This document shows, in pieces, positions 1 through 64,000 of a stretch of DNA of 64,000 nt. Numbering within the stretch: position 1 is the stretch's first letter; every line of letters begins with the position of its first letter. Source of the stretch: Pandoraea capi (GTDB lineage: Bacteria > Pseudomonadota > Gammaproteobacteria > Burkholderiales > Burkholderiaceae); NCBI RefSeq assembly GCF_902459735.1, contig NZ_CABPRV010000005.1, positions 310,001-374,000 of the forward strand. Direction: 5' to 3'. Under the pieces are notes generated by a model, which saw only the letters and a list, made by a program, of their open reading frames with translations, ran no database searches and was not told where the DNA came from. The translations under genes and the position numbers were made by a program.

Positions 1-34
1 AAGCTGGCTTCCTGTGGGAGCGCCAGCTTTTTTT
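1..34 (+). terminator. Intrinsic terminator of a gene left of the window
   Basis: An 8-bp stem (AAGCTGGC at 1-8 with GCCAGCTT at 22-29) is followed by a T tract to 34. The tract is on the + strand side, so it most likely ends a rightward gene outside the window. It could also help end the leftward transporter operon that stops at 53. Confidence 0.7.
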
Positions 35-52
35 ACGTCGCCTGCGTAACCG

Positions 53-712
53 TCAGGTTCGAGCGGGCAGGGCGAGGCGTTTTTCGATGCGACGTTGCAG
101 GGCCGACAGTCCCGTCGATAGTACCCAGTAAATGGCGGCGCACGCGAGGTAGAGCGGTAGCGGCTGATACGTCGACGCGATCACTTCCTGCGCCGAGCGC
201 AGCAATTCCGTCACGGTAATGACGGACACGAGCGACGTATCCTTGATCAGGCTGATCAGGCTATTGCCAAGACTCGGCACGGCCATGCGCAGCGCTTGCG
301 GCGCAATGATGTAGCGCAGCGTCTGCCAGTACGACAGACCGAGGCTATACGCCGCAAGCCATTGCCCGCGAGGCATGCCTTCGAGCGCGCCGCGCATGCT
401 TTCCGACAGATACGCGCCCACGTTCAGGCTGAGGGTGAGCACGCCGGCGGGCGTCGGGTCGAGCGAGATGCCGATGCCCGGCAAACCGTAATAGACCACG
501 AAGATCTGTACCAGCAGCGGCGTGCCGCGCATGATGCTGACGTAGGCGCGCGCAATGCCGCGAAACACGCGTACTTTGCCGATGCCCATGATTGCCACGA
601 TGATGCCGATCGCCAGGCCGAACACCATCGACATCAAGGCGAACTTGATCGTGAGCACGGTGCCCTGCAACAGCACCGGCATGGATTGGGCAGCGAGTTC
701 GAATGGATTCAT
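53..712 (-). CDS. Amino-acid (cystine-type) ABC transporter permease
   Basis: A 219-residue inner-membrane permease of the HisM/GlnP family. It shows the RGTPLLVQ motif after the first membrane segments and an EAA-type loop around residues 112-140 (GQWLAAYSLGLSYWQTLR), which contacts the ATPase. The stretch VVYYGLPGIGISLDPTP closely resembles the cystine permease YecS/TcyL of E. coli. Its partner binding protein lies upstream on the same strand; an ATPase gene is not adjacent within the window and may lie to the left. Cystine as substrate is inferred from the resemblance of both subunits to the YecS/FliY pair. Confidence 0.85.
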   Translation of the reverse strand: MNPFELAAQSMPVLLQGTVLTIKFALMSMVFGLAIGIIVAIMGIGKVRVFRGIARAYVSIMRGTPLLVQIFVVYYGLPGIGISLDPTPAGVLTLSLNVGAYLSESMRGALEGMPRGQWLAAYSLGLSYWQTLRYIIAPQALRMAVPSLGNSLISLIKDTSLVSVITVTELLRSAQEVIASTYQPLPLYLACAAIYWVLSTGLSALQRRIEKRLALPART

Positions 713-751
713 GGGGGGATGTCTGATGATATGTCGTGGCGCGCAAAGACG

Positions 752-789
752 ACGGCCGGCATCCGCGTGATGGGCGTGATGCCGGCCGT
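752..789. repeat. 11-bp perfect inverted repeat between transporter genes
   Basis: ACGGCCGGCAT (752-762) and ATGCCGGCCGT (779-789) can form a strong hairpin in the mRNA between the binding-protein gene and the permease gene. There is no T tract, so it looks like an intercistronic stabiliser or partial attenuator that keeps binding-protein transcripts in excess, not a full terminator. The role is inferred. Confidence 0.5.
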
Positions 790-858
790 GGGGTCATCTC
801 CGGCGTCGGGCGTCATGGCGGTCCGACGGCCGAAGATTATCGCTACGCGGCTTGCGTT

Positions 859-1656
859 TTACTGCGCCGGCTTGGACGTATCCTTGCCGAACCACTTCTG
901 CGAGAGCTTGGCGAGCGAGCCGTCTTGCTTCATGGCCGTCAGCGCGTCGTTAATGGCTTTCGCAAACTTCGGATTGTTCTTCTTGAACGGAATGCCGACG
1001 GCCTGATTGGTGCCGGGCAGCACGGCGCCGGCTTCGAGCGGCAGCTTCGCGTTCTCGAGCAGGTAGGCCATCATCAACTGATCGTTGAGGGCAGCGTCGA
1101 CACGGCCGGCGGCGAGGTCGGCGAGATACTCGGGCGCGCCCGGATACGTACGCACGTCGATGCCCGGCACGGCCTTGGCCATCGTGTCGTAGTTGCTGCC
1201 AAGACTCACGCCCAGCTTGTGGCCCTTGAGCGCGTCGAGCGTGGCGAACGGGCGCTTGTCGTCTTTACGGCGAATCAGTTGGGCTGCCGAATACGTGTAC
1301 GGCTCGCTGAAGTCCAGCGACTTCTTGCGCTCGTCGGTGATCGCGACCTGATTGACGATGACGTCGAACTTGCCGGCCTGAAGGCCGCCGATGATGCCGC
1401 TCCATTCCGTCGTGACGAACTGGGGCTTCACACCGAGGCGTTGTGCCACGGCTTTAGCGACATCCACGTCGAAGCCGTCGAGCTGACCGCTCTTGTCGCG
1501 GTAGTTGAACGGCGGGTAGGTGCCTTCGATGCCGATCTTGAGCACGCCCGCCGACTTCACGGTGTCGAGCAGGTCGGCGGCGCGGGCCGGCGACGTACCG
1601 ATGAGTGCTGCGGCGGCGAGCGGTACGAGGCAAAGCGTCTTGAGCCAGGATTTCAT
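859..1656 (-). CDS. Periplasmic amino-acid (cystine-type) binding protein
   Basis: A 265-residue solute-binding protein (SBP_bac_3 family). The chosen ATG begins a clear signal peptide (MKSWLKTLCLVPLAAAALIG, cut after SPARA); a longer frame upstream encodes no sensible protein. The mature part starts with the family pattern LKIGIEGTYPPF and has the ligand-binding segments FDVIVNQVAITDERKKSLDFS and LGVSLGSNYD. Length and sequence match FliY/TcyJ-like cystine-binding proteins. It is the first gene of the transporter pair; an inverted repeat separates it from the permease. Confidence 0.88.
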   Translation of the reverse strand: MKSWLKTLCLVPLAAAALIGTSPARAADLLDTVKSAGVLKIGIEGTYPPFNYRDKSGQLDGFDVDVAKAVAQRLGVKPQFVTTEWSGIIGGLQAGKFDVIVNQVAITDERKKSLDFSEPYTYSAAQLIRRKDDKRPFATLDALKGHKLGVSLGSNYDTMAKAVPGIDVRTYPGAPEYLADLAAGRVDAALNDQLMMAYLLENAKLPLEAGAVLPGTNQAVGIPFKKNNPKFAKAINDALTAMKQDGSLAKLSQKWFGKDTSKPAQ

Positions 1657-1715
1657 AGTGTCTGGTTTTCCCTTTGGCAGATGAGGCGGATGATGGGGCG
1701 CCAACGTTCGACCTG

Positions 1716-2744
1716 TCAGACCGTACGCAGCGCTTGCACGCATTCTCGCACCAGCTCGGGGCCGCGGTAAATCAGGCCGCTGTACACCTGTACCAGACTG
1801 GCGCCCGCATCGAGCTTCGCCTGCGCGTCCGCGCCCGACAGAATGCCGCCCACACCGATGATTGGCAACGCGCCGCCCAACTCGGTCGCCAGGGCGCGGA
1901 TCACGCGATTCGAGGCGTCGAACACGGGGCGTCCCGACAGGCCGCCGGTTTCGTTGGCGTTCGGCAGACCGGCGACGGCTTCGCGAGAGAGCGTGGTATT
2001 CGTCGCGATCACACCATCGAAGCCGTGGCGCGTGAGCGTGCCCGCGATCACCTTGATCTGTTCGTCGTCGAGGTCCGGGGCAATCTTCAGTGCGATCGGC
2101 ACGTACTTGCCGTGACGATCAGACAGCGCGCGCTGTTTGTCCTTGAGCTTGCCGAGCAAGGCGTCGAGTTCGTCGCCGCCTTGCAATTGACGCAGATTCT
2201 TGGTGTTGGGCGACGAGATGTTCACCGTCACGTAAGTTGCGTACGGATAGACCTTCTCGAGGCAGATGAGATAGTCGTCGACGGCGCGCTCGATGGGCGT
2301 GTCGGCATTCTTACCGATGTTCAGGCCCAGCGGACCCTTGTAGCGGGCCGACTGCACGTTCTGGAGAAATTGCTCGACGCCGCCGTTGTTGAAGCCCATG
2401 CGGTTGATGATCGCCTCGGCTTGCGGCAGACGGAAAATGCGGGGCTTCGGGTTGCCGGATTGCGGGCGCGGTGTGACCGTTCCCACTTCGACGAAGCCGA
2501 AGCCGAGGGCGGCGAGGCCGTCGATGCAACTGCCGTCCTTGTCGAGGCCGGCGGCAAGGCCGACCGGGTTCGGGAAGCGGATGCCCATCACCGTGCGTGG
2601 GTCTTCGGGCAGCGTCTGGCCGACGAGGCCAGAGAGGCCGAGCGCGGCGACGCCACGCAGCGTGGCCAGCGTCAGGTGGTGAGCCTGTTCGGCATCAAGA
2701 CAGAACAGGGCGCGACGGGCCAGAGGATAGAGAGGCGCAAGCAC
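1716..2744 (-). CDS. pyrD: Dihydroorotate dehydrogenase (quinone), class 2
   Basis: A 342-residue enzyme that oxidises dihydroorotate to orotate with FMN and quinone, the fourth step of pyrimidine synthesis, at the inner membrane. The N-terminal amphipathic helix region ([20 protein letters not shown]) marks the membrane-associated class 2. FMN-site sequence [10 protein letters not shown] and the active-site loop [11 protein letters not shown], with the catalytic serine, are present, as is the C-terminal GVGGI phosphate-binding motif. The start codon is GTG (reverse complement of 2742-2744), chosen because the family N-terminus begins there. Confidence 0.96.
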
Positions 2745-2929
2745 GATGTCGGGTTCGGCAGAATCGGAAAATCGCCATTTTACCGGTATCCCGGGCGCGG
2801 AGCGCGTCTTTTTCTACGCTCTGCGTACTCTCAATTTGCGTAAGTTCCGTCGCGAAATGAACGCGGTGCGCACTGCCGACAATGGATGTGTCGCAGACAC
2901 GCCGCATCGACCAGGGATTGCGAAGGGGC

Positions 2930-3715
2930 TTACTGATCCGCCTGACCCGCTGCATCGAGCATGGCGTCGGGCATGTCTTGCCATTGGCCGTCGATCAGGC
3001 CTTGCAGGGGGCGGAAATTGGCCTTGTAGACCATCTTCCGGCTCTGCTGGATCCAGTAGCCGAGATAGACGTTCGGTAAGCCGAGCGCACGCGCCTGCTC
3101 GATTTGCCAGAGGATGTTGTACGTGCCGTATGACGCACCTTCGACGTCCGGATCGAAGAACGTGTAGACCGACGATAGCCCGTCGCTGAGGATGTCGACC
3201 ATGCTGATCATGCGCAGCGTGCCCGCGCCCTGATGGCCGGGTGGTTCGCGAAATTCCACGAGGCGGGAGTTCACGCGGCTTTGCAGCAGGAACTGCTCGT
3301 ACTGCTCGCGGCTGTCGTGATCCATGCCGCCGCCGGCGTGCCGTCGCGACTGGTAGCGCATGTAGAGCTGGTAGTGCTCCTCGGTGTAGTGAAGCCCGGA
3401 GACGTTGACGGCGAGCGATGCGTGGCGCTTCCAGATCCGCCGCTGCGTGCGATTCGGAACGAAGCGTGCAATGGGCACGCGCACGGGAACACAGGCGCGG
3501 CAGCCGTCGCAATAGGGACGATAGGTGAACACGCCGCTGCGGCGAAAGCCCGCGCGCACAAGTTCGCTGTAGACGTCCGAATTGATCAGATGACTGGGGG
3601 TGGCAACCTGCGAGCGTGCCGTATGGTTGTCTAGATAGCTACAGGGATAGGGCGCCGTTGCGTAGAACTGAAGGGCGGACAGCGGAGAGAGCGGCAGTTC
3701 GTTCGGATGGGTCAC
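2930..3715 (-). CDS. bpt: Aspartate/glutamate leucyltransferase (Bpt/ATE family)
   Basis: A 261-residue aminoacyl-tRNA-protein transferase that moves leucine from Leu-tRNA to N-terminal Asp or Glu, feeding proteins to the N-end-rule pathway. The N-terminal ATE domain carries the cysteine cluster [13 protein letters not shown], and the C-terminal domain has [18 protein letters not shown] and [20 protein letters not shown], typical of the family. It starts 2 bp after the stop of aat, so both are almost certainly translated from one mRNA. Confidence 0.95.
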
Positions 3716-3717
3716 TG

Positions 3718-4476
3718 CTAAACCTCGTGAGCCTTGTCTGCTGCGTTACCGTAGGCCAGTGCGCTGAGCATCTGTTTATCCAGACGCCAGACCGGCGCGG
3801 GGGCCATGACCGCCTTTTTCACATGGGCCAGAAATGTCTGGCGGGGAATTTCACCCCCGCCGAGCGACGCCAGGTGAGCGGTACTTTGCTGGCAGTCTAT
3901 CACCTCTATTGCGTGTGTGCGTGCAAACGCGACGAGGGCGGCGAGGGCGATTTTCGACGCGTCGTTACGCTTGGCAAACATCGATTCGCCGTAGAACATG
4001 CGCCCGAGCGCCACACCGTACAGGCCGCCGACACGCTCGCCTTCGTAGAACGTTTCCACGCTGTGCGCGAGTCCGGCATCGTGTAGCGCGCGGTAGGCGG
4101 CAACGATGGCGGGCGTGATCCACGTGCCGTCTTGTCCGCGACGCGGGGCTTGCGCGCAAGCCTGCATGACGGCGGGGAAGTCGGCGTCGAGACGGATTTC
4201 CCAAGCATCTTCGCGCAGCACGCGACGCAGCAATTTGCGGAAGTTGTGACTGACGACGAAGCTCTCGGGCCGCAACACCATCCGCGGATCGGGACTCCAC
4301 CACAGCACGGGTTGTCCTTGCGAGTACCAGGGGAAGATGCCTTGCCGATAGGCGGCAAGCAGACGCTGAGGCGAGAGGTCGAGCCCGGCGGCGAGCAGTC
4401 CTGGCGCGTCGCTTGAGGCGTCGAGCGCTTCGTCCACGCTTGGGAAGGGATCGTTTGCTTCGAGCCAGACGACCAT
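3718..4476 (-). CDS. aat: Leucyl/phenylalanyl-tRNA-protein transferase
   Basis: A 252-residue enzyme that adds Leu or Phe to N-terminal Arg or Lys, making primary N-degrons read by ClpS/ClpAP. Family motifs seen: [20 protein letters not shown] near residue 45, MVLRPESF, and the C-terminal [12 protein letters not shown]. It is the first gene of the aat-bpt unit; the two transferases act on different N-terminal residues of the same degradation pathway, which explains the pairing. Confidence 0.96.
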
Positions 4477-4571
4477 GACGACGTTAGCTTTGCGGATTTG
4501 GCGTCGACGTCATGGGCAATCCGATGAAGTCGACGAAATCGGGAGGGCAGGCGCCGCGAATGCCGGTGCGC

Positions 4572-5201
4572 TTAGACACGCAGCATCGGCGTGAGGATGT
4601 CCTCGGTGTGCGCCGTATGCACGGACAGCGTCGGGACCGGGGTGCCGGGTACGACTTCCGACGACGCTTCGAGGTGCACGCCGAACGCCCCTGCGCGACG
4701 ATCTTCGAAGAAGAAGCGCAGCGTTTTGGCGACGGTCGGAAAGGCGATGTCGTCCCAGGGAATCTCGTCTTCCGAGAAGAGCGCGACTTCGAGACTTTCC
4801 TCACCGGCGGCGAACTGCGGCTCGCGCATCTGTGCCAGATAGAAAATATGAACCTGGCTCACGTGCGGCACGTTGAGTACGGAGAACAGGGCGCCTACGT
4901 CGACGATGGCGCCGGCCTCCTCCAGCGTCTCGCGCGCGGCGGCCTGGGCTGTCGTCTCGCCAATTTCCATGAAGCCTGCGGGGAGCGTCCAGTAACCGAG
5001 TCGCGGTTCGATGGCGCGCTTGCACAATAACACCTGATCGCCCCACACAGGCACCGTGCCAAGCACGTTGCGCGGGTTCTGATAGTGAATGGTGCCGCAG
5101 TGTGTGCAGACATGCCGCTCGCGATTGTCGCCGGGCGGGATGCGCAACTCGACCGGGTGGCCGCAGGCGGAGCAGAATTGGATGAGAGGACGTCGGTTCA
5201 T
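4572..5201 (-). CDS. Zinc-ribbon Nudix hydrolase
   Basis: A 209-residue protein. An N-terminal zinc ribbon (CSACG and CTHCG, residues about 8-35) is followed by a complete Nudix box: G-FMEIG-E-TTAQAAA-RETLEEAG around residues 72-95, which binds the metal and hydrolyses nucleoside-diphosphate-linked substrates. The layout resembles NudC-like NADH or NAD-capped-RNA pyrophosphatases, but it is shorter than NudC, so the substrate is not assigned. The ATG at 5201 is used because the zinc ribbon starts right after it; the frame upstream is arginine-rich and non-family. Confidence 0.88.
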   Translation of the reverse strand: MNRRPLIQFCSACGHPVELRIPPGDNRERHVCTHCGTIHYQNPRNVLGTVPVWGDQVLLCKRAIEPRLGYWTLPAGFMEIGETTAQAAARETLEEAGAIVDVGALFSVLNVPHVSQVHIFYLAQMREPQFAAGEESLEVALFSEDEIPWDDIAFPTVAKTLRFFFEDRRAGAFGVHLEASSEVVPGTPVPTLSVHTAHTEDILTPMLRV

Positions 5202-5351
5202 GGTTGCTGCGAGTGTATCATCGGCGACGCGCGCTGTGCGGCGACGCACATCCGGTGCCGGGATAACCCGTGGTATCGGGACGCACGTCGGCTTGCGCGC
5301 CGTTTTCATCGATGTGCGGACGGCGACTGGAAAAATATTCAGCCGGTCATG

Positions 5352-5380
5352 TTGCACTGCGATGGCAATTGTCATATAAT
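5352..5380 (+). promoter_or_regulatory. Sigma-70 promoter of tRNA-fMet
   Basis: TTGCAC at 5352-5357 and a perfect TATAAT at 5375-5380 are separated by 17 bp. Transcription would start about 7 nt before the tRNA 5' end. Confidence 0.85.
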
Positions 5381-5393
5381 CTAATTCTTCAGA

Positions 5394-5470
5394 CGCGGGG
5401 TGGAGCAGTCTGGCAGCTCGTCGGGCTCATAACCCGAAGGTCACAGGTTCAAATCCTGTCCCCGCAACCA
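5394..5470 (+). tRNA. Initiator tRNA-Met (CAU)
   Basis: A 77-nt cloverleaf beginning CGCGGGG, with anticodon loop CTCATAA (anticodon CAT), the three G:C pairs below the anticodon loop (GGG/CCC) and an unpaired C1:A72 position that mark initiator tRNA, TTCAAAT in the T arm, and an encoded 3' CCA. A strong promoter precedes it and an intrinsic terminator follows, so it is a stand-alone transcription unit. Confidence 0.96.
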
Positions 5471-5476
5471 AATTCG

Positions 5477-5510
5477 AAAGCCTGATTTCCCCAAGAAATC
5501 AGGCTTTTTG
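5477..5510 (+). terminator. Intrinsic terminator of tRNA-fMet
   Basis: A 13-bp stem (AAAGCCTGATTTC at 5477-5489, GAAATCAGGCTTT at 5495-5507) runs into a short T tract, 6 nt after the tRNA CCA. Confidence 0.88.
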
Positions 5511-5648
5511 CGTTTCAGTTTTTGCCATTTGCGCGTATTTGCGCATTCGCTGCTGTGATCATGTTGCGCTGCACGTCGCTTCGTCGTGTGGTGAGCACGT
5601 TCGTACGCGGGTATCTCAATCAATCGACATCCAACGACAGGGCACTTC

Positions 5649-6113
5649 ATGTCCGGCATCTTCACTGCAAACGAAAGCGAGTTCGACGTCATCACCGAGC
5701 TTTGGGAAGCCTCTGTACGGGCGACGCATGATTTTCTGAGCGACGAAGACATCGCGTGGCTGCGTCCGAAAATCCGCCACGAGTATCTGGCGGCAGTGAC
5801 CTTGCGCGTCTTCCGTGACGACGCAGGTGCCATTCGCGGATTTCTCGGTGCGTCGCCGGGCAATGTGGAGATGCTGTTCGTGGCGCCCGAGGTGCGTCGG
5901 CAGGGGATCGGTGCGGCGCTACTTGCCTATGCGGTGCGCGAGCTCGACTGTATGAGCGTCGACGTCAACGAGCAGAATCCGCAAGCGCTGGCGTTTTACC
6001 GGCGCGAGGGATTCGAAGTGACAGGGCGCTCGGCGCTTGACGGTCAGGGTCGACCGTTTCCGTTGTTGCACATGCGGCTTGCTACTGCGAAGCCGGCAGC
6101 AGACGTTGTTTGA
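5649..6113 (+). CDS. GNAT acetyltransferase, YjaB-like
   Basis: A 154-residue single-domain GNAT protein. The acetyl-CoA-binding motif A is LFVAPEVRRQGIGAALL around residues 77-93 and motif B is NEQNPQALAFYRREGFEVTG around 107-126. The N-terminal SVRATHDFLS and C-terminal GRPFPLLHMRL resemble E. coli YjaB. The acceptor is unknown. Its 3' end overlaps the convergent eamA gene by 32 bp. Confidence 0.88.
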   Translation: MSGIFTANESEFDVITELWEASVRATHDFLSDEDIAWLRPKIRHEYLAAVTLRVFRDDAGAIRGFLGASPGNVEMLFVAPEVRRQGIGAALLAYAVRELDCMSVDVNEQNPQALAFYRREGFEVTGRSALDGQGRPFPLLHMRLATAKPAADVV

Positions 6114-6966
6114 TCTTCGCGCCGAAGACGTTGACCACGAGGCCTGCCATGACGAGCGCTGCGCCCCAGATTTGCGCGCGCGTGAGCGTTTCGTCGAGTA
6201 GCAGTGCTGCTGACGCCAGCCCGATGATCGGAACGAGCAGCGAAAACGGCGCGACCTGACTGGCGGGGTAGCGCGTCATCAGGCGCCCCCACAGGGAGTA
6301 GCCGACGAGTGTGGCAATGAAGGCGAGATAGGCGATCGCGAAAATCGACGACCCGGAGATGTGTGTCAGCGAATTCGCGATTTGTTCGGGGCCTTCGAAC
6401 CAGTAGGAGAGCAGGGCGAAGGGAATCGGTGGAATCAGGCTAGCCCAGACGACGAGGCCAACCAGATCGACGTTGCCGATCTTCTTCGTCACGATATTGC
6501 CCGTCGCCCAACTGAGCGAGGCGCATAGCGTCAGCACGAAGCCGATCAGTGTCATGGCGCCGCCGCCTTGCATGCCGATGACGGCGAGGCCGGCTGCTGC
6601 GATCAGCAATCCGAAGACGTTTTGCGCGCGGAAGCGTTCGCCGAGGCAAATCACCGCGAGTCCCAGAGTGAAAAAGGCTTGCGCTTGCAGCACCAGCGAC
6701 GCCAGTCCGGCCGGCATGCCGACATACATTGCAGTGAACAGCAGGGCGAACTGACCGAACGAAATCGTTGCGCCATACGCGACGAGCCATCGCAATGGAA
6801 TCTGCGGACGCTTGATGAAGAAGATCGCTGGGAATGCGGCGAGCAGGAATCGAAGCGCGCCTAGCAACATCGGCGGCACGCCATGTAGACCGACCTTGAT
6901 GACAACGAAGTTGACGCCCCAGGCGAGTACGACGATCAGTGCCTGCAACAGGTCCTTCGGTGTCAT
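6082..6966 (-). CDS. eamA: EamA-type exporter (O-acetylserine/cysteine family)
   Basis: A 294-residue inner-membrane protein with ten predicted membrane helices in two EamA halves. The N-terminal segment VLAWGVNFVVIKVGL, PAGLASLVLQAQAFFT and the second-half APFSLLVPIIGLASAALLLDE closely match E. coli EamA, which exports cysteine-pathway metabolites. The substrate here is inferred from that match. Convergent with the GNAT gene. Confidence 0.9.
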   Translation of the reverse strand: MTPKDLLQALIVVLAWGVNFVVIKVGLHGVPPMLLGALRFLLAAFPAIFFIKRPQIPLRWLVAYGATISFGQFALLFTAMYVGMPAGLASLVLQAQAFFTLGLAVICLGERFRAQNVFGLLIAAAGLAVIGMQGGGAMTLIGFVLTLCASLSWATGNIVTKKIGNVDLVGLVVWASLIPPIPFALLSYWFEGPEQIANSLTHISGSSIFAIAYLAFIATLVGYSLWGRLMTRYPASQVAPFSLLVPIIGLASAALLLDETLTRAQIWGAALVMAGLVVNVFGAKIKQRLLPASQ

Positions 6967-7233
6967 GAGGTGTCTCCTAGCGCGGTATTAATTAACTTGT
7001 TATCAAAATAGACAACGAAGTGTACTCCCGGTGCGTCGACATGTGGTGCCGAAAAGCTGTCGGATAGTGGGGATGTTGCGGTGCCTGGTTCTCGGAGGTT
7101 CCGCACACCCAAGTCCGACGCCCGATAAGGGCATGACGTATACTTTCGGCTACATTTATTAAGACGCGCTGTTCTGTTCGATGTCGTTTGTGAATGGCAT
7201 TCACAACAGCGTTTGCCGTATCAGAGGATTTGC

Positions 7234-8247
7234 ATGAGCTTGCCTGCCCGCCGCGTCAGCGTCGCACCGATGATGGATTGGACCGATTCGCACTGTCGCG
7301 TTTTCCACCGTCAGTTGTCGCGTCACACGTGGCTCTATACCGAGATGGTGACGACCGGTGCGTTGTTGCATGGGGATGTTGCGCGTCATCTCGACTTCGA
7401 TGCGGTGGAGCATCCCGTGGCGTTGCAACTGGGCGGCAGCGAGCCGCAGGATCTGGCGCGGGCCGCGAAGCTTGGCGAGCAGTGGGGGTATGACGAAATC
7501 AATCTGAATTGCGGCTGCCCGTCGGAGCGAGTCCAGCGCGGTGCGTTCGGCGCCTGTCTGATGGCCGAGCCGTCGCTCGTCGCCGATTGTGTGAAGGCAA
7601 TGCGCGACGTTGTGCAAGTGCCGGTGACGGTCAAGCATCGCATCGGGATCGACGATGTCGAATCTTTCTCGTTCGTCGAGGACTTTGTGGGCAAGATCGC
7701 CGAGGCCGGCTGCACCACATTCATCGTTCACGCACGCAATGCCATTCTCAAAGGGCTGAGCCCGAAGGAGAATCGTGAGATTCCGCCGCTGAAGTACGAC
7801 TACGCCTATCGTCTCAAGCAAGTCTTCCCGCATCTCGAGATTCTGATCAACGGCGGCGTGAAGACGCTCGACGAAGTCGAGCAGCATCTGCAGCACGTCG
7901 ATGGGGTGATGCTCGGCCGTGAGGCGTATCACAACCCCTACGTGCTGGCCGAAGTCGACGCGCGTTTCTATGGCGATGCGTCACCGTCGAAGTCGCGCGA
8001 GGAGGTCGAGGATGCGCTCATCGAATATGCCGCATCGCAGGTCGAAAAGGGGCAGTATCTGGGGGCGATCACGCGTCATGCACTGGGGTTGTATCGCGGT
8101 GTGCCGGGCGCGCGTGGCTGGCGTCGTGTGTTGTCAGATCCGAAGCGTCTCAAAGCGGGTGTCGGTGCGTTCGAAGAGGCGCGTGCGCAATTGCGTGCGG
8201 CCGCATTTGCCGAGCGTGACGACGACGTGTCGGTAGCGGTGATGTGA
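7234..8247 (+). CDS. dusA: tRNA-dihydrouridine(20/20a) synthase DusA
   Basis: A 337-residue FMN enzyme that reduces U20/U20a of the tRNA D loop with NADPH. Motifs: VAPMMDWTD (FMN site), LYTEMVTTGA, LNCGCPSERVQRGAFGACLM with the catalytic cysteine of the GCPS motif near residue 95, HARNAILKGLSPKENREIPPL, and GVMLGREAYHNP at the phosphate-binding end. ATG at 7234 is used because AGAGGA lies 6-11 nt upstream; a TTG 21 nt earlier lacks this. DusA is preferred over DusB/DusC because SPKENREIPPL is DusA-specific. Confidence 0.94.
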   Translation: MSLPARRVSVAPMMDWTDSHCRVFHRQLSRHTWLYTEMVTTGALLHGDVARHLDFDAVEHPVALQLGGSEPQDLARAAKLGEQWGYDEINLNCGCPSERVQRGAFGACLMAEPSLVADCVKAMRDVVQVPVTVKHRIGIDDVESFSFVEDFVGKIAEAGCTTFIVHARNAILKGLSPKENREIPPLKYDYAYRLKQVFPHLEILINGGVKTLDEVEQHLQHVDGVMLGREAYHNPYVLAEVDARFYGDASPSKSREEVEDALIEYAASQVEKGQYLGAITRHALGLYRGVPGARGWRRVLSDPKRLKAGVGAFEEARAQLRAAAFAERDDDVSVAVM

Positions 8248-8327
8248 TGGATCGAGCTCGGCGCAACGCCGTATCGCGACTTCGGTTCTTGGGCATCGCG
8301 CGCGATTTGGGCGGTGCGCAGAGGTTG

Positions 8328-8360
8328 GGTATGCGATGCCTCGCTAAGACATCGCATACC
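8328..8360. repeat. 11-bp inverted repeat after dusA
   Basis: GGTATGCGATG (8328-8338) and CATCGCATACC (8350-8360) form a perfect stem with an 11-nt loop. It lies between dusA and a convergent gene and has no T tract. It may be a weak bidirectional transcription barrier. Confidence 0.45.
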
Positions 8361-8374
8361 GAGGCTCGGCGTGC

Positions 8375-8761
8375 TCAGGGAAACAAGATCACAGCGTAAT
8401 TTCGCGCGCTGTGCAGGATGTGGACGACATCGATTCGACCACACGATAGAAGATTTGATCGTTGCCGTAGACGCGGTGACGGAGGCCGAACCGCCCGCCG
8501 GGCGGTACAACCGGGAACGCGAACGGCCTGATACTTCTTCTCAAGGCGGTCGAACACGTCGGCGGCAGGCTGACCCCGACCGGCTTCGGCATCGGCGATG
8601 CTCTTCTCGATGACGGCGCCCGGCGCGGCAAACTGCGTTTTCCGGTCCTGAACAAGCCGGACGCCCTCGCGCAATACCTCACTCTTCGAGCCGTACTGGC
8701 CCTTCTCGACTCGCTCGGCAACGTAGCTCTCAAGCGTTTGCCCGAGTTCAGCACTGATCAT
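8375..8761 (-). pseudogene. ParD-type antitoxin fused to remains of a ParE toxin
   Basis: Residues 1-80 (ISAELGQTLESYVAERVEKG, then KSEVLREGVRLVQ) are a normal ribbon-helix-helix ParD-like antitoxin ending around DVFDRLEKKYQ. The frame then continues for about 45 residues out of register through the tail of a RelE/ParE toxin: the neighbouring frame reads GLRHRVYGNDQIFYRVVES and this frame ends IDVVHILHSARN, which together match a ParE C-terminus. The first two-thirds of the toxin is missing and the rest is frameshifted. The antitoxin may still fold; the toxin is dead. Confidence 0.75.
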
Positions 8762-8965
8762 GATTTCCTCTGGTTCGAGTTGGCTGGGTTGGTGGCCGCT
8801 CTAGCGCGCTTATCAAATTCGTTTTCGCGTCTTGTCGGTGCATTTCGAGAGTCGACGCATCGAAAAATTTATTCGGAGTTTGCTGAAACTCAAGGTCCGG
8901 CACTGCTGCGATGATGGAATTGGCCGGTTTGCCGGCTGAATCTACCTAAATCATTGGGGGCCTTT

Positions 8966-9268
8966 ATGAGCACTTCGAATGGTGACAGCGGAAAGGGCAA
9001 TGGCAATGGGGGAGACAATGGATTCGAGATCCCTGAGACGCTGCCACGCCCAGGGCATGTCGTCTGGTTCTACCAGCAGAGGAAGTACCTAGGCTTTGAG
9101 TGGGATGCGACGAGCAAGGAGATAAAGAAAGCACCTGTGACAGATCCGGAGCATGCGATCTACTTCGACACGTTCGCGCATGCGGTGGTCTCGTCGGACA
9201 GAACGGTTAGTCCGAGCATCATTCTTTACTCACGTGGTAACGGCTGCCCCCCCGAAGTGAAGGGGTAA
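8966..9268 (+). CDS. Hypothetical protein, Gly/Asn-rich N-terminus
   Basis: 100 residues. The first 20 are Gly/Asn/Ser-rich (GKGNGNGGDNG), and the rest looks folded (HVVWFYQQRKYLGFEWD, AIYFDTFAHAVV). The ATG at 8966 follows a GGGGG tract 6-10 nt upstream. No family recognised. It is an orphan gene in the decayed accessory strip between dusA and tRNA-His. Confidence 0.5.
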   Translation: MSTSNGDSGKGNGNGGDNGFEIPETLPRPGHVVWFYQQRKYLGFEWDATSKEIKKAPVTDPEHAIYFDTFAHAVVSSDRTVSPSIILYSRGNGCPPEVKG

Positions 9269-9563
9269 AACCTGTGGGGCCGTCAATATCGGCGGTCCCC
9301 GCGTATCACCTTTCATCAGTCCCGTACGCGAACTTCAAAAATCAAGATGCGACCGCTGCCACTAGGTGCATCAGCGCACTCGTCATGACGACTTTGCCAG
9401 CGCCCAATCGGACGTCCCTATCTTTGACGCCGAAATTGCTTGGGGTTGTAATACGTCTTGGCCCGGTCCAAGGGCCGTAACGCCAAGCTGTTCGCGCGCC
9501 TTCGTCGAAAAAGCCTTCGACGGACACGGCTGAGTAGAGAGAATTTTCTGAACGGTATGACGG

Positions 9564-9827
9564 TCATATGTCGAGCATTGCGTAGCTAAAAGTCGCTTCA
9601 ATTGTTCCCCTTCCGATGCGCGCCAGCGTCGGTGATGTGTACCTGCTCGCTTCAAGCATGTCGTCACTGGCCCGCTGCTGCCACCTGGCAACGTTTTGCC
9701 AACGTCGTCCGTTGATTCCCGTTTGGATCTCCATGTCGACCCACGGCTTTCGCGGATCAAGCTCAACGTCCGCTAGCTCATTTATTCGCCCTCGCATTTC
9801 GGACTCATCCCAATCCCAAAGACCCAT
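9564..9827 (-). CDS. Possible small hypothetical protein
   Basis: An 87-residue frame starting MGLWDWDESEMRGRINELAD, with a plausible charged composition (ELDPRKPWVDMEIQ, RRWQNVARWQQRASDDML). It would diverge from the gene at 9856 with only 28 bp between starts. No convincing ribosome binding site is seen and no family recognised. It may be the relic of a longer gene. Confidence 0.35.
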   Translation of the reverse strand: MGLWDWDESEMRGRINELADVELDPRKPWVDMEIQTGINGRRWQNVARWQQRASDDMLEASRYTSPTLARIGRGTIEATFSYAMLDI

Positions 9828-9855
9828 ACATTCGTTTTCACAGGAAGTCCGACGA

Positions 9856-10176
9856 ATGCCCAGCGAACAAGAACTCACCAACCTCGACGTCACTCGACGC
9901 GAGAGCATCTCCAGCAAGACCGGCTGTCACTACGACATGCGCATTGCAGAGGGTGTCCTTTGGCAGAACACCAGTGAAGGCGAAGACGCCGTAGTAGGCA
10001 CCCTCACACTCCTGGACGCTGTGAAGGACGCAGGCAAAGGCGACTACTTCGCAGAGGTCATTCTCGCGCGATCGATGGAGGGCTCACTTGTCCCGAGCAT
10101 TGTAGCGTTGGAGTCCTACGTAAGTAGTACGCGCCCAACCGCTACCACCAAAGCTTCTGCCGCTGCTGCCGCGTAA
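9856..10176 (+). CDS. Hypothetical protein
   Basis: 106 residues, starting after AGGAAG spaced 9 nt from the ATG. The core (MRIAEGVLWQNTSEGEDAVV, KDAGKGDYFAEVILARSMEG) looks folded and the C-terminus is a Thr/Ala-rich tail ending in five alanines. No family recognised. It sits directly upstream of the integrase relic on the same strand, so it may be a leftover of the same lost element. Confidence 0.5.
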   Translation: MPSEQELTNLDVTRRESISSKTGCHYDMRIAEGVLWQNTSEGEDAVVGTLTLLDAVKDAGKGDYFAEVILARSMEGSLVPSIVALESYVSSTRPTATTKASAAAAA

Positions 10177-10202
10177 CTTTGCGTCATCTCACGTCGCTCC
10201 AC

Positions 10203-10629
10203 GTAATCGTCGAGATTGCCAAGCGAAAGCGTGGCGAGGATAAGGTATGAAGTTGCGAACGTGGTCGCTGCGTTTGCAACTGGTCGTCAAGCGAGCGCAA
10301 ATTTCCGGGCGTGGCCCTCTTCGGCAATCGGAAAGGGCAGGCATGTAGCGGTTGGGGACGGCGGCTGGCAGGACGCGCAGTTCGCATGGATCGCGTCATT
10401 TGATCCTGCTGTGCGTGCTGAGTGGACCGCCCCCGGGAAGCGAGCGAGTTATCTTATCGCTGGGCATCCCGCGTATTTCACGTTGAATGATGGCCGTCCC
10501 GTTGCGATCACGGAAAAACTCGAGCGCCGTGAGGCCGATGTGTTTGACTTCGCTGCGCACGCGGACCGGGGCACAACGATGCGTCACCATGATCGCCGAC
10601 GCGTGAGAAGGGCGTCACCAACAAAGTGA
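10203..10629 (+). pseudogene. Frameshifted C-terminal fragment of a tyrosine integrase
   Basis: Three frames together follow the prophage integrase from about its residue 235 to its end. Frame 1 from 10203 reads VIVEIAKRKRGEDKV (integrase: VLVESAKRKKGERAV). After a shift, LRTWSLRLQLVVKRA matches LRAWSPRLRAVVERA. The last frame reads HPAYFTLNDGRPVAITEKLE and DFAAHADRGTTMRHHDRR against HPDYFALLDIRPAAITAKLE and DFAAHANPSTTHKHYDRR. In the relic a His replaces the catalytic Tyr in that last motif. It points toward attL, head-on to the intact integrase, and ends 57 bp outside it. Confidence 0.85.
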
Positions 10630-10686
10630 GGAAATTGAAAAAACGGGGAGGTTTGTTGACAAACGAAGTGGGTGCTACCCGGGAAT

Positions 10687-10747
10687 GCATTGAATTTTGG
10701 GGTGACCGATGGGACTCGAACCCACGACGACTGGAATCACAATCCAG
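10687..10747. repeat. attL: 61-bp copy of the tRNA-His 3' part
   Basis: Identical over 61 bp to 62462-62522. It carries the tRNA-His 3' end, T arm, variable loop and the 3' half of the anticodon stem-loop plus the anticodon (minus strand). Both flanks diverge at once (t/a to the left, c/g to the right), fixing the repeat exactly. It is a tRNA fragment, not a functional gene. Confidence 0.95.
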
Positions 10748-10794
10748 CGCTTGAATAGAGGATTTCTCAATTAATTCAATTGATTAGGAAAAAT

Positions 10795-10806
10795 ATTTTC
10801 CCGCTA
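10795..10806 (-). promoter_or_regulatory. Candidate integrase arm-type site, left arm
   Basis: ATTTTCCCGCTA is the reverse complement of TAGCGGGAAAAT found just inside attR (62408-62419; one more copy of the core at 62429-62439). Short sites repeated on both sides of the crossover are what tyrosine integrases use as arm sites. A looser copy (AGCCGGGAAAAAT) lies around 10850-10862. Confidence 0.45.
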
Positions 10807-10907
10807 CGGCGACTTTTTTCACCACGTATTCGCGTGGTTTCAGACGGGAGCCGGGAAAAATTCCAGTCCTCCCGTCTCCCCTCTGCCGTGTGAGAAAAAT
10901 TGGCAAA

Positions 10908-12104
10908 TTACTCGGTCGCGGTGGCGCGCTTCACTAGGCGTCGATCGTAGTGTTTGTGTGTTGTCGATGGGTTCGCGTGTGCGGCGAAGTCGTACGAATC
11001 GGCGGACCGCTGTTCGAGCTTTGCCGTGATCGCCGCCGGCCGAATGTCGAGCAGGGCAAAGTAGTCGGGATGCTTCGTAATGGTTAGCGGCACCTCGACC
11101 ACACCCGATTGCTTGCGGCGCTTTGCCGCCTCCGCTGCCTTCTTGGCCGTGAACTCAGCCGCGATCGCCGGATCCCGGCGTCCGATGTACGTGTACATCG
11201 CGTCTTGCCAGATCGAGTTCCAACCCGACTTCGTGTAAGCCGCACCGCGCCCGGTGGGAAACAGAAATACGCTCGCCGTCTTGCGGTCCAGTTTTGCTCG
11301 TTCGACGACTGCACGCAGCCGGGGGGACCATGCACGCAGTTTGCTTACTGCCCGTTCCCCTTTTTTCCGTTTGGCGCTTTCGACCAGAACCCCGTCCGAA
11401 GTAATGCCGGACATGTGAAACGGGCGAACTTCGGCGGCACGAAAGCCCGTTAGGTACGTGAACATGGCCGCCAGACCGGCCGTGCGGAATGACTGCGGCT
11501 GTTTCAACCCCCAGAGATAGAAGCGAACGACCTGCGATCGGGTCACGGTCCGCACTTCACTGTCGTACTGATTAAGCATTAGACCGATGAACGGGTTCGC
11601 CTCAATCAGTCCCCATCGCACCCAGTAGTTGCACATGGTCTGCATGAGGGCCATGTCCTTGTTCGCAGTCGCAGCGACACCAGCGTTCCGGCGGGCGTCA
11701 AGATATTGGTAACCGTGGACCATCTTCAGCGCGCTCGGCGCCATGCCGCCGAAAAACCTCACCAGGTGCTCGTATCGTGTCTTGCGCGAGCTGGCCCCGT
11801 CTCGCGATTGATCTCGGAAGTGGCGGCGGTCCTCTTCACGCCGAAAGCGCTGCACGGCCTCAGCAACGGTGCCGGCCGTGATTACACCGGCCTTGATTTC
11901 AAGCGCTCGCTGTTTCGCGAGGTTTTCGGCTTCAGCGATGGCAGCCCGATCACCGCGGGGCGCCTTCGATAGGCGCTCACTCTTCTCGTCGATGTGCCGG
12001 TAGTAAAAGGACACGGTGTTCTTGCCAACATATTTCCGTAGGCGATCAAAGCCCGGGACGACCTCTTTACGAGGCGAAGGCGAGGAGGTTCGGCGTTTGA
12101 TCAT
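10908..12104 (-). CDS. int: Phage tyrosine-recombinase integrase
   Basis: 398 residues. The N-terminal part (RKYVGKNTVSFYYRHIDEK) is an arm-binding-type domain, the middle a SAM-like core-binding domain, and the C-terminal half the catalytic domain: first Arg in YLTGFRAAEVRPF, second Arg in LLDIRPAAITAKL (the usual HxxR histidine is Leu), then AAHANPSTTHKHYDRR with the His and the nucleophile Tyr. ATG at 12104 is used because a basic N-terminus typical of the family follows; it overlaps the excisionase gene by 38 bp. It integrates at tRNA-His, judged from the att repeats beside it. Confidence 0.93.
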   Translation of the reverse strand: MIKRRTSSPSPRKEVVPGFDRLRKYVGKNTVSFYYRHIDEKSERLSKAPRGDRAAIAEAENLAKQRALEIKAGVITAGTVAEAVQRFRREEDRRHFRDQSRDGASSRKTRYEHLVRFFGGMAPSALKMVHGYQYLDARRNAGVAATANKDMALMQTMCNYWVRWGLIEANPFIGLMLNQYDSEVRTVTRSQVVRFYLWGLKQPQSFRTAGLAAMFTYLTGFRAAEVRPFHMSGITSDGVLVESAKRKKGERAVSKLRAWSPRLRAVVERAKLDRKTASVFLFPTGRGAAYTKSGWNSIWQDAMYTYIGRRDPAIAAEFTAKKAAEAAKRRKQSGVVEVPLTITKHPDYFALLDIRPAAITAKLEQRSADSYDFAAHANPSTTHKHYDRRLVKRATATE

Positions 12105-12297
12105 GCTTGGTGCTCGCGCTGTCTTCGGTAATTCCGAGTTTTTTGTTGCGGTAGGCTCGCGCCACCTTTGGCAGTCCGTGGCTGTCGACCACATATCGCC
12201 AGCGGTGGTCATCGAGCCACCGCATCATGCGTGAACGCTGATTCGGCTGGCATCCGATAAGGTCTGCGAGCTCGTGTGCGGACAGATAATCACTCAT
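12067..12297 (-). CDS. Excisionase-like DNA-binding protein (DUF4224-type)
   Basis: 76 residues, MSDYLSAHELADLIGCQPNQ followed by RSRMMRWLDDHRWRYVVDSHG: a small helix-turn-helix with a wing, in the form of DUF4224 proteins that usually sit just upstream of phage integrases. It overlaps int by 38 bp, so the two are translationally linked. A directionality (Xis) role is inferred from size and position. Confidence 0.7.
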   Translation of the reverse strand: MSDYLSAHELADLIGCQPNQRSRMMRWLDDHRWRYVVDSHGLPKVARAYRNKKLGITEDSASTKHDQTPNLLAFAS

Positions 12298-12494
12298 CGC
12301 TCAATTCCCATGTTCGTGCGGTCGCCCGCGCTTCAAAATGCAAACGGGGACGCGCTAACAAGGGCGTCCCCGCTATCCAATCGAGCGCCGGCGGCGCTTA
12401 CGTCCAAATTCCCAAATCTGTCGGCGCAATTCGTATGACTGCGCCCTTACGTACTATCATTGTTGTCAGGCCAATCTTCGAAGCCGCTTACAAC

Positions 12495-12728
12495 ATGCCC
12501 CCCATCAACTTCGTTTATCGCGGCTGCACCGTCGCCATCCAAGTCGTCGACAGTGCTACCACTTGGGACGTGACCATCAGGGTTACCCCGTTTGATGGCG
12601 TCGAGCTTATTGAGCCGTTCGGTTCACGCGAGATGAAGCTGGCGAAGTCCGAGTCGCTGGACGAGATCCAGGGTGCGCTTATCGAAGAGGTTCGGCTGGC
12701 GATCGATCACCGGCTCGTTGGCTGCTGA
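12495..12728 (+). CDS. Small hypothetical phage protein
   Basis: 77 residues (MPPINFVYRGCTVAIQVVDS onward), acidic C-terminal helix SLDEIQGALIEEVRLAIDHR. The start is uncertain: no good ribosome site precedes 12495, and an in-frame ATG at 12435 exists. It is rightward, divergent from int and convergent with the methyltransferase gene. No family recognised. Confidence 0.55.
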   Translation: MPPINFVYRGCTVAIQVVDSATTWDVTIRVTPFDGVELIEPFGSREMKLAKSESLDEIQGALIEEVRLAIDHRLVGC

Positions 12729-12763
12729 CCCGATCAGTGCTTCGGCCGTGGCCGGGTGGGTGG

Positions 12764-14176
12764 TCATGCTGCCTTCTCAATTTCCAAGTTCTCGACGCTC
12801 TGGATACGGGTGCCGATCCACCGCATCACGTTCACGGCCATGCTGTTGCCGAGGGCTTTGTATCGCGGGCCGTCTGCTGCGGCCCGCGCACACTCCTCGC
12901 GCGTCATGCGTCCGCCTCGCATCAGGTACTTGATCCAGTCTTCGTCGAGCTTTTCCTGCCGGATGGCACGGCCGTATTGGATTAGTGTGTAATCGTCCTC
13001 ATAACCCTGAAGGCGTTCGCACTCGCGGGCCGTGAGTCGACGCACTGCTGCGCCGACCATGACGGCTTGGTGTCCGCCGCCATTGGTGTGGCTGTTGGCG
13101 TGCCCCATCGATCGCTGAGTCGCGGCGACGTCGCCGACGGCGAACCCGTTGCGCCCGCTGGCCTTGCAATCGAACGCGATGGCCGGTGGATGAGCAGATG
13201 CCGATAGCGGGTGACATGGGCCACCGGCCTGCGGATTACTGCCGTTCTCCGGGCTTGTGATCTGGGTGGTGTCGAAAGCGATCGCCTGCACCTCCGCGCG
13301 CGCTTCCAACGTGTATGCGACGTTTGCTTGAACGCCTACGCCATCTGGGCCGCTCGCGGGGTTTTCTCGGAGCGCACCGGCTTGAATAGCATGCGCAACG
13401 AGCAACGTCTCCGTCTCCGCATCGATTCTCTGATTGCTCGTGGTGAGGGCGCGAGCAATCGTAGGGATCATGAACTGGTCGCGGCCGTCTCCACCTCCTG
13501 CGCCGCTACCGTCGAGAGCGCTGCGCGTAAGGGTTCCGGCAACTCTTTGCCCCGCTTCGCGGCGCGGCGCAGGATGCCCGAGCATGCTTTCGCGCTCAAA
13601 AAGTACCGCTGCGGGACGTCGCCAGTCTCCAAGATATCCGACAACGAACACACGCCGGCGTCGCTGAGGGACGGCGCGAGAGTGTGATTCCACTCGGACG
13701 TACTGAGCGTCAAGAACGCGGTAGGCGAACCCATACCCGAGTTCTGCCAGGCCCCCGAGGAGGGTGCCAAAATCCCGGCCTTTGTTCGATGACAGTACGC
13801 CGGGGACGTTTTCCCAGACCAGCCAGCGGGGAGCGTAGCGGCGAGCAATGGCAAGATAGGTGAGCATGAGGTTGCCACGCGGATCTGCCAGTCCCTTTCG
13901 TAGTCCTGCGACGCTGAAGGACTGGCAAGGGGTTCCGCCGACGAGAAGATCGATAGTTGCATCGGGCCAGTCCTTGAATTTGGTCATGTCGCCCAGGTTG
14001 GGCACGTTGGGGTAGTGGTGGGCGAGCACTGCCGACGGGAAACGCTCGATCTCCGAGAACGCCCACGGCTGCCAGCCGAGGCCATGCCACGCGCATGTTG
14101 CGGCCTCGATGCCGGAGCATACGGACAGGTAGCGCAATGGTCGGCAGTCGCCCAGAATGATCCCGTTCTGTCTCAT
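12764..14176 (-). CDS. DNA cytosine-5 methyltransferase
   Basis: 470 residues with the ordered C5-methyltransferase motifs: I (YLSVCSGIEAATCAWHGLGW), IV with the catalytic Cys (GGTPCQSFSVAG), VI (WENVPGV), VIII (VPQRRRRVFVVGY), then a long target-recognition region of about 200 residues, IX (RRLTARECERLQGYEDDYT) and X (YKALGNSMAVNVM). It methylates C in an unknown sequence. It starts with an ATGA overlap on the dam-like gene. No restriction endonuclease is adjacent, so it probably protects phage DNA from host restriction. Confidence 0.94.
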   Translation of the reverse strand: MRQNGIILGDCRPLRYLSVCSGIEAATCAWHGLGWQPWAFSEIERFPSAVLAHHYPNVPNLGDMTKFKDWPDATIDLLVGGTPCQSFSVAGLRKGLADPRGNLMLTYLAIARRYAPRWLVWENVPGVLSSNKGRDFGTLLGGLAELGYGFAYRVLDAQYVRVESHSRAVPQRRRRVFVVGYLGDWRRPAAVLFERESMLGHPAPRREAGQRVAGTLTRSALDGSGAGGGDGRDQFMIPTIARALTTSNQRIDAETETLLVAHAIQAGALRENPASGPDGVGVQANVAYTLEARAEVQAIAFDTTQITSPENGSNPQAGGPCHPLSASAHPPAIAFDCKASGRNGFAVGDVAATQRSMGHANSHTNGGGHQAVMVGAAVRRLTARECERLQGYEDDYTLIQYGRAIRQEKLDEDWIKYLMRGGRMTREECARAAADGPRYKALGNSMAVNVMRWIGTRIQSVENLEIEKAA

Positions 14177-14997
14177 GCGACCTCCATCAACAAGTCGACG
14201 CGCGGAACGTTTGGCGACAGCCAAAGCGATTCCACCCGAGGGCGCGCACCATCAGCGTGGGCACGGCCATCGATGCGTGCCCAATCTTTGAACAGGTTGT
14301 CGTAGAGATCACATCGATACCCACTGAGAACAACCATTCCCCGCAGCCCGCGCAGGCTCTCGGCGAGTTCTCGATGCTGCTCATCGCTCATTTCGTGGCG
14401 GTAAGCCGGCGCATGCGTGGCAAGCTTGCGCGTACTGTGGACGTATGGCGGATCCACGTAGTGCAGCGCTTCCGGGGCGTCGTGCTGGCGCATACAGTCG
14501 ATGGCGTCTCGATTCTCGATTACGACGCCTCGCAGGCGGCTGATAACGGCTCGCAGACAATCCGGGTAGTTCATCCAGTCATGCGATGGCGTTGTACCGG
14601 AGCGGTTGCTATTCGCACGAAACCCTGTGGCCTGTCCAGAAGCCCCAGCGGAGCCGAACCCCATGAAGCTGCGGATGAGCGTTCGACGTGCCTGCTCGAT
14701 TGGATCTTCGGAAGGCTCATAGGCACCCACGAATTCCTTGCGTGAGAAGGGGGTCAACTCGCAGGCGAGTGCGAGCTGCTCGCCCTGATCGCGGCACACG
14801 CGGAATAGATTCGTAACTTCACCGTCGAGGTCGTTGTAAACCTCAGCGTATGAGCGAGGCTTGCGCAGTAGCACGCTCGCACCTCCGCCGAAGCACTCGA
14901 CGTATATCCGATGGTTGGGCAAATGCTGGATGATCCACGGTGCCAAACGCCATTTGCCGCCGTGGTATCGCATGATGGGGCGAGTGGGGGAGGTCAT
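14173..14997 (-). CDS. Dam-type DNA adenine-N6 methyltransferase (D12 class)
   Basis: 274 residues. N-terminal YHGGKWRLAPWI (AdoMet site), VECFGGGASVLLRKP, the catalytic DPPY in LHYVDPPYVHSTR near residue 185, and GMVVLSGYRCDLYD. The order of motifs is that of D12/Dam enzymes; GATC specificity is not shown. ATG 14997 has GAGGAA 7 nt upstream; a TTG further up does not. It is upstream of, and overlaps, the cytosine methyltransferase gene. Paired Dam and Dcm genes suggest antirestriction or modification-based control of the phage. Confidence 0.92.
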   Translation of the reverse strand: MTSPTRPIMRYHGGKWRLAPWIIQHLPNHRIYVECFGGGASVLLRKPRSYAEVYNDLDGEVTNLFRVCRDQGEQLALACELTPFSRKEFVGAYEPSEDPIEQARRTLIRSFMGFGSAGASGQATGFRANSNRSGTTPSHDWMNYPDCLRAVISRLRGVVIENRDAIDCMRQHDAPEALHYVDPPYVHSTRKLATHAPAYRHEMSDEQHRELAESLRGLRGMVVLSGYRCDLYDNLFKDWARIDGRAHADGARPRVESLWLSPNVPRVDLLMEVA

Positions 14998-15017
14998 GCT
15001 AGGATTCCTCAAAAATT
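14994..15017. repeat. Cassette-junction repeat, copy 1
   Basis: TCATGCTAGGATTCCTC, one variable base, then AAAATT; copy 2 is at 19974-19997. On the minus strand it is the ribosome site and start codon (GAGGAATCCTAGCATGA) of the leftward gene. On the plus strand it is the 5' side of a membrane-protein gene. The same arrangement at two places points to a shared module boundary. Confidence 0.75.
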
Positions 15018-15030
15018 ATCGGGGCATTAC

Positions 15031-15579
15031 ATGCAAAAGGCATGGCGGTACTTGGAGTTCGGCTTTGCGGCTATCAGTCTTGGCGTGGTAACGGTTGCGC
15101 TGATTTATGCATTTAAGCGCCACAGTGAGGGTGCGGCAGCGTGGGTTCAGGCAATCGGCGCGATTGCTGCAATTGCTGGAGCGTTCACGATTGCTCGTGC
15201 GGAGAGACACGCGCAGGTGATGCAGGCGGAAGCAAATGTGCGGGAAGAGCATCAACGCTCAATGAAAGAGGTCAAATACCTCTTATCGGATTCCGCCAGC
15301 TTTCTTACGTCAATCGAACAGCAGGCAACCCTCCGGAAGATGGATAGAACTGGTGTCGATTCAGTTGTGTATGAGGAGCTGATTCAGCGTCTTAATTTCC
15401 TCAGGCGGACTCCAATTGACGACGGTACGCTTGAACAGTTGAATGACGTGCGTGACGATTTGGTGTCTATTACGAATTACTATCGGCGTTTTGAGGAGAT
15501 GATCACGTTTCCCGTAGCCGTGACAGATACCATCAAGAATGCGGCAGCGATGGCTCGCCAGCGGGCAAACGTGGCATAA
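15031..15579 (+). CDS. Phage membrane protein, WVQAIG family, cassette 1
   Basis: 182 residues with two N-terminal membrane helices: LEFGFAAISLGVVTVALIYA (residues 8-27) and WVQAIGAIAAIAGAFTIA (about 37-54). A long cytoplasmic helical tail follows (EREEHQ-type region, LSDSASFLTSIEQQ). The helix-2 signature is shared with the gene at 20012. It is a rightward gene within a leftward operon, ending 1 bp before the convergent gene at 15581. This is typical of lysogeny-conversion (moron) genes; superinfection exclusion or defence is possible but not shown. Confidence 0.7.
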   Translation: MQKAWRYLEFGFAAISLGVVTVALIYAFKRHSEGAAAWVQAIGAIAAIAGAFTIARAERHAQVMQAEANVREEHQRSMKEVKYLLSDSASFLTSIEQQATLRKMDRTGVDSVVYEELIQRLNFLRRTPIDDGTLEQLNDVRDDLVSITNYYRRFEEMITFPVAVTDTIKNAAAMARQRANVA

Positions 15580-15580
15580 C

Positions 15581-15847
15581 TCAACGCTCCTGCGCTGCCT
15601 GAGAGGCGGCGACCAACTCGGCACGCCGATATTCAGTGTGCTTTGCAAGTCCGTTCTCATCGAACAGGTGCGGCGGCAGATTGTCATCGCGTTGGCACAT
15701 TGGGGCATCGTCTGTCCATTTGCCGCATGTCATACAAGGCTCGCCTCGACAGATCGAAGACCCTTTACCAGTCTGAGGAAAGCCGAACTTGCAAAGCCCT
15801 TCGCCAAGACGGAAGGCCGAGCAGGGCTGACGCTTTTCTTTATTCAT
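15581..15847 (-). CDS. Small cysteine-containing phage protein
   Basis: 88 residues, MNKEKRQPCSAFRLGEGLCK onward, with six cysteines (CRGEPCMTCGKW, MCQRDD) that could bind a metal. It starts with an ATGA overlap on the preceding gene, last of a seven-gene leftward operon (19977 to 15581). Function unknown. Confidence 0.7.
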   Translation of the reverse strand: MNKEKRQPCSAFRLGEGLCKFGFPQTGKGSSICRGEPCMTCGKWTDDAPMCQRDDNLPPHLFDENGLAKHTEYRRAELVAASQAAQER

Positions 15848-17766
15848 TGCACGTCCCCCTTCGCCTGATTGGCGGCAATGGCTTCGGCAATTCGGCGGGT
15901 ATGCTCCTTCTTGCGCGCCTGCTCTACGGCGTAAATGTCGCGACCGAACAGCGCGTACGGGCCGTCTTCGGTGTCGTAGACGGAGAGCAACTGCCAGCCA
16001 TCCCCTTCCGGAGCCGTCGGCGTCCAGTAGTGGCAATCGGGTTCGTGAGAGTCGCCATAGCGGTCATACGCAGCAGGATCGTCAACTTCCATCGATACGA
16101 ACCTTGTTTCGATGCCAAGGGCGGCCAGCAGCCATTCGTAGTTCACATCCTCGTCCGCACTGGGCATTGCTGGATGGTCGTAAAAGCCTTCCTCATCGCG
16201 AATCACGGGACGGCCGTCAAGCAGCTTGGCGCGCAGACCTTCAAGGACCACGGCATCCCCGCCATCCGCCGATAGCGCCTCTACGGCCTCGCTCACCGCT
16301 TGGTTGATGTGTGCTTGGATGAACGACGCTTCGCCATCGTGGCCTACAAGTCGTTTCGACAGGTAGATCGCCGTGTGTTCCGGCTCGGCTTTGCCATCCG
16401 CCGACAGCGCGGCGCGGGCTTGTCGCCAGAGTTGGAACAGGAAGTCACCGCCATCCCATTCCCATGTGCCGTTGCCGAGGTCTTTCGCCCCGGCCGCGAG
16501 CATGTCGGCGCAGTACGCCTCCCGCTCATCCCCGCCCACCTTCGCGGGAGACGTGAGGGCGGACTGCATCCAGTTTGCGCCGCGATTGAATCCGTTGGCG
16601 TAGGCATCCGCAGTTTCGGCCGTGTGCACCCAGCCAGTCACGCCGATATTCACCAGATGCACGGCGGCCACGGGGCCAGTCCCTCCGCTCAGGACAGCGC
16701 GCGCCTTTCGACCTGCGAGCATGGCCTTTTTCACCGTGACCGGCTCCACTAAAGGCGCAAGGACTGGTCGATCATCGCCGCCCTCCTGCTGCGCATCCGC
16801 GGCGCTGATAGGCTTGCGGTGATGCCACAGCATCATGCAGAAGTTCGCAACGTCGCGCGGATCGCCTTTTTCGACGTGTTCACGCAGCATCCGCGACAGG
16901 TCGGCGGGGTCGCATGTCTCCCAGCCACTGCGACCCTTGGCGCGAGCGTCGGCCATCTTCGCCTTCATAGCCTGCGCGAACAAGTCGACCGCTTCGTCGT
17001 CCGAGTGCTGCGCATCTGCGGCGCGGTCACGCATGGGGCAATGCAGTACAGGCGGGTTTGCTGATGCGCAGTCGCCGCCGCAAATTTCGCAACCACGATC
17101 AGCCGTCGAGATGAAATCAAGCGCGCATTGCCAAGGGTTGTTTGCGCTGCTGTGCTCGCCGATTTCAATGCCGAAGTATTCGCCGATGGTGCTGGCCAGC
17201 TTGTCGGCCATGGCTTCCGCGTCGTCACGCTCGGCAATCACTTGGGTAAGCTCGCGCTCGCCGCCTTTCAGCGACCGGATACCCTCGGCACGAACCTGCG
17301 AAATGATGTCGCACAGGCTCGCTTGTGAGGCGGCACGTTCGCCGTTCAAAAGCACATCCAACTCACGCACGAGCCGGTCGTGGTCGGCACGCTCGCCGCC
17401 ATTCACGGGCGCGGCGTTGGCAGCGTTTGATACTTCGCCGGAACCCGCGTCGTTATTGGTGCTGACCGTGGCGGGTGCGGTGTAGACGATGCGTCGGCGC
17501 GATTCATGCGTACGTTCGAACTCCGCTTGGGTGACGTCATCCCATCCGCCCATGATGCGTTGCGTCTGATACACCGCCTCTTGCCATGCGCTCTGTGCGG
17601 CTGGCGTGGGGGCGGCGAGCATGGCGTCTTCCCAGCCTTCCTGATAACCAGCGCAGCGTTGCGTAAGCAACTTATCGCGAACATCTTCCATACGAATCTC
17701 ATGGCGTCGATGGAACCATTCACGCATTGGCGTCAAATCAAACGTCACGGTCTTGTTGTCAGGCAT
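15844..17766 (-). CDS. Large composite phage protein (Ea22/Ead-like region)
   Basis: 640 residues of mosaic appearance. Seen: a charged N-terminus (REWFHRRHEIRMEDVRDKLL), a helical part with TQVIAERDDAEAMADKLAST, a Cys cluster CEICGGDC, and an internal block AKGRSGWETCDPADLSRMLR with GDPRDVANFCMMLWHHRK that recurs in early-region proteins of many phages. Alanine-rich linkers join the blocks. No catalytic motif is recognised. It overlaps both neighbours (8 bp upstream, 4 bp downstream). Such mosaic proteins often evolve by recombination of domains. Confidence 0.72.
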   Translation of the reverse strand: MPDNKTVTFDLTPMREWFHRRHEIRMEDVRDKLLTQRCAGYQEGWEDAMLAAPTPAAQSAWQEAVYQTQRIMGGWDDVTQAEFERTHESRRRIVYTAPATVSTNNDAGSGEVSNAANAAPVNGGERADHDRLVRELDVLLNGERAASQASLCDIISQVRAEGIRSLKGGERELTQVIAERDDAEAMADKLASTIGEYFGIEIGEHSSANNPWQCALDFISTADRGCEICGGDCASANPPVLHCPMRDRAADAQHSDDEAVDLFAQAMKAKMADARAKGRSGWETCDPADLSRMLREHVEKGDPRDVANFCMMLWHHRKPISAADAQQEGGDDRPVLAPLVEPVTVKKAMLAGRKARAVLSGGTGPVAAVHLVNIGVTGWVHTAETADAYANGFNRGANWMQSALTSPAKVGGDEREAYCADMLAAGAKDLGNGTWEWDGGDFLFQLWRQARAALSADGKAEPEHTAIYLSKRLVGHDGEASFIQAHINQAVSEAVEALSADGGDAVVLEGLRAKLLDGRPVIRDEEGFYDHPAMPSADEDVNYEWLLAALGIETRFVSMEVDDPAAYDRYGDSHEPDCHYWTPTAPEGDGWQLLSVYDTEDGPYALFGRDIYAVEQARKKEHTRRIAEAIAANQAKGDVQ

Positions 17767-18130
17767 TCTGGTTCTCCAATGCGAGGCGGCCAGCACGCTT
17801 TGCGGCGACCATGAAGCGGTAGAGGCCGAAGAGAAGGCCGGGGGACTGGCTCTGATACCCGCGAACGGTTTCGATCATGTCTTCGTGAAGGTTTCCATGT
17901 GCCAGGCACGCGCACGGGACATGAGCCTTCACGTACTGGCGCGCGTCGGCGCAATGTCGGCAGGTCTTGAAGACGTCGAGGCGTCCGTCCCACACGCCGA
18001 CAACCTTTTCGTAAGACTCGCCGGGCGCGATTGCTCGGCGGCATTCGCCGCACTTGTGGGCCTTGCGGGCCGTGTAGACCTTCTTCGTATAGAGGGTCGG
18101 ATCAACGTCGTAGTCGCAGTAGCAGCTCAT
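17759..18130 (-). CDS. Zinc-ribbon-like phage protein
   Basis: 123 residues. Starts MSCYCDYDVDPTLYTKKVYT; cysteine pairs CGEC (about residue 25) and CRHC (about 55) plus CACLAHG suggest one or two bound zincs. The C-terminal helix GLLFGLYRFMVAAKRAGRLA is basic. ATG 18130 gives a 4-bp overlap with the preceding gene. Function unknown; similar proteins are common in early operons of Burkholderia and Pseudomonas phages. Confidence 0.7.
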   Translation of the reverse strand: MSCYCDYDVDPTLYTKKVYTARKAHKCGECRRAIAPGESYEKVVGVWDGRLDVFKTCRHCADARQYVKAHVPCACLAHGNLHEDMIETVRGYQSQSPGLLFGLYRFMVAAKRAGRLALENQNA

Positions 18131-18516
18131 CCTTTCACCTCGTGCGAATCGAGAGGGCAATGACGCCCGGACTTAGCGGGTTCACCATCGCGGTTCTGTG
18201 GGCACTGATCGTGCGAACAGTCGCCATCACGGCCGGCGGCGCAGCGCTTCAGGCGTTCTTTTCTGGAAGTGGCGCTTTGTTCCGGCGCTTGTTGCCACCG
18301 TGGACACGACCCAGCGGGGCTGAGAGGCGAAACCAAGGTCTGTGCGGACCTCGGCCGACCGATACACGGGATGCCTTCGATGCGTCGGACGATTGAGAGC
18401 CAGAGGTCGAGCGTCACCGCACATTTACCGTCGACGTTCCGCCTGATCCGGCCTGTTGGTGTCCTCGGGAACGTTCCGTGCGCGCAGTTGCCGCAGCGGC
18501 GCTCAACATGGCTCAC
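18127..18516 (-). CDS. Cysteine-rich phage protein
   Basis: 129 residues with CGNCAHG near the N-terminus and CSHDQCPQNRDG near the C-terminus, separated by a basic linker. Likely metal-binding. It overlaps both operon neighbours by 4 bp, which supports it being translated. No family assigned. Confidence 0.62.
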   Translation of the reverse strand: MSHVERRCGNCAHGTFPRTPTGRIRRNVDGKCAVTLDLWLSIVRRIEGIPCIGRPRSAQTLVSPLSPAGSCPRWQQAPEQSATSRKERLKRCAAGRDGDCSHDQCPQNRDGEPAKSGRHCPLDSHEVKG

Positions 18517-18779
18517 GATTTCACCTCATTGGGATCTATGCGCGGCACGCGTGCGTTCTCGGGCCAGTAGTCGGTCCACTCCAGTTCGTTGGTGGGCCAT
18601 GCCGACGGGATGCTGGCGGCGCTCTCAATGACGACGGCTCCCGCAGTGTCGCCCGCGCCGACCGACCAGTATTCGCCGTTCCACCAGCGCCACAGGCCGC
18701 CATCTCGCGAGAGAAACGGGCGAGCCAACCACCACCCGACATGAGGAGGCGGTCCCTTGTGCCAGGTGCGAGCGCTCAT
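18513..18779 (-). CDS. Small Trp-rich phage protein
   Basis: 88 residues starting MSARTWHKGPPPHVGWWLAR. Nine or so tryptophans (GLWRWWNGEYWSVG) are unusual for this length. It has ATGA overlaps on both sides in the leftward operon. Function unknown. Confidence 0.65.
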   Translation of the reverse strand: MSARTWHKGPPPHVGWWLARPFLSRDGGLWRWWNGEYWSVGAGDTAGAVVIESAASIPSAWPTNELEWTDYWPENARVPRIDPNEVKS

Positions 18780-19369
18780 GTGCTTTCCTCGTGATTCGGT
18801 GCGTCGGGCAGTGGCATCCAGTGGGTAACCTCGTCGCCCTTCTCGCACACAGGCTCATAGAACGACGAGAATTCCGGGTGTTCGATGGCCTGGTACCAGC
18901 CGACGAGCGACACCGGGTTCCCATCTTCGTCGTTCGTGTCCTCGGGCTCATTGAGATAGAACGCTTCGAAGACGTACGTTTGGCCGTTGTGCGCCCGGCG
19001 GCACGCCACGATGACGCGTGAGCAGTCACCTTTATCGGTGTCCGGCAAACGCTGGCCCGACGTAATCCACTGGGGGAGGCGTGCTTTCAGTTCGGCAATG
19101 GCTTCCAGAATCGGCTCCGCGCCGCCATCGTCAGGATCAAGGCCAAGTGCTTCATTGATCAGCCCGAGGTCGGCGCAGGCCGCACCGAACATCCGGGTCA
19201 TCTTCGCCAGTTCGTCAATCACGCCGATCCGGTGAGGGGAGGGCGGCGGCGCTGGCTTGGCGTACGTCGGCGCCGGGTTGAGATTGCTTCCTTCCGCGAT
19301 CGTCTCGACCACAGACGGCGGCGCTGGCTGGGTATTCAGCCCTTCAGGGCGGGGTTCATAGGGGCTCAT
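18776..19369 (-). CDS. DUF551-domain phage protein
   Basis: 197 residues. A Pro-rich N-terminal half (about 1-60) precedes a helical segment and a C-terminal DUF551-type domain delimited by WITSGQRLPDTDKGDC and THWMPLPDAP, the repeated WxxxxxxLP / HWMPLP signature. DUF551 proteins are common in early regions of lambda-like phages; function unknown. ATGA overlap with the clamp gene upstream. Confidence 0.78.
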   Translation of the reverse strand: MSPYEPRPEGLNTQPAPPSVVETIAEGSNLNPAPTYAKPAPPPSPHRIGVIDELAKMTRMFGAACADLGLINEALGLDPDDGGAEPILEAIAELKARLPQWITSGQRLPDTDKGDCSRVIVACRRAHNGQTYVFEAFYLNEPEDTNDEDGNPVSLVGWYQAIEHPEFSSFYEPVCEKGDEVTHWMPLPDAPNHEEST

Positions 19370-19977
19370 ACGAGACTCTCCGCAGCTTCGATCGCCCACT
19401 TGGGAGGGGCGTATGATTTTTCCGTGGTCTCTCGGTACGGCATAATCACCGCGACGAAATTCGGTTCGCCGATGTCTACGAGAGCGGGCCCTTCGCCGTT
19501 GTATCGGATGTTTGGAAGGCCATTAGCGCCAGTTACAAGGCGCGTAGCTTTTCCGATGTCCGCGACGTACTTCGGGTTGATCTGCGCAGCGATGCCCGTC
19601 GTGCTTGCCGGGATGACTTTTCGCCAGTTCGGGAAGAGGCCGGGGATTGCCTTCGATGAAGTGGTGATCTGGCCCTGCGTGACGCTGACAGTGTCATCAT
19701 CTTCCACGGCTATGAGCACCGGGTGCGCGGACCTGCCTGAGACGATTCGCGCGAGAAGTTCGCGGGGCACGATCGCCGTTTTGCGCTCGTCAACGTTCAC
19801 GTCAGACGTTGCGCGGAATGCCGCGATGCGATGGCCGTCGGTGGCGACCAGAAACGCGTCTTCGCCGCAAAGTTCGACCAGCAAGCCATTCAGGTAATAG
19901 CGAATGTCGTTTTTCGCGGCGAAGAGTTCGAGCGCCTTAACGACTGACGCGCTGAGGGAGACGGTGACTTTGCTCAT
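19366..19977 (-). CDS. Two-domain beta sliding clamp homologue
   Basis: 203 residues, against about 366 for bacterial DnaN. Residues 1-100 match DnaN domain II (VVKALELFAAKNDIRYYLNG, then FLVATDGHRIAAF and TAIVPRELLARIV, and SSKAIPGLFPNWRKVIP). The rest matches a shortened domain III ending VAVIMPYRE, like the VMPMR end of DnaN. Domain I is absent. First gene of the operon; GAGGAA precedes its ATG. It might load onto DNA as a ring of two-domain subunits, bind host polymerase or compete with the host clamp. These roles are inferred. Confidence 0.78.
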   Translation of the reverse strand: MSKVTVSLSASVVKALELFAAKNDIRYYLNGLLVELCGEDAFLVATDGHRIAAFRATSDVNVDERKTAIVPRELLARIVSGRSAHPVLIAVEDDDTVSVTQGQITTSSKAIPGLFPNWRKVIPASTTGIAAQINPKYVADIGKATRLVTGANGLPNIRYNGEGPALVDIGEPNFVAVIMPYRETTEKSYAPPKWAIEAAESLV

Positions 19978-19997
19978 GCTAGGATTCCTCGAAAATT
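19974..19997. repeat. Cassette-junction repeat, copy 2
   Basis: Same as 14994-15017 except one base (G for A after TTCCTC). It holds the start codon and ribosome site of the clamp gene (minus strand) and lies 15 bp before the membrane-protein start at 20012. Confidence 0.75.
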
Positions 19998-20011
19998 GAG
20001 CGAGCGAATAC

Positions 20012-20698
20012 ATGCGCACATTAAAAGTGAGCTTTTGGGGTGGCGTGGCGGTGGGGGTACTCGGCGCCGCTTTCTGGAGATTCCCGCCGCAAAGCAGCGG
20101 TGATTGGGCCAGTTGGGTGCAGGCGGTAGGCTCTATCGCTGCGATTGCAGGGGCTTTTCTGATTGGCGAACGACAAAGTTCTGCCGCGAGAAAGACACTG
20201 GCGGAAGAACGTGTTGCGGAAGAGAAAGCGCGATTGGCTCGTTATTTCGCGATTGCCGAGGTGGCGTGCGAAGCTGCGCAAAATACCGGAACGGTCATCT
20301 CATCCGGCCTTCAGACGGGCTCACTTGCAGCAGAAAATGGAATGCCGGGCCTCACACTTTTCCTATATGAGCCTGAGACGCTAAACGATGCGGTGGACAG
20401 CCTCAGGCTAATTCCGATCGACCAGCTTGGCTCGGTAGAAGCGATCAAAGCGTTTGATCGCTTTAGGCGCGTGGTGTTGAGTGTTCACGCAGCACAAAGG
20501 CGTTTGCAGGAACTAGGCGCTTTTGATCGTGCCTACGCAGTCGGCATAAGAGTTGAGGAAGTTCGCACGTCCGAACTTGATGCTCTCAAGCGACAGGCAC
20601 AAGGTGGTGCGGCCACTGTGAAGCAATTTCTTGCGCAGCTAAAAACTGCCCTGCATTTGCCACTTGCTCAGCGCGGAGAGACAAACGAGGATTGCTGA
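20012..20698 (+). CDS. Phage membrane protein, WVQAVG family, cassette 2
   Basis: 228 residues. Two N-terminal membrane helices: FWGGVAVGVLGAAFWRF (about 8-24) and WVQAVGSIAAIAGAFLIG (about 33-50). A long, mostly helical cytoplasmic part follows (ARKTLAEERVAEEKARLARY; RRVVLSVHAAQRRLQELGA). It shares the second-helix signature and upstream junction with the gene at 15031 but little else. Rightward in a leftward operon, convergent with 20706. A moron-like membrane effector is plausible; no function is proven. Confidence 0.7.
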   Translation: MRTLKVSFWGGVAVGVLGAAFWRFPPQSSGDWASWVQAVGSIAAIAGAFLIGERQSSAARKTLAEERVAEEKARLARYFAIAEVACEAAQNTGTVISSGLQTGSLAAENGMPGLTLFLYEPETLNDAVDSLRLIPIDQLGSVEAIKAFDRFRRVVLSVHAAQRRLQELGAFDRAYAVGIRVEEVRTSELDALKRQAQGGAATVKQFLAQLKTALHLPLAQRGETNEDC

Positions 20699-20705
20699 TA
20701 TTTCT

Positions 20706-21233
20706 TCAGATTCCGCTGTATTGAACAACATACTCACGCCACGGAACCCATTGCCGGGGCGTATGAAATCCCCAGTTGCGCTCCCACGGCCCCATGATGA
20801 ACAGGGACCAAGAATCTTTGCCTTCGGGGATTTCGAGGCGGTGTCGGTCGGTGGCCTTGCGAAACACGATCGATCCGGGGCCGCGCCAAACGCGGCGATA
20901 ACCGCGCAGAAGTGACGTCTCCGGATTGCTGTCCAATCGTGCCGGCTGACTCTGCTCGGTCGGCATGATTTCCCAGTAGCCACCGAGCAGCACGATGGAG
21001 ATGCTCCACCAAGGGTGATCGTGCAGATCCCGACCCTCGTCGCTACGAAGCGTGTTGTGCACGCGGGCGCCCCACGAGGTATCGCGGCGCCCGTCGGTGG
21101 CGGCGCTCGCGTCATGCCCCTTGGGCTTACGGACCCACCAGCGGCGCATATACCCCTTCAGGTCGAAATAGGGCGTGAGCTGCGCGTAGCCGATGATCGT
21201 GCACGCGACCAGCTTGGGCATCCAGATTCGCAT
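20706..21233 (-). CDS. Cupin-like phage protein
   Basis: 175 residues. The pattern RDLHDHPWWSISIVLLGGYW followed by RGPGSIVFRKATDRHRLEIP has the His-x-His and conserved Gly/His layout of a small cupin beta barrel that binds a metal. Membrane or secretion signals are absent. ATG 21233 has GGAGG upstream. First seen downstream of the ParB-like gene, with 2 bp between. The substrate is unknown. Confidence 0.65.
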   Translation of the reverse strand: MRIWMPKLVACTIIGYAQLTPYFDLKGYMRRWWVRKPKGHDASAATDGRRDTSWGARVHNTLRSDEGRDLHDHPWWSISIVLLGGYWEIMPTEQSQPARLDSNPETSLLRGYRRVWRGPGSIVFRKATDRHRLEIPEGKDSWSLFIMGPWERNWGFHTPRQWVPWREYVVQYSGI

Positions 21234-21235
21234 GA

Positions 21236-22141
21236 TCAAGCCTCCTGCGCCGCTGCGGCGGTGCCGCTGATGTCGGAGTGAGCCGAGAGCAGTTCGCGCA
21301 GCGCCTTCGCGCTGACCTGCACCTGAAAGTCAGTTTCGCTGTTCGCGATGGCGTGACGTTGAGCTTCCGGCAACTGAGATACGAAGGAACCGACGCGCTC
21401 GACGTACGTGCTGACGACCTTGCGCGGATACGCGCGGCCCTTGATCGAGCCAGCGGTGACTTTCTTCTTTCCGCCGGCTGTGGCCTTCTGCAATTCACCT
21501 GACAGAAACGCACCTGCCTGTTCGCCGTGCTGGCGTACGGCATCGGCTGCGACTGACGCGGAGGCCTTCCCGGCGAACACGATGCGATGAACGTCCGTGT
21601 TTGCGCCGGCCAGGACGAGCATCTTGCCGACCCATTGGGGCGACACGTGGTCGCCTTCTGCGATGCGGGCGTTGTCCCACCCGAAGCGGGCCAGTCGCTG
21701 GTAGCCGAATGCCTTCTCCAGAGGATGCAGGTCCCGCTTCTTGTTGCTCGAAAGGATCCGAAGCGTTCTGTCGGCGTCGTTGCCGTCGAACGCGTCGATT
21801 CGCACCATCAATTCTCCGTCCTTGTCGCGAAGCGGTGCGCCCGCTGCGTCGGCACGTGCGATCGCGGCATGCCGGCGGTGACCGTCAACAAGCCAGACGC
21901 CACCCTCGGCACGCGGCCGAACTTCGAGAGCCGGGTACTGCCCGCCCGCCATGATGTGGCGGAACAGGCTTTCGTCATCTTCTTTGGCCGCTTCGAGTGC
22001 GTCGCCATCCAGAAGGTCGAGCGAGGCGCGCAGATTGAAGCCGGGTTCGATGTGGATATCCTCGTGGCGGATTTTCATCGCATCCGCGCGGCGGATTTCC
22101 TTGTCGTTGATCTTCTGTTTGAAGGACGGTACGGCGGTCAT
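21236..22141 (-). CDS. ParB/Spo0J-nuclease-domain phage protein
   Basis: 301 residues. The N-terminal domain holds the ParB signature: NLRASLDLLDGD, YPALEVRPRAEGGVWLVDGH with RRHAAIARA (the GHRR box that binds CTP in ParB proteins), then a helix-turn-helix-like region (LEKAFGYQRLARFGWDNARI, VSPQWVGKMLVLAG). No ParA partner is next to it, so partition is unlikely; phage relatives are probably regulators or nucleases. The ATG at 22141 gives a 4-bp overlap with the gene upstream. Confidence 0.82.
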   Translation of the reverse strand: MTAVPSFKQKINDKEIRRADAMKIRHEDIHIEPGFNLRASLDLLDGDALEAAKEDDESLFRHIMAGGQYPALEVRPRAEGGVWLVDGHRRHAAIARADAAGAPLRDKDGELMVRIDAFDGNDADRTLRILSSNKKRDLHPLEKAFGYQRLARFGWDNARIAEGDHVSPQWVGKMLVLAGANTDVHRIVFAGKASASVAADAVRQHGEQAGAFLSGELQKATAGGKKKVTAGSIKGRAYPRKVVSTYVERVGSFVSQLPEAQRHAIANSETDFQVQVSAKALRELLSAHSDISGTAAAAQEA

Positions 22142-22491
22142 TTCATTCCTCGTTCGCGGTCGACGGCGGTACGGATGTGCTCTCGGAATCCCTTGGAAGG
22201 GTGTCCGCCGTATGGGTAGTTGGTTTCCATGTGCTCCCAGCGAGCGGCGTTCTCTTCGACGTCGGTGCGTCGCTGGGCGTCGGTCTTGATGTAGAAGGCG
22301 AGGGCGGCAATAACGACCTGCGGGTTTGCGGCAAGCGCTTCGATGAGTTCCTGTCTTGCTTCGATCTCTTCGTGATACCTCGCTGACCCTTGGAGCGCAG
22401 GCCGCTTTGAGTGCAAACGCTGCTTGTTGGCTAACGGGCGCAGCACTTCCCACAAACGCTTCGCTGCCGCCCTGTTCGGGGCACTGCTCAT
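22138..22491 (-). CDS. Small helical phage protein
   Basis: 117 residues, MSSAPNRAAAKRLWEVLRPL onward; strongly helical and charged, with RQELIEALAANPQVVIAALA and a C-terminal HIRTAVDRERGMK. ATGA overlaps at both ends. No family recognised. Confidence 0.65.
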   Translation of the reverse strand: MSSAPNRAAAKRLWEVLRPLANKQRLHSKRPALQGSARYHEEIEARQELIEALAANPQVVIAALAFYIKTDAQRRTDVEENAARWEHMETNYPYGGHPSKGFREHIRTAVDRERGMK

Positions 22492-22634
22492 ACGTTGAAA
22501 ATCAGCTTTGCGACGATCGCACCGGCGAGTGCGGACAGATGACATGCCCAAGCCGCGCGCTTGTGTTCAATCGTCCACTGGTTGTAGCGGAGGAAGACGG
22601 CGTTCACGGGGCCGACAACGAGGCGTTGAAACAT
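22488..22634 (-). CDS. Tiny phage protein (48 aa)
   Basis: ATG at 22634 follows GAGG at 7-10 nt and runs MFQRLVVGPVNAVFLRYNQW to a stop overlapping the next gene by ATGA. The second half, CHLSALAGAIVAKLIF, could be an amphipathic or membrane helix. The overlap and ribosome site argue that it is real. Function unknown. Confidence 0.6.
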   Translation of the reverse strand: MFQRLVVGPVNAVFLRYNQWTIEHKRAAWACHLSALAGAIVAKLIFNV

Positions 22635-22642
22635 GCTGCGCC

Positions 22643-22759
22643 TCAGTGAGAAGCGTCGCCGTACCCCATTCGGTAGGCGAGTTCAGTGGAGAGACACGGG
22701 CGACCGCACTTGGCGTCGTTCCAGCCGATCTGGTACTGGCGAATCTCTGCTGCGTGCAT
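22643..22759 (-). CDS. Tiny phage protein (38 aa)
   Basis: ATG 22759 has a strong GAGGAGG site. The product MHAAEIRQYQIGWNDAKCGR with LAYRMGYGDA looks like a compact helix-loop motif seen in short proteins of phage early regions. It lies between the lipoprotein gene and the 48-residue gene, all leftward. Confidence 0.6.
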   Translation of the reverse strand: MHAAEIRQYQIGWNDAKCGRPCLSTELAYRMGYGDASH

Positions 22760-22769
22760 GCTGCCCTCC

Positions 22770-23018
22770 TCAGTCGAGTCGAATAGTTGCGTTCTTGAAG
22801 ATCACGTTCGAGCAGACGGCGCCGGACACGGGTACGCCGGTCGGCCCCTTTGCAGTGAACGACGTGGAGAAACTGTCTTTCTCGCTACAACCGAAGTAGC
22901 TGTAGCCACCGATCCGAACGTCCGTATATCCGGCGCCCTCAAGAGCGCGGCGCGCGGTATCGGGATCGGTGCAAGCAGTGAGAAGGGCGAGCAGAGCCGC
23001 GAGCGCGACGAGCCTCAT
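22770..23018 (-). CDS. Small phage lipoprotein
   Basis: 82 residues. A lipoprotein signal, MRLVALAALLALLTAC, ends in the lipobox LTAC, so the mature protein begins at Cys16 and should be lipid-anchored. The body (DVRIGGYSYFGCSEKDSFST) has two further cysteines that could pair. ATG 23018 rather than an upstream TTG. Possibly a lysogenic-conversion surface protein; function unknown. Confidence 0.72.
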   Translation of the reverse strand: MRLVALAALLALLTACTDPDTARRALEGAGYTDVRIGGYSYFGCSEKDSFSTSFTAKGPTGVPVSGAVCSNVIFKNATIRLD

Positions 23019-23174
23019 GGGGAACCTCAAAAGGGGAAGGAAAGGACGCCCCGGCAGAACACCGGGGCGATACGGCTTTAACCATGTCCGTCATGGGCCT
23101 GTGAGCGGTCAGGCTCGCTCTTTTGCGAGTGAGGCAAACACCTTCAGGCGAGCAGACCCGAGTGCCAGCAAAAC

Positions 23175-23232
23175 GGGGATACGGGCTATTTAACGTCGCC
23201 GCGCCGACGCGGATCTGCTCACTTGAAGGTGC
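23175..23232 (+). repeat. 58-bp early-region repeat, copy 1
   Basis: GGGGATACGGGCTATTTAAC, then a CGTCG...CGACG dyad, ending CTTGAAGGTGC. About 75% identical to 23952-24011. It lies in a 398-bp gap (23019-23416) with no convincing gene. A hairpin, CGCCCCGG/CCGGGGCG, lies at about 23051-23071 in the same gap. Confidence 0.65.
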
Positions 23233-23325
23233 GTACAAAGCAGGGTTTGTATTTCGAAAGTACAGCCTGTGGTTTGTGCGGCAGGCGCGGCGCGTGTCCG
23301 CAATCGAACTCACCTTACGCCGTCG

Positions 23326-23341
23326 CTATCACTTTTGATAG
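23326..23341. promoter_or_regulatory. Palindrome CTATC-N6-GATAG, copy 1
   Basis: CTATC at 23326-23330 and GATAG at 23337-23341. The same palindrome with the same spacing is at 25636-25651 beside the OL operators. It lies 75 bp upstream of the gene at 23417 and may bind a phage regulator there. Confidence 0.45.
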
Positions 23342-23416
23342 GTTCAATTCTGCCGCTCACTGGTTGCTGTAGGATTCGATGGATTCAAATCAATCACCGG
23401 CACAAGACGGGGCACC

Positions 23417-23896
23417 ATGTACAGCGACGACGAAATCGAGATTGCTAGAAAAAATGCGCAGATCGAAGATCAGAATCTCCGTGCGAGTTTTGATGCGGCT
23501 GATCGGGCGTACAGCCAGAGCTACAACGAGACGCTTCGGGATGAGATCGAGGATCTCCAGCGGGAGGTTGAGCGCTTGCAAGGTCTTTTGAATAGTCCCA
23601 TGCATGTGATCGCCCAGAAGCACATGCGTTTTGGAGCGCATTTCAAAGCTGATCGAAAGCTCCTTTCGAGCTGGATCGTATCCCAAAAGGCATTTAAAGA
23701 GATTGCGATGGAGTATGCAGCGCGGCTTGGTATCGATCGTGAAGAGGTGATTCGATCTGGTATGGATGCCAGGGAGGTAATTCTTCTTGGGCAATCCAAG
23801 TTCCAGAACAACATCCAGCCTAACACCCTCGCGGAAGACTACGCAGAAGCACTCCTGGCAGACTTTTATGCTGAGCGGGACAAAGGCTCCGCATAA
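23417..23896 (+). CDS. Coiled-coil phage protein
   Basis: 159 residues. Residues 15-60 are a strong coiled coil (RDEIEDLQREVERLQGLLNS); the second half is helical (DREEVIRSGMDAREVILLGQ, LAEDYAEALLADFYAERD). No known family. It is a single rightward gene flanked by both copies of the 58-bp repeat, with a CTATC palindrome upstream, so it looks separately regulated. Confidence 0.68.
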   Translation: MYSDDEIEIARKNAQIEDQNLRASFDAADRAYSQSYNETLRDEIEDLQREVERLQGLLNSPMHVIAQKHMRFGAHFKADRKLLSSWIVSQKAFKEIAMEYAARLGIDREEVIRSGMDAREVILLGQSKFQNNIQPNTLAEDYAEALLADFYAERDKGSA

Positions 23897-23951
23897 AAAA
23901 GAAGCGCTTACCCTCAAGGCAGTAGCCGACAATGCGATCCATCATGGTCGA

Positions 23952-24011
23952 GGGGATACGGGATATTTAGCGTCGCCGAGCCGACGTGTCGGGCTGCTTT
24001 CTTGAAGGTGC
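23952..24011 (+). repeat. 60-bp early-region repeat, copy 2
   Basis: GGGGATACGGGATATTTAGC, CGTCGCCGAGCCGACG dyad, ending CTTGAAGGTGC. It is the partner of 23175-23232; the two flank the gene at 23417. Confidence 0.65.
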
Positions 24012-24068
24012 CGCACCCTGGCGGCCGTCACGCCTGCATCATCGGGGGGCGTTCCCTCGCCGGGGAGT

Positions 24069-24770
24069 TCAGTACTCTCGATTGGGGTAGCGAGTGTCGA
24101 TGGTGTGCTCGTTGCCGTCGACGAGGATCTTGGTTCCGGCCGCGTGCATCTGGAAAATTCGCAGATCGAATCCGTAAAGCGGGCCGACGAAAAGTGACTT
24201 CTTCACTTCCTCGTCATCAATCCTGATGCTGTACACCTCGCCTTCGTCGGTGAGGGCGAGTTGCACTTCGCACTGATACTTCGACTTGCCCTCTTCCTTG
24301 TCGAGGTAGATGCGGTGATAGCCGCGGGGGGATTCACTGCCCTCGACGATCAATGTGATCTGTTCCGACCCGTCGCAAGAGCAGCCGTAATGCCGCTCGT
24401 CCTTGTCCTTGATGAACTGAGCGACCAGTTCCGAGAGCTTGATCTGTGCCGGCGCTGGCACAAGCAGCTGCGCCATCTGCGTCTCAACGTGCTTGCCAAC
24501 AGACGAATTCAACTGGGCCTCAACCTGCCCGCGAATGATCTTGAGCAATAAATCGTTGTAACCAGGGAGGCCGAGGTGACTGAAATCGACCTGGAGGGCT
24601 GCTTTGACGTGGTCACGAAGTTGCCGCCCGAAGTCCGAGTGCGCCGAAATCTGGTCGTTGATCAAGTCATTGATCGTCTTGGTGACGCGTTCTTGAATTG
24701 CCTTTTCAATCGCGCCGGAGGCGATCACGTTTGCGAAAGCGGCGTTCACGGCCTGTTGCATGTCGTGCAT
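24069..24770 (-). CDS. Hypothetical phage early protein
   Basis: 233 residues. The N-terminal 110 are helical and resemble an oligomerisation region (IEKAIQERVTKTINDLINDQ); the C-terminal half is beta-rich (ITLIVEGSESPRGYHRIYLD, LVDGNEHTI-type end) with CSC near the middle. ATG 24770 (MHDMQQAVNAAFANVIASGA) has GAGAGAA upstream. No family named. Part of the leftward early operon from OL. Confidence 0.68.
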   Translation of the reverse strand: MHDMQQAVNAAFANVIASGAIEKAIQERVTKTINDLINDQISAHSDFGRQLRDHVKAALQVDFSHLGLPGYNDLLLKIIRGQVEAQLNSSVGKHVETQMAQLLVPAPAQIKLSELVAQFIKDKDERHYGCSCDGSEQITLIVEGSESPRGYHRIYLDKEEGKSKYQCEVQLALTDEGEVYSIRIDDEEVKKSLFVGPLYGFDLRIFQMHAAGTKILVDGNEHTIDTRYPNREY

Positions 24771-24793
24771 GGTTTCTCTCCTCGTGTATCTGG

Positions 24794-25048
24794 CTATGCG
24801 GCGCGAAGTCGCGAAATATGTGGCGTAACGGTGGCGCCGTTGCTGCCGGCCCAGTTGCATTTCACTCGCCGCAGGCTGGGGCGCGTGCCCGCGTAGCTAT
24901 ACGCGGCGGGGCAACCGCCCAGTTCGATGACCGGCGCCGATTTCCCTACCACCGTTACCAGCCGGACCCCGACTTTGGCGTTGAAAATCAACTTCGTGCC
25001 AGGCTTGGGAAGCGCGCGATATGCGCGGCGGCGCTGACGTGAATTCAT
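24794..25048 (-). CDS. Small basic phage protein
   Basis: 84 residues, MNSRQRRRAYRALPKPGTKL onward; arginine-rich N-terminus followed by beta-rich sequence (VGVRLVTVVGKSAPVIELGG). GAGGAAG lies before ATG 25048. It is leftward, second from OL. A nucleic-acid-binding role is a guess from charge. Confidence 0.62.
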   Translation of the reverse strand: MNSRQRRRAYRALPKPGTKLIFNAKVGVRLVTVVGKSAPVIELGGCPAAYSYAGTRPSLRRVKCNWAGSNGATVTPHISRLRAA

Positions 25049-25070
25049 GTCGACTTCCTCGAGTATTGGG

Positions 25071-25247
25071 CTACGCGTAAAACGCAGCGCGACTCTCTTC
25101 GAGAGCACGTAGCGCGGCCGCATGCTGTGCGTCGGACCAACACTGATCCCATGCCCAGTGGCGGGGATCGTTCTTTTGATATGGGTTCTGACCTCGCGAA
25201 CCCGCCCCGTGTGTGTTGAACGTCTTCCGTCCATCACTTGCGCTCAT
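25071..25247 (-). CDS. Small phage protein, first leftward early gene
   Basis: 58 residues, MSASDGRKTFNTHGAGSRGQ then DPRHWAWDQCWSDAQHAAAL. A near-perfect AGGAGG lies 8 nt before the ATG. First clear gene downstream of the OL-type operators; the 494-bp gap to 25741 holds operators and a possible leader but no convincing gene. Confidence 0.62.
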   Translation of the reverse strand: MSASDGRKTFNTHGAGSRGQNPYQKNDPRHWAWDQCWSDAQHAAALRALEESRAAFYA

Positions 25248-25582
25248 GGCAAACCTCCTTGTGTATATGGCGCGGCTCTCGGAAGAAAGCCGCCTCAGAT
25301 ACAGCATTTGGATGCAGCGTCCCGGACAACACCCGACTGAGTCGGCTCCCGGCGGCGCTGCATCTCTTCAATCCAAGCGGCGATCTATAGCCCCGCGTAC
25401 GCGGCCAGCCCGCGCTTGAATAGCCTCCGGTCTTTGTCTCAGGGGTAGAGGGTTCCGCCCTGCGCCTAGCCGCGTCCGCGCAAGTCGCGAACGCCATCGG
25501 CGTGTTCTATCGGTAACTGAGTTTTTAAGGAGCGCCCCGACCTGCGGGCGGGCAGCGATGTGTGCTGCGCTGGATTTAATGT

Positions 25583-25624
25583 TAGCGTAACGCGAACATA
25601 ATAACAATAGCGTAACGCGAACAT
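25583..25624. promoter_or_regulatory. OL-type operator pair
   Basis: Two identical 17-bp sites TAGCGTAACGCGAACAT at 25583-25599 and 25608-25624, 25 bp apart. The same site occurs inverted between repressor and cro (26450-26466). They probably bind the repressor and Cro and control the leftward early promoter, like OL of lambda. Confidence 0.72.
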
Positions 25625-25635
25625 TTTTTGATGCG

Positions 25636-25651
25636 CTATCGTTTTTGATAG
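25636..25651. promoter_or_regulatory. Palindrome CTATC-N6-GATAG, copy 2
   Basis: CTATC (25636-25640) and GATAG (25647-25651), 12 bp from the second OL site; copy 1 at 23326-23341. A related half, CGCTATCGTTTTG, also follows the OR site. Likely part of the control region. Confidence 0.45.
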
Positions 25652-25682
25652 GCGCGGATAGTGGGTGGGGAAAGTTGTGGAC

Positions 25683-25714
25683 TTTAATTACTGTATGGAT
25701 ATACAGTAATTAAA
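25683..25714. promoter_or_regulatory. LexA (SOS) box in the immunity region
   Basis: Perfect 14-bp arms (TTTAATTACTGTAT, ATACAGTAATTAAA) around GGAT. The core CTGTATGGATATACAG (25691-25706) fits the LexA consensus CTGT-N8-ACAG with TA flanks. It is 35 bp before the gene at 25742 and 59 bp from OL, so damage could switch on this gene or the early left operon. Confidence 0.75.
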
Positions 25715-25741
25715 AATGAGAACTTCCGATTAGGGGGAGTG

Positions 25742-25984
25742 ATGAAATCGGCCGCGCGGCTTAGCGTATTCAGCGATCAGGGGCGGGAAGGCAATGCAGC
25801 AGAAACGGGGATGGGCGTCGTGGACGCGGCCGAGCGCTTTCGGTCGAGTAACGTATCGACGCTATCTGTGACTTTTGCTAAAGATGGCTCGATTTCGCAT
25901 CGAGTGAATGTGCTACCGGAACACCGCGCGCCCCTAGCCGCGTGGCTCATCAGCCTCGCGGCTAGGGTCGGTGGTGCTGATTAG
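25742..25984 (+). CDS. Small protein next to the LexA box
   Basis: 80 residues (MKSAARLSVFSDQGREGNAA; then SVTFAKDGSISHRVNVLPEH). AGGGGGA lies just before ATG 25742. Its stop overlaps the convergent repressor gene by 4 bp. Placement directly after an SOS box and next to the repressor suggests it could be an antirepressor-like or induction-related protein; nothing in the sequence proves this. Confidence 0.55.
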   Translation: MKSAARLSVFSDQGREGNAAETGMGVVDAAERFRSSNVSTLSVTFAKDGSISHRVNVLPEHRAPLAAWLISLAARVGGAD

Positions 25985-26391
25985 CTGGCTTTGCGTTGAA
26001 TCGCTGTCTTTGCTTTGTTGCGAGGGGCTTCGTCGCCGCTTTCGGTATAGGGGCGAGAATGTGTCGGTCTGCTTTGTGCCAACAGACCTTGCGCAAATCC
26101 GATTACCTGTGATCTTTGGATGTCTGAGAGCTCTAGCCAGCCCGGCACACCGGCTAGTTCGGGGTCATTGTCCATCCAGCCGACAGGTTTTCCCGTGGCC
26201 TCTTCGATATGCCGAGCGATATCGTCGGCAATGCCTCGTGGCTTGCCTGTGCGCGAGTCTCTCGATGCATTGAGCCACTGACGGATTTGCACCTCTCCTT
26301 TTCCGATTGCCTCGGACAGCGCTCGAACCCCACCGAGTTCTTCTGTGAGCGCGCGTAGCTGATCTTTACGGATTTCGTGGCATGTCTTCAT
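25981..26391 (-). CDS. Phage repressor, XRE-type helix-turn-helix
   Basis: 136 residues. The N-terminal half is a Cro/CI-type DNA-binding domain: RALSEAIGKGEVQIRQWLNA, then GIADDIARHIEEATGKPVGW. There is no C-terminal LexA-like self-cleavage domain with Ser-Lys, so RecA would not inactivate it by autocleavage; induction would need another factor. It faces away from cro across the OR-type operators, as lambda cI does. Confidence 0.82.
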   Translation of the reverse strand: MKTCHEIRKDQLRALTEELGGVRALSEAIGKGEVQIRQWLNASRDSRTGKPRGIADDIARHIEEATGKPVGWMDNDPELAGVPGWLELSDIQRSQVIGFAQGLLAQSRPTHSRPYTESGDEAPRNKAKTAIQRKAS

Positions 26392-26424
26392 GACGTGTAT
26401 TGCATCCCATCTTAGGGTTTGCAG

Positions 26425-26466
26425 GAATTCGCGTAACGCTATTGATTTAATGTTCGCGTTACGCTA
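26425..26466. promoter_or_regulatory. OR-type operator pair between repressor and cro
   Basis: The inverse of the OL site, ATGTTCGCGTTACGCTA, is at 26450-26466; a second degenerate copy (TTCGCGTAACGCTA) is at 26428-26441, again 25 bp away. The pair lies in the 85-bp gap between the divergent repressor and cro-like genes. Confidence 0.72.
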
Positions 26467-26476
26467 TCGTTTTGCC

Positions 26477-26722
26477 ATGGACCTCAAAACCTACCTCGAC
26501 GCCGAACGCGGCCGCCAACGAAAGCTGGCGAGGGATATTGGCGCGCACCCATCGGATGTGAGCTCATGGAAATCGGGGCGCAGAAACGTGCCGTCACATT
26601 TCGCATATCCGATTGAGGAGTCGACTCGCGGAGCGGTTACTCGCCGTGAAATGCTTCCCCTGGACGTCTGCATACGAATGTGGCCGAGAGAATTCGAGGG
26701 ATCCGTTGGAGAGAGCCAGTGA
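26477..26722 (+). CDS. Cro-like regulator (YdaS-type)
   Basis: 81 residues. MDLKTYLDAERGRQRKLARD, then GAHPSDVSSWKSGRRNVPSH: a compact helix-turn-helix whose recognition helix is SDVSSWKSG. Size, position and orientation across the operators fit Cro. The YdaS family resembles it. ATG 26477 lies 10 bp beyond the OR site, so binding would also block its own promoter. Confidence 0.78.
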   Translation: MDLKTYLDAERGRQRKLARDIGAHPSDVSSWKSGRRNVPSHFAYPIEESTRGAVTRREMLPLDVCIRMWPREFEGSVGESQ

Positions 26723-26724
26723 AT

Positions 26725-27252
26725 TCACATATCTCCGCCAGCAAGTCTCGCCGAAAGTGCTCTGTGGTCAATTTGATAGGTGCGGCCGGTGAAGTAGACC
26801 GAGTCGCAGTGATTGCACACAAGGTTTATGCGCCCGCTCTTCTGTTGAAGCTGGAGCACGACTTTCTTCGTTTCGTTGTCCATGCAGGGCTGGCAAAGGT
26901 AGTGCGGTCCTCTGGACGGCTCGCTGGGCTGTACCTCGGCGAGGACGAAAACGCCTTGCGAAAGCTCATGAAGGTCGTACTTCGCCCGCTCAAAACTCCG
27001 CTCTTCAAGCTGAGCGATTTGTGCACTGAGCTTTCGCTTGTCGTCTTTGAGCGCATCAATCTCATCTCGAGCCGCCGAGTGCTTCTCTTGCAGTTGAAGC
27101 GCGGCGTTTGTGATCTCGAAGATCTGTTCATTCAGCATTTGCTTCACCTCAGCGAGCTTCAGATCGTCATGCGCTCCTACGGCAAATTTTGCAAGGTCGA
27201 TGGTGGTTCGAAATGCGGCGAGCGCGGTACTCAGTGCGGTAATCGGTTCCAT
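26725..27252 (-). CDS. Phage coiled-coil and zinc-ribbon protein
   Basis: 175 residues. A helical N-terminus (LSTALAAFRTTIDLAKFAVG) and coiled coil (EKHSAARDEIDALKDDKRKL to about residue 95) precede a C-terminal zinc ribbon with CQPC and CNHC. Similar proteins occur in prophages of enterobacteria and Burkholderia; function unknown. ATG 27252 fits the family start. It is a single leftward gene right of cro and its 3' end meets cro head-on, 2 bp apart. Confidence 0.72.
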   Translation of the reverse strand: MEPITALSTALAAFRTTIDLAKFAVGAHDDLKLAEVKQMLNEQIFEITNAALQLQEKHSAARDEIDALKDDKRKLSAQIAQLEERSFERAKYDLHELSQGVFVLAEVQPSEPSRGPHYLCQPCMDNETKKVVLQLQQKSGRINLVCNHCDSVYFTGRTYQIDHRALSARLAGGDM

Positions 27253-27293
27253 GGTTTTAGCGCAAATGAACTGGCGGTTAGGGGGCGGCGCTG

Positions 27294-27587
27294 ATGGAGA
27301 TGGCGATGGCAAGTGAAACCACGGTCTTCAGTCTCGACTACGTGCCAAGTGAATGCCGAGTGAGCATTGCTTCGGCTACTCGGCGTCCCGCTGTGCATGT
27401 GTTCGAGCAAATCGGTGAGGTAGCGCGGCTTGCCGATAGTTATTTCTGCCGATCGCCCGAAGCTGCGGCTTTTGTTGTCGAGTGCCTCGCGCGTGGCGTG
27501 GCTGTTCCGCGTGGAGTAGAAAGCGCTCGAGTTCGTGAGCGCTACCGCACTCAGGCGTTTTCTTCGGGGTCCTCGAGCACTTCGTAG
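27294..27587 (+). CDS. Possible small phage protein
   Basis: A 97-residue frame with a plausible central part (FSLDYVPSECRVSIASATRR, VARLADSYFCRSPEAAAFVV). The start is unclear (several ATGs near 27294-27303) and the 3' end overlaps the convergent gene at 27551 by 37 bp. No family recognised; may not be real. Confidence 0.35.
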   Translation: MEMAMASETTVFSLDYVPSECRVSIASATRRPAVHVFEQIGEVARLADSYFCRSPEAAAFVVECLARGVAVPRGVESARVRERYRTQAFSSGSSSTS

Positions 27588-27778
27588 ACCTGATTGAACT
27601 CGATTTGCACGACTTTCGGAGACATGTCGTCCGCGCGGTACTCGCGGTTCTTCGTGCGGTAGAAGGATAAATCTCCGCTGCCAAAGGTGATTTCGGTGTC
27701 GTCTGGAAGGTTCTCTAGGCGCCTCCATATCGAGGTCCTGAAATCGGCCAACGTCATTTTGTACGGTTTGTCGCTCAT
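27551..27778 (-). CDS. Small phage protein
   Basis: 75 residues, MSDKPYKMTLADFRTSIWRR, then DDTEITFGSGDLSFYRTKNR and an acidic tail ending LEDPEENA. The composition and a start 11 nt after GAGTGCT-type sequence support it, but no family is recognised. It is leftward, opposite to the CII-like gene. Confidence 0.6.
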   Translation of the reverse strand: MSDKPYKMTLADFRTSIWRRLENLPDDTEITFGSGDLSFYRTKNREYRADDMSPKVVQIEFNQVYEVLEDPEENA

Positions 27779-27934
27779 GAGCACTCCTAGATTGAGTGAA
27801 CTGGTTGTGTGGAAACACCATTCTCGCATGACGGTGAGTGCTCATTTTTATCTCGCAGGGTGTGGTTTTCATGCCTTGCATCGTAGGTTTTTCGTCGTGC
27901 AACAGCACGCAACTTGAATTGAAGGAGATTGGAC

Positions 27935-28243
27935 ATGGCTGAACGTCCGAATATCGAAAAGTCTCTGCGCTTGCTGCTGACTGGCGACCAGAGGAAGGAG
28001 GCGATGGAGGCGCTTGACTGGGACAACTCGCAGGTGTCGCGTTTTCTGTCTGGGCAGACCGGTGTGCTGATCGACAAGCTTGACGCCGTTGTCAATCTCA
28101 TTGGCTTCGTGATGGTGACGCCGCGCTACTTGGAAGGTCTGGCCTCGATGGCTGAGACCGGAGTGGGCTGCCGTTGTGCACGCGAGGGCGGCGGGGAGTG
28201 CGGGTTCGAGCGCCGCGTAAAGGTGGTGGCCCGTGCAGCCTAA
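27935..28243 (+). CDS. CII-like transcription regulator
   Basis: 102 residues. The central LDWDNSQVSRFLSGQTGVLI has the form of the CII helix-turn-helix (VGVDKSQISRWK in lambda). A C-terminal cysteine-rich piece (CRCAREGGGECGFE) is unusual. It is the first gene of the rightward replication operon, as cII is, and its ATG follows GGAGATT. Whether it activates lysogeny promoters is inferred. Confidence 0.7.
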   Translation: MAERPNIEKSLRLLLTGDQRKEAMEALDWDNSQVSRFLSGQTGVLIDKLDAVVNLIGFVMVTPRYLEGLASMAETGVGCRCAREGGGECGFERRVKVVARAA

Positions 28244-28472
28244 CGCAACCGCACCCACTCTGAATCAAGCGGCGGAAGTGCGCTTTCGCCTCAACGTCGA
28301 GGTCGATAAAACCGCTGTCGACAAGGCTACCGATGCATACCTCGACGCTTATATCACCTATCGCTCGGCAACTCTGGGGGCGATGCGAATCGAGACTGAA
28401 CGCGTCGTGCCGGTGTGTCTGTCCTGCGGCGCATGCCAGAACGACGACGGCACCTTGCCGTGCGATCACTGA
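28233..28472 (+). CDS. Small phage protein
   Basis: 79 residues from a GTG start that overlaps the CII-like gene by 11 bp (MQPNATAPTLNQAAEVRFRL). The C-terminus carries CLSCGAC and a final CDH that might bind zinc. Function unknown. Confidence 0.6.
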   Translation: MQPNATAPTLNQAAEVRFRLNVEVDKTAVDKATDAYLDAYITYRSATLGAMRIETERVVPVCLSCGACQNDDGTLPCDH

Positions 28473-28482
28473 GTGCGCGTCG

Positions 28483-28593
28483 ATGACTGCCGCCGACTGG
28501 ATTGCCCTTGTCGTGTTTTTTGCGGTCGCTGTCCCGACGGCGCTCATGTTCTGGCCGTGCCGCGGCCGCGCTCACCCGGAGACCACTGAATGA
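28483..28593 (+). CDS. Tiny membrane protein (36 aa)
   Basis: MTAADWIALVVFFAVAVPTA with LMFWPCRGR: one membrane helix and a basic tail. It ends in an ATGA overlap with the replication gene at 28590, which supports it being translated. Confidence 0.55.
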   Translation: MTAADWIALVVFFAVAVPTALMFWPCRGRAHPETTE

Positions 28594-28853
28594 GCTTCCA
28601 TCGCGTAAATCAAGCGTGGGGCATCGAGTTGCGCCACACCGAGAAGATCGTTCTGCTGGCCCTCAGCCATCACGCGGTCTTGTCGACGGGTGAATCGTCC
28701 CCGAAAGTCAGCCGCTTGGCGCGTGACTGCGGCATGTCAGAGTCGGCCGTCCGCGAGTCCATCAAGGCGCTGGAAGCGGCAGGACACGTCCAGTCGACCC
28801 CCATCCGTCGCGGAGTCACGTGCTATCGCGTCAAGGTCGGGGCAACCGCATGA
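28590..28853 (+). CDS. Winged-helix phage protein (replication region)
   Basis: 87 residues: TEKIVLLALSHHAV, then VSRLARDCGMSESAVRESIK and ALEAAGHVQSTPIRRG. This is a winged-helix domain like the N-terminus of phage O-type replication proteins. ATGA overlaps bind it to its neighbours. It probably acts with the larger replication protein next to it. Confidence 0.75.
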   Translation: MSFHRVNQAWGIELRHTEKIVLLALSHHAVLSTGESSPKVSRLARDCGMSESAVRESIKALEAAGHVQSTPIRRGVTCYRVKVGATA

Positions 28854-29650
28854 GTCTCGACGCAATCACATGGGCGCGCCACCAGAAGGTGGGGAAGGGC
28901 CCGACGAAATCGGTGCTGATGGCGCTGGCTGATTTTGCCAGTGAGGAGTTCATCTCGTTTCCGAGCATCGACACGTTGATTGCTTGGACTGAGCAGGACC
29001 GCAAAACGGTTCTCGCGAACATCGATCGCCTGAAAGAGGCTGGCTGGATCACCGACACGGGGGAGCGTACTGGTCGCACGAAGCAGATCGTCGTCTACCA
29101 GATCAATGCAGAGCGTGGTGTTGAGGTGAAGGTTGGCCCGAGAAGTCAAAGCATCCCGAAATCGGAACAGTTCCATAAACGGAACCATTCCGAAAACGGA
29201 ACAGTACCGAAAACGCCCGCAAACAGTCCCAATTCTGCCTCCGAACAGTCCCAAATTTCACCGGAAACAGGCCCGAATTCGGTACCCGTAACAGTAGTTA
29301 ACAGTAATGAACAGGTAAGGAACAGTGGAGCGCGCGGAACGCGCTTGCCCGAAAACTGGATTCTCACCAAGGCTCTCGGCGATTGGGCGCTGCAAGAGCA
29401 ACCGACGTGGAATGCCGATCACGTCCGACGCGTTGCCGAGAAGTTCCGAGATTACTGGACTGCCAAATCTGGGCATCAAGGACGCAAGACAGATTGGGAC
29501 GCTACCTGGCGCAATTGGGTGCGCAACGAGAAGGCTCTGGCTGGCGGTGCTGCCGGTGTCGGAATGAACAAGCAGGAGCAGCTTGAGCAGCGTAACCGCG
29601 AAATCGCTGCCGCCCAGGCAGCTCGCGTCATGGCAGGGGAGCGCGCATGA
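28850..29650 (+). CDS. Phage replication initiator, O/DnaT-like
   Basis: 266 residues. Winged helix at about 1-90 (FPSIDTLIAWTEQDRKTVLA, then NIDRLKEAGWITDTGERTGR), a low-complexity Ser/Asn/Gln linker at about 98-160, and a C-terminal DnaT-like segment (VAEKFRDYWTAKSG, KTDWDATWRNWVRNEKAL). The linker is coded by DNA full of AACAGT repeats, as in lambda O whose origin lies in the gene. ATG 28850 makes an ATGA overlap. Confidence 0.8.
   Translation: MSLDAITWARHQKVGKGPTKSVLMALADFASEEFISFPSIDTLIAWTEQDRKTVLANIDRLKEAGWITDTGERTGRTKQIVVYQINAERGVEVKVGPRSQSIPKSEQFHKRNHSENGTVPKTPANSPNSASEQSQISPETGPNSVPVTVVNSNEQVRNSGARGTRLPENWILTKALGDWALQEQPTWNADHVRRVAEKFRDYWTAKSGHQGRKTDWDATWRNWVRNEKALAGGAAGVGMNKQEQLEQRNREIAAAQAARVMAGERA
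29166..29326. repeat. AACAGT repeats: candidate replication origin
   Basis: AACAGT occurs seven times (29166, 29200, 29222, 29244, 29290, 29300, 29321) and AACAGG twice (29266, 29310). Several copies lie in larger GGAACAGTNCC units. The block is inside the initiator gene, where lambdoid phages keep their origin. It also codes for a Gln/Asn-rich linker, which could explain part of the repetition. Confidence 0.5.
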
Positions 29651-30303
29651 GACCGGAAGATTCCGCCGAGTTCTTCTCGCTCATCAGCAACGTCTATGCC
29701 TTCTACCGGCAGGACTACTCCGACTTTGTCGGGCAGGTCTGGTGGGGCGCGATGAAGGTCTTCGATATCGCCGCGGTGCGAGACGCGCTCGGACGCCACG
29801 CCGCAAACCCCGATGCCGGCCAGTTCCTTCCGAAGCCCGCCGACGTCGTGAAGATGCTCGAAGGCTCTACGCAGGACTCAGCGCTTCTGGCGTGGCACAA
29901 GGTCGACAAGGCGGTGCGCGAGGTCGGAACGCATGTTTCGGTCGTGTTCGACGACGCGTTGATCCACCGGGTGATTTTCGAAATGGGCGGCTGGGTGCTG
30001 ATGGGTACGAAAGAGGACAGCGAATGGCCGTTCGTGCGCAACGAGTTCGTCAACCGGTATCGGGGTTATCGCACCCGCAGCCAGGCGCCGGAGTATCCGC
30101 CGGCGCTGGTTGGAATCGTCGAGGCATCGAACTCCCGCAACAACTTCGAATCGGCGGCCCCTGTTCTGATTGGCAACGCGACCACTGCCCGCGCGGTTCT
30201 CTCGGGTGGCAGTGTCACGCCGTTGGTCGGATACACGCGGATGACGGCTGACGAATTTAAGAAGATCGCGCACAACGGAGAGCCGCCACGACTCCGCGCA
30301 TGA
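29647..30303 (+). CDS. Phage replication-module protein (DUF6475-like)
   Basis: 218 residues. N-terminal FFSLISNVYAFYRQDYSDFV and QVWWGAMKVFDIAAVRDALG, then FLPKPADVVKMLEG, are the pattern of DUF6475 proteins, which take the place of lambda P (helicase loader) after the initiator gene. ATGA overlap with it. A helicase-loading role is inferred from position. Confidence 0.72.
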   Translation: MRPEDSAEFFSLISNVYAFYRQDYSDFVGQVWWGAMKVFDIAAVRDALGRHAANPDAGQFLPKPADVVKMLEGSTQDSALLAWHKVDKAVREVGTHVSVVFDDALIHRVIFEMGGWVLMGTKEDSEWPFVRNEFVNRYRGYRTRSQAPEYPPALVGIVEASNSRNNFESAAPVLIGNATTARAVLSGGSVTPLVGYTRMTADEFKKIAHNGEPPRLRA

Positions 30304-30482
30304 CACGCGCCGAGTGCTGGCGGCGCTTCGAGGAAGCGGCGAGCGCTGCGAAGGTCGGAAATGGCGATCTCGCACGGGCATTCATCGCTAGGGTGCGAAG
30401 GGGCTGCGGTGACGAGGTAGCAGAGAGGCAAGAGAAAGAACTGAGGGCATACATCGCCTACCTGCATAACAAAGGGAAATGA
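30300..30482 (+). CDS. Small phage protein
   Basis: 60 residues, MTRAECWRRFEEAASAAKVG; positively charged helices. ATGA overlap with the gene before. Unknown function. Confidence 0.6.
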   Translation: MTRAECWRRFEEAASAAKVGNGDLARAFIARVRRGCGDEVAERQEKELRAYIAYLHNKGK

Positions 30483-30485
30483 CGA

Positions 30486-30986
30486 ATGACCCCGAGTCGA
30501 TTTGAAAGTAAGTTGCGCGGCCAGACGGCTATTGCACAGAAGGTGTTTGAGGCCGTGCCGATTCAGGAATGCTGGACGTTGGCGCAGATCGGCTCGGCGC
30601 TGATTCGAACGACGCGAGCGAGCATCGATATGCGCATCTTGCAGGGCTGCTTGGCGGCGCTGCGCGATGCCGGACTGGTGCAGGAGGTGAAGACGGGGCA
30701 CTACCGCCGCGTTCAGGTCAAGCCGACCGCCATCGCAGACAAGGCGGTTGTTAGCGAAACGAAGGAGAAAGTAGTGGTGACGAACGAACCGAAATCGCCG
30801 ATCGACCTGCTGTCTGCCATCACGAAGCGTCTGGCGGCGCTGCACAAGCACGTCGAGACCGAGACCAAGGCCATTGCATCGGAAATTGAAACGGCGGCGC
30901 TGTCGATTGAAGAGGGCCTCGAGAAGATGGCCGGCGAGGCGGCGAAGTTCAAGCAGTTGCAGAAACTGCTGGTCGACGTGGCCTGA
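30486..30986 (+). CDS. Phage protein with winged-helix-like N-terminus and coiled coil
   Basis: 166 residues. The first 75 look like a winged helix (FEAVPIQECWTLAQIGSALI, LQGCLAALRDAGLVQEVKTG). The second half is a coiled coil (LSAITKRLAALHKHVETETK; KMAGEAAKFKQLQKLL). No family named. It might regulate or bind DNA. Confidence 0.65.
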   Translation: MTPSRFESKLRGQTAIAQKVFEAVPIQECWTLAQIGSALIRTTRASIDMRILQGCLAALRDAGLVQEVKTGHYRRVQVKPTAIADKAVVSETKEKVVVTNEPKSPIDLLSAITKRLAALHKHVETETKAIASEIETAALSIEEGLEKMAGEAAKFKQLQKLLVDVA

Positions 30987-30995
30987 CAGAGCGAT

Positions 30996-31478
30996 ATGGC
31001 ACGCAAGGGACTAACGTTTCCGGAGAGTGTGGTTGCGAATGGGCGCGTTGGCACGGCCCGAATTCGATCGCAGGTCGGCGCGGTTGCGCTGACCCCAGCG
31101 GAACCGGCGCGCGCACCTATCGTGCCCCTGCCGAATGGAGCGGTTGAAGAGAGGCGCTCGAAGTACGGCAATAAGAAATGTGAGGTGGATGGCATTCAGT
31201 TCGACAGTCGCGCTGAAGCGCGACGATGGTCGCAGCTAATGGCAATGCAGGAGCGCTGCGAAATTCACGAGCTTGAGCGGCAGGTTGTTTATTTGCTGGC
31301 CCCCGGAGTTGTAATCAATGGACGCAAGGCTCCTCCTCTGCGCTACGTGGCCGATTTTGTATACGAGCGCGGCGAGGAAACCGTGATCGAAGACGTTAAA
31401 GGGGTGATTACGCCGGAATATCGGATCAAGCGTCACCTGATGGCGTTGAAGGGTTTGTGCATCGTGGAGATCAAATGA
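30996..31478 (+). CDS. DUF1064 nuclease-like phage protein
   Basis: 160 residues. SKYGNKKCEVDGIQFDSRAE starts the DUF1064 domain; RYVADFVY, EETVIEDVKGVITPEYRIKR supply the acidic and Lys residues of a PD-(D/E)xK-type core (D in the ADF strand, ExVKG). Such proteins often stand where RusA-type Holliday-junction resolvases are found. Enzyme activity is inferred. Confidence 0.8.
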   Translation: MARKGLTFPESVVANGRVGTARIRSQVGAVALTPAEPARAPIVPLPNGAVEERRSKYGNKKCEVDGIQFDSRAEARRWSQLMAMQERCEIHELERQVVYLLAPGVVINGRKAPPLRYVADFVYERGEETVIEDVKGVITPEYRIKRHLMALKGLCIVEIK

Positions 31479-31792
31479 AACACGACATTCTGGAATCGAT
31501 GGATCGAGGTATTTGGTACTGCGTCGAGACGCTTACTGCGCTCGCAGGCCACACGAACCGAGAAACACGTGAAGCTTGCCTGTTGCTGGTTGGCGAGGGA
31601 CTGCTTGATATGGATACGATCAACGAGAAGCGCCGATTTCGTTTGGCGATGACCAAGGGCGCTTCGCGTCAACCGGATTATTCCTGCGTTCCGACGACTG
31701 CTACGGCACCGTATTACCCGAGCTGGACGCCCCTCCGTACATATGATCAATACGTCAAATCGCACCAGCAACTTTGTGAGGAGCGGCGATGA
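31475..31792 (+). CDS. Small phage protein with winged-helix features
   Basis: 105 residues. WYCVETLTALAGHTNRETRE and ACLLLVGEGLLDMDTINEKR read as a winged helix. ATGA overlaps both neighbours. Unknown function. Confidence 0.6.
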   Translation: MKHDILESMDRGIWYCVETLTALAGHTNRETREACLLLVGEGLLDMDTINEKRRFRLAMTKGASRQPDYSCVPTTATAPYYPSWTPLRTYDQYVKSHQQLCEERR

Positions 31793-32061
31793 GCGGCGGA
31801 TATCGCCCGACAGGGCGGACGACCAGTTCGCCGCCAGGGTCGGCGCAGCCGGCGGGTGACGCTGTGAATAGCCCGGCGCATTACACCAAGCACCCGAGCG
31901 GTGTCGAGTGCATCGCGATCACGGAGCATATGGGATTTAACCTCGGCAATGCGATCAAGTACATCTGGCGCGCAGACCTGAAGAATGACGCGATCGAGGA
32001 CCTGAAGAAGGCCGAGTGGTACATCCGTCGAGAAATCCAGAAGCGTGAGCGGCAAGCGTGA
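31789..32061 (+). CDS. DUF3310 protein (SaV-like nucleotide-kinase-family)
   Basis: 90 residues. The C-terminal part HYTKHPSGVECIAITEHMGF, then GNAIKYIWRADLKNDAIEDL is the DUF3310 signature. The domain was named after a phage nucleotide kinase but no NTP site is evident at this length. One-base overlap with the next gene. Confidence 0.82.
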   Translation: MSGGYRPTGRTTSSPPGSAQPAGDAVNSPAHYTKHPSGVECIAITEHMGFNLGNAIKYIWRADLKNDAIEDLKKAEWYIRREIQKRERQA

Positions 32062-32468
32062 TGCAACGGAAAAAGCCGATGGTGCGAACGTCGTTCAAGC
32101 GCAAGGCCAAAACGCCGATCAATCCACATAGCGGCGCAGCCGTGCTCAAAGGCGCGACGCACAAGAAAAAGCCCAAACCCGGCAAGGACAAGAAGATGCT
32201 GGAAGCGTGCCGCGGCGAGCGTTGCTATTTGATTGTGCCTGGTATCTGTCTACCAACGGCTGAGACCGTGGTGCCGTGCCACTCGAACGAACAGCGGCAC
32301 GGAAAGGGGATGGGGGTCAAGGCGCACGACAAATATACGGTGCCTGGATGTGCGGCATGTCACGCATGGCTTGACCAGGGGCGGGCGACGAAAGAAGTGA
32401 AATTTGGCACTTGGCGATCGGCATATCGGGAGTGGGAGCCGATTCGCGAAGCGAAGTTCGCGACGTAG
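32061..32468 (+). CDS. DUF1364/YbcO-type phage nuclease
   Basis: 135 residues. Basic N-terminus (KRKAKTPINPHS), then MLEACRGERCYLIVPGIC, VPCHSNEQRHGKGMGVKAHD and VPGCAACHAWLD, with the Cys and His residues of the YbcO (HNH-type) metal-binding fold. The start at 32061 overlaps the stop of DUF3310 (TGATG). It probably acts in recombination or DNA processing with the DUF1064 protein. Confidence 0.85.
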   Translation: MQRKKPMVRTSFKRKAKTPINPHSGAAVLKGATHKKKPKPGKDKKMLEACRGERCYLIVPGICLPTAETVVPCHSNEQRHGKGMGVKAHDKYTVPGCAACHAWLDQGRATKEVKFGTWRSAYREWEPIREAKFAT

Positions 32469-32518
32469 GGTGATGGACAAACGAGTCAACGAATTTTATT
32501 GATGGAGCAGGCCGCGCA

Positions 32519-32920
32519 ATGACGAGAGACCAATCTGACCAGATCGAAGAGCTGCTCCGGGACTGGTACCGCTGGCAGATTCGCCAGTCGCATGCGGAGA
32601 CGCTGTCGCATTTCTATCGCCCCACCGATATGACGTGTCGTCAGTATGTGACTCCGCAATGGGATGGAGATGATGAGACTGATTACCAATGGGCGGATGA
32701 TCGCGTGGCCGAGCAGGTCCAACTTTGTGTCGACCAATTGCCGGCCGAACAACGTGCCGCGATCTCGGTGAGCATGCGAAACAAGGAATGTGGCGCTCAG
32801 GTCTGGCGTAGTGCCCGTGCGATAACCCCTCATGAGACTTATCATGCGGCGAAAGTGGCATTGCTTCCTAAGTTCGTTGCCAAGCACTTGATATCCCAGC
32901 AAGAACTGTTGGGCGCATAG
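32519..32920 (+). CDS. Putative late antiterminator (Q-like)
   Basis: 133 residues. ELLRDWYRWQIRQSHAETLS, then DRVAEQVQLCVDQLPAEQRA and a helical end. Proteins of this form at the end of the early region are often annotated as Q-type antiterminators. The main support is context: last early gene, then a promoter, then a terminator, before the structural genes. Confidence 0.68.
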   Translation: MTRDQSDQIEELLRDWYRWQIRQSHAETLSHFYRPTDMTCRQYVTPQWDGDDETDYQWADDRVAEQVQLCVDQLPAEQRAAISVSMRNKECGAQVWRSARAITPHETYHAAKVALLPKFVAKHLISQQELLGA

Positions 32921-32938
32921 ATATTTCCGATTTGGGGC

Positions 32939-32967
32939 TTGTAAACTGAGAAAAGTTGGTCTACTAT
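32939..32967 (+). promoter_or_regulatory. Late promoter (pR'-like)
   Basis: TTGTAA at 32939-32944 and TACTAT at 32962-32967, spacing 17 bp. It is 19 bp after the Q-like gene and 34 bp before a terminator, the arrangement of lambda pR' and tR'. Confidence 0.65.
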
Positions 32968-33000
32968 TCTTCGCAAGCCTCGCTCGTCCAGCGAAAACGA

Positions 33001-33025
33001 AAGCCCGCCACTGTGCGGGCTTTTT
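33001..33025 (+). terminator. Leader terminator (tR'-like)
   Basis: AAGCCCGC (33001-33008), loop CACT, GTGCGGGC, then five Ts. About 26 nt after the expected start of the late transcript, so without antitermination a short RNA would be made. Confidence 0.85.
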
Positions 33026-33108
33026 GCATTTCTGCATGTCTCCTCCTCGCCTAGCGGCGTTAGCCCGCATCACTATGTGTGATGCGGGCATTTCTTTTGC
33101 GAGTTTCC

Positions 33109-33384
33109 ATGGCGCGTCCTTCAAAGATCACCGATGCGGACGCCCTGTTGGGGGAGATCGCGCTAGTTCGATCCGCAATCTGGCAAAACGGTGCGCGCCG
33201 AGTGGCTTCGTTGATTACTGCGGCCACAACTGATGCAGCGCTACTGCCCGAAGGGGCTTTCGCTCTCGTATGTGTAACGGCGTTCCCGGCCGGGGCGCCG
33301 TCGCGCTTGATGATCGATGTCCCGCTTTATCCCCGGGAGCCCAAGGACGGAGGTCTTCCTGCGGCATGGCTTAAGCGAGGGTGA
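33109..33384 (+). CDS. Hypothetical phage protein, first late gene
   Basis: 91 residues, MARPSKITDADALLGEIALV with a C-terminal SRLMIDVPLYPREPKDG. ATG 33109 preferred over upstream GTG because the sequence looks structured from there. It precedes the tail-Z-like gene by 7 bp. Unknown function. Confidence 0.58.
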   Translation: MARPSKITDADALLGEIALVRSAIWQNGARRVASLITAATTDAALLPEGAFALVCVTAFPAGAPSRLMIDVPLYPREPKDGGLPAAWLKRG

Positions 33385-33391
33385 CCGGAGA

Positions 33392-33973
33392 ATGCTGAGC
33401 CTGAATGTTCGATCTGATCTGCGCGGCATATCTGCTGATCTCTCGCGATACCTTGGCGAAGAGAAAAAGGCAGTAGTGCGGGCTCTGAATAAGACGGCCA
33501 CCCAAGCCCGAACGGAGGCCTCTAAGGAGGTCCGGGCTGTCGGATACAACATCAAGGCCAGCTCGATCAAGAAATCGTTTTCGATCAAGCGCGCTTCTGT
33601 CGCGAATCTCGTTGTCACGCTAAAGGCGACAGGACGTCCCATTGGCCTGATCAACTATGGTGCGCGTCAAGGTAAAGGTGGTGTGAGCGTTCAGGTCAAA
33701 TCCGGCCGGAAAGTGCTTAAGCACGCATTCATCGCGAACATGCCGAACGGCCACCGTGGTGTGTTCGAGCGTGCCGGTCGAGGGCATAAGAAAGTCGTAC
33801 GCAACGGAAAGGTGATGCGATCAGGGTTGCCGATCAAGGAGTTGTTCGGTCCTTCGATCCCTCAATCACTTGCCAACGACGCCGTTGAGAAGGCGGTGAT
33901 GGCGAAGATCCGCCAGAAATTCCCGCAAATCCTTCGGCATGAGTTGGCCTTCGTCGCCAGCCGTCGGCGGTAA
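33392..33973 (+). CDS. Minor tail protein Z-like
   Basis: 193 residues. MLSLNVRSDLRGISADLSRY, then NKTATQARTEASKEVRAVGY and IKRASVANLVVTLKATGRPI match the Prophage_tailZ family (lambda gpZ type), which acts in tail completion and DNA injection. GGAGA precedes the ATG. In lambda Z lies among tail genes; here it is ahead of the terminase, a common rearrangement in mosaic phages. Confidence 0.75.
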   Translation: MLSLNVRSDLRGISADLSRYLGEEKKAVVRALNKTATQARTEASKEVRAVGYNIKASSIKKSFSIKRASVANLVVTLKATGRPIGLINYGARQGKGGVSVQVKSGRKVLKHAFIANMPNGHRGVFERAGRGHKKVVRNGKVMRSGLPIKELFGPSIPQSLANDAVEKAVMAKIRQKFPQILRHELAFVASRRR

Positions 33974-34083
33974 CCACTCCCTGGCACGAGTGCACAAAAA
34001 ATGAGCGCGGGTCCTTCCCCGGGGATCATGCAGGGCGGGAGCGAAGACTCGCGGAATTCGCCCAGCGCTGAGTTTTGAAATTT

Positions 34084-34337
34084 GGGTAACAGGTAACAGA
34101 TCCATACATGAATCAAAGCGAGTTCGCGACACTCCACGGGGTCAGTCGAAAGACGGTCACGAAGTGGAAGGAGCGCGGCTGGCTTGTGTTTTCGGGCGAT
34201 GACATCGACGTCGACCAGTCGAATGCGCTTCTGAAAAGATACCGCCGCGACGGGATTTCGGTTGTTACCCAAACTGTTACCCAAGCCCCAAAGGGTAACA
34301 AACGAAAGACTGTTACCCAGGCGGCGTCAGAGGTAAC
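34084..34337. repeat. GTTACCC repeats around terS start
   Basis: GTTACCC or its complement occurs at 34084, 34264, 34276, 34293 and 34312; GGTAAC alone at 34092 and 34332. They surround the 5' part of the small terminase gene. Small terminases bind repeats near cos or pac, often here, so these are candidate packaging sites. Confidence 0.45.
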
Positions 34338-34701
34338 ACTTGAAGCTGGCGAGAGTGCTGGCGACGCAGCGAATCGGATCCTCTTGGGCAACGTTGAGTT
34401 GCTCGACTTTGACGAGGCGCGGTGCTTCAAGGAGAACTATCTCGGGTTGATGGCTCAGCTCGAGTACGAACGAAAGTCTGGCTCCCTCGTCGAGCTGGAT
34501 ACCGCAACAGCAATCCTCTTCGAGGAGTTCCGGGCGCAGCGCGATGCGTGGCTTAACTGGCCGACCAGGGTAGGGCCGATTTTGGCTGCCGAGCTGGGCG
34601 TCGAGGCCGACCGAGTTGTCGAGGCCCTAACTGCGCATGTCCACAAGCAAATCGCCCAACTCGGCGAACCTGAAGCCAATTTCTCTGAAAGGGAAGGCTG
34701 A
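34108..34701 (+). CDS. Terminase small subunit (Nu1-like)
   Basis: 197 residues. MNQSEFATLHGVSRKTVTKW is a MerR-like winged helix as in Nu1; LLKRYRRDG follows. A helical oligomerisation part runs to the end (ILFEEFRAQRDAWLNWPTRV). It recognises phage DNA and hands it to the large subunit. The GTTACCC repeats are partly inside its own gene, coding TVTQ repeats. Confidence 0.85.
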   Translation: MNQSEFATLHGVSRKTVTKWKERGWLVFSGDDIDVDQSNALLKRYRRDGISVVTQTVTQAPKGNKRKTVTQAASEVTLEAGESAGDAANRILLGNVELLDFDEARCFKENYLGLMAQLEYERKSGSLVELDTATAILFEEFRAQRDAWLNWPTRVGPILAAELGVEADRVVEALTAHVHKQIAQLGEPEANFSEREG

Positions 34702-36790
34702 GCGGCTGCGGGCGTCTGTTCGGCGCGCATGGACACCTCCACCGCGAATTAGCGTGCCAGCATGGGCGGACAAGTACCGCAAGCTGGCAAAGGAAGCTGG
34801 GAGCACGTCCGGGAACTGGGAGACGTCGACGGTTGAGGTCGCTCGCGGCCCTATGCTCGCGGTGACTGAGCCGGGTGTGCATGTCGTCACGACGATGGTG
34901 AGTACGCAGTTGTTGAAGACGGCTCTGCTGGAGAACGTCTTTGGCTATTTTGCTCACCTTGATCCTTGCCCCATTCTGCTGTTGCAGCCGAAAGAGGACG
35001 CGGCCGAGCAGTTCAGTAAGGAGCGAATCAGCCCATTGATTCGTGTGACGCCGGCACTGCGCGAGCTCGTGGGAACGAGCAAGACGCGTAATGCTGATGA
35101 GACGCTGCTATTCAAGGCGTTTCCCGGCGGATTCTTGGCGCTCGCGGGTGCAGGCAGTCCTGACAACCTTGCTCGCCGTCCGGTGCGGGTGATCCTTGCC
35201 GACGAGGTGGACAAATACCCGGTGACCCGAGAAGGTGAGCCGATCGCTCTGGCGGAGGAGCGGACGGCGACATTCGGCGTCAACTGGCTGTCGATTCGAG
35301 CGTGCTCGCCTACGGTTGAGGACGAAAGTCGCATCGAAGCAAGTTACAAGGAGTCGGATCAGCGTCGCGCTTCGGTCGCTTGCCCACACTGCGGGCACCG
35401 CATGTTTCCCGACTTCTTTAAGCATGTCGATTGGGATAAGCGCCGCGACGAAGGCGGAACGGTCGTCGAACACTACCCGAAAACCGCTAGGATTTCCTGC
35501 GAGTCATGCGGCCAAATCTGGTCTGAAGGAGATCGACTGCGTGCGCTTCAAACAGTGCGTTGGCACCAGACGAAGCCATTTGAATGCTGCGGATCTCGAC
35601 ACGTTCCGCTTGACGACTACGAGCGTGCTTGGCGAGGCCCGGATGATTCGCGTGAGCCTTCCACCGACTCAGCAATCGCTCAGGTTTGGGACTGGTGGGA
35701 GAGCGACCGCCACGCGGTCTACCGCGCCAAGTGCCCAGAGTGTGGTGACTGGAAGGTTGATAACGAGCACGCCGGATTCCAGGCGAGCAAGCTCTATAGC
35801 CCATGGCAGAAGGATAAGCCTGCTGATATCGCTGCGAAATGGCTGAAGGCCGAGGGCGACGAAGAGAAGAAGCAAACCTGGTGGAACACGCAGGCGGGCA
35901 TGCCGTATCGCCCGAACTCTGGCAAGGTCCTGCGCCTTGAGGCGCTCGTCGCTCGCGGTGAGAGCTGGGCGGCTCAAGTCCCCGACGGTGTTGCGGTGGT
36001 AACGGTTGGCGTTGACGTGCAGGACTATCGATTTGAAATCGAAGTCGTCGGTTGGGGGCGCAACGAAGAAAGCTGGTCGATCGACTACGAGGTCATCGAG
36101 GGCGATCTGGAGACCCCGGGACCGTGGGAGCAGCTCGACGCATTTCTCGATCAGATTTGGCATCGCGCAGACGGTCGACCATTCGAGGCCATGGCGGTTT
36201 GCATCGACTCGGGTGGGCACCATACGCAGAAGGTCTATGAGTTTTCCAAAGCGCGACTGGGTCGGCGAATCTGGGCGATCAAGGGCGAATCTGCGGTAAG
36301 CGGCAAGCGAAACCCGGTTTGGCCGGTCAAAAAGCCGTCCCGGCGGACGAAAGCGTCATTCCGCCCGGTGATTCTCGGCGTGAACACGGCCAAAGACACG
36401 ATTCGTAATCGGCTTCACGTTGAGGAGCCTGGGCCGGGCTTCATGCACTTTCCGAGCGATCGGGATATCGGCTACTTCGAGCAACTCACGTCCGAACGCT
36501 CCGTCGTGAAAGTATCCGGTGGACAGAAGTATCGAGTGTGGGAGCTGCCTTCTGGCCGCGCGAACGAGGCGCTTGATTGCCGCGTGTATGCGTATGGAGC
36601 GCTTTGCGGGCTGATGCATCTGGGTTTGAAACTCAATCGACGTGTCGATCTCGTGACGCAGCCTTTCGAGCGCAGCGCTCAACAGAACGAAATCGCACCT
36701 CAGCCCGTCGCGGATATGTCAGAACAGTCGCCACCGACGCCGGCGGATACTCAAACGCCTCGGAGGAAACTCACGGGCCGACTTGCTTAG
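34637..36790 (+). CDS. Terminase large subunit (GpA family)
   Basis: 717 residues. It cuts and pumps DNA. N-terminal VPAWADKYRKLAKE, the Walker-A-like MVSTQLLKT (about 87-95), Walker-B-like VILADEVDKYP (about 184-194), three zinc-ribbon pairs (CPHCGH, CESCGQ, CPECGD) characteristic of the GpA family, and the C-terminal nuclease with VGVDVQDYRFEIEVVGWG. The length is usual. ATG 34637 lies inside terS (65-bp overlap) without a clear ribosome site, so the start is the least sure part. Confidence 0.93.
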   Translation: MSTSKSPNSANLKPISLKGKAERLRASVRRAWTPPPRISVPAWADKYRKLAKEAGSTSGNWETSTVEVARGPMLAVTEPGVHVVTTMVSTQLLKTALLENVFGYFAHLDPCPILLLQPKEDAAEQFSKERISPLIRVTPALRELVGTSKTRNADETLLFKAFPGGFLALAGAGSPDNLARRPVRVILADEVDKYPVTREGEPIALAEERTATFGVNWLSIRACSPTVEDESRIEASYKESDQRRASVACPHCGHRMFPDFFKHVDWDKRRDEGGTVVEHYPKTARISCESCGQIWSEGDRLRALQTVRWHQTKPFECCGSRHVPLDDYERAWRGPDDSREPSTDSAIAQVWDWWESDRHAVYRAKCPECGDWKVDNEHAGFQASKLYSPWQKDKPADIAAKWLKAEGDEEKKQTWWNTQAGMPYRPNSGKVLRLEALVARGESWAAQVPDGVAVVTVGVDVQDYRFEIEVVGWGRNEESWSIDYEVIEGDLETPGPWEQLDAFLDQIWHRADGRPFEAMAVCIDSGGHHTQKVYEFSKARLGRRIWAIKGESAVSGKRNPVWPVKKPSRRTKASFRPVILGVNTAKDTIRNRLHVEEPGPGFMHFPSDRDIGYFEQLTSERSVVKVSGGQKYRVWELPSGRANEALDCRVYAYGALCGLMHLGLKLNRRVDLVTQPFERSAQQNEIAPQPVADMSEQSPPTPADTQTPRRKLTGRLA

Positions 36791-36797
36791 GAAAAAC

Positions 36798-37043
36798 ATG
36801 GCAATCACGGATGGAATGGGCACTTTCGATATGCAGTCGAGACTGGCGGCGCTGCAAGCAGCCTATTTCGATCTTTCATCCGGCTCGAAGATCGTGACGG
36901 CCACTTACAACCAGGGCGATGGGACCAAGTCGGTTACGTACCAGCAAAGCGATCTTGCACAGATCATGCGCAGCATTCAGATGCTGCAAAAGGCCCTAGG
37001 GATCATTCCGAACTTCCACCGCGCACGCAGGATTCTGTTCTAA
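36798..37043 (+). CDS. Head-tail joining protein W-like
   Basis: 81 residues. LQAAYFDLSSGSKIVTATYN followed by SVTYQQSDLAQIMRSIQMLQ is the gpW pattern: two helices and a beta hairpin at the portal exit. AGGA lies 7 nt before ATG 36798. Followed directly by the portal gene, as in lambda. Confidence 0.88.
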   Translation: MAITDGMGTFDMQSRLAALQAAYFDLSSGSKIVTATYNQGDGTKSVTYQQSDLAQIMRSIQMLQKALGIIPNFHRARRILF

Positions 37044-38726
37044 ATGCCATCTCTCATCGTCGATACGTCTGGCAAGCCCTTCGGGGATGCGTCAGGCGGG
37101 GGACGCGTGCGCGCTGAATCTGGGATGGGCGGGTCTACGGGCTTCGCACGCCCACCGTACGCGAACAGCTTCCCGTACGAGGCAGCGTCGCTCACGTCCC
37201 CAGAAATGGGGAGTTGGTATCCGTGGATTCGCTCTCCCGACTCGGAGATCAACCTCTATCGCGACCAGATGGTCGCGCGCTCGCGTGATCTCGCCCGGAA
37301 TGACGGCTGGGCCAGCGGCGGCGTCACGCGCATTCTCGATAACACGGTGGGTGCGCACCTACGGTTGTCGACGAGTCCCGACTGGCGCGTATTGCGGCGG
37401 TTCGCGAAGGGATTCGATGCTAGTTGGGCGAAGGATTTCGGACAGGCGGTTGAAGCGCTGTGGCGCTTGTATTCGGAGGATCTTGGCCGATACAACGACG
37501 TATCTCGCCAGTTGACGGTTTCGCAGCAGTTGCGCCTTGCTTTGCGTCACAAGCTGGTCGATGGCGAGGCGCTTCTCGTTTCGTACTGGAAGCCGGAGCG
37601 AGTGGGGCGCGGTGCCGCTCAGTACGCGACGTCGTTCCTCGTTGTAGATCCCGATCGTCTGTCGAACCCGTATCAAATGATCGATACGAAGTACTTGCGC
37701 GGTGGCGTTGAGATCGATGACGACGGTGTGCCGTTGGCCTATCACATCCGCAAAGCCCATCAGAACGACTGGTACAACGCGGTCGAATCGATGGAGTGGG
37801 AGCGTGTCGAGCGTGAGGACGAAGACGGTTGGCGCCGCGTGATTCACGATTTCGAACGCGATCGTGCCGGCCAAAGCCGTGGAATCGGCGTGTTCACGCC
37901 GGTGCTCGCCCACGCAAAAATGCTCGCCCGCTACTACGGGGTTGAGTTGCAAGCTGCTACGGTAGCCACGATCTTCGGCACCTATGTCACGAGTCCTTAT
38001 GATCCGGCGATGATTGAAGCCGCGATGGACTCGCAAGGTAGCGATCAGGAGATCGGTTACTACCAGGAGCTTCGTGCCGACTGGGCGAAAGAGCGGCCGG
38101 CAATGCTCAACGGCGTTCGAGTTCCGACGCTTGCCCCCGGCGAAGAAATCAAGCAGGTTGCCGCAGCCCACCCGCACAGCGGATTCGGGGAATTTGCGCA
38201 CGAAATGCTTCGCTCGATCGCTGCTGCAATGGGGGTTTCGGCGGAGCAGATTACCCAAGACTGGAGCAAGACCAACTATTCGAGTGCGCGAGCAGCGCTT
38301 CTAGAAAGCTGGAAAACGCTTAGTCGCCGCAATGCGGAGTTCAAAGTTGGTACGGCGACCCCGCTTTTTGCCACATGGTTGCAAGAGGCAATGGAGAACG
38401 GCGAACTGGATGATGTCCTGCCTGTGGGCGCCCCCGACTTTATCGAGGCGGCAACAGCTTATTCGCGCTGCGATTGGCTCGGCGTCGCCCGCGGTTGGGT
38501 CGACCCGGTTAAGGAAAAGCAGGGCGCTGTACTTGGTATGGACGCTGGTTTGTCGACTCTCAAGCGTGAGTGCGCGGAGCAGGGCCTCGATTGGGAGGAA
38601 GTCCTCGCCCAACGAGCGATAGAGCTGGACGCATTCAAACGTCTCGGAATGAAGCCCCCGAGTTGGTCTGGCGTCGAGAGTGCCGAGGAGGCATCGGAGC
38701 CGGAAGAGGAACCTCAACCCCAATGA
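37044..38726 (+). CDS. Portal protein (lambda gpB family)
   Basis: 560 residues. The Phage_portal_2 pattern is clear: ARSRDLARNDGWASGGVTRI, VSQQLRLALRHKLVDGEALL, and ADWAKERPAMLNG with APGEEIKQVAAAHPHSGFGE. It forms the dodecameric DNA port of the capsid. Its C-terminal acidic tail (SAEEASEPEEEPQ) ends in an ATGA overlap with the protease gene. Confidence 0.94.
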   Translation: MPSLIVDTSGKPFGDASGGGRVRAESGMGGSTGFARPPYANSFPYEAASLTSPEMGSWYPWIRSPDSEINLYRDQMVARSRDLARNDGWASGGVTRILDNTVGAHLRLSTSPDWRVLRRFAKGFDASWAKDFGQAVEALWRLYSEDLGRYNDVSRQLTVSQQLRLALRHKLVDGEALLVSYWKPERVGRGAAQYATSFLVVDPDRLSNPYQMIDTKYLRGGVEIDDDGVPLAYHIRKAHQNDWYNAVESMEWERVEREDEDGWRRVIHDFERDRAGQSRGIGVFTPVLAHAKMLARYYGVELQAATVATIFGTYVTSPYDPAMIEAAMDSQGSDQEIGYYQELRADWAKERPAMLNGVRVPTLAPGEEIKQVAAAHPHSGFGEFAHEMLRSIAAAMGVSAEQITQDWSKTNYSSARAALLESWKTLSRRNAEFKVGTATPLFATWLQEAMENGELDDVLPVGAPDFIEAATAYSRCDWLGVARGWVDPVKEKQGAVLGMDAGLSTLKRECAEQGLDWEEVLAQRAIELDAFKRLGMKPPSWSGVESAEEASEPEEEPQPQ

Positions 38727-39589
38727 ACAATCTGCCTTTCCTCGCTCAGCGGCTATTCAACACTCCGCTTGCCATTACGCCAGCAAAGGCGGAGATGGTG
38801 ATGGCGGCGCTTGCCGATCGCTTTGGCATTACGAAGCTGTTTCGCACAAGCGGTCAACCCCTTGCGATCAGCGAATTCGGGCTCGAAGACGAAGCTGATG
38901 AGCCCGACTACCGCTACTACGAGGTCGTGCGTGGCGTCGCGATTATCCCGATCACGGGCACGCTGGTGCACAAGTCGGGGTACATGCGCCCGACTTGTGG
39001 CATGACGGGCTACGACGGAATTCGGGCGAATCTCAGCATGGCGTTGGACGACCCCGCAGTGCGCGCGGTGATGCTCGATATCGAAAGCGGTGGTGGTGAA
39101 GTGGCCGGTTGCTTTGACCTGGTCGACGCCATCTACAACTCGCGCGGCAAGAAGCCCATTTGGGCAGTCCTCTCCGAATCCGCATTTTCGGCGGCTTACG
39201 CGATTGCAAGCGCGGCGGACAGGATTACGGTTCCTCGCACCGGCGGCACCGGTTCAGTGGGCGTCATTTGTGCGCACGTGGACTTTTCCCAGGCACTGGC
39301 GAAAGACGGCATCACTGTCACGATGATCCACTACGGCGCTCGCAAAGCTGATGGCAACGAGTTCAATCCATTGTCGGATGTGGCGCTGGCGCGATATCAG
39401 GCGGACGTCGATGCAATGGGTGAGTTGTTCGTGAAGACCGTCGCTCGTAATCGCAAATTGTCGGTGGCCTCTGTGCGCGGCACGCAGGCGACGACTTTCC
39501 TTGGCGCCGAAGGCGTCGAGATCGGTTTCGCCGATGCCGTAATGGCACCTGACGAAGCTTTTCGCTCACTGCTCGCCGAGCTGGGCTGA
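38723..39589 (+). CDS. Head maturation protease, S49 family (gpC-like)
   Basis: 288 residues. SppA-type signature: YYEVVRGVAIIPITGTLVHK, IESGGGEVAGCFDLVDAI, then SESAFSAAYAIASAADRITV with the nucleophile serine, and TGSVGVICAHVDFSQAL. It cleaves scaffold and coat during head assembly. The scaffold domain is a separate gene following it, not fused as in some relatives. Confidence 0.93.
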   Translation: MNNLPFLAQRLFNTPLAITPAKAEMVMAALADRFGITKLFRTSGQPLAISEFGLEDEADEPDYRYYEVVRGVAIIPITGTLVHKSGYMRPTCGMTGYDGIRANLSMALDDPAVRAVMLDIESGGGEVAGCFDLVDAIYNSRGKKPIWAVLSESAFSAAYAIASAADRITVPRTGGTGSVGVICAHVDFSQALAKDGITVTMIHYGARKADGNEFNPLSDVALARYQADVDAMGELFVKTVARNRKLSVASVRGTQATTFLGAEGVEIGFADAVMAPDEAFRSLLAELG

Positions 39590-39616
39590 CATTCCCAACC
39601 CCAAGAGGTTTCACTT

Positions 39617-40267
39617 ATGAAGAGTATTCGCACCCTCGCGGCGCGCGGGCTTTCGTTCGCCCATCTCGCTGGGATTTCCAGCCGCGCAGCGCGCGCTGAA
39701 GACGACGATCGACGTGATGACGATCAAGCCGAGGACGACGAGATGGACGATCAAGATCGCGATGATCGAGATCCCGGCGATTCGAAAGGCAAGAAGGGGC
39801 GCCGCGCGGAAGAGCGTGAGGATGACAAACCTGACGCCGAAGAGGATCCCGCCGACGAAAAGGACAAAGGTGCGCGTCGCGCAGAAGACGACGACGTCGA
39901 CCCGGACGCCGAAGATGATGACGCAGACCCCGATGCGGAAGATGACGAAGGCGAAATGCGCGGCAAGAGTTCTGCCGCACGTGCCCGTCGCCGAGAACAA
40001 GCCCGCTGCGCCGCCATCATGGGTTCGAAGGCCGCGGCTCGCAATCCCGTCCTCGCGGCGAACCTGGCTTTCAAAACGCGTATGACACGGGCCGAAGCCA
40101 TCGATACGCTTGAAGCGACTCCCGCCGCAGCGTCAGCAGCCCATTCGTCGCGCGCCGCTCGAAACCCGAGCCTCGGCGGAGACGGCGGTGCCAAACCGTC
40201 TCGTCAACAGGCTCTTGCGGCGCGCTGGGATGCAAACCTTAAGGCCGCGAATCCGGGCCGTCGCTAA
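39617..40267 (+). CDS. Capsid scaffold-like protein, acidic
   Basis: 216 residues. Residues 27-120 are almost wholly Asp/Glu/Lys/Arg (for example DDRRDDDQAEDDEMDDQDRD) and disordered; the C-terminal 70 residues are helical and basic, as in Nu3-type scaffolds that bind coat protein. Position between protease and decoration genes is that of Nu3. The Asp-rich repeat is unusually long. Confidence 0.75.
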   Translation: MKSIRTLAARGLSFAHLAGISSRAARAEDDDRRDDDQAEDDEMDDQDRDDRDPGDSKGKKGRRAEEREDDKPDAEEDPADEKDKGARRAEDDDVDPDAEDDDADPDAEDDEGEMRGKSSAARARRREQARCAAIMGSKAAARNPVLAANLAFKTRMTRAEAIDTLEATPAAASAAHSSRAARNPSLGGDGGAKPSRQQALAARWDANLKAANPGRR

Positions 40268-40299
40268 TAAACCCTCAGCCTTCAAGGAACTGAACCATC

Positions 40300-41229
40300 A
40301 TGGGTAACCCGACCTACACGCCGTTTCAAGAAAACTGGCACAACGGTGGCTTCCTCGTCTCCCAGGCGAATGGCCACCAATCGATCGAACAAGGCATTCT
40401 GACTGGCGGTGGCAAGGTGTTGGCAGGCACGGTACTTGGTACTGTGCTCTCTGCATTGACAGCGACCGCAGCGGCACTGGGCACGAACACCGGCAACGGC
40501 ACGTTCGGCTCCGTTGCGGTTCAGTCTGCGCCGGCCACGATGATCGGCACGTACAACGTGGCCCTTACGAGCGCGACCGCTTTTTCGGTGACTGCGCCGG
40601 ACGGGCAAACTGCCGTTGGTGCTGTCGGCTCGGCATTCAGTGGCCTGGGCATCGGATTCACCGTCACTGCCGGCGGAACGCCTTTCGTGTCTGGCGACAC
40701 GTTCGCCCTCACGACCACGGCGGCGCCCGGCAATCCGACGATTACGTCCGCCGCCGGCACGAACACCGGCAATGGCACCGTAGGCTCGCTTAGCGTGCAA
40801 GGCTACGCAGCCAAGGTCGGCGTCTACTCCGTCGAGTTCGACGATGCGACGCACTTCGTGATGTCTGATCCGGCGGGTGCCGAGGTCGGCCACGGCACCA
40901 CCGGCACGGCGTTCAAGGCTGGGGGCCTTTCGTTCACGATCACTGCTGGTGGTACCGCGTTCGCGCCTGGCGACAGTTTCTCCGTGACCGTGGCGGCTGG
41001 TTCCGGCAAATACAAGCCGTTCGACCCGGCCAACGTCGATGGATCGCAGGTGCCCAGCGCGATCCTGTTCGCGTCGAAGGACGTAACGACGGCGGATAAG
41101 GCGTGCGCGGTCGTTGTGCGACTAGCCGAGGTCAACGCATCGGAACTGGTGTGGCCGACAGGTATGAGCGGCCCCGCGATTGCAGCCGCTCTCGCGCAGT
41201 TGAAGGCGCTGACCATCATCCCGCGCTAA
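40300..41229 (+). CDS. Head decoration protein D-like with two inserted repeats
   Basis: 309 residues against about 110 for lambda gpD. The N-terminus (NWHNGGFLVSQANGHQSIEQ, ILTGGGKVLAGTVLG) and C-terminus (ILFASKDVTTADKACAVVVR to the end) are gpD-like. Between them, residues 60-145 and 148-230 are tandem repeats: each starts GTNTGNGT and ends with FTVTAGGT or FTITAGGT plus FxxGDxF. They would be displayed on the capsid surface. Confidence 0.88.
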   Translation: MGNPTYTPFQENWHNGGFLVSQANGHQSIEQGILTGGGKVLAGTVLGTVLSALTATAAALGTNTGNGTFGSVAVQSAPATMIGTYNVALTSATAFSVTAPDGQTAVGAVGSAFSGLGIGFTVTAGGTPFVSGDTFALTTTAAPGNPTITSAAGTNTGNGTVGSLSVQGYAAKVGVYSVEFDDATHFVMSDPAGAEVGHGTTGTAFKAGGLSFTITAGGTAFAPGDSFSVTVAAGSGKYKPFDPANVDGSQVPSAILFASKDVTTADKACAVVVRLAEVNASELVWPTGMSGPAIAAALAQLKALTIIPR

Positions 41230-41282
41230 TCCGCCCCCTAAAAAAGGCCGCCTGTCGGCGGCGCTTTCGTGAACGCATTGAG

Positions 41283-41310
41283 GCCGCCAGCAAGGCGGCT
41301 TTTCTTTTTT
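41283..41310 (+). terminator. Intrinsic terminator within the late operon (D/E)
   Basis: GCCGCC, loop AGCAA, GGCGGC, followed by TTTTCTTTTTT. Lies between the decoration and coat genes. Confidence 0.82.
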
Positions 41311-41324
41311 CTAAGGAATAAGCC

Positions 41325-42389
41325 ATGGCCGGCGAAATCATCGACATTTTCAACAGCGACGCGTTTAGCGCGCTGACGCTCACGCAGGGCGTGCAACGCA
41401 ATCCCTACCAGCCCGGCGCTCTAGGCCGACTGAACATCTTCGATCCGAACCCGATCCGAACGACGGCCGTGTCCGTCGAAGAACGCACCGGCACGCTCAA
41501 GTTGATCGGTTTCAGCGAGCGTGGCACCGAGGGTACGCAGCGCACGACGGAAAAGCGCAAGATGCGCTACTTCGACGTGCCGCGCCTGATGCACGACGAT
41601 ACGATTCACACCTACGAAATCCAGAACATCCGCGAATTCCCGGAAGGGCCGACGGGGCAGATCATTACCGTCCCCATGCAGCTCGAACGAGAAGTCGCGC
41701 GCCGCCTCGCCGGTCCGACCGGACTTTTGGCGAGCGTCGAATACACCAAGGAATACCTGCGTCTGGCCGCCGTTCAGGGCCTGGTGCTGGATCCGAAGGA
41801 CGGTTCTGTTCTGTACAACTGGTTCGACGAATTCCAGATCACGCAAGCGACCGAGACGCCGTTCAACCTGTCGGCGGGAACGGCAAATAGCCTGCGCCCG
41901 ATCATCAACGGGATCAAGCGCTATATGGCTCGCAAGGCGCAGGGGGCGTTCACGAACCAAACCCGCATCATGGCGCTCTGTGGTGACACGTTCTACGACC
42001 AGTTCTCGAACCACCCGGACGTCATCCGCACGTTCCTCAACTGGGAGGGTGCTCGCGACATTCGTGACGACTCGTTCGGTGACGCGTTTTCGTCGTTTGA
42101 GTTCGACGGTGTCACGTGGGTGAACTACCGCGGCTCGGACGACAACACGTCCGTGAAGATCGCCGACGATAAGGTCAAGTTCTTCCCGGTCAACGCCCCC
42201 GGCATCTTCCAGGAAGTGATGGCGCCGGGCGAATCCGCCGAATTCATCAACCAACCCGGCGCTCCGGTCTACGTGCTGCCGATCATCGATCGCGATCGCC
42301 GCATGTGGTGGAAGATGGAGGCGTACGCCTACCCGTTGTATCTCTGCACTCGCCCCGAAGTGCTCGCCAGCGGTCGCGCGGAAGCGTAA
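41325..42389 (+). CDS. Major capsid protein (lambda gpE family)
   Basis: 354 residues, usual for gpE-type coats. Seen: IFNSDAFSALTLTQGVQRNP at the N-terminus, TTEKRKMRYFDVPRLMHDDT, EYLRLAAVQGLVLDPKDGSV, and a C-terminal MWWKMEAYAYPLYLCTRPEV. It builds the icosahedral shell with the HK97 fold. A terminator just upstream and AAGGAA before its ATG suggest independent tuning of its level. The next gene starts within its stop (TAATG). Confidence 0.94.
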   Translation: MAGEIIDIFNSDAFSALTLTQGVQRNPYQPGALGRLNIFDPNPIRTTAVSVEERTGTLKLIGFSERGTEGTQRTTEKRKMRYFDVPRLMHDDTIHTYEIQNIREFPEGPTGQIITVPMQLEREVARRLAGPTGLLASVEYTKEYLRLAAVQGLVLDPKDGSVLYNWFDEFQITQATETPFNLSAGTANSLRPIINGIKRYMARKAQGAFTNQTRIMALCGDTFYDQFSNHPDVIRTFLNWEGARDIRDDSFGDAFSSFEFDGVTWVNYRGSDDNTSVKIADDKVKFFPVNAPGIFQEVMAPGESAEFINQPGAPVYVLPIIDRDRRMWWKMEAYAYPLYLCTRPEVLASGRAEA

Positions 42390-42721
42390 TGCCGATCAAT
42401 TGGGGCGCGGAAGTTCTGGGGCCGCTGATGGGCGTGTTCGGCGAGCCAGTGCAATACCGGCCGCGAGCTGGCGCGCCGCTTACGATCAACGGGGTATTCG
42501 ACGACGCATATCAGAAGGAGATGCTTTTCTCCGATGCGTCTGTTGAACTGACGACCGTGCAGGCGGTGCTCGGCGTCCAGTTGTCCCAGTTCGACGTGCC
42601 GCCGGTGCAAAACGATCAACTGACGGTGGTGCGTACCGGAGCGTCATACGTTGTGAAAGACGTGCGAGTTGATAGTCATGGCGGCGCTAAGTTGGTTTTG
42701 AGTAAGATGGTGATGGCATGA
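42389..42721 (+). CDS. Head-tail connector protein (gpFII-like)
   Basis: 110 residues. MPINWGAEVLGPLMGVFGEP, then LTINGVFDDAYQKEMLFSDA and the C-terminal YVVKDVRVDSHGGAKLVLSK are the form of small head-completion proteins between coat and tail genes. One-base overlap with the coat gene. Confidence 0.75.
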   Translation: MPINWGAEVLGPLMGVFGEPVQYRPRAGAPLTINGVFDDAYQKEMLFSDASVELTTVQAVLGVQLSQFDVPPVQNDQLTVVRTGASYVVKDVRVDSHGGAKLVLSKMVMA

Positions 42722-43281
42722 CGACATCTGCTGATATTCGAGCCCTATTCGTTCAGGCACTCAAAGGGGCGACTGATGCCGGGCAATCGGTGTTCTCGCC
42801 GTTCGACTGGCCGACGATGGACGGGGCGTACCCTTGCATTCTTGTCCGAAACCCTCGCGAGCGGAAGGAATCGCAGGGGCCGTTTCAGCCGGGATATGAC
42901 GTCTTCGCTACGATGCAAATCGTCGTGAGGACGACGTCACCGGCATTGGTGGGTGATGAGGGTTCTGCTGTCGCCTTAGCAGCGGCAGAGCGGCTGCGGG
43001 CGCAGATCGAAGCCTCGTTGATCAACAACCCGCTTATCTGGAACGACTCGGCTGGCGGTGCCCTGATTGAACAGTTCACTTCCATCGATTCCGAGATTTC
43101 GACGTCGTCGGAGGGCGAAATGCCCATGGGCGAATTGATCATGAACATCGAGGTCAAGTTCTACCAAGGCCCCGAGGACTTCTTCCAGATTCCGACCGTC
43201 CCGATCGATGAAGTGCAGATTGCTGTGTCGGTCCCCGATGGCACCCCGCAATCCGGAATCATCATTCACCCCCAACTCTGA
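42718..43281 (+). CDS. Tail completion/terminator protein
   Basis: 187 residues. MTTSADIRALFVQALKGATD, with PFDWPTMDGAYPCILVRNPR and GELIMNIEVKFYQGPEDFFQ, resembles minor tail proteins (Mu gp37 or lambda U position). ATGA overlap with the connector gene. It probably joins the tail to the head. Confidence 0.7.
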   Translation: MTTSADIRALFVQALKGATDAGQSVFSPFDWPTMDGAYPCILVRNPRERKESQGPFQPGYDVFATMQIVVRTTSPALVGDEGSAVALAAAERLRAQIEASLINNPLIWNDSAGGALIEQFTSIDSEISTSSEGEMPMGELIMNIEVKFYQGPEDFFQIPTVPIDEVQIAVSVPDGTPQSGIIIHPQL

Positions 43282-43290
43282 GGAGCGGCA

Positions 43291-43479
43291 ATGTTCATCA
43301 AGCCTGCGCCGGGGATCAAACTTCGTGATCCCGAGACGAAACAATTCATCCCCGAGTCCGGATTGGAGGTCGGGGATTTTGACCTGTACTGGATCCGTCG
43401 CATCAACGACGGTGACGCCATTCGTGTGACCGCAGAAATACCCGAGCCTGCCTCGGCAAAGCCGGCCAAAAGCGCCTGA
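43291..43479 (+). CDS. DUF2635 protein (Mu gp38-like)
   Basis: 62 residues: MFIKPAPGIKLRDPETKQFI, PESGLEVGDFDLYWIRRIND. It is the DUF2635 pattern found just upstream of Mu-type sheath genes. GAGGAG precedes the ATG. Function unknown. Confidence 0.88.
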   Translation: MFIKPAPGIKLRDPETKQFIPESGLEVGDFDLYWIRRINDGDAIRVTAEIPEPASAKPAKSA

Positions 43480-43502
43480 ACAACTTTCGAATTGAACAAC
43501 GA

Positions 43503-43523
43503 CCCCGCTTCGGCGGGGTTTTT
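43503..43523 (+). terminator. Intrinsic terminator within the late operon (before sheath)
   Basis: CCCCGC, TTCG tetraloop, GCGGGG, then TTTTT. Lies 18 bp before the sheath start. Confidence 0.88.
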
Positions 43524-43540
43524 GTTTTGGAGAACGCCAA

Positions 43541-45034
43541 GTGACTGTTCCCTTTCCAAATATTCCGCAGAATCTGCGTGTCCCCCTGTTCCATGCCGAT
43601 CTCGACAATAGTCAGGCAAACAGTGGGGCTTCGACGCAGCGAGCGCTGATCATCGGGCAGATCACGTCCGCTGGAACTGGAACGCCGGGCGTTCCCCAGA
43701 TCTCGCAAGGCGCGACAGAGGCGAAGTCCATCGGTGGTGCTGGCTCGATGCTGGCACTGATGACTGCTGCCTATCGAAATGCCGATCCGTTCGGCGAGGT
43801 CTGGTATCTGCCGCTGGCGGACGACCCGAGCGCCGTCGCGGCCACTGGCACGATCGCCGTCACGTCTGTACCGACGGCGACGGGCGTCGTGTACCTCTAC
43901 ATTGCCGGGATCAACGGCGTGCCTCCGGTCACATTGACGGTCACTGCCACCCAGACGACCGCACAGATCGCCACGGCGCTCGCCGCCGCGATCAACGCTC
44001 AGTCGGATCTGCCGGTAACGGCGACAGCATCGACGTCGACCGTGACGGTCACAGCGAAGAACAAGGGGTTGGCGGGGAACGACATTGACATCCGCCTGAA
44101 CTACCGAGGGGCCGCGAGTGGCGAAGCAATGCCGGCCGGTCTCGCACTGACGATCACGCAGATGTCCGGCGGCGCCGTCAATCCCGCGCTGACGACAGGG
44201 CTCGCAAACTTGCTCGACCAGGAGTTCGACTTCATTGCGTTCCCGTACACCGACGCGAACTCTCTGGACGCCATAAAGGCGTTTCTGAGTTCCAAGACCG
44301 GTCGGTGGAGCTGGAGCAAGCAGATTTACGGCCATGCCTTCTGTGGCTACCGTGGAACCCTCGGGGCGCTCACGACGTTCGGTAACGGGCGAAACGACGA
44401 GCACGTCTCGGTGATGGGTTTCAACGATTCGCCGACGGCGGCGTGGATTCTCGCTGCGGATATCGCAGGCACTGTCGCGACGTCGGTGCGTGCGGACCCG
44501 GCACGGCCTGTCCAGACGTTAGCGCTTTCGAGCTTCTTCGCGCCGCCGTTGGCGTCCCGCTTTGCGCTCAATGACCGCAACACGTTACTGTGGGATGGTA
44601 TTTCGACGTTCACGGTCGCCAGCGATGGCACCGTTGCTATCGAAAACCTGATCACGACCTATCAGGTGAACAGCTTCGGTCAACCCGACGACAGCTATCT
44701 GGAGGTGGAGACGCTTTACACGCTGGCCTTTGTGCTGCGTGCGCTGCGCTCGGTCGTGACGAGTAAGTACGCCCGCATGAAGCTGGCCGCCGACGGCACG
44801 CGCTTCGCGCCGGGGTCGTCCATCGTGACGCCGGCCATCATCAAAGCGGACCTCATCGCGCAATATCAGCAGCTCGAATATGACGGGTTCGTGCAGCAGA
44901 GCACCGTGTTTGCTCAAGGGCTCGTCGTTCAGCAGAACAGTACCAACCCGAACCGTGTGGACGTGATCTATCCGGCAGTGCTGATCGCGCAATTGCGCGT
45001 CTTCGCGCTATTGATGCAGTTCCGATTGAGCTAA
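43541..45034 (+). CDS. Contractile tail sheath (Mu gpL-like)
   Basis: 497 residues. Starts from GTG 43541, with VPFPNIPQNLRVPLFHADLD, then GASTQRALIIGQITSAGTGT as in Mu L, and the C-terminal domain IAQLRVFALLMQFRLS. A beta-rich insert (VTVTATQTTAQIATALAAAI) lies near residues 125-185. It makes the tail contractile, so the phage is a myovirus. Terminators lie on both sides. Confidence 0.94.
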   Translation: MTVPFPNIPQNLRVPLFHADLDNSQANSGASTQRALIIGQITSAGTGTPGVPQISQGATEAKSIGGAGSMLALMTAAYRNADPFGEVWYLPLADDPSAVAATGTIAVTSVPTATGVVYLYIAGINGVPPVTLTVTATQTTAQIATALAAAINAQSDLPVTATASTSTVTVTAKNKGLAGNDIDIRLNYRGAASGEAMPAGLALTITQMSGGAVNPALTTGLANLLDQEFDFIAFPYTDANSLDAIKAFLSSKTGRWSWSKQIYGHAFCGYRGTLGALTTFGNGRNDEHVSVMGFNDSPTAAWILAADIAGTVATSVRADPARPVQTLALSSFFAPPLASRFALNDRNTLLWDGISTFTVASDGTVAIENLITTYQVNSFGQPDDSYLEVETLYTLAFVLRALRSVVTSKYARMKLAADGTRFAPGSSIVTPAIIKADLIAQYQQLEYDGFVQQSTVFAQGLVVQQNSTNPNRVDVIYPAVLIAQLRVFALLMQFRLS

Positions 45035-45052
45035 TCCCCCCCCGATTTAACC

Positions 45053-45075
45053 AGGCGCCCCGAAGGCGCCTTTTT
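45053..45075 (+). terminator. Intrinsic terminator within the late operon (sheath/tube)
   Basis: AGGCGCC, loop CCGAA, GGCGCC, then TTTTT. Between sheath and tube genes. Confidence 0.85.
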
Positions 45076-45093
45076 CATTTTTGGAGATTCCTC

Positions 45094-45468
45094 ATGGCAG
45101 GTAATCCGAATCGGCTGGCGGGAACCGCCAGTCTCACCGTTGACGGGACGAATTACCTCCTAGTGGGGGATTTCGAATACAACCCATCGTCGGTGACGCG
45201 TGAGACGCTCTCGGGTCAGGATGGTGTGCATGGTTTCAGTGAGAAGCCGCGTCCGGGAACGATCTCGGCGAGCCTGCGGGACGCCGGCAACCTCACGGTC
45301 GCGGATTTGAACGCGATGGATAACGTCACCGTCGTCACGCAACTCGCCAACGGCAAAACCATCATCGGCCGGAACATGTGGACTGTCGAAGACCAGACTG
45401 CGAAGTCCACGGACGCCACCATCGAAGTTAAGTGGGAAGGCCCCCAAGTTTCGGAAACGACGAGCTGA
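45094..45468 (+). CDS. Tail tube protein (Mu gpM-like)
   Basis: 124 residues. MAGNPNRLAGTASLTVDGTN, FEYNPSSVTRETLSGQDGVH and RNMWTVEDQTAKSTDATIEV match the Mu tube family. It forms the inner tube inside the sheath. GGAG precedes the ATG. Confidence 0.93.
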   Translation: MAGNPNRLAGTASLTVDGTNYLLVGDFEYNPSSVTRETLSGQDGVHGFSEKPRPGTISASLRDAGNLTVADLNAMDNVTVVTQLANGKTIIGRNMWTVEDQTAKSTDATIEVKWEGPQVSETTS

Positions 45469-45470
45469 AC

Positions 45471-45773
45471 ATGAATCAACCTGACGAAAAAACAATCCCC
45501 CTGCGCAAGCCGGTAAAACTCGGCAGCGGCGAGAGCGAAGTTGTCTACGACAAGGTCAACCTGCGCGAGCCCACGGCCGGCGAGCTGGATAAAGCAACGT
45601 CGACTGGCGGATCGAACATCGGCATCGGGATCACGCTGATCCACCTGGTTTCGGGACTGCCGAAGTCGGCCGTCGAGAAGCTCTGTCAGCGAGATTTCGC
45701 GGAGGCGAACGAGTATCTCGCGGGTTTTACCGACGATGGCCCGACGGAGTCGGCGACGCAATCGCCGACGTAA
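45471..45773 (+). CDS. Tail assembly chaperone, short form (Mu gp41-like)
   Basis: 100 residues. MNQPDEKTIPLRKPVKLGSG, then NLREPTAGELDKATSTGGSN, is the usual tail-assembly-chaperone pattern after the tube gene. It is the zero-frame product that ends at 45773. A slippery GGGTTTT lies at 45722-45728, near codons 84-86. Confidence 0.88.
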   Translation: MNQPDEKTIPLRKPVKLGSGESEVVYDKVNLREPTAGELDKATSTGGSNIGIGITLIHLVSGLPKSAVEKLCQRDFAEANEYLAGFTDDGPTESATQSPT

Positions 45774-45883
45774 CGTATTTTTTCCGTTGGGGCCCGTGTG
45801 AGGCCGAGCGCCTCGCACTTTCAAAACTTGCTTGGTGGAGAGATCAGGCCAAGCGCATTCGTCAATCACAGATGGAGGACTGA
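45471..45883 (+). CDS. Tail assembly chaperone, -1 frameshift product
   Basis: Slippage on G GGT TTT (45722-45728) joins 86 residues of the short form to 51 residues read in the -1 frame up to the TGA at 45881-45883, giving 137 residues. The extension (GDAIADVTYFFRWGPCEAER, LALSKLAWWRDQAKRIRQS) has the form of P2 E'/Mu-type extensions. Its stop overlaps the tape-measure ATG (TGATG). The codon phase was checked base by base; the frameshift itself is inferred. Confidence 0.82.
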
Positions 45884-47874
45884 TGGCTGGTAACGCGTAT
45901 CAGATCACCATCACGGCCGCTGATCGAGCGTCGGCGGTGGCGAAGCGCATCGAAGCCTCGATGCAACGGATCACGAAGCCAATTGATCGGGTGACCGCGT
46001 CTTCGAAGAAGATGAACGAAGCGGCCTCAACGCTCCGGAAGCCGTTCGCCGATGTCGGTCGGTCCTTGAAGGCTCTCGGCGATGAAACCGGTGTGACCAA
46101 GGTTGCACGTGGCATTCGGCGCATTGGTTACGCGGCTGCCGATGCTGGCCGCAGCCTGCTGAGTATCGTCGCTCCGCTGGCAGGTATTGCGGGCCTCGGT
46201 TCGATCGCAGGCATTGCCTTGATGACGAACGAGTGGGGCAAGATGGGCGCCGAGGTTTTGAAAACCTCGGCGGCTATCGGTGTGTCTGCGGCGGATCTTC
46301 AGGCGTACCGGGGTGCCGCGAAGCTTGCCGGCCTCTCGGCAGATGAGATGACTGGTTCACTCAAGACGCTCGGCAAGACCATCGAGGATGCCACCTACGG
46401 CCGAAATCAGGACGCGTTCGTGATGATGCAGAAGTTCGGCATCAGCCTGCATCGCACGAAGGACGGAGCCGTTGACGCGACCCGAGCGCTCAAGGACGTA
46501 GCGAATGCGATCGTCAAGCAGAAGGGAAATGTTCAAACGCAGGCTTTGATCGCTGATGTTTTCGGTGTCGGGTCGCTGCTGCCGATGCTGCAAAAAGGCG
46601 AATCGGGCATCAATGCGTTTGTTGAGAAGGCAAAGAGCATGGGGCTCGTGCTCAGCGATGAGCAGTTGCGGCGCGCGGCGGCGTACAACGAGCAAATGAT
46701 CCAGCTTGAGGCCTCCGGAACGAAGCTGAAGTATTCGTTCGGCGAGGCCATGGCACCGGCGCTCGAACGGGTGATCGGCGTCGTGCAACGCCTTGTCGAT
46801 CAGTACGGAGATATCGTGGCGACGAAGGTTGCCGAGTACGTCGAGCGATTTGCCAAGTGGCTGGAGACGGTGAACTGGGATGAGACTACCCAGAAAATCA
46901 CTAACTTCATCGATGCGATTGGCGGAGTGAAGGGCGTGGCAATAGCGCTCGCCGCAATCACCTTTGCGGCGCCGACCGCGGGCATTGTTTCGATCATCGC
47001 GAATCTCACATCTCTCACGGCGGTCGCCATTCCCGGGGCTGTCGCCGCGCTTGGCACTCTTGGGGTCGCAGGGCTCGCCGCATGGGGTGCGTTGAAAGTG
47101 GCGAAAGCCGCAGGATTGCCGGACACGAATTCGGCCAAGGGGGCGAGCGATGTTGCCGCCGGTAACTGGTGGGCCGCATCAACGAGCCTGCCCGCGCTGA
47201 GCTTCATTGGTGCCGGTTGGGATCGGCTCACGGGGAAGTCGAATGCAGATATCGCCGCCGGCCTTCGCCAGCAATCCGGTGCCGGCCGTGCGACGAACGA
47301 GTCGAATGCCCTGTTTTCACGGCTCGAATCGCAGTATGGATTGCCGAAGGGGCTGCTGGACAGCGTTTGGGCGCAAGAGTCGGGCCGAGGGACGAACATG
47401 CGTTCGCCTGCCGGTGCCAAAGGGCATTTCCAGTTCATGGATGCCACGGCGAAGCAATACGGCCTGGAGGATCCGGACGACCTGACCAAGTCAGCCACGG
47501 CGGCAGCGCAGATGTATCGGGATCTGTTGAAGCAGAACGGCGGTGATCTCAGTAAGGCCTTGGCGGGTTACAACTGGGGCCAGGGCAATTTGCAACGTAA
47601 GGGCATGGAGAATGCCCCGAAAGAGACGCGTAACTACGTCGATCAGGTGCAAGCCCGCATGGGCGGCACGGGCCTATACGGTAATTCTCCGCGGATCGCC
47701 GCTGCCAACCTTCCGGGGCAGTCGCCGTCGACGGTGACCGCCGACGCCGGTCGGGTGCACGTCGACGTGGTCATCCATCAGGACGGGCGTCCGGCGACGG
47801 CAAAGGTGCGATCGCAAGGCAACACAACGGCATCCGCCAAGGTGACGACGTCAAAAATGGAGGCGTTGGTGTGA
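45883..47874 (+). CDS. Tail tape measure protein with lytic transglycosylase domain
   Basis: 663 residues. N-terminal YQITITAADRASAVAKRIEA and KPFADVGRSLKALGDETGV are tape-measure-like; hydrophobic helices lie around 90-125 and 360-430. Residues about 495-580 are an SLT domain: LPKGLLDSVWAQESGRGTNM with the catalytic Glu in QESG, then SPAGAKGHFQFMDATAKQYG and LAGYNWGQGN. It sets tail length and helps breach the cell wall. Confidence 0.92.
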   Translation: MAGNAYQITITAADRASAVAKRIEASMQRITKPIDRVTASSKKMNEAASTLRKPFADVGRSLKALGDETGVTKVARGIRRIGYAAADAGRSLLSIVAPLAGIAGLGSIAGIALMTNEWGKMGAEVLKTSAAIGVSAADLQAYRGAAKLAGLSADEMTGSLKTLGKTIEDATYGRNQDAFVMMQKFGISLHRTKDGAVDATRALKDVANAIVKQKGNVQTQALIADVFGVGSLLPMLQKGESGINAFVEKAKSMGLVLSDEQLRRAAAYNEQMIQLEASGTKLKYSFGEAMAPALERVIGVVQRLVDQYGDIVATKVAEYVERFAKWLETVNWDETTQKITNFIDAIGGVKGVAIALAAITFAAPTAGIVSIIANLTSLTAVAIPGAVAALGTLGVAGLAAWGALKVAKAAGLPDTNSAKGASDVAAGNWWAASTSLPALSFIGAGWDRLTGKSNADIAAGLRQQSGAGRATNESNALFSRLESQYGLPKGLLDSVWAQESGRGTNMRSPAGAKGHFQFMDATAKQYGLEDPDDLTKSATAAAQMYRDLLKQNGGDLSKALAGYNWGQGNLQRKGMENAPKETRNYVDQVQARMGGTGLYGNSPRIAAANLPGQSPSTVTADAGRVHVDVVIHQDGRPATAKVRSQGNTTASAKVTTSKMEALV

Positions 47875-49346
47875 GCGTAGCTGATGTGGTGAATGTCGCC
47901 GGAAGTATCGGCGGCGTGGCGTCTGCCGCCAAGGGAATCGCCTCGTCCGCGCAGAATCTGCTGAGCCTGTTCGGCAGCGGTGACTATGCCAGCAAACTGC
48001 GCAAGGCGAGTTACAACGGCGTGCCGTTTGCCGTGTTGTCGGAGAGTGGAGTGTTCGGGCGAAATGTCGTCGTCCACTCTTACCCGAAGAAGGAGACGCG
48101 CCCGTGGATTGAAGACAACGGTCTGAAGACTAACGTCCTACAGGTCACCGGTTTTCTCGTCGAGAATAGTTTGATCTACGGCGGAGGGGATGTCACCACC
48201 CAGAAGATCAACCTGCTCAACGTGATCCGTGGCGGATCGGTCAACAACACCAAGCCGCCGGGCATCGGAAAGCTGGTTCACCCGACGTGGGGTGAGATCA
48301 AGGCTAACTGCACCGAGGCCGAGATCGGCACGTCGTGGGATCGTGGTCGGGTCGTCGAGTTGCGGCTGACATTCGTGCTGGGTGGCGATCGTCTATACCC
48401 AAGCGCCACTTCCGCGACAAAGGACGCCGTAAGCACGGCCTCTTCGGCACTCACGGCAGCCTCGCTCCTCAGTTTCATCAGCAACACGCTCGACGCTATC
48501 AAGACCGGTGTGGCCGTCATTAAGGCGGCCGTGAGCGTCGCTGTGGGCTTTTACCAGATGGTGAATGGTCTGGTGCATAGCGTGCGGCGGTTCTTCAATG
48601 CGATTTCGACGCTCTCCGGAAACTTCGGGCGCCTGTTTGGCGGCGGGAACAGCGGCTACTCTGGATCTAACGGCAAAGCTCCGAAGACGGCAACGGTTGT
48701 AAGCCTGCTGGCGCAAGATTCTCAGAACGTTGCGACTGTGGCGGTCGCGGGGGCGGCGCTATCTGCGGCTGCGGTGAACGCTGGCATCAACCCGGCGGGT
48801 TTCAGCAGTGCGGCGCAAAGCTTGATGGTCGCCACGGCCAATACGGCATCTTCGCCGGCCGATGCAATTCGATTGCTCACACCGTTGGCGCGTTACACAC
48901 CTCCGGCTGTTCCAGCGGGATCTGCGGTGGCCTCGGCCCAGGCCGTCGTTGCAGGCGCGACGGGAGATATTCTCCGACGGGCTGCGATAGCGCAGGTAGC
49001 CACGAGTTCGACGGCATATCAGCCGGCGTCAGCCGACGATGCCATCGATGTCCGTAACGTCATCGTGGGCCTCATCGACGCCGAGATTCAATTGGCGGCC
49101 GATCAGGGCGAGGACGATGTCTATATGTCCCTTCGGACCCTGCGAGATGCCGTTGTTACGGATTTCGACAGCCGTGGTCAAGGGCTGGCTGCTGCGACGA
49201 CCTTTCAGTTCAATGGATCGATCCCGTCTCTGGCGCTCGCGAATCGAATTTACCGCGACATCGGGCGCGAAGGCGAGTTGGTGACGCAGGCGAACCCGAT
49301 TCACCCGGCGTTTTGTCCTACAAGTTTCAAGGCGTTGGCGACATAA
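47871..49346 (+). CDS. DNA circularisation/baseplate protein N (Mu gpN-like)
   Basis: 491 residues. A GTG start overlaps the tape-measure stop. The first 170 residues (RKASYNGVPFAVLSESGVFG, RNVVVHSYPKKETRPW) match Mu gpN, then the central part is Ala/Val-rich and helical. The C-terminus has ANRIYRDIGREGELVTQANP, as in the family. A baseplate role is favoured. Confidence 0.9.
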   Translation: MSVADVVNVAGSIGGVASAAKGIASSAQNLLSLFGSGDYASKLRKASYNGVPFAVLSESGVFGRNVVVHSYPKKETRPWIEDNGLKTNVLQVTGFLVENSLIYGGGDVTTQKINLLNVIRGGSVNNTKPPGIGKLVHPTWGEIKANCTEAEIGTSWDRGRVVELRLTFVLGGDRLYPSATSATKDAVSTASSALTAASLLSFISNTLDAIKTGVAVIKAAVSVAVGFYQMVNGLVHSVRRFFNAISTLSGNFGRLFGGGNSGYSGSNGKAPKTATVVSLLAQDSQNVATVAVAGAALSAAAVNAGINPAGFSSAAQSLMVATANTASSPADAIRLLTPLARYTPPAVPAGSAVASAQAVVAGATGDILRRAAIAQVATSSTAYQPASADDAIDVRNVIVGLIDAEIQLAADQGEDDVYMSLRTLRDAVVTDFDSRGQGLAAATTFQFNGSIPSLALANRIYRDIGREGELVTQANPIHPAFCPTSFKALAT

Positions 49347-49415
49347 CTTTGGGCATTCGGTGGTCGGTGGAAATTACCACGTATACTGGCTGCCAAACTG
49401 AATGGGCGGAGAGGA

Positions 49416-49907
49416 ATGGAAAAAGATCGCATCGATTGGATCGAAAAAGCTGCCGTCGAAAATTTCAAAGCTCATCAAAGTGCGACGGAAGCAATCGAGA
49501 AGCAATGCACAACGACACTGACCGTTTTCTTCGCTGGTATCGGCGGAGGATTAGCTTACGGGGCAAAGGCGCTGGAGCTGCATCACTGGACGTGGCTATC
49601 AATCGGAACCTTGACTTTTACTGCGTACATCGTCGTACTCGCGGGGCTTCTAATCTGCGGATGCATGACGATTGGGGAGTACCCGCAGTTGCATAATGAG
49701 CCGGGAAACTTGCTTAATGTGCCTTCGCAATACTCTTTCGAGCAGATCAGGGTGTTCGAATTGGAGAATATGCAATCCAGAATTCAGCAGGCCATCGACC
49801 GAAATGCGAAGGTCGCTGACCGGCTGAATTGGATTAGGCTGGCAGCGATTGCCAGCCCGCTCATCTTTATTGCTTCGGCGGCTTGCTCGGCGGCGTTGGG
49901 CGCTTAG
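49416..49907 (+). CDS. Membrane protein inserted among tail genes
   Basis: 163 residues. Membrane helices at about 32-50 (LTVFFAGIGGGLAYGAKALE), 58-85 (TLTFTAYIVVLAGLLICGCM) and 142-160 (ASPLIFIASAACSAALGA). It interrupts the Mu-type tail order (N then P). A promoter-like TATACT (49382-49387) and GGAGAGGA precede it and a terminator follows, so it could be made in the lysogen. A moron gene; function unknown. Confidence 0.7.
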   Translation: MEKDRIDWIEKAAVENFKAHQSATEAIEKQCTTTLTVFFAGIGGGLAYGAKALELHHWTWLSIGTLTFTAYIVVLAGLLICGCMTIGEYPQLHNEPGNLLNVPSQYSFEQIRVFELENMQSRIQQAIDRNAKVADRLNWIRLAAIASPLIFIASAACSAALGA

Positions 49908-50033
49908 AGTTGTGGTCGTGTGTATCACGCCTAATTGGCTGTGGATTCGGAACAGGGTTCTTAGAATTACTCACGTTTTCCCCAGTATGGAATGTTAAGG
50001 GTGTAGGAGCCGGTAAACATACCAGAGAAACAT

Positions 50034-50059
50034 AAAGCCCCTCTCAGCGGGGCTTTTTC
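50034..50059. terminator. Intrinsic terminator after the membrane-protein gene
   Basis: AAGCCCC (50035-50041), loop, GGGGCTT (50049-50055), then Ts on the plus strand. It may also help end the convergent gene at 50079. Confidence 0.8.
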
Positions 50060-50078
50060 TTTTGGGGAGTATCGAAAC

Positions 50079-50582
50079 TCAGTTTAGCGGCTGATAGATC
50101 TGCCGCATTTCCCCGTTCACGCATTTGATAGTGACCTTGCCTTGCTTCAGATAGAGCTTTCCATCTGGGCCGGCAAGGAGCTTGCTCGTCACGTAACTTT
50201 CGGGGTAGTCGCATGAGGGTTGGACGTAGTTGCCTTTCGAGTCCCGGGCTGCCTCCACGGTGTCTGCGTTCACCCTGAAATAGGATGGCTGGCCCCGCTC
50301 ATTTGAAGTTGCCAAGGGGCGGCCGGAGACGATTCCCAGTATTGGCTCACTCTGGTCCTTCGGGACATACGTCAGAGACCGATTCATGGCTTCAAATGCG
50401 GTGCCGGGCTGAAGTCTTCCGCAATTGTTCGGTAGCGGCGCGTCGGGGTGCGTTGTGGCTTGATATACGCCCTCCGAAGTAGTGCATGCAATTGACCCAC
50501 CGTCCTTCACTTTGAAAATTGGCTCCGCACTTGCGTTTGTAAGAGCGAGCGCCATCCCTGACAGAAAAAGAGTGAAATTCAC
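50079..50582 (-). CDS. Secreted moron protein, antisense in the tail region
   Basis: 167 residues from GTG 50582. A short signal peptide (MNFTLFLSGMALALTNASA) precedes a beta-rich body with four cysteines (IACTTSEG, NNCGRL, PSCDYP, IKCVNGEM) suited to two disulphides. It is coded against the late genes between N-like and P-like, and starts 16 bp from the P-like start, so it must have its own leftward promoter. Possibly altering the lysogen envelope. Confidence 0.68.
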   Translation of the reverse strand: MNFTLFLSGMALALTNASAEPIFKVKDGGSIACTTSEGVYQATTHPDAPLPNNCGRLQPGTAFEAMNRSLTYVPKDQSEPILGIVSGRPLATSNERGQPSYFRVNADTVEAARDSKGNYVQPSCDYPESYVTSKLLAGPDGKLYLKQGKVTIKCVNGEMRQIYQPLN

Positions 50583-50598
50583 TGGTTAATTCTCCGAT

Positions 50599-51690
50599 AT
50601 GTCGACTGAAAACATAGCTCTAAGCATCAACAGGACCCGGTTGTCGGGGTGGACGCGTTTGCGGGTGACACAGGGAATTGAGCGGTGTCCAGGCGATTTT
50701 GAGCTGGAAATGACCGAGATTTTCCCGGGGCAGGCTCAAGACATTATCGTAAATCCCGGCGAGGCATGCGTGTTGGCGTTGAACGGCAAACCCGTTGTGA
50801 CGGGATTTGTCGACCGAGTCGTTCCGAGCATCTCCGCAGACGGCCACGATATCCGGGTGACGGGGCGCGGGCAATGCCAGGACCTTGTTGACTGCGCCGC
50901 CGTCTGGCCGAACTACCAGATGAGCAACGTCACTGCATATTCGATGGCTCAACAACTGGCCGAAAAGTACTCGGTGAGCGTCAAGTGCGAAGTCGAAAAC
51001 CTATTGGTGATTCCCCAGATCAATATCCTGCCGGGTGAGAGCACCTTCGATATCGTCGAGCGGACAGCCCGCTACAGCGCGCTGCTGGTCTACGAGTCGG
51101 CCGACGGCAGTCTTGTGCTGGCTCGCTCTGGTACCGAGGTGATGGCAAGCGGTATTCACGAAGGTATCAATCTCGAAGCGGCAACGGTCGAGCGATCGAT
51201 GGATCGGCGGTTTTCTGAAATCGTCGTGATGTTGACCGGTACGAACAACATGCAGGATCTGAGTTCGATCAACGATCCGCATTTCGTTGCGGAAGATCCG
51301 AATGTCCCTCGTTTCCGCCGCCGCGTCATCATCGCTGAGTGCGGTGAACTTGGTTGGGAAGTGGGCAAGAAGCGCGGGTTGTGGGAAGTTGCCCGTCGCC
51401 GTGGACGCGCCGAGACGATCCACCTCACGGTCGACAACTGGCACGACGTGGCCGGCAACCTGTGGGAGCCGAATAAGCTCGTCGATGTGTTGATTCCGAG
51501 CCTGAAAGTCTCGGGTGACCAAGCGGGTACTGTGCCTGTCCGGTACCTGATTGCCGAAGTCACGTTTTCTCTGGATGAGTCTGGCACGCACGCCAATCTC
51601 ACCCTGATGCCGCCGGAGGCTTTCGAGCCTGAGCCGATTTTGCTTTACCCGCAGTTCGGCGACCTCGTTGGTACCGTATTCGGTCGATAG
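50599..51690 (+). CDS. Baseplate hub protein (Mu gpP-like)
   Basis: 363 residues. LSGWTRLRVTQGIERCPGDF, then GFVDRVVPSISADGHDIRVT and LPGESTFDIVERTARYSALL match Mu P/gp44, the hub (gp27-like). It lies under the spike. The usual Mu order N-P is broken only by the two inserted genes. Confidence 0.92.
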   Translation: MSTENIALSINRTRLSGWTRLRVTQGIERCPGDFELEMTEIFPGQAQDIIVNPGEACVLALNGKPVVTGFVDRVVPSISADGHDIRVTGRGQCQDLVDCAAVWPNYQMSNVTAYSMAQQLAEKYSVSVKCEVENLLVIPQINILPGESTFDIVERTARYSALLVYESADGSLVLARSGTEVMASGIHEGINLEAATVERSMDRRFSEIVVMLTGTNNMQDLSSINDPHFVAEDPNVPRFRRRVIIAECGELGWEVGKKRGLWEVARRRGRAETIHLTVDNWHDVAGNLWEPNKLVDVLIPSLKVSGDQAGTVPVRYLIAEVTFSLDESGTHANLTLMPPEAFEPEPILLYPQFGDLVGTVFGR

Positions 51691-51698
51691 GGGGCGAT

Positions 51699-52313
51699 AT
51701 GGGTGACATTTTCGGGCGCCTTTCGCAGCGAATCCTCCTCGGCATTGCGCGTGCGCTTGTGGCCGTCGTGCGCGATTCCGGGGGAATCCAAATCATGCAG
51801 ATGAAGCTCAGTGCTTCTGAGGTGCGCGACGGCCTTCCTCGCTTCGCAGAATTCGGCTTCTCCTCGAACCCGCCAGTGGGCTCAGATGCAGTGGTAGCGT
51901 TTCTTGGCGGCGACCGATCGAAAGGGATCGTCATTGGAACGTGCCACCAGCCATCTCGCCCGCAGAATTTGAGCCCCGGCGAAACGATTCTCCACAGCCA
52001 GGACGGGAAATCGGTGTACCTAACGGCCACCGACGGGATCGTCGTGGAAGCGAAAGGTCAGCCGGTTGTCGTAAACGACGCGTCGGACGTGACGTGGAAC
52101 TGCTCCGGAAAATTCACTCTGGTGGCGCCGGGTGGTGTCGAGATTGATGCGCCGTTGGTCAAGTCGAGCGGACATATGCAGGACAACTTCGGCAGTAACC
52201 CGCATACGCTGGCGGACATGCGCCAAATCTCAAATACGCACACCCATCCGGTGAAGAATGTGCAGGGTGGAAGCTCGACGGTTACAAGTGACCAGCCGAG
52301 CCAGCAGCAATAA
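51699..52313 (+). CDS. Baseplate spike protein (Mu gp45/gpV-like)
   Basis: 204 residues. An OB-type domain (VVRDSGGIQIMQMKLSASEV, VGSDAVVAFLGGDRSKGIVI) is followed by a beta helix (KSVYLTATDGIVVEAKGQPV) and an apex THTHPVK, whose HxH can bind iron at the membrane-piercing tip. Acts at the centre of the baseplate. Confidence 0.93.
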   Translation: MGDIFGRLSQRILLGIARALVAVVRDSGGIQIMQMKLSASEVRDGLPRFAEFGFSSNPPVGSDAVVAFLGGDRSKGIVIGTCHQPSRPQNLSPGETILHSQDGKSVYLTATDGIVVEAKGQPVVVNDASDVTWNCSGKFTLVAPGGVEIDAPLVKSSGHMQDNFGSNPHTLADMRQISNTHTHPVKNVQGGSSTVTSDQPSQQQ

Positions 52314-52334
52314 TCGTCTCGTGTTTCCTTCTTC

Positions 52335-52359
52335 AGGCCTCCCCAGTGGAGGCCTTTTT
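52335..52359 (+). terminator. Intrinsic terminator within the late operon (spike/gp46)
   Basis: GGCCTCC (52336-52342), loop CCAGT, GGAGGCC (52348-52354), then TTTTT. Confidence 0.86.
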
Positions 52360-52370
52360 GTTTGGTGCGA

Positions 52371-52814
52371 ATGGATACCTCAACCGTATGGGACTCCGCT
52401 GCGAACCGAGGTGATTGGGTTCTCGATGGAGCGTCGCTGGAGACTGGCAATGATGTCACCACCGCATTGCTGATCAGTCTGTTCACGGATCGCATGGCCG
52501 ACATCGACGACATCATTCCCGACGGCACGACGGATCCGCGCGGGTGGTGGGGTGATGACGCAAATGCAGGTTCGATCGGTTCTCGGCTGTGGCTGTTGTT
52601 CCGTGAAAAGCAGACGAAGGAAACTTTGCAGCGCGCCTATGACTACATCGTCGAAGCCATCCAGTGGATGATCGACGACAAGGTCGTGGCGCGCTTCGAT
52701 ATCAACGTGTCTTGGATTGCTCGTGGGCAGATGGGCGCCCAAATCACGGCATACAAGCAGGACGGAGCAATTGTGCCCAACACTTTCACGTGGGCCTGGC
52801 AGGGGAATGACTGA
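52371..52814 (+). CDS. Baseplate protein (Mu gp46-like)
   Basis: 147 residues. SLETGNDVTTALLISLFTDR, then PRGWWGDDANAGSIGSRLWL and KETLQRAYDYIVEAIQWMID match Mu gp46, a gp25-like wedge protein. ATG 52371 is used though its ribosome site is weak. One-base overlap with the next gene. Confidence 0.92.
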   Translation: MDTSTVWDSAANRGDWVLDGASLETGNDVTTALLISLFTDRMADIDDIIPDGTTDPRGWWGDDANAGSIGSRLWLLFREKQTKETLQRAYDYIVEAIQWMIDDKVVARFDINVSWIARGQMGAQITAYKQDGAIVPNTFTWAWQGND

Positions 52815-53926
52815 TGCCGTATCAACGACCAACGCTGACCGATCTAGAGAATCAGGTTGCGTCCGACATTGCCTCGAATGTGCCGGGCTCGAACCCACTG
52901 CTACGGTTCGCAAACCTCAAGATCACTGGAAGGGTGCAGGCCGGCCTGGCTCACCTCCATTACGGATATGTGGACTACATCGCGAAGCAGGCAGTTCCCT
53001 TTACGTCGACGGGTGAGTATCTCGCCGCCTGGGGGGCGCTACGAAATACCTTCCAGAAGCCTGCGACCGCTGCATCAGGCATCGTGCCGTTTTTAGGGGT
53101 GCCTGGAACGATCATTCCGGATGGAACGTCAGGGGCGCGGCAGGATGGTGTCACTTACACCAGTCAGGGGGACGTAACTATCCAGTCGACCGGTATAGGA
53201 TCGGTATCGCTTCTCGCAGATGAGGCAGGCGCCGCAGGGAACTGCGACGCAGGTACCGTGATCACGTTGGGGATTGCGATTCCGGGTGTGCAGAGCAGTG
53301 GCACCGCTGCTGCGGCGATTACCGGGGGCGCGGACGCTGAACAGGAAGACGACTTTAGCGAAAGAGTGATGGGTGCCTACCAAGCGACACCGCAAGGGGG
53401 TGCCGCTGGCGATTACTCGACGTGGGCGCTTGATGTGCCTGGCGTGACGCGAGCGTGGGTAACTCGTAACGGATTTGGCGCGGGCACCGTCGTCATTTAC
53501 GTGATGTTTGACGACGCGCAAGCGTCTCATGGTGGCTTTCCGCAAGGGACGGACGGCGTAGCGGCCGGCGAGGGATCCAGAGGAGTCGTGGCGACGGGCG
53601 ATCAGCTTGCCGTAGCGAATGCGATTTATCCGTTACAGCCGGTGACTGCCCTGGTCTATGTGTGCTCGCCGATCGCGAACGCCATAAATTTCACGATAAC
53701 GGGCTTGTTGACTGCATCGGCTGCTACGAAGACCGCTGTTTCAAACGCGATCGTCGGTGTCTTTCGGGGCAATGGGATGCCCGGAGGCACTATCGATATG
53801 TCGGACATCAATTCGGCCATTGGAGCGATTCCCGGAACGAGCGGATTCGTCATCACCAGTCCTGCGGGAAATATCGTGAACTCGACGGGGCAACTTCCGA
53901 CACTCGGCACCGTTACCTATCTGTAA
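52814..53926 (+). CDS. Baseplate J-like protein (Mu gp47)
   Basis: 370 residues. RPTLTDLENQVASDIASNVP, GGADAEQEDDFSERVMGAYQ, TPQGGAAGDYSTWALDVPGV and GNGMPGGTIDMSDINSAIGA are the Baseplate_J (gp6-like wedge) pattern. It joins wedges to fibres. Confidence 0.94.
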   Translation: MPYQRPTLTDLENQVASDIASNVPGSNPLLRFANLKITGRVQAGLAHLHYGYVDYIAKQAVPFTSTGEYLAAWGALRNTFQKPATAASGIVPFLGVPGTIIPDGTSGARQDGVTYTSQGDVTIQSTGIGSVSLLADEAGAAGNCDAGTVITLGIAIPGVQSSGTAAAAITGGADAEQEDDFSERVMGAYQATPQGGAAGDYSTWALDVPGVTRAWVTRNGFGAGTVVIYVMFDDAQASHGGFPQGTDGVAAGEGSRGVVATGDQLAVANAIYPLQPVTALVYVCSPIANAINFTITGLLTASAATKTAVSNAIVGVFRGNGMPGGTIDMSDINSAIGAIPGTSGFVITSPAGNIVNSTGQLPTLGTVTYL

Positions 53927-53936
53927 AGGAGTTGCG

Positions 53937-54533
53937 ATGGCAGTCCCGTCACTGACGACTGACGATTTTCTTCGGGCGTTTCAGGGGCTTCTTCCGCGAG
54001 GGGCGGTGTGGCCGCGAGACCCTGATGCTTTACAAACGCGGGTTTTTCGAGGGATGTGTGGTGTCTACGCACAGAACACCGCTCGTGCAAATAACCTTCT
54101 GATCGATGCCTTTCCAGGGACCACGTTCGAACTCTTGCCAGAGTGGGAGGCAACGCTGGGGCTGCCAGACACGTGCGCCGGCGCGTCTCCGACCGTCGAA
54201 GCACGACGTGCGCAGGTGGTCGCGCGGCTGGCTGCTGTTGGAGGACAGTCCGTTGCCTACTTTACCCAGTTGGCCGCGAATCTTGGCTATGCGATCACGA
54301 TCGACCAATTCGCGCCGTTTCGCTTTGGTCAGTCAACGTTCGGGTCCCAGTTCGGACGGGATGACTGGCTCTTCGCATGGCGCGTCAATGCGCCATCGTA
54401 TTCGATTCGATATTTCTCTTTCGGCGTAAGCAGCTTCGGCGAGCCATTTGCGTCATGGGGAAACAACGTACTTCAGTGCGAGATTCTGGCGTACGCGCCG
54501 GCTCACACAATCCCGCTGTTCAACTATTCCTGA
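53937..54533 (+). CDS. Baseplate/tail protein (Mu gp48-like, DUF2313)
   Basis: 198 residues. AFQGLLPRGAVWPRDPDALQ, then FPGTTFELLPEWEATLGLPD and EARRAQVVARLAAVGGQS are the DUF2313/YmfQ signature. GGAG before the ATG. It lies last before the fibre gene, as in Mu. Confidence 0.92.
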   Translation: MAVPSLTTDDFLRAFQGLLPRGAVWPRDPDALQTRVFRGMCGVYAQNTARANNLLIDAFPGTTFELLPEWEATLGLPDTCAGASPTVEARRAQVVARLAAVGGQSVAYFTQLAANLGYAITIDQFAPFRFGQSTFGSQFGRDDWLFAWRVNAPSYSIRYFSFGVSSFGEPFASWGNNVLQCEILAYAPAHTIPLFNYS

Positions 54534-54543
54534 AGCAAATCCC

Positions 54544-55518
54544 ATGGACCGATTGATTGCACCGAATACCGTTCCGACCGGTAGCGGCGATGCTGCGCCA
54601 GCCACTGGTACGCCGGGGCAAGCCACCGACGGAAATCCGGCCACGAACGTACCTGCAACGCGTTTTCCGTCATACGCGTTTAACGCCATCCAAGAGGAAC
54701 TGGTCGCCGCAATTCTTGCGGGCGGCCTTACTCTCGATCGTACGAACAATGGGCAGTTGGCCGCTGCCATCAAGGCTATCGCGCAAAAGCAGATATCCGG
54801 CGTAGTTGGCGTCGCTCGAAACTTGTTGATTTTGGTGCCTACGGCGGCGACGTCTACTACGGTCACCGCTGACGAAGTCATCACCGAAACTGCACTCGGT
54901 GGCCTTCGGTATTGCGTCAAGAGCCTGAATGCTGCGCTGGACCTGACAAAGACAGGTATTGGTGGAATGGACACCGGTGCCGCGCCTGCCAATGGCGCAA
55001 TCGCCGTGTATGCGGCGACCAATCCGTCGACGGGGGCATCCGGCGTCTTCGCGGTCAATGCAACTAGCGTGCTCGCACCCGAGGTATATGGTGGCGCGAA
55101 TGCGCCGGCAGGCTATACGTCGACTGCGCTGGTGTCGATCCTTCGCACGAATGCCTCGGGCCAGATCATTCCGTGTCTTGCGCGATATCGGAGTGTCTCG
55201 ATTGCGGCGATTTCACTCGCGACGTTCACTACGATCCCAGCGAGCCCGACAGCGCTTCCCATCTCAAACGTCAGCCCTAACGTGAAATCGCTGTCTGTCG
55301 CTTCGCAGACGAGCACGGGGGCGAACTCGGCCGCGAATTTTACGCTGAGCGCGAGTGCCGGTGGTATTGGCGGCGCGTCGTACTTTGCGCCGATCGCCAA
55401 TTCACTGAACCCGGACACGAAGCCGGTGCCGTTGCAAAGCAGCGCGTCTATCTACTATTCCGGCACCGTGACCGGCTCGATCTCGTGCGGCCTCACCTAC
55501 ACCGGTTATACCTTCTGA
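54544..55518 (+). CDS. Tail fibre protein
   Basis: 324 residues. The N-terminal MDRLIAPNTVPTGSGDAAPA with FPSYAFNAIQEELVAAILAG and LDRTNNGQLAAAIKAIAQKQ is the conserved baseplate-attachment form of Burkholderia phage fibres; the remainder is Ser/Thr/Ala-rich and beta-rich and ends YSGTVTGSISCGLTYTGYTF. It is short for a fibre. It probably decides host adsorption. Confidence 0.82.
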   Translation: MDRLIAPNTVPTGSGDAAPATGTPGQATDGNPATNVPATRFPSYAFNAIQEELVAAILAGGLTLDRTNNGQLAAAIKAIAQKQISGVVGVARNLLILVPTAATSTTVTADEVITETALGGLRYCVKSLNAALDLTKTGIGGMDTGAAPANGAIAVYAATNPSTGASGVFAVNATSVLAPEVYGGANAPAGYTSTALVSILRTNASGQIIPCLARYRSVSIAAISLATFTTIPASPTALPISNVSPNVKSLSVASQTSTGANSAANFTLSASAGGIGGASYFAPIANSLNPDTKPVPLQSSASIYYSGTVTGSISCGLTYTGYTF

Positions 55519-55525
55519 GGTCCAT

Positions 55526-55723
55526 ATGATCACGACCATCTGGATGGAATTTTCCGACTCGGAAATGCAGCACGCTATCGCTTGCTGTGGTGAGCCGCTG
55601 CCGCCTGATTTATACGAAGAGCGGCACTTCGCGTCGATGCCGTCGGACGATCCGCGCTACGACGCCTGGTTCAACATGCTGCCCGAGCCGCTGCGCGTTG
55701 GCATGGTCGTCCCGGGGGAGTAA
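55526..55723 (+). CDS. Small protein after the fibre gene
   Basis: 65 residues, MITTIWMEFSDSEMQHAIAC, then DDPRYDAWFNMLPEPLRVGM. Its position fits a tail-fibre-assembly helper but no such family is seen. AGG precedes the ATG. Confidence 0.62.
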   Translation: MITTIWMEFSDSEMQHAIACCGEPLPPDLYEERHFASMPSDDPRYDAWFNMLPEPLRVGMVVPGE

Positions 55724-55726
55724 CCG

Positions 55727-56212
55727 ATGCCGAGAATCTCGTTCATTCAAGCGGGAAGTGTGCCGAATCTGTTGGCCGCTCTGGACATGATCGCGTGGTC
55801 CGAATTTACCTCTCGCATTTCTGCGTCGGACGATGGCTACAACGTCATCGTGGGCGGCGGGTTGTTTCAGGGATATGCCGATCACCCGAGGCAATCGGTA
55901 TGGATCAAGCGCTTCAATGTCTGGTCGACAGCGGCGGGCCGGTATCAGGTGCTCTCGCGATACTACGACGCCTATAAGGCACAGCTTGCGCTGCCCGACT
56001 TCTCGCCCATCAGTCAGGACCGCATCGCAATCCAGCAGATCAAGGAGCGTGGCGCGCTTGCCGACATCGGGGCAGGGCGAATTCAATCGGCAATTTCGAA
56101 ATGCCGAAACATCTGGGCGAGCCTGCCCAACGCTGGCTACGGCCAACACGAAAACACACTCGACCAGTTGCTCGATGCCTATCGGCGTGCGGGTGGCGTC
56201 ATTGCTTCGTAA
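55727..56212 (+). CDS. Endolysin, lambda R-type transglycosylase
   Basis: 161 residues. ALDMIAWSEFT (catalytic Glu near residue 26), GYNVIVGGGLFQGYADHPRQ, STAAGRYQVLSRYYDAYKAQ and CRNIWASLPNAGYGQ match lambda R, which breaks the glycan by transglycosylation. No signal peptide is seen, so it needs a holin. First lysis gene. Confidence 0.95.
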   Translation: MPRISFIQAGSVPNLLAALDMIAWSEFTSRISASDDGYNVIVGGGLFQGYADHPRQSVWIKRFNVWSTAAGRYQVLSRYYDAYKAQLALPDFSPISQDRIAIQQIKERGALADIGAGRIQSAISKCRNIWASLPNAGYGQHENTLDQLLDAYRRAGGVIAS

Positions 56213-56226
56213 CCGGGGAACGATCG

Positions 56227-56520
56227 ATGGAAGACCACAAGACAGCCTGGACGATTCTGGGCCTGTTGGTGTTAGGGGCTGCTATGGGACTCGGGAAACT
56301 TCTCGTCAGCGACGAGGTATTGACGTGGCGGCTGGTCATCGGCCGCGCGATCTTGGGGGCCGGTGCATCGATGATCGCCGGAGTAGCGCTTATCCAGATC
56401 CCGGACATTCCGCCGCTCGCGCTGCTGGGTATCGGCAGCGTGCTCGGCACGGTGGGCGCGCAGTTCATCGAACTTCAGTTGAAGCGTCGCGCGGGCCTGT
56501 TCCGCGGCGACCGGGGGTAA
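56227..56520 (+). CDS. Putative holin
   Basis: 97 residues with three hydrophobic segments (TILGLLVLGAAMGLGKLLVS, RAILGAGASMIAGVALIQIP, ALLGIGSVLGTVGAQFIEL) and a basic C-terminus (RRAGLFRGDRG). Size, helices and its position after the endolysin fit a class I-like holin. No family is clear. Confidence 0.72.
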   Translation: MEDHKTAWTILGLLVLGAAMGLGKLLVSDEVLTWRLVIGRAILGAGASMIAGVALIQIPDIPPLALLGIGSVLGTVGAQFIELQLKRRAGLFRGDRG

Positions 56521-56523
56521 GCG

Positions 56524-57036
56524 ATGTCGGTCACCGATACCCATGAAGAGAAAGAAACGCTCGCCATCGACGTGCTGTTGCCGGGGCACGATCCACGCAC
56601 GACAACGCCGTTGTTCACGCACACCCGTCTTACGCTCATCGAGCGCGAGGGTGGCCGGTGTTTCGTGTGCGGCGGCACCGAGCAGGATACGGGCCATCCG
56701 CTTGAGGCCCATCACCATCCGATCGAGCGCTGCACCGCCAACATGATCGACTGGCCGCGCCTGGCCGAGGACTGCCGCGCGGGAATCTGGGGCGAGCATG
56801 CTCGGGCCTTCGACTGGGACGGATTCCTCGCGGTAACGCCGCTCGACCCGTACCGGTTCGTCGACGACATGACCGTCAACGGGATGCTGCTGTGCAAAGA
56901 GCATCACGTCGGCAAGGGGGAGGGCATCCATATGCTGCCGCTTCCTTTGCTGATCGCTCAGAAATACGCCGTCGAGGGCTATCAGTTTACCCCCACGGAA
57001 ATCATCCACCACCACGAGAAGGACGAATCAGCATGA
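56524..57036 (+). CDS. Phage HNH-like zinc protein
   Basis: 170 residues. GGRCFVCGGTEQDTGHPLEA with HHHPIERCT, then LLCKEHHVGKGEGIHMLPLP, is a Cys/His pattern like an HNH fold. It lies between two probable holin genes; relatives occur in lysis regions of Burkholderia phages. Activity is not shown. Confidence 0.65.
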   Translation: MSVTDTHEEKETLAIDVLLPGHDPRTTTPLFTHTRLTLIEREGGRCFVCGGTEQDTGHPLEAHHHPIERCTANMIDWPRLAEDCRAGIWGEHARAFDWDGFLAVTPLDPYRFVDDMTVNGMLLCKEHHVGKGEGIHMLPLPLLIAQKYAVEGYQFTPTEIIHHHEKDESA

Positions 57037-57257
57037 GCCAGACATCCAGCGTCGTTACCGGCGGCATCACGATCAGCGCCGCAACCCTTCAGCCCGCGGT
57101 GAGCTGGCTGCTCAGTCAGACGTTCCATACACCGGTGCCGGATACCGTGTCGGCACTCGTCACCGGCCTCGTTGCCGCCGCTGTGCATGTCGCGCTGAAT
57201 GAGCTTTCGCGACGTTACGGTTCGGCCAGCACGCCGCCGATGGGCGCCGCGCAGTGA
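57033..57257 (+). CDS. Small membrane protein (possible second holin)
   Basis: 74 residues. Two weak membrane helices: ITISAATLQPAVSWLLSQTF and VSALVTGLVAAAVHVALNEL. ATGA overlaps on both sides. Antiholin or holin is possible from place and size. Confidence 0.6.
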   Translation: MSQTSSVVTGGITISAATLQPAVSWLLSQTFHTPVPDTVSALVTGLVAAAVHVALNELSRRYGSASTPPMGAAQ

Positions 57258-57568
57258 TTCGCGTCGCGCTCGGGTGCGCCGTCAGCGTCTCATTGGTCGC
57301 GTGTGCGGGTAACGCGCGCTACGAAATACGGCCGTTCTACGACTCAGCCGGCCGGCTCGTCTGCTGCCAGGCGTCTGTCTCAAGCAGCAAGGATGTCGGC
57401 GCCGTCACCGTGCGCGTCAGTAACACCGCAGACGGTTTCACCCTCGATTTCGCCGAGACCGGCGTATCGGCCAGCGCGCCGATCACCGCCGGCGGTGGCA
57501 TCGCTTCGAGCATCACCTCGGCAGTAACCAGTGCGGCAGCCGCCGCCGTCAAACTCACCACCCCGTAA
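57254..57568 (+). CDS. Small phage lipoprotein (lysis region)
   Basis: 104 residues from GTG 57254. ALGCAVSVSLVACAGNARYE: lipobox LVAC. The body ends with an Ala/Ser/Thr-rich tail. It may be an outer-membrane lysis factor (spanin-like), but it lacks the proline-rich form of Rz1. Confidence 0.65.
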   Translation: MIRVALGCAVSVSLVACAGNARYEIRPFYDSAGRLVCCQASVSSSKDVGAVTVRVSNTADGFTLDFAETGVSASAPITAGGGIASSITSAVTSAAAAAVKLTTP

Positions 57569-57578
57569 GGATTCCACC

Positions 57579-58016
57579 ATGAAGCGTTTTGCCTTTGTGG
57601 CCGCACTCGCGGCCATGCTTTCGCTCGCCCTCGGCGCTTGCTCGACTACCGGTCAGTCGGTCCAGACGCCGGCGCAAGTCGCCGCGCGCGTATGTCCCCC
57701 GGTTCAGATCGCCATCACCTCTCTCGGCCAGATCAACGGCCTGTCGGACGCCGCGCTGCGAGCGCTCGATGATGCGCAACCCGTTGTGTCGGCGGTGTGC
57801 GCGGCCGGCGCAACCGCCGACGCGGTGAATTTGCAGGTACTGGCAACGACTGGCTTGCCCGCGATCATCGCGGTCGTGAAGGCGTCACCGCTGTCGGCAC
57901 AAGATCAGGACCGCATCATCATCGGCGTGACGACGGCCCAGATCTTGCTGACGGCCGCGATTGCCGCGTGGCCGGCCGACGTGCCCACGGCGAACGGCGG
58001 GGCGGCGTCGCAATGA
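57579..58016 (+). CDS. Phage lipoprotein (lysis region)
   Basis: 145 residues. KRFAFVAALAAMLSLALGAC: lipoprotein signal with LGAC. The rest is helical, Ala/Val-rich (ALDDAQPVVSAVCAAGATAD). Similar lipoproteins follow holin genes in Burkholderia phages. It might serve as a spanin with the lipoprotein before it. Confidence 0.65.
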   Translation: MKRFAFVAALAAMLSLALGACSTTGQSVQTPAQVAARVCPPVQIAITSLGQINGLSDAALRALDDAQPVVSAVCAAGATADAVNLQVLATTGLPAIIAVVKASPLSAQDQDRIIIGVTTAQILLTAAIAAWPADVPTANGGAASQ

Positions 58017-58390
58017 GCCGTTTCCTGTCGAAGCTCGTAATGGAAAACGCCACCGGCTGCGATGACGGCCGGTGGCGTTTGGCGCGAGCGCTCGTGTATG
58101 AGTCGGATGTAGCCGAGCAGACGTTCGTCGTGCCGCGTGGTTTCGTCACCGATCTTGCCTCGGTGCCACGCCTTCCCCTCGTTTATCTGCTGACGGGCGG
58201 CACTTCCAACGAGGCGGCCGTCGTGCATGACTGGCTTTATTCGACGCAGCCGGTATCGCGCGCGATCGCTGACAAAGTGCTGCGCGAAGCGTCGGCGGTC
58301 ACATGCGTCCCTGCGTGGCGTCGATGGCTGATGTACTGGGGCGTGCGCCTCGGCGGCGCGAGCCACTGGAACGTGCCACAGCGGAGTTGA
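58013..58390 (+). CDS. DUF1353 phage protein
   Basis: 125 residues. TFVVPRGFVTDLASVPRLPL, then NEAAVVHDWLYSTQPVSRAI and AWRRWLMYWGVRLGG is the DUF1353 signature (His-Asp in VHDWLY). Common at the end of phage tail or lysis regions; function unknown. ATGA overlap with the gene before. Confidence 0.9.
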   Translation: MSRFLSKLVMENATGCDDGRWRLARALVYESDVAEQTFVVPRGFVTDLASVPRLPLVYLLTGGTSNEAAVVHDWLYSTQPVSRAIADKVLREASAVTCVPAWRRWLMYWGVRLGGASHWNVPQRS

Positions 58391-58416
58391 AGAGTTACCG
58401 GCTATTCCTGTATATT
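58387..58416 (+). promoter_or_regulatory. Promoter of the secreted protein at 58441
   Basis: TTGAAG (58387-58392), 18 bp, TATATT (58411-58416). The gene after it is AT-richer than its neighbours, as expected for a separately acquired lysogen gene. Confidence 0.55.
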
Positions 58417-58440
58417 CGAAAAAAAAATGGATAAATCGGG

Positions 58441-58827
58441 ATGCTTAATAATCAAAAACAGAAGACTTCAGCGCGAAAGCTGGCATTTTTTCTGATATCT
58501 TCATGCGTAAGCGGACTTGGCTTTGCGCAATCACCGAACGATTCGGCGATCTGTACAGGGATGACCGCTATCGTGGCTACCTGGCAATGTGGCGAAGCTG
58601 CCGACGGTGCAACGTGCACGTTATGGGGCGTTGATGCCGCACGAGCGGGGAAATGGACCGAAAAAGGCCTTTTCGTTATCGAGGGACCAAAGTCTGTGAA
58701 GCAAGTCAGTTACGCTGAGGCATGTAAAAATGGTCGCTGCTCGCGGCCAGTGTATGCCATCTGTTCAACACCCGTCATATCGGGGAAGCCGACTGCGTTC
58801 GACGCTCTTCTACACCCCGGCTCATAA
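58441..58827 (+). CDS. Secreted moron protein
   Basis: 128 residues. A signal peptide (KLAFFLISSCVSGLGFAQ) precedes a body with six cysteines (CTGMTAIVATWQCGEAADGA, TCTLWG, ACKNGRCSRPVYAICS), suited to disulphides. It has its own promoter and is followed by convergent genes. Function unknown; a host-envelope or immunity effect is possible. Confidence 0.7.
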   Translation: MLNNQKQKTSARKLAFFLISSCVSGLGFAQSPNDSAICTGMTAIVATWQCGEAADGATCTLWGVDAARAGKWTEKGLFVIEGPKSVKQVSYAEACKNGRCSRPVYAICSTPVISGKPTAFDALLHPGS

Positions 58828-58889
58828 GGCGCGCGGCGCCAACACCTAGGCGGCCCTCAAATCTGAGGGCGCCGGCCGATCGCGAAATC

Positions 58890-59669
58890 TTATCGTCTTA
58901 CGTCGCGGGCATTTTCTCGTGGCTTCTCCCACCACTCGTCCCAATCCGCACCGTAGCGGATGTCGCTCATCTTTGGTGCCCGTTTGAGTAAAGCGGGGCC
59001 GTCCATCCTCGGGTTCACGGCATGCTTCGTAACCTGTGCCCACTCGAAGGCATTGCCCATCATCGTTCGATTGGCGAGCACAAATTGTTCGTGCGGTACC
59101 AACCCAGGATCGAGCCAGAAACGGGCGTGCTCACCGGGAACGGTGACGGGCACGCGCGGCGCCAATTCGGCCAACATCCCGGGCGCCGGGGCGAGCAATA
59201 CGGCGACCTTCTTCACGGTGCAATGCACGACCGGGTCACCGAGCGCCAACAGGAACACCGGCTTTCCGTCGCGCGGACGAACGTGCCATGCTTCCTGGTC
59301 ATCGCCTTTTCCCCGAATGACAGTCCACCCGCACGCACATACCAACCGGCGTCGCGTCAGCCATGCCTCGCTGAAGTAGGGCTTATCAGGCGCTGTTTCG
59401 ACCTGCGCGAATGGCTGCGGTCCGAATTGCTTCCCGAGCTCGTTATCCGGAGCGTAGCCCCAATTCGACCAGCCGATTTCCACTTTCCCGGATTCTGCTC
59501 GATATACGGTCATCAGGCTTTCACCGGGCATGCGGTTGAATCCGGGCCACGTATCACCCTGATAGTCCTTTGTGACACTCCCCGTCGCGCCCAGCGCTGC
59601 CGCGTAATCGGCCCGACTGCGTGCGCAAACGATCCGGATGTCCGGTGCGTCGCCGCTATGCCGTCGCAT
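58890..59669 (-). CDS. Degenerate SRAP-fold protein (catalytic residues lost)
   Basis: 259 residues. It follows the SRAP (YedK/HMCES) layout: IVCARSRADYAAALG (MCGR... in the family), PGFNRMPGESLMTVYR, SNWGYAPD, AQVETAPDKPYFSEAWLTRR, CACGWTVIRG and a C-terminal FEWAQVTKHAVNPRMDGPAL. But the Cys is at residue 15 instead of 2, the Asn of NARxET is replaced (FAQVET), the Glu of WFEW is Val (WTVI) and the His before RxPV is missing. So AP-site crosslinking is not expected. ATG 59669 overlaps the small gene upstream by 14 bp. Confidence 0.75.
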   Translation of the reverse strand: MRRHSGDAPDIRIVCARSRADYAAALGATGSVTKDYQGDTWPGFNRMPGESLMTVYRAESGKVEIGWSNWGYAPDNELGKQFGPQPFAQVETAPDKPYFSEAWLTRRRLVCACGWTVIRGKGDDQEAWHVRPRDGKPVFLLALGDPVVHCTVKKVAVLLAPAPGMLAELAPRVPVTVPGEHARFWLDPGLVPHEQFVLANRTMMGNAFEWAQVTKHAVNPRMDGPALLKRAPKMSDIRYGADWDEWWEKPRENARDVRR

Positions 59670-59913
59670 GTTCGTCGAGCAGCGGCACGCTGCCGTGCTG
59701 AAAGAGGATCTTCGGCGAGTCCATGCCGCCTGTGTCCGGGTCGATCTGGACTTCGTAGGCCGCGACGCCTGCATGCCGTGTTCGCATCGAGTGCGCCACA
59801 CGCACGGCGCCAACGCTCGTGCCGGCTGGCCGCACCTCTATGGGCAGCAAATCGCCGCCAGATCCTTTACGGAAGGGGACGACGACAAATCGGGTGGTGT
59901 GTGGATCTCGCAT
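59656..59913 (-). CDS. Small protein under the first LexA-box promoter
   Basis: 85 residues: MRDPHTTRFVVVPFRKGSGG, then GAVRVAHSMRTRHAGVAAYE. GAGGGAGG lies 6 nt before the ATG. It is the first gene after the LexA box (43 bp away) and is overlapped by the SRAP-like gene, so both should be SOS-induced together. No family recognised. Confidence 0.72.
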   Translation of the reverse strand: MRDPHTTRFVVVPFRKGSGGDLLPIEVRPAGTSVGAVRVAHSMRTRHAGVAAYEVQIDPDTGGMDSPKILFQHGSVPLLDEHATA

Positions 59914-59919
59914 GGTGGC

Positions 59920-59980
59920 CTCCCTCGTGGTGCTGGTGAGGGGGTAAACTAGCATAAATACTGTATAAAAACACAGTATT
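59920..59980 (-). promoter_or_regulatory. LexA-controlled promoter, copy 1
   Basis: AATACTGT-ATAAAAAC-ACAGTATT (59957-59980), with the LexA core CTGTATAAAAACACAG at 59961-59976. The next 35-40 bp (leader with GGTGCTGG) are repeated at 61031-61070. It drives the 59913 and 59669 genes leftward. Confidence 0.8.
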
Positions 59981-60143
59981 TTGGGTTTTCAATTTTCCCG
60001 CTATCTTTTGAACCGCAGCACTGGCGGACGCGTACACACGCGTCCGGTCGTTTTCAGTAGTACGCAAATTGCGGCGTTGAGTAGGGGCCACCAATGTTAG
60101 AGGACCGGCCTGCCGACGTGATGTACGCGAGGAGTGATGACAG

Positions 60144-60380
60144 ATGGCAGCCATTCTTTCTTTCCCGTATAAGGGCTATCGAATTCTCTGTACAGCCATG
60201 CCTGCACCGAGTGGTGACTACCGAGGTGTGGCTGAGATACTGAGGGTGGCCGACGCCGGGGCTATAGGTGATGGTGCGAGCCGGGTGAGCAAAGTGGGCG
60301 GCGCTGTTCACAGCAATGAGGCGACAGCGATGGAATCGGCGGCGAAACTGGCGAAGGAATGGATAGATGAAGCTTGGTAA
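60144..60380 (+). CDS. Small phage protein
   Basis: 78 residues: MAAILSFPYKGYRILCTAMP, then NEATAMESAAKLAKEWIDEA. Purine-rich GAGGAGTGA lies upstream. It resembles short proteins with a YKGYRI strand followed by a helix. Function unknown. Rightward, divergent from the SOS operon. Confidence 0.62.
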   Translation: MAAILSFPYKGYRILCTAMPAPSGDYRGVAEILRVADAGAIGDGASRVSKVGGAVHSNEATAMESAAKLAKEWIDEAW

Positions 60381-60404
60381 CCGCGCCTACTTACCTAGAG
60401 AAAC

Positions 60405-60728
60405 ATGAAAGTCGTCGCTGTTCAAGCAAACCTCGACGAGACGGTCGATCTCGTTCGAAAATACGCCCACGATGAATTTGCTCGTGCCATTGGCGTTGAG
60501 ATGCCGTCGGAGCAGGATGTTCGTTGCTTTCTCCTTGACCGCTTGCGCTCGATGCAATTTACGGTTGCGGAAGCAGGAAGCGAGCTAACCCTTCAACGGG
60601 TATACGGCTGCGCGTATGTCCTGCCAATATGCATTCGATCGGAAGGGCTTCAGGTCGTCGAAGCGCGGCTCGTTGTCATGCCGGAAGCGCGTCACACGAT
60701 GAAGACTTACATCCCCATTTCGGAGTAG
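60405..60728 (+). CDS. Small phage protein
   Basis: 107 residues: MKVVAVQANLDETVDLVRKY, AHDEFARAIGVEMPSEQDVR. No family known. It follows the gene at 60144 by 24 bp and is probably co-transcribed; it is convergent with 60742. Confidence 0.6.
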   Translation: MKVVAVQANLDETVDLVRKYAHDEFARAIGVEMPSEQDVRCFLLDRLRSMQFTVAEAGSELTLQRVYGCAYVLPICIRSEGLQVVEARLVVMPEARHTMKTYIPISE

Positions 60729-60741
60729 GCAATTCCCGGGC

Positions 60742-60966
60742 TCATTCACCCTGGCGGACTTTGAGCCATCTGGCGATGGCTGCCGCTCGGGCGAGAGCTG
60801 AGCGCTCCTCCTTTGACAGCTTCGAGACACGCGCTTGGCCGCCGGTTGGCGAGATTTCACTTCGCTGCTCTGGCGTCAGCGCAATTGCTCTTGCATTACC
60901 ACCTTTCTTCGCCCGTTCTTTTCTTTCATGGCTCACTCTACTGCTCGTCGCGGTCTGGATAAGCAT
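60742..60966 (-). CDS. Small KGG-repeat basic protein
   Basis: 74 residues from ATG 60966; a GTG at 60936 is an alternative. RKERAKKGGNARAIALTPEQ then TGGQARVSKLSKEERSALAR: two GG-containing short helices like the KGG stress-protein repeats. It lies downstream of the second LexA promoter. Function unknown. Confidence 0.62.
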   Translation of the reverse strand: MLIQTATSSRVSHERKERAKKGGNARAIALTPEQRSEISPTGGQARVSKLSKEERSALARAAAIARWLKVRQGE

Positions 60967-61030
60967 GATCGCTCTTCTCGAACACTTAGATCAATCGGGA
61001 GCAGAAATCGAAGGGTGTCCTGTCTGCGGT

Positions 61031-61089
61031 CTCCCTAGTGGTGCTGGGGGAGGTGAACTAGCACAATACACTGTATAAAAACACAGTAT
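61031..61089. promoter_or_regulatory. LexA-controlled promoter, copy 2
   Basis: Core CTGTATAAAAACACAG at 61071-61086, identical to copy 1, with a similar leader (CTAGTGGTGCTGGGGGAGGT). It lies between the leftward KGG gene and the rightward operon 61156-62328, and may control either. In the leader the start codon of the 85-residue gene of copy 1 has no counterpart. Confidence 0.75.
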
Positions 61090-61155
61090 ATTTTTGGCGC
61101 TGATGAGATCGGTTCCGGTGGCATGATTGCGTTGTTTGAATCTCAAGGGGCGGGT

Positions 61156-61674
61156 ATGAGACGATTCACTCACGCAATAGGGCTTTCTTTAGCAGTTGAG
61201 GACTGGTATGGGGCATTGGCGCTGGCATTGACTATGCCGGATGTGTGTGGGCGCCTGTCCGAGCCCGACGCGAATTCGCGGTCACGCTACGTGCGATGGT
61301 TCGACCAGTGGCTACTGGCAAGTTTCACAGTGAATGTCGGCCCGCATCAGGAGCGAGTGGTGTTCCTTAGTGGCTCAGACTGCTATGCACTCAGGTGCTC
61401 GTACCTACATGAAGGCGCTGGCAATATCGAAGAGCAACATGCGAGGGAAGCACTCCGGTCGTTTCACTTCATTACGCCGCCGAATAGCGGGGTGATGCAT
61501 AACAATCGCGTAAATGACGTCCTTCAGTTGCAGGTAGATATTTTTTGCCGTCAGATTGCCGCTGCGGTGGACAGGTGGTCTGATCACATCCGAGCCGACG
61601 AAGCAATTCAAGGTCGTATTGCGAACCTGCTCGTTATTCACGACGGGGATACACAAATGGCGATCGGGCTGTGA
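61156..61674 (+). CDS. Hypothetical protein, co-located with SRAP
   Basis: 172 residues. RRFTHAIGLSLAVEDWYGAL, ALALTMPDVCGRLSEPDANS, SRYVRWFDQWL and CYALRCSYLHEGAGN form a pattern I have seen in uncharacterised bacterial proteins. AAGGGGCGGG precedes ATG 61156. It starts 70 bp after the LexA core and 22 bp before SRAP, so damage-induced co-expression with SRAP is likely. Confidence 0.7.
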   Translation: MRRFTHAIGLSLAVEDWYGALALALTMPDVCGRLSEPDANSRSRYVRWFDQWLLASFTVNVGPHQERVVFLSGSDCYALRCSYLHEGAGNIEEQHAREALRSFHFITPPNSGVMHNNRVNDVLQLQVDIFCRQIAAAVDRWSDHIRADEAIQGRIANLLVIHDGDTQMAIGL

Positions 61675-61695
61675 TGCCGAATACGGGGGACCATC

Positions 61696-62328
61696 GTGTG
61701 CACGAACTACCGAGTACCTGACCGCCAGCTGTTCAGCGACAAGTACGGCGTCGCCGCGCCTTCGGGTGAGTGGCGAGACGAGGTCTACAAGGACTATTTC
61801 GCCCCGATCATTCGTGGGGACGGCGACGGGCGGCGCTCAGACCTTGCGTCATTCGGGATGGTGCCGCGCGAGAAGATCCCGCAGGGCGTTAGGGTGTTCG
61901 ACACGATGAACGCGCGAGCGGAGACGGTTGGGGAGAAGCGCAGCTTCAGCGGCGCCTGGAAAAAGCAGCAGCTCTGCCTGATCCCGGTGCAGGTGTTTTA
62001 CGAACCTGACTACGAGACAGGGAAGGCGGTGCGCTGGGCTATCGGCATGGCCGATGGCGACCCATTTGCGATTGCGGGACTGTGGCGGGAATGGGAGGGC
62101 GAAGGCGGTTCTCGGCTGTCGTTCACGATGCTGACGCTGAGCGCGGATAACCACCCGCTGATGAAGCGCTTCCACAAACCGGGAAGCGAGAAGCGGTCGG
62201 TGATCATCATCCGCCCCGACGACTATGATGACTGGTTGGCGGCGCGCTCGATCGACGAGGCGCGGTCGTTTGTAGTACTGCCGGATGCAAAAGAGATGTC
62301 CGCGCACGCCTCACCGAAGGCGGTGTGA
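61696..62328 (+). CDS. SRAP (YedK/HMCES-type) AP-site shield protein
   Basis: 210 residues from GTG 61696, giving MCTNYRVPDRQLFSDKYGVA. The Cys at position 2 is exposed once Met is removed; it forms a thiazolidine bond with abasic sites in single-stranded DNA. Also present: FGMVPR, MNARAETVGEKRSFSGAW (Asn and Glu of the active site), LIPVQVFYEPDY (catalytic Glu), and the His in RFHKPGSEKRSVII. All expected residues are there. It could guard phage single-stranded DNA during SOS. Confidence 0.9.
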   Translation: MCTNYRVPDRQLFSDKYGVAAPSGEWRDEVYKDYFAPIIRGDGDGRRSDLASFGMVPREKIPQGVRVFDTMNARAETVGEKRSFSGAWKKQQLCLIPVQVFYEPDYETGKAVRWAIGMADGDPFAIAGLWREWEGEGGSRLSFTMLTLSADNHPLMKRFHKPGSEKRSVIIIRPDDYDDWLAARSIDEARSFVVLPDAKEMSAHASPKAV

Positions 62329-62407
62329 GCGATAGCGTTGGACGAAGGTATTCATGCTAACGTTACTCACAAGCAAACGAGCGAAGTGATAGCAGAAAAC
62401 CGTCCCT

Positions 62408-62439
62408 TAGCGGGAAAATCCAAAAATCAGCGGGAAAAT
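62408..62439 (+). promoter_or_regulatory. Candidate integrase arm-type sites, right arm
   Basis: TAGCGGGAAAAT (62408-62419) and AGCGGGAAAAT (62429-62439), 21 bp apart as direct repeats, 23 bp inside attR. The inverse is at 10795-10806 on the other arm. Confidence 0.5.
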
Positions 62440-62461
62440 TTAGTGCTCGCTAACCTGCGGA

Positions 62462-62522
62462 GCATTGAATTTTGGGGTGACCGATGGGACTCGAACCCAC
62501 GACGACTGGAATCACAATCCAG
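62462..62522. repeat. attR: 61-bp repeat within tRNA-His
   Basis: Identical to 10687-10747. It covers the 3' part of the intact tRNA-His; the tRNA 5' part lies to the right, in the chromosome. The phage restores the 3' end sequence on integration. Confidence 0.95.
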
Positions 62523-62549
62523 GACTCTACCAACTGAGCTACGGCCACC
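62473..62549 (-). tRNA. tRNA-His (GUG)
   Basis: 77 nt on the minus strand. It has the extra 5' G opposite C73 typical of tRNA-His, anticodon loop TTGTGAT (GTG), TTCGAGT in the T arm and an encoded CCA. The prophage uses its 3' part as attB. Confidence 0.97.
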
Positions 62550-62591
62550 GCCGTGATCAGCGCTTTGACTTGCTCGCTGAACAGAAACAAG

Positions 62592-62621
62592 AGTATAGCG
62601 ACATTTTTATCGTGTTGCCAA
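62592..62621 (-). promoter_or_regulatory. Promoter of tRNA-His
   Basis: Minus strand TTGGCA (62616-62621), 18-bp spacer, TATACT (62592-62597). It gives a short leader before the tRNA 5' end at 62549. It lies outside the phage, so integration leaves it untouched. Confidence 0.7.
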
Positions 62622-62816
62622 CACTTTTTTCACTTCTTCGAAATATTTCTTGGCTCTCGTGCGTGATCGATGCGCAACCCCGTCACCTCACGCGGCGAAC
62701 GCTCATTGACGATACGCGCAAAGTCGTCAATAGACTGCGTCGTTTCGTCAATCAATCCCGGGAATTTCCGGGGTGGGTTCCAGAATCGATCGGCGACATG
62801 GACCGCAGTCGGATTG

Positions 62817-63212
62817 TCACGCCGTCATCATTTCATGTTGCGCCGCGAGTGCAAGAAAAGCGGAGCGCGACATGTGACGCTTTTCCGCCGCCGCATCGAT
62901 TTGGTGAACAAGGCGTTCGGGCAGGCTGATGTTCAGACGGATGGCGCGGTTGCTCACCTTCGATAAATCGATATCGACAAACATCCAACTGCCGTTGCCG
63001 TCGTCAACCTCATTTTCACGGAGTTTGCGAAGGTCATGCGTAGGAGATGGGATGACGTAATCGCCGTCGCCATACATCAGTTCCACCGCTTCCTGTGCAT
63101 TGCGCTGCAGATCATCGAGCGTATCGGCGGCGGTATGAACGCCCGGCAAATCCGGAAAGACACCGCCGAAGGCACTTTCCTCGTCCTGCCATACATAAAT
63201 TGGATATTTCAT
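62817..63212 (-). CDS. hicB: HicB-family antitoxin
   Basis: 131 residues. The N-terminal partial RNase-H-like domain (YPIYVWQDEESAFGGVFPDL and PGVHTAADTLDDLQRNAQEA) is followed by a C-terminal ribbon-helix-helix (LNISLPERLVHQIDAAAEKR, SRSAFLALAA) that binds the operator. It overlaps hicA by ATGA. Its toxin gene carries a nonsense codon, so this antitoxin is probably an orphan. Confidence 0.92.
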   Translation of the reverse strand: MKYPIYVWQDEESAFGGVFPDLPGVHTAADTLDDLQRNAQEAVELMYGDGDYVIPSPTHDLRKLRENEVDDGNGSWMFVDIDLSKVSNRAIRLNISLPERLVHQIDAAAEKRHMSRSAFLALAAQHEMMTA

Positions 63213-63400
63213 AGGCTGCTCCGATCAATACCGGCCTGTTTGAGAATCGAGCGCAGTGTGCCAATGGGCAAATCTCGTTAGGGATGAGGAACGATCACCG
63301 CGCGACCATTGGCATGGCGGAACTTGGGGTGACTTCCTTTTACGGCAACCTCAGTGAACCCAACCGCTCTCAACTGCCTGATGACGTCTGCGCTTTTCAT
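63209..63400 (-). pseudogene. hicA: hicA toxin with an in-frame stop
   Basis: The 63-codon frame reads MKSADVIRQLRAVGFTEVAV, KGSHPKFRHANGRAVIVPHP, stop, RDLPIGTLRSILKQAGIDRS. It is a complete HicA (mRNA interferase; the active His is in GSHPKF) except for TAA at codon 41 (63278-63280), where relatives have Lys. A single AAA-to-TAA change is enough. The product would lack the last third of its fold. Confidence 0.88.
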
Positions 63401-63415
63401 GTGCGAAATGCATTT

Positions 63416-63431
63416 TACACAATATTGTGTA
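63416..63431. promoter_or_regulatory. hicAB operator palindrome
   Basis: TACACAATATTGTGTA is a perfect 16-bp palindrome 15 bp upstream of the hicA start. HicB ribbon-helix-helix domains bind such sites to repress their operon. Confidence 0.65.
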
Positions 63432-63739
63432 GTATTGATGGGAGGCTTGACCGGGATGGCAAGGGCGATTCGCGTCTGAGTTTAGGAAGCCGCGCCGGGC
63501 GAGAGCGGCATGCCTGTGCTTTGGCGGGCGGAAAGGCCGGCGCCGTCGTGAGCGTGTGAAGAGCGCAGTTGGGAAATTCGGTGAATGCCCATTCGTTTTG
63601 CCGGAGAGAACGGCCTCTGCGTAGGGGGCGACGTCCCGGACGCGAACTGAATCCCAATCTCATGCGAACGCGCCAGGGCGGCGGAGTCGAGGCGACGTGG
63701 GGACATGCGTAAAGTTTGATCTACGTCTAACTCGTGGTT

Positions 63740-63876
63740 CGCGGCTTCACGCCAGGCCGGGCAGGGCCGCCCATAATGGGTTCGTCATGTGTTCATGACC
63801 CTGTCTTCCCGGGGAAACATGGTGCCCCATGCCACCCGGTTCTTGAGCCCACCTCCCTCAGGTGGGCTTTTTTTCG
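63740..63876 (+). ncRNA. Possible structured RNA ending in a terminator
   Basis: Stems seen: GTCATG/CATGAC (about 63783-63798), CCGGG.../...CCCGG enclosing CATGG/CCATG (about 63812-63840), and an intrinsic terminator AGCCCACCT/AGGTGGGC followed by seven Ts (63846-63876). No coding frame fits. It could be a small RNA or a leader. The rest of the 600-bp stretch 63401-64000 shows no gene I can support. Confidence 0.35.
63845..63876 (+). terminator. Intrinsic terminator near the right end
   Basis: AGCCCACCT, loop CCCTC, AGGTGGGC, then TTTTTTT on the plus strand. Ends the possible RNA upstream. Confidence 0.82.
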
Positions 63877-64000
63877 TGCGCGTCGTGGTCGACGAGCACT
63901 TTGAGTGTCGCCGCGATGTCACTCATGGAATTCGAACGTGCTAGGATTTTTGGCAGCGCAGTGCGTTTTTCGATCCTCGGAACATCGCGGAGGCAGTCAT

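Follow-up and report, generated by a model that had tools for sequence, protein, structure and literature searches.

A SRAP relative with replaced catalytic residues lies near a complete SRAP gene at the end of a Pandoraea prophage

Two gene pairs and two LexA boxes at attR

The window (the whole 64,000-nucleotide stretch of Pandoraea capi DNA that was analysed) contains a 51.8-kb prophage in the Pandoraea chromosome. The prophage runs from attL (10701-10728; 28 bp, exact) to attR (62476-62503), an identical copy of attL of at least 28 bp. Its integration target is the tRNA-His gene (62473-62548, minus strand). We found both SRAP genes at the attR end, at the coordinates given in a first-pass annotation of this DNA. 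pSRAP (58890-59669, minus strand) encodes a predicted catalytically dead SRAP of 259 aa, counted from an ATG at 59669. A gene for an 85-aa protein, up86 (59656-59913, minus strand), lies upstream of pSRAP and overlaps its start. aSRAP (61696-62328, plus strand) encodes a SRAP with a complete active site and has a GTG start that gives Met-Cys. Ahead of aSRAP is a gene for a 183-aa protein (61123-61674, plus strand) of PHROG 18591, to which no function is attached.

Each gene pair is preceded by a LexA box. Box 1 (CTGTATAAAAACACAG, 59961-59976) lies ~48 bp ahead of up86, and box 2 (61071-61086) has the same sequence. The boxes are part of exact 20-mers, one at 59960 and one at 61070, for which 100 shuffles gave a mean of 0.00, and both boxes fit CTGT-N8-ACAG at a promoter. 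The annotation had placed both SRAP genes by LexA-box promoters; this holds, with one box per gene pair, and the SRAP is the second gene behind each box, not the first. Box 1 is followed by up86 and then pSRAP, and box 2 by the 183-aa gene and then aSRAP. Judging from the spacing, the two genes behind each box probably form an operon. Between the boxes are open reading frames of 78 aa (60144-60380) and 107 aa (60405-60728), both on the plus strand and with no family match, and one of 74 aa (60742-60966, minus strand) that reads away from box 2 and has a weak match to PHROG 2384 over 29 residues.

A related pattern, allowing up to two mismatches, had 27 strand matches in the host genome compared to 8 for a reversed control. 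Some of these matches precede recA-, imuA-, dinB- and uvrA-like genes, as named from a reading of their sequences. A LexA box was also found ahead of pSRAP in all of the pSRAP loci (5/5).

The up86 protein had no meaningful match in Pfam and none in PHROG, NCBIfam or PADLOC. Homologs are present in 28/32 Pandoraea genomes, and a LexA box lies ahead of the family gene in 30/30 betaproteobacterial and 7/11 alphaproteobacterial loci examined. We suggest that up86 represents an undescribed family of candidate SOS genes, as yet unnamed, that accompanies SRAP genes in two bacterial classes. In an Agrobacterium phage, a member of the family also lies close to a SRAP that looks active.

Family membership and active sites of the two proteins

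We found that pSRAP belongs to the SRAP superfamily, on its YedK branch, as judged by profile and alignment scores. It matched Pfam SRAP (PF02586) with 69.2 bits (cut-off 27.1) over residues 12-216, and matched YedK in a PDB search (2.1e-13) and by profile (E 3.5e-20). Alignment to a YedK-like profile with hhalign gave 99.8% over 222 columns. The fold landmarks from which the relationship had originally been proposed (MPGESL, WGYAP, VETAPDKPYF and CGWT) are all present.

The catalytic residues of YedK are replaced in pSRAP. In the window copy, C2, N75, R77, E105 and H160 are D, F, Q, V and A, respectively. All five positions are replaced in every pSRAP frame found (5/5), with F at Asn75, V or I at Glu105 and A or T at His160. 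Loss of Cys, Asn, Glu and His had been noted before; R77 is replaced too. The missing Cys does not depend on the choice of start codon. The relatives open with M-D-I-R-I where YedK has M-C-G-R-F, and the window copy has P-D-I-R-I at this site with an in-frame ATG 8 codons upstream. Neither reading yields a Cys2, which rules out a Cys hidden by a different start; the residue is Asp in the relatives and Pro-Asp stands at the site in the window.

The changes extend beyond the catalytic residues. Across 70 active rows, 52 positions show a constancy of 95% or more. The pSRAPs retain 23 of these, and each of the remaining 29 is altered in one or more pSRAPs. Changed in every pSRAP row are C2, G3, W67, I74, N75, R77, E105, W106, Q114, P115, H160 and D161. 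Among these, W67, R77 and W106 lie near the DNA channel in YedK, and because they too are lost, DNA binding by pSRAP need not persist. The predicted pI of pSRAP is 8.8-9.5 (n=4), whereas 73 active viral SRAPs have a median of 5.2, with one protein reaching 8.8.

PMC9436759 reports that in YedK mutants Cys2 is required for crosslinking and Glu105 is next in importance, that Glu105 also drives the lyase side reaction, and that Glu, His and Asn mutants of SRAPs retain DNA binding. Together with the five positions gone in 5/5 frames, these mutants strongly support the earlier description of pSRAP as apparently inactive.

aSRAP has the features expected of an active SRAP. It scored 96.6 bits against Pfam SRAP (cut-off 27.1), and its nearest solved chain is 1zn6 (2.7e-33). 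The active-site set already noticed in the gene at 61696 (Cys2, Asn72-Ala-Arg-x-Glu, Glu103 and His160) is complete, and neither the window copy nor any of 8 viral rows departs from it. The dN/dS of aSRAP is 0.08-0.15.

In trees, the pSRAPs form one clade (support 100/100) on a long stem, separate from aSRAP. The two genes lie on different SRAP branches, which rules out pSRAP as a local or recent duplicate of aSRAP. A single clade of pSRAP and the YedK-type protein of a viral contig (L091, below) was not rejected (p-AU 0.38).

Among 398 Burkholderiaceae genomes (Pandoraea included), with 26 loci residue-checked, no pSRAP type was seen outside Pandoraea; the best outside match had 76.5 bits compared to at least 511 for pSRAP. 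Of the 26 loci, fetched from 56 matching non-Pandoraea genomes, none was dead in Cys, Asn or Glu; 25/26 YedK-like frames kept the full set and the remaining one lacked His only. A further 369 genomes of the class gave one other match (76.9 bits), which keeps Cys2, Asn-Ala-Arg, Glu and His. The genome-contig scan for relatives used two short patterns and is weak. Plasmid records matching the window pSRAP numbered 1222, with identity of at most 30.8% among the 40 of 1222 listed, and a plasmid search with the L011 protein at E 1e-20 gave no match. Phage records matching pSRAP numbered 17 (identity at most 30.7%). Among the best 80 distinct viral SRAP frames, 75 keep Cys, Asn, Glu and His and the other 5 are the pSRAPs; the scan patterns would miss dead SRAPs bearing other substitutions. 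We found no report of inactive phage SRAPs in the literature searched, which took in few subscription papers.

Conservation of pSRAP and of the pair

Pairwise dN/dS for pSRAP was 0.10 (L011-L012) and 0.15 (each versus L013). Judged by these ratios, pSRAP is under purifying selection. The frame is open in 4/5 loci, and the copy in L014 is frameshifted. Since all five frames are replaced at the catalytic positions, dN/dS is low, and most other SRAPs keep the set, the catalytic loss is not local decay.

The annotation had proposed a search for phages that keep the pair. An aSRAP starts 1.1-2.0 kb from pSRAP in 5/5 pSRAP loci, and both genes are open in 4. All of the open pSRAPs (4/4) adjoin an open aSRAP, and the frameshifted copy in L014 is paired with an aSRAP containing a stop. 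An open pSRAP was found in 3/7 genomes with an intact aSRAP versus 0/25 others (exact one-sided p 0.007), a count of few, related prophage ends in which neighbour genes move together. aSRAP occurs without a full pSRAP in 4/9 viral loci and 4/7 genomes.

The position after up86 is occupied by other genes elsewhere: L006, L007 and L081 have a frame for a 99-aa protein there, and L016 has a gene for a 646-aa eCIS_core protein. In L006, L007 and L016, the last 86-124 bp of pSRAP persist as a scar (78-91% identity). Weaker remnants are present in L008 and L009, and four further genome places carry pSRAP tail fragments only.

Possible roles of pSRAP and comparison with known systems

Based on these results we suggest that pSRAP is likely a helper or regulator, and not junk. 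Our best explanation, which we hold tentatively and at somewhat less than an even chance, is that pSRAP is a conserved YedK-branch pseudoenzyme, made in the SOS response beside aSRAP, that tunes the action of aSRAP non-covalently. DNA damage would cause both proteins to be made, and aSRAP would crosslink abasic sites in single-stranded phage DNA. pSRAP, incapable of crosslink or lyase activity, would make non-covalent contact with single-stranded DNA or with a partner protein, and could thereby tune the aSRAP process, for example by a reversible hold on lesion or fork DNA. Such binding or modulation would fit the DNA binding retained by SRAP mutants, the basic pI and the open aSRAP neighbours.

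However, pSRAP may be plain cargo, because other phages have unrelated genes in its slot behind up86. It would then be a moron with a remodelled pocket unrelated to abasic sites, serving, for example, anti-defence or a lysogenic trait. We consider this a real possibility: other genes fill the slot with scars of the pSRAP end left beside them, and many fixed pocket substitutions are expected of a new pocket. Against it, open pSRAP is found only alongside open aSRAP, and PADLOC at E 0.1 gave no match for 10 proteins from the cassette and its relatives.

The first-pass suggestion that pSRAP acts against host SRAP fared poorly. The SRAPs of the host genome are the two prophage copies only, so this action is unlikely here, and a Pfam SRAP match is absent from 21/32 Pandoraea genomes. 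Other Pandoraea genomes do contain aSRAP-type genes, as a dominant-negative inhibitor of SRAPs from hosts or rival phages might require, but the carrier phage has a SRAP of its own and we regard such an inhibitor as improbable. It is even less probable that pSRAP is a re-engineered enzyme, in which Cys111 and Cys113 of V-C-A-C-G-W-T (replacing YedK F99 and D101) provide other chemistry; both are invariant in four pSRAP rows, but an acid/base partner is not evident, and E105 and H160 are lost. Decay to a pseudogene, to which the lost residues, the L014 frameshift and the tail fragments might point, is very improbable and we reject it, given frames open in 4/5 loci, dN/dS of 0.10-0.15 and the same substitutions fixed in all pSRAPs.

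A more elaborate form of the pseudoenzyme explanation is a two-SRAP system, SOS-induced, that includes the small protein of the unnamed SOS family. The dead SRAP would reversibly occupy abasic sites or single-stranded ends, deciding where and when the active SRAP locks on covalently. We think this rather unlikely as a whole; if true, it would extend ImuA/ImuB-like dead-paralog logic to abasic-site protection. More generally, whether SRAPs have a non-covalent role could readily be tested with a naturally selected member that lacks the catalytic pocket and has an active SRAP for a neighbour; such a pair may also bear on how long-lived SRAP DNA crosslinks are controlled.

SRAP is described in PMC9436759 as conserved across all domains of life. 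E. coli YedK (PF02586; PDB 2icu, 6nua, 6kcq) is in the same family as pSRAP and aligns with it over the whole length; R4, N37, P40, W61, G102-W103 and R162 are among the 23/52 near-invariant positions kept. In contrast to YedK, pSRAP has C2, N75, R77, E105 and H160 all replaced, has ~30 extra C-terminal residues, and is basic where YedK is acidic. aSRAP shares with pSRAP the superfamily, the phage end and an identical box, but belongs to another branch and has a full active site. Its relatives include PDB 1zn6, Burkholderia phage KS9 gp28 and, in PMC5567305, a DUF159 protein of a Paraburkholderia prophage. Viral contig IMGVR_UViG_3300044842_000077 (L091) also has YedK-branch and 1zn6-branch SRAPs adjacent in one phage; unlike pSRAP, its YedK-branch protein retains Cys, Asn, Glu and His, with R77 as Lys. 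The closest likeness in logic is to two proteins of SOS operons described in PMC3765255: ImuB, an inactive paralog of a Y-family polymerase, and ImuA, an inactive RecA paralog. There, a dead paralog is retained in an SOS operon as the partner of an active enzyme; ImuA and ImuB have no homology to pSRAP, and for pSRAP the partnership is a proposal.

Active sites of the two SRAP proteins

We found that aSRAP, the 1zn6-branch SRAP protein encoded at 61696-62328 (+), has a complete active site. The site is invariant in the window copy and in eight viral rows (8/9 viral loci; L068, with an internal stop, was left out), and aSRAP catalytic residues were judged from this comparison rather than from the columns of the YedK-like frames. 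The prophage SRAP-family protein pSRAP, encoded at 58890-59669 (-), can be aligned to E. coli YedK along its whole length. YedK residues C2, N75, R77, E105 and H160 are replaced by D, F, Q, V and A, respectively, in the window pSRAP. The first-pass annotation had described the gene at 61696 as having the active-site features of SRAP proteins and the gene at 58890 as lacking the Cys, Asn, Glu and His (here D/F/V/A at positions 2, 75, 105 and 160); both descriptions were borne out.

All five distinct pSRAP frames have the set D, F, Q, V/I, A/T at the catalytic positions. As a control, 25/26 Burkholderiaceae YedK-like frames had the full catalytic set, and the remaining one lacked only the His. 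As a second control, Cys, Asn, Glu and His were present in 75 of 80 distinct viral frames (at least 120 aa, the best 80 of the scan); the other five were the pSRAPs. Position 77 in those 75 frames was Arg in 73, Lys in one and Thr in one. With the frameshifted L090 left out, the pSRAPs keep 23 of 52 near-invariant positions, and 29 are altered in at least one pSRAP row. Every catalytic position is among those lost. The pI of four pSRAPs is 8.8-9.5; one of the 73 active viral SRAPs from the best 80 frames reaches 8.8.

LexA boxes and up86 at the prophage right end

Both SRAP genes are at the right end of a 51.8-kb prophage in a 5.85 Mb host genome. The prophage is bounded by an exact 28-bp repeat at 10701 and 62476, the right copy lying inside tRNA-His (62473-62548). 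Megablast of 38000-62470 against phage records gave no match.

The proposal that both genes lie by LexA-box promoters held, each of two identical boxes being one gene ahead. Box 1 (59961) is 48 bp before up86, an 85-aa gene (59656-59913, -) that overlaps the pSRAP start. Box 2 (61071) precedes 61123-61674, then aSRAP. In L013, up86 was not found, and pSRAP directly follows a LexA box, 50 bp away. L012, L013 and L014 have one box between the pSRAP gene pair and divergent genes leading to aSRAP; in L011 this interval holds a HicA-HicB pair, and no strict LexA box was seen on the aSRAP side. A related pattern (up to 2 mismatches) gave 27 strand matches in the host genome versus 8 for the reversed control, and some matches precede recA-, imuA-, dinB- and uvrA-like genes (names read from sequence).

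Judged by eye, regions 59920-59985 and 61040-61098 are similar beyond the box, as though one promoter had been duplicated, with copies ~1.1 kb apart. A 74-aa ORF (60742-60966) has 17 residues (76%) in common with a P63C-domain protein of L013 (3806-4927), which adjoins a LexA box. A third CTGTN8ACAG box is mid-prophage (25691-25706); neither strand has an ORF of at least 100 aa that starts in the 250 bp downstream of it.

The up86 protein scored near the cut-off for no Pfam family, and PHROG, NCBIfam and PADLOC gave no match. Its family comprises proteins of 79-85 aa (window; L181-L210; L233, 3986-4225; L245, 151-390), with 51 matches in total and homologs in 28/32 Pandoraea genomes and four genomes of another Burkholderiaceae genus. 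In all 30 betaproteobacterial loci examined, many of them near-copies, the matched start is preceded by a CTGTN8ACAG box that begins 49-83 bp upstream; a further, more distant box is present in one. GAAC-N7-GAAC is the alphaproteobacterial LexA motif. Of 11 alphaproteobacterial loci examined (Agrobacterium phage Rivra and 10 of 26 plasmid records), seven had it 33-48 bp upstream of up86 and four lacked it. In Rivra and plasmid pAtCFBP5507b, up86 stands behind this motif, with two small genes and then a SRAP gene after it. The other annotated alphaproteobacterial neighbourhoods seen had no gene annotated as SRAP, indicating that the up86-SRAP link is not general. These patterns make up86 a candidate new SOS gene family. 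On a Rhizobium leguminosarum plasmid (L236, 4241-4912), a gene annotated as a DUF2161 PD-(D/E)XK-type phosphodiesterase begins 16 bp after an up86 homolog.

Company and descent of pSRAP

A search for phages keeping the pair, suggested at first pass, found aSRAP beside pSRAP in 5/5 pSRAP loci, 1.1-2.0 kb apart start to start. Both genes are open in four loci and both are broken in L014. Within the stretches examined, 4/9 viral loci had aSRAP without a full pSRAP. Open pSRAP was present in 3/7 Pandoraea genomes with intact aSRAP versus 0/25 others (n=32; p 0.007), a co-occurrence that gives weak support because the genes are linked and related, and the viral set shares three of these loci. Pfam SRAP (PF02586) matched in 11/32 Pandoraea genomes, and aSRAP pieces were in 16/32. 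The host genome has no SRAP other than the two prophage ones. YedK-branch and 1zn6-branch SRAPs are neighbours on viral contig L091 (3001-5110), and alignment or reading of the sequence shows the catalytic residues in both. No second pair of this kind was seen in the 75 listed loci that are not pSRAPs, with flanks of up to 3 kb. Frames reading like a HicA-HicB pair follow the two SRAP genes of L091, as in L011.

The pSRAP lineage was found in Pandoraea genomes and viral contigs. The frame is open in the window (L010), L011 (same protein as genome G003), L012 and L013 (same as G019 and L017, Pandoraea pneumonica), and frameshifted in L014. The dN/dS was 0.10 for L011-L012 and 0.15 for each of these versus L013; for pairs involving the window pSRAP, dS was saturated (above 2). 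In trees without L014, the pSRAPs form one clade on the YedK side, separate from aSRAP, with support 100/100 and a stem of 3.0-3.6 changes per site. The most economical account is a single loss of activity that predates the divergence of these phages, with the protein retained afterwards. Judging from these comparisons, the pSRAP lineage is a real SRAP lineage, predicted to be catalytically dead and maintained by selection.

Possible function of pSRAP

According to PMC9436759, Cys2 is required for the SRAP crosslink, with Glu105 next in importance; C2A alone leaves lyase activity, which E105Q slows 25-fold. In the same paper, DNA binding persists in Glu, His and Asn mutants. As Cys2, Glu105 and His160 are all missing from pSRAP, it would be expected to have neither crosslinking nor lyase activity. 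Its basic charge fits nucleic-acid binding and is not proof of it. Our preferred reading is that, during SOS, pSRAP would partner or tune the active aSRAP non-covalently.

It is almost as likely that pSRAP is exchangeable cargo with a repurposed pocket. The slot behind up86 varies, holding a 99-aa frame or a 646-aa eCIS_core protein in other phages, and some of those phages retain the pSRAP 3' end as a scar. From this, the 3' end of pSRAP is a predicted exchange point of the prophage end. The scars in L006, L007 and L016 are the last 86-124 bp (78-91% identity to 58893-59000) and stand behind other genes; L008 and L009 have weaker remnants. A decaying gene is very unlikely given the four open frames, the dN/dS of 0.10-0.15 and the substitutions shared by all the pSRAPs.

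According to PMC11078745, immunity conferred by the phage-DNA glycosylase Brig1 was unaffected when yedK was deleted; this offers no support for a SRAP role against Brig1-type defence. The partner or tuner reading may be set beside the SOS systems described in passages of PMC3765255 that do not mention an inactive SRAP: these systems include the inactive paralogs ImuA and ImuB, and phage SRAPs are suggested there to be damage sensors.
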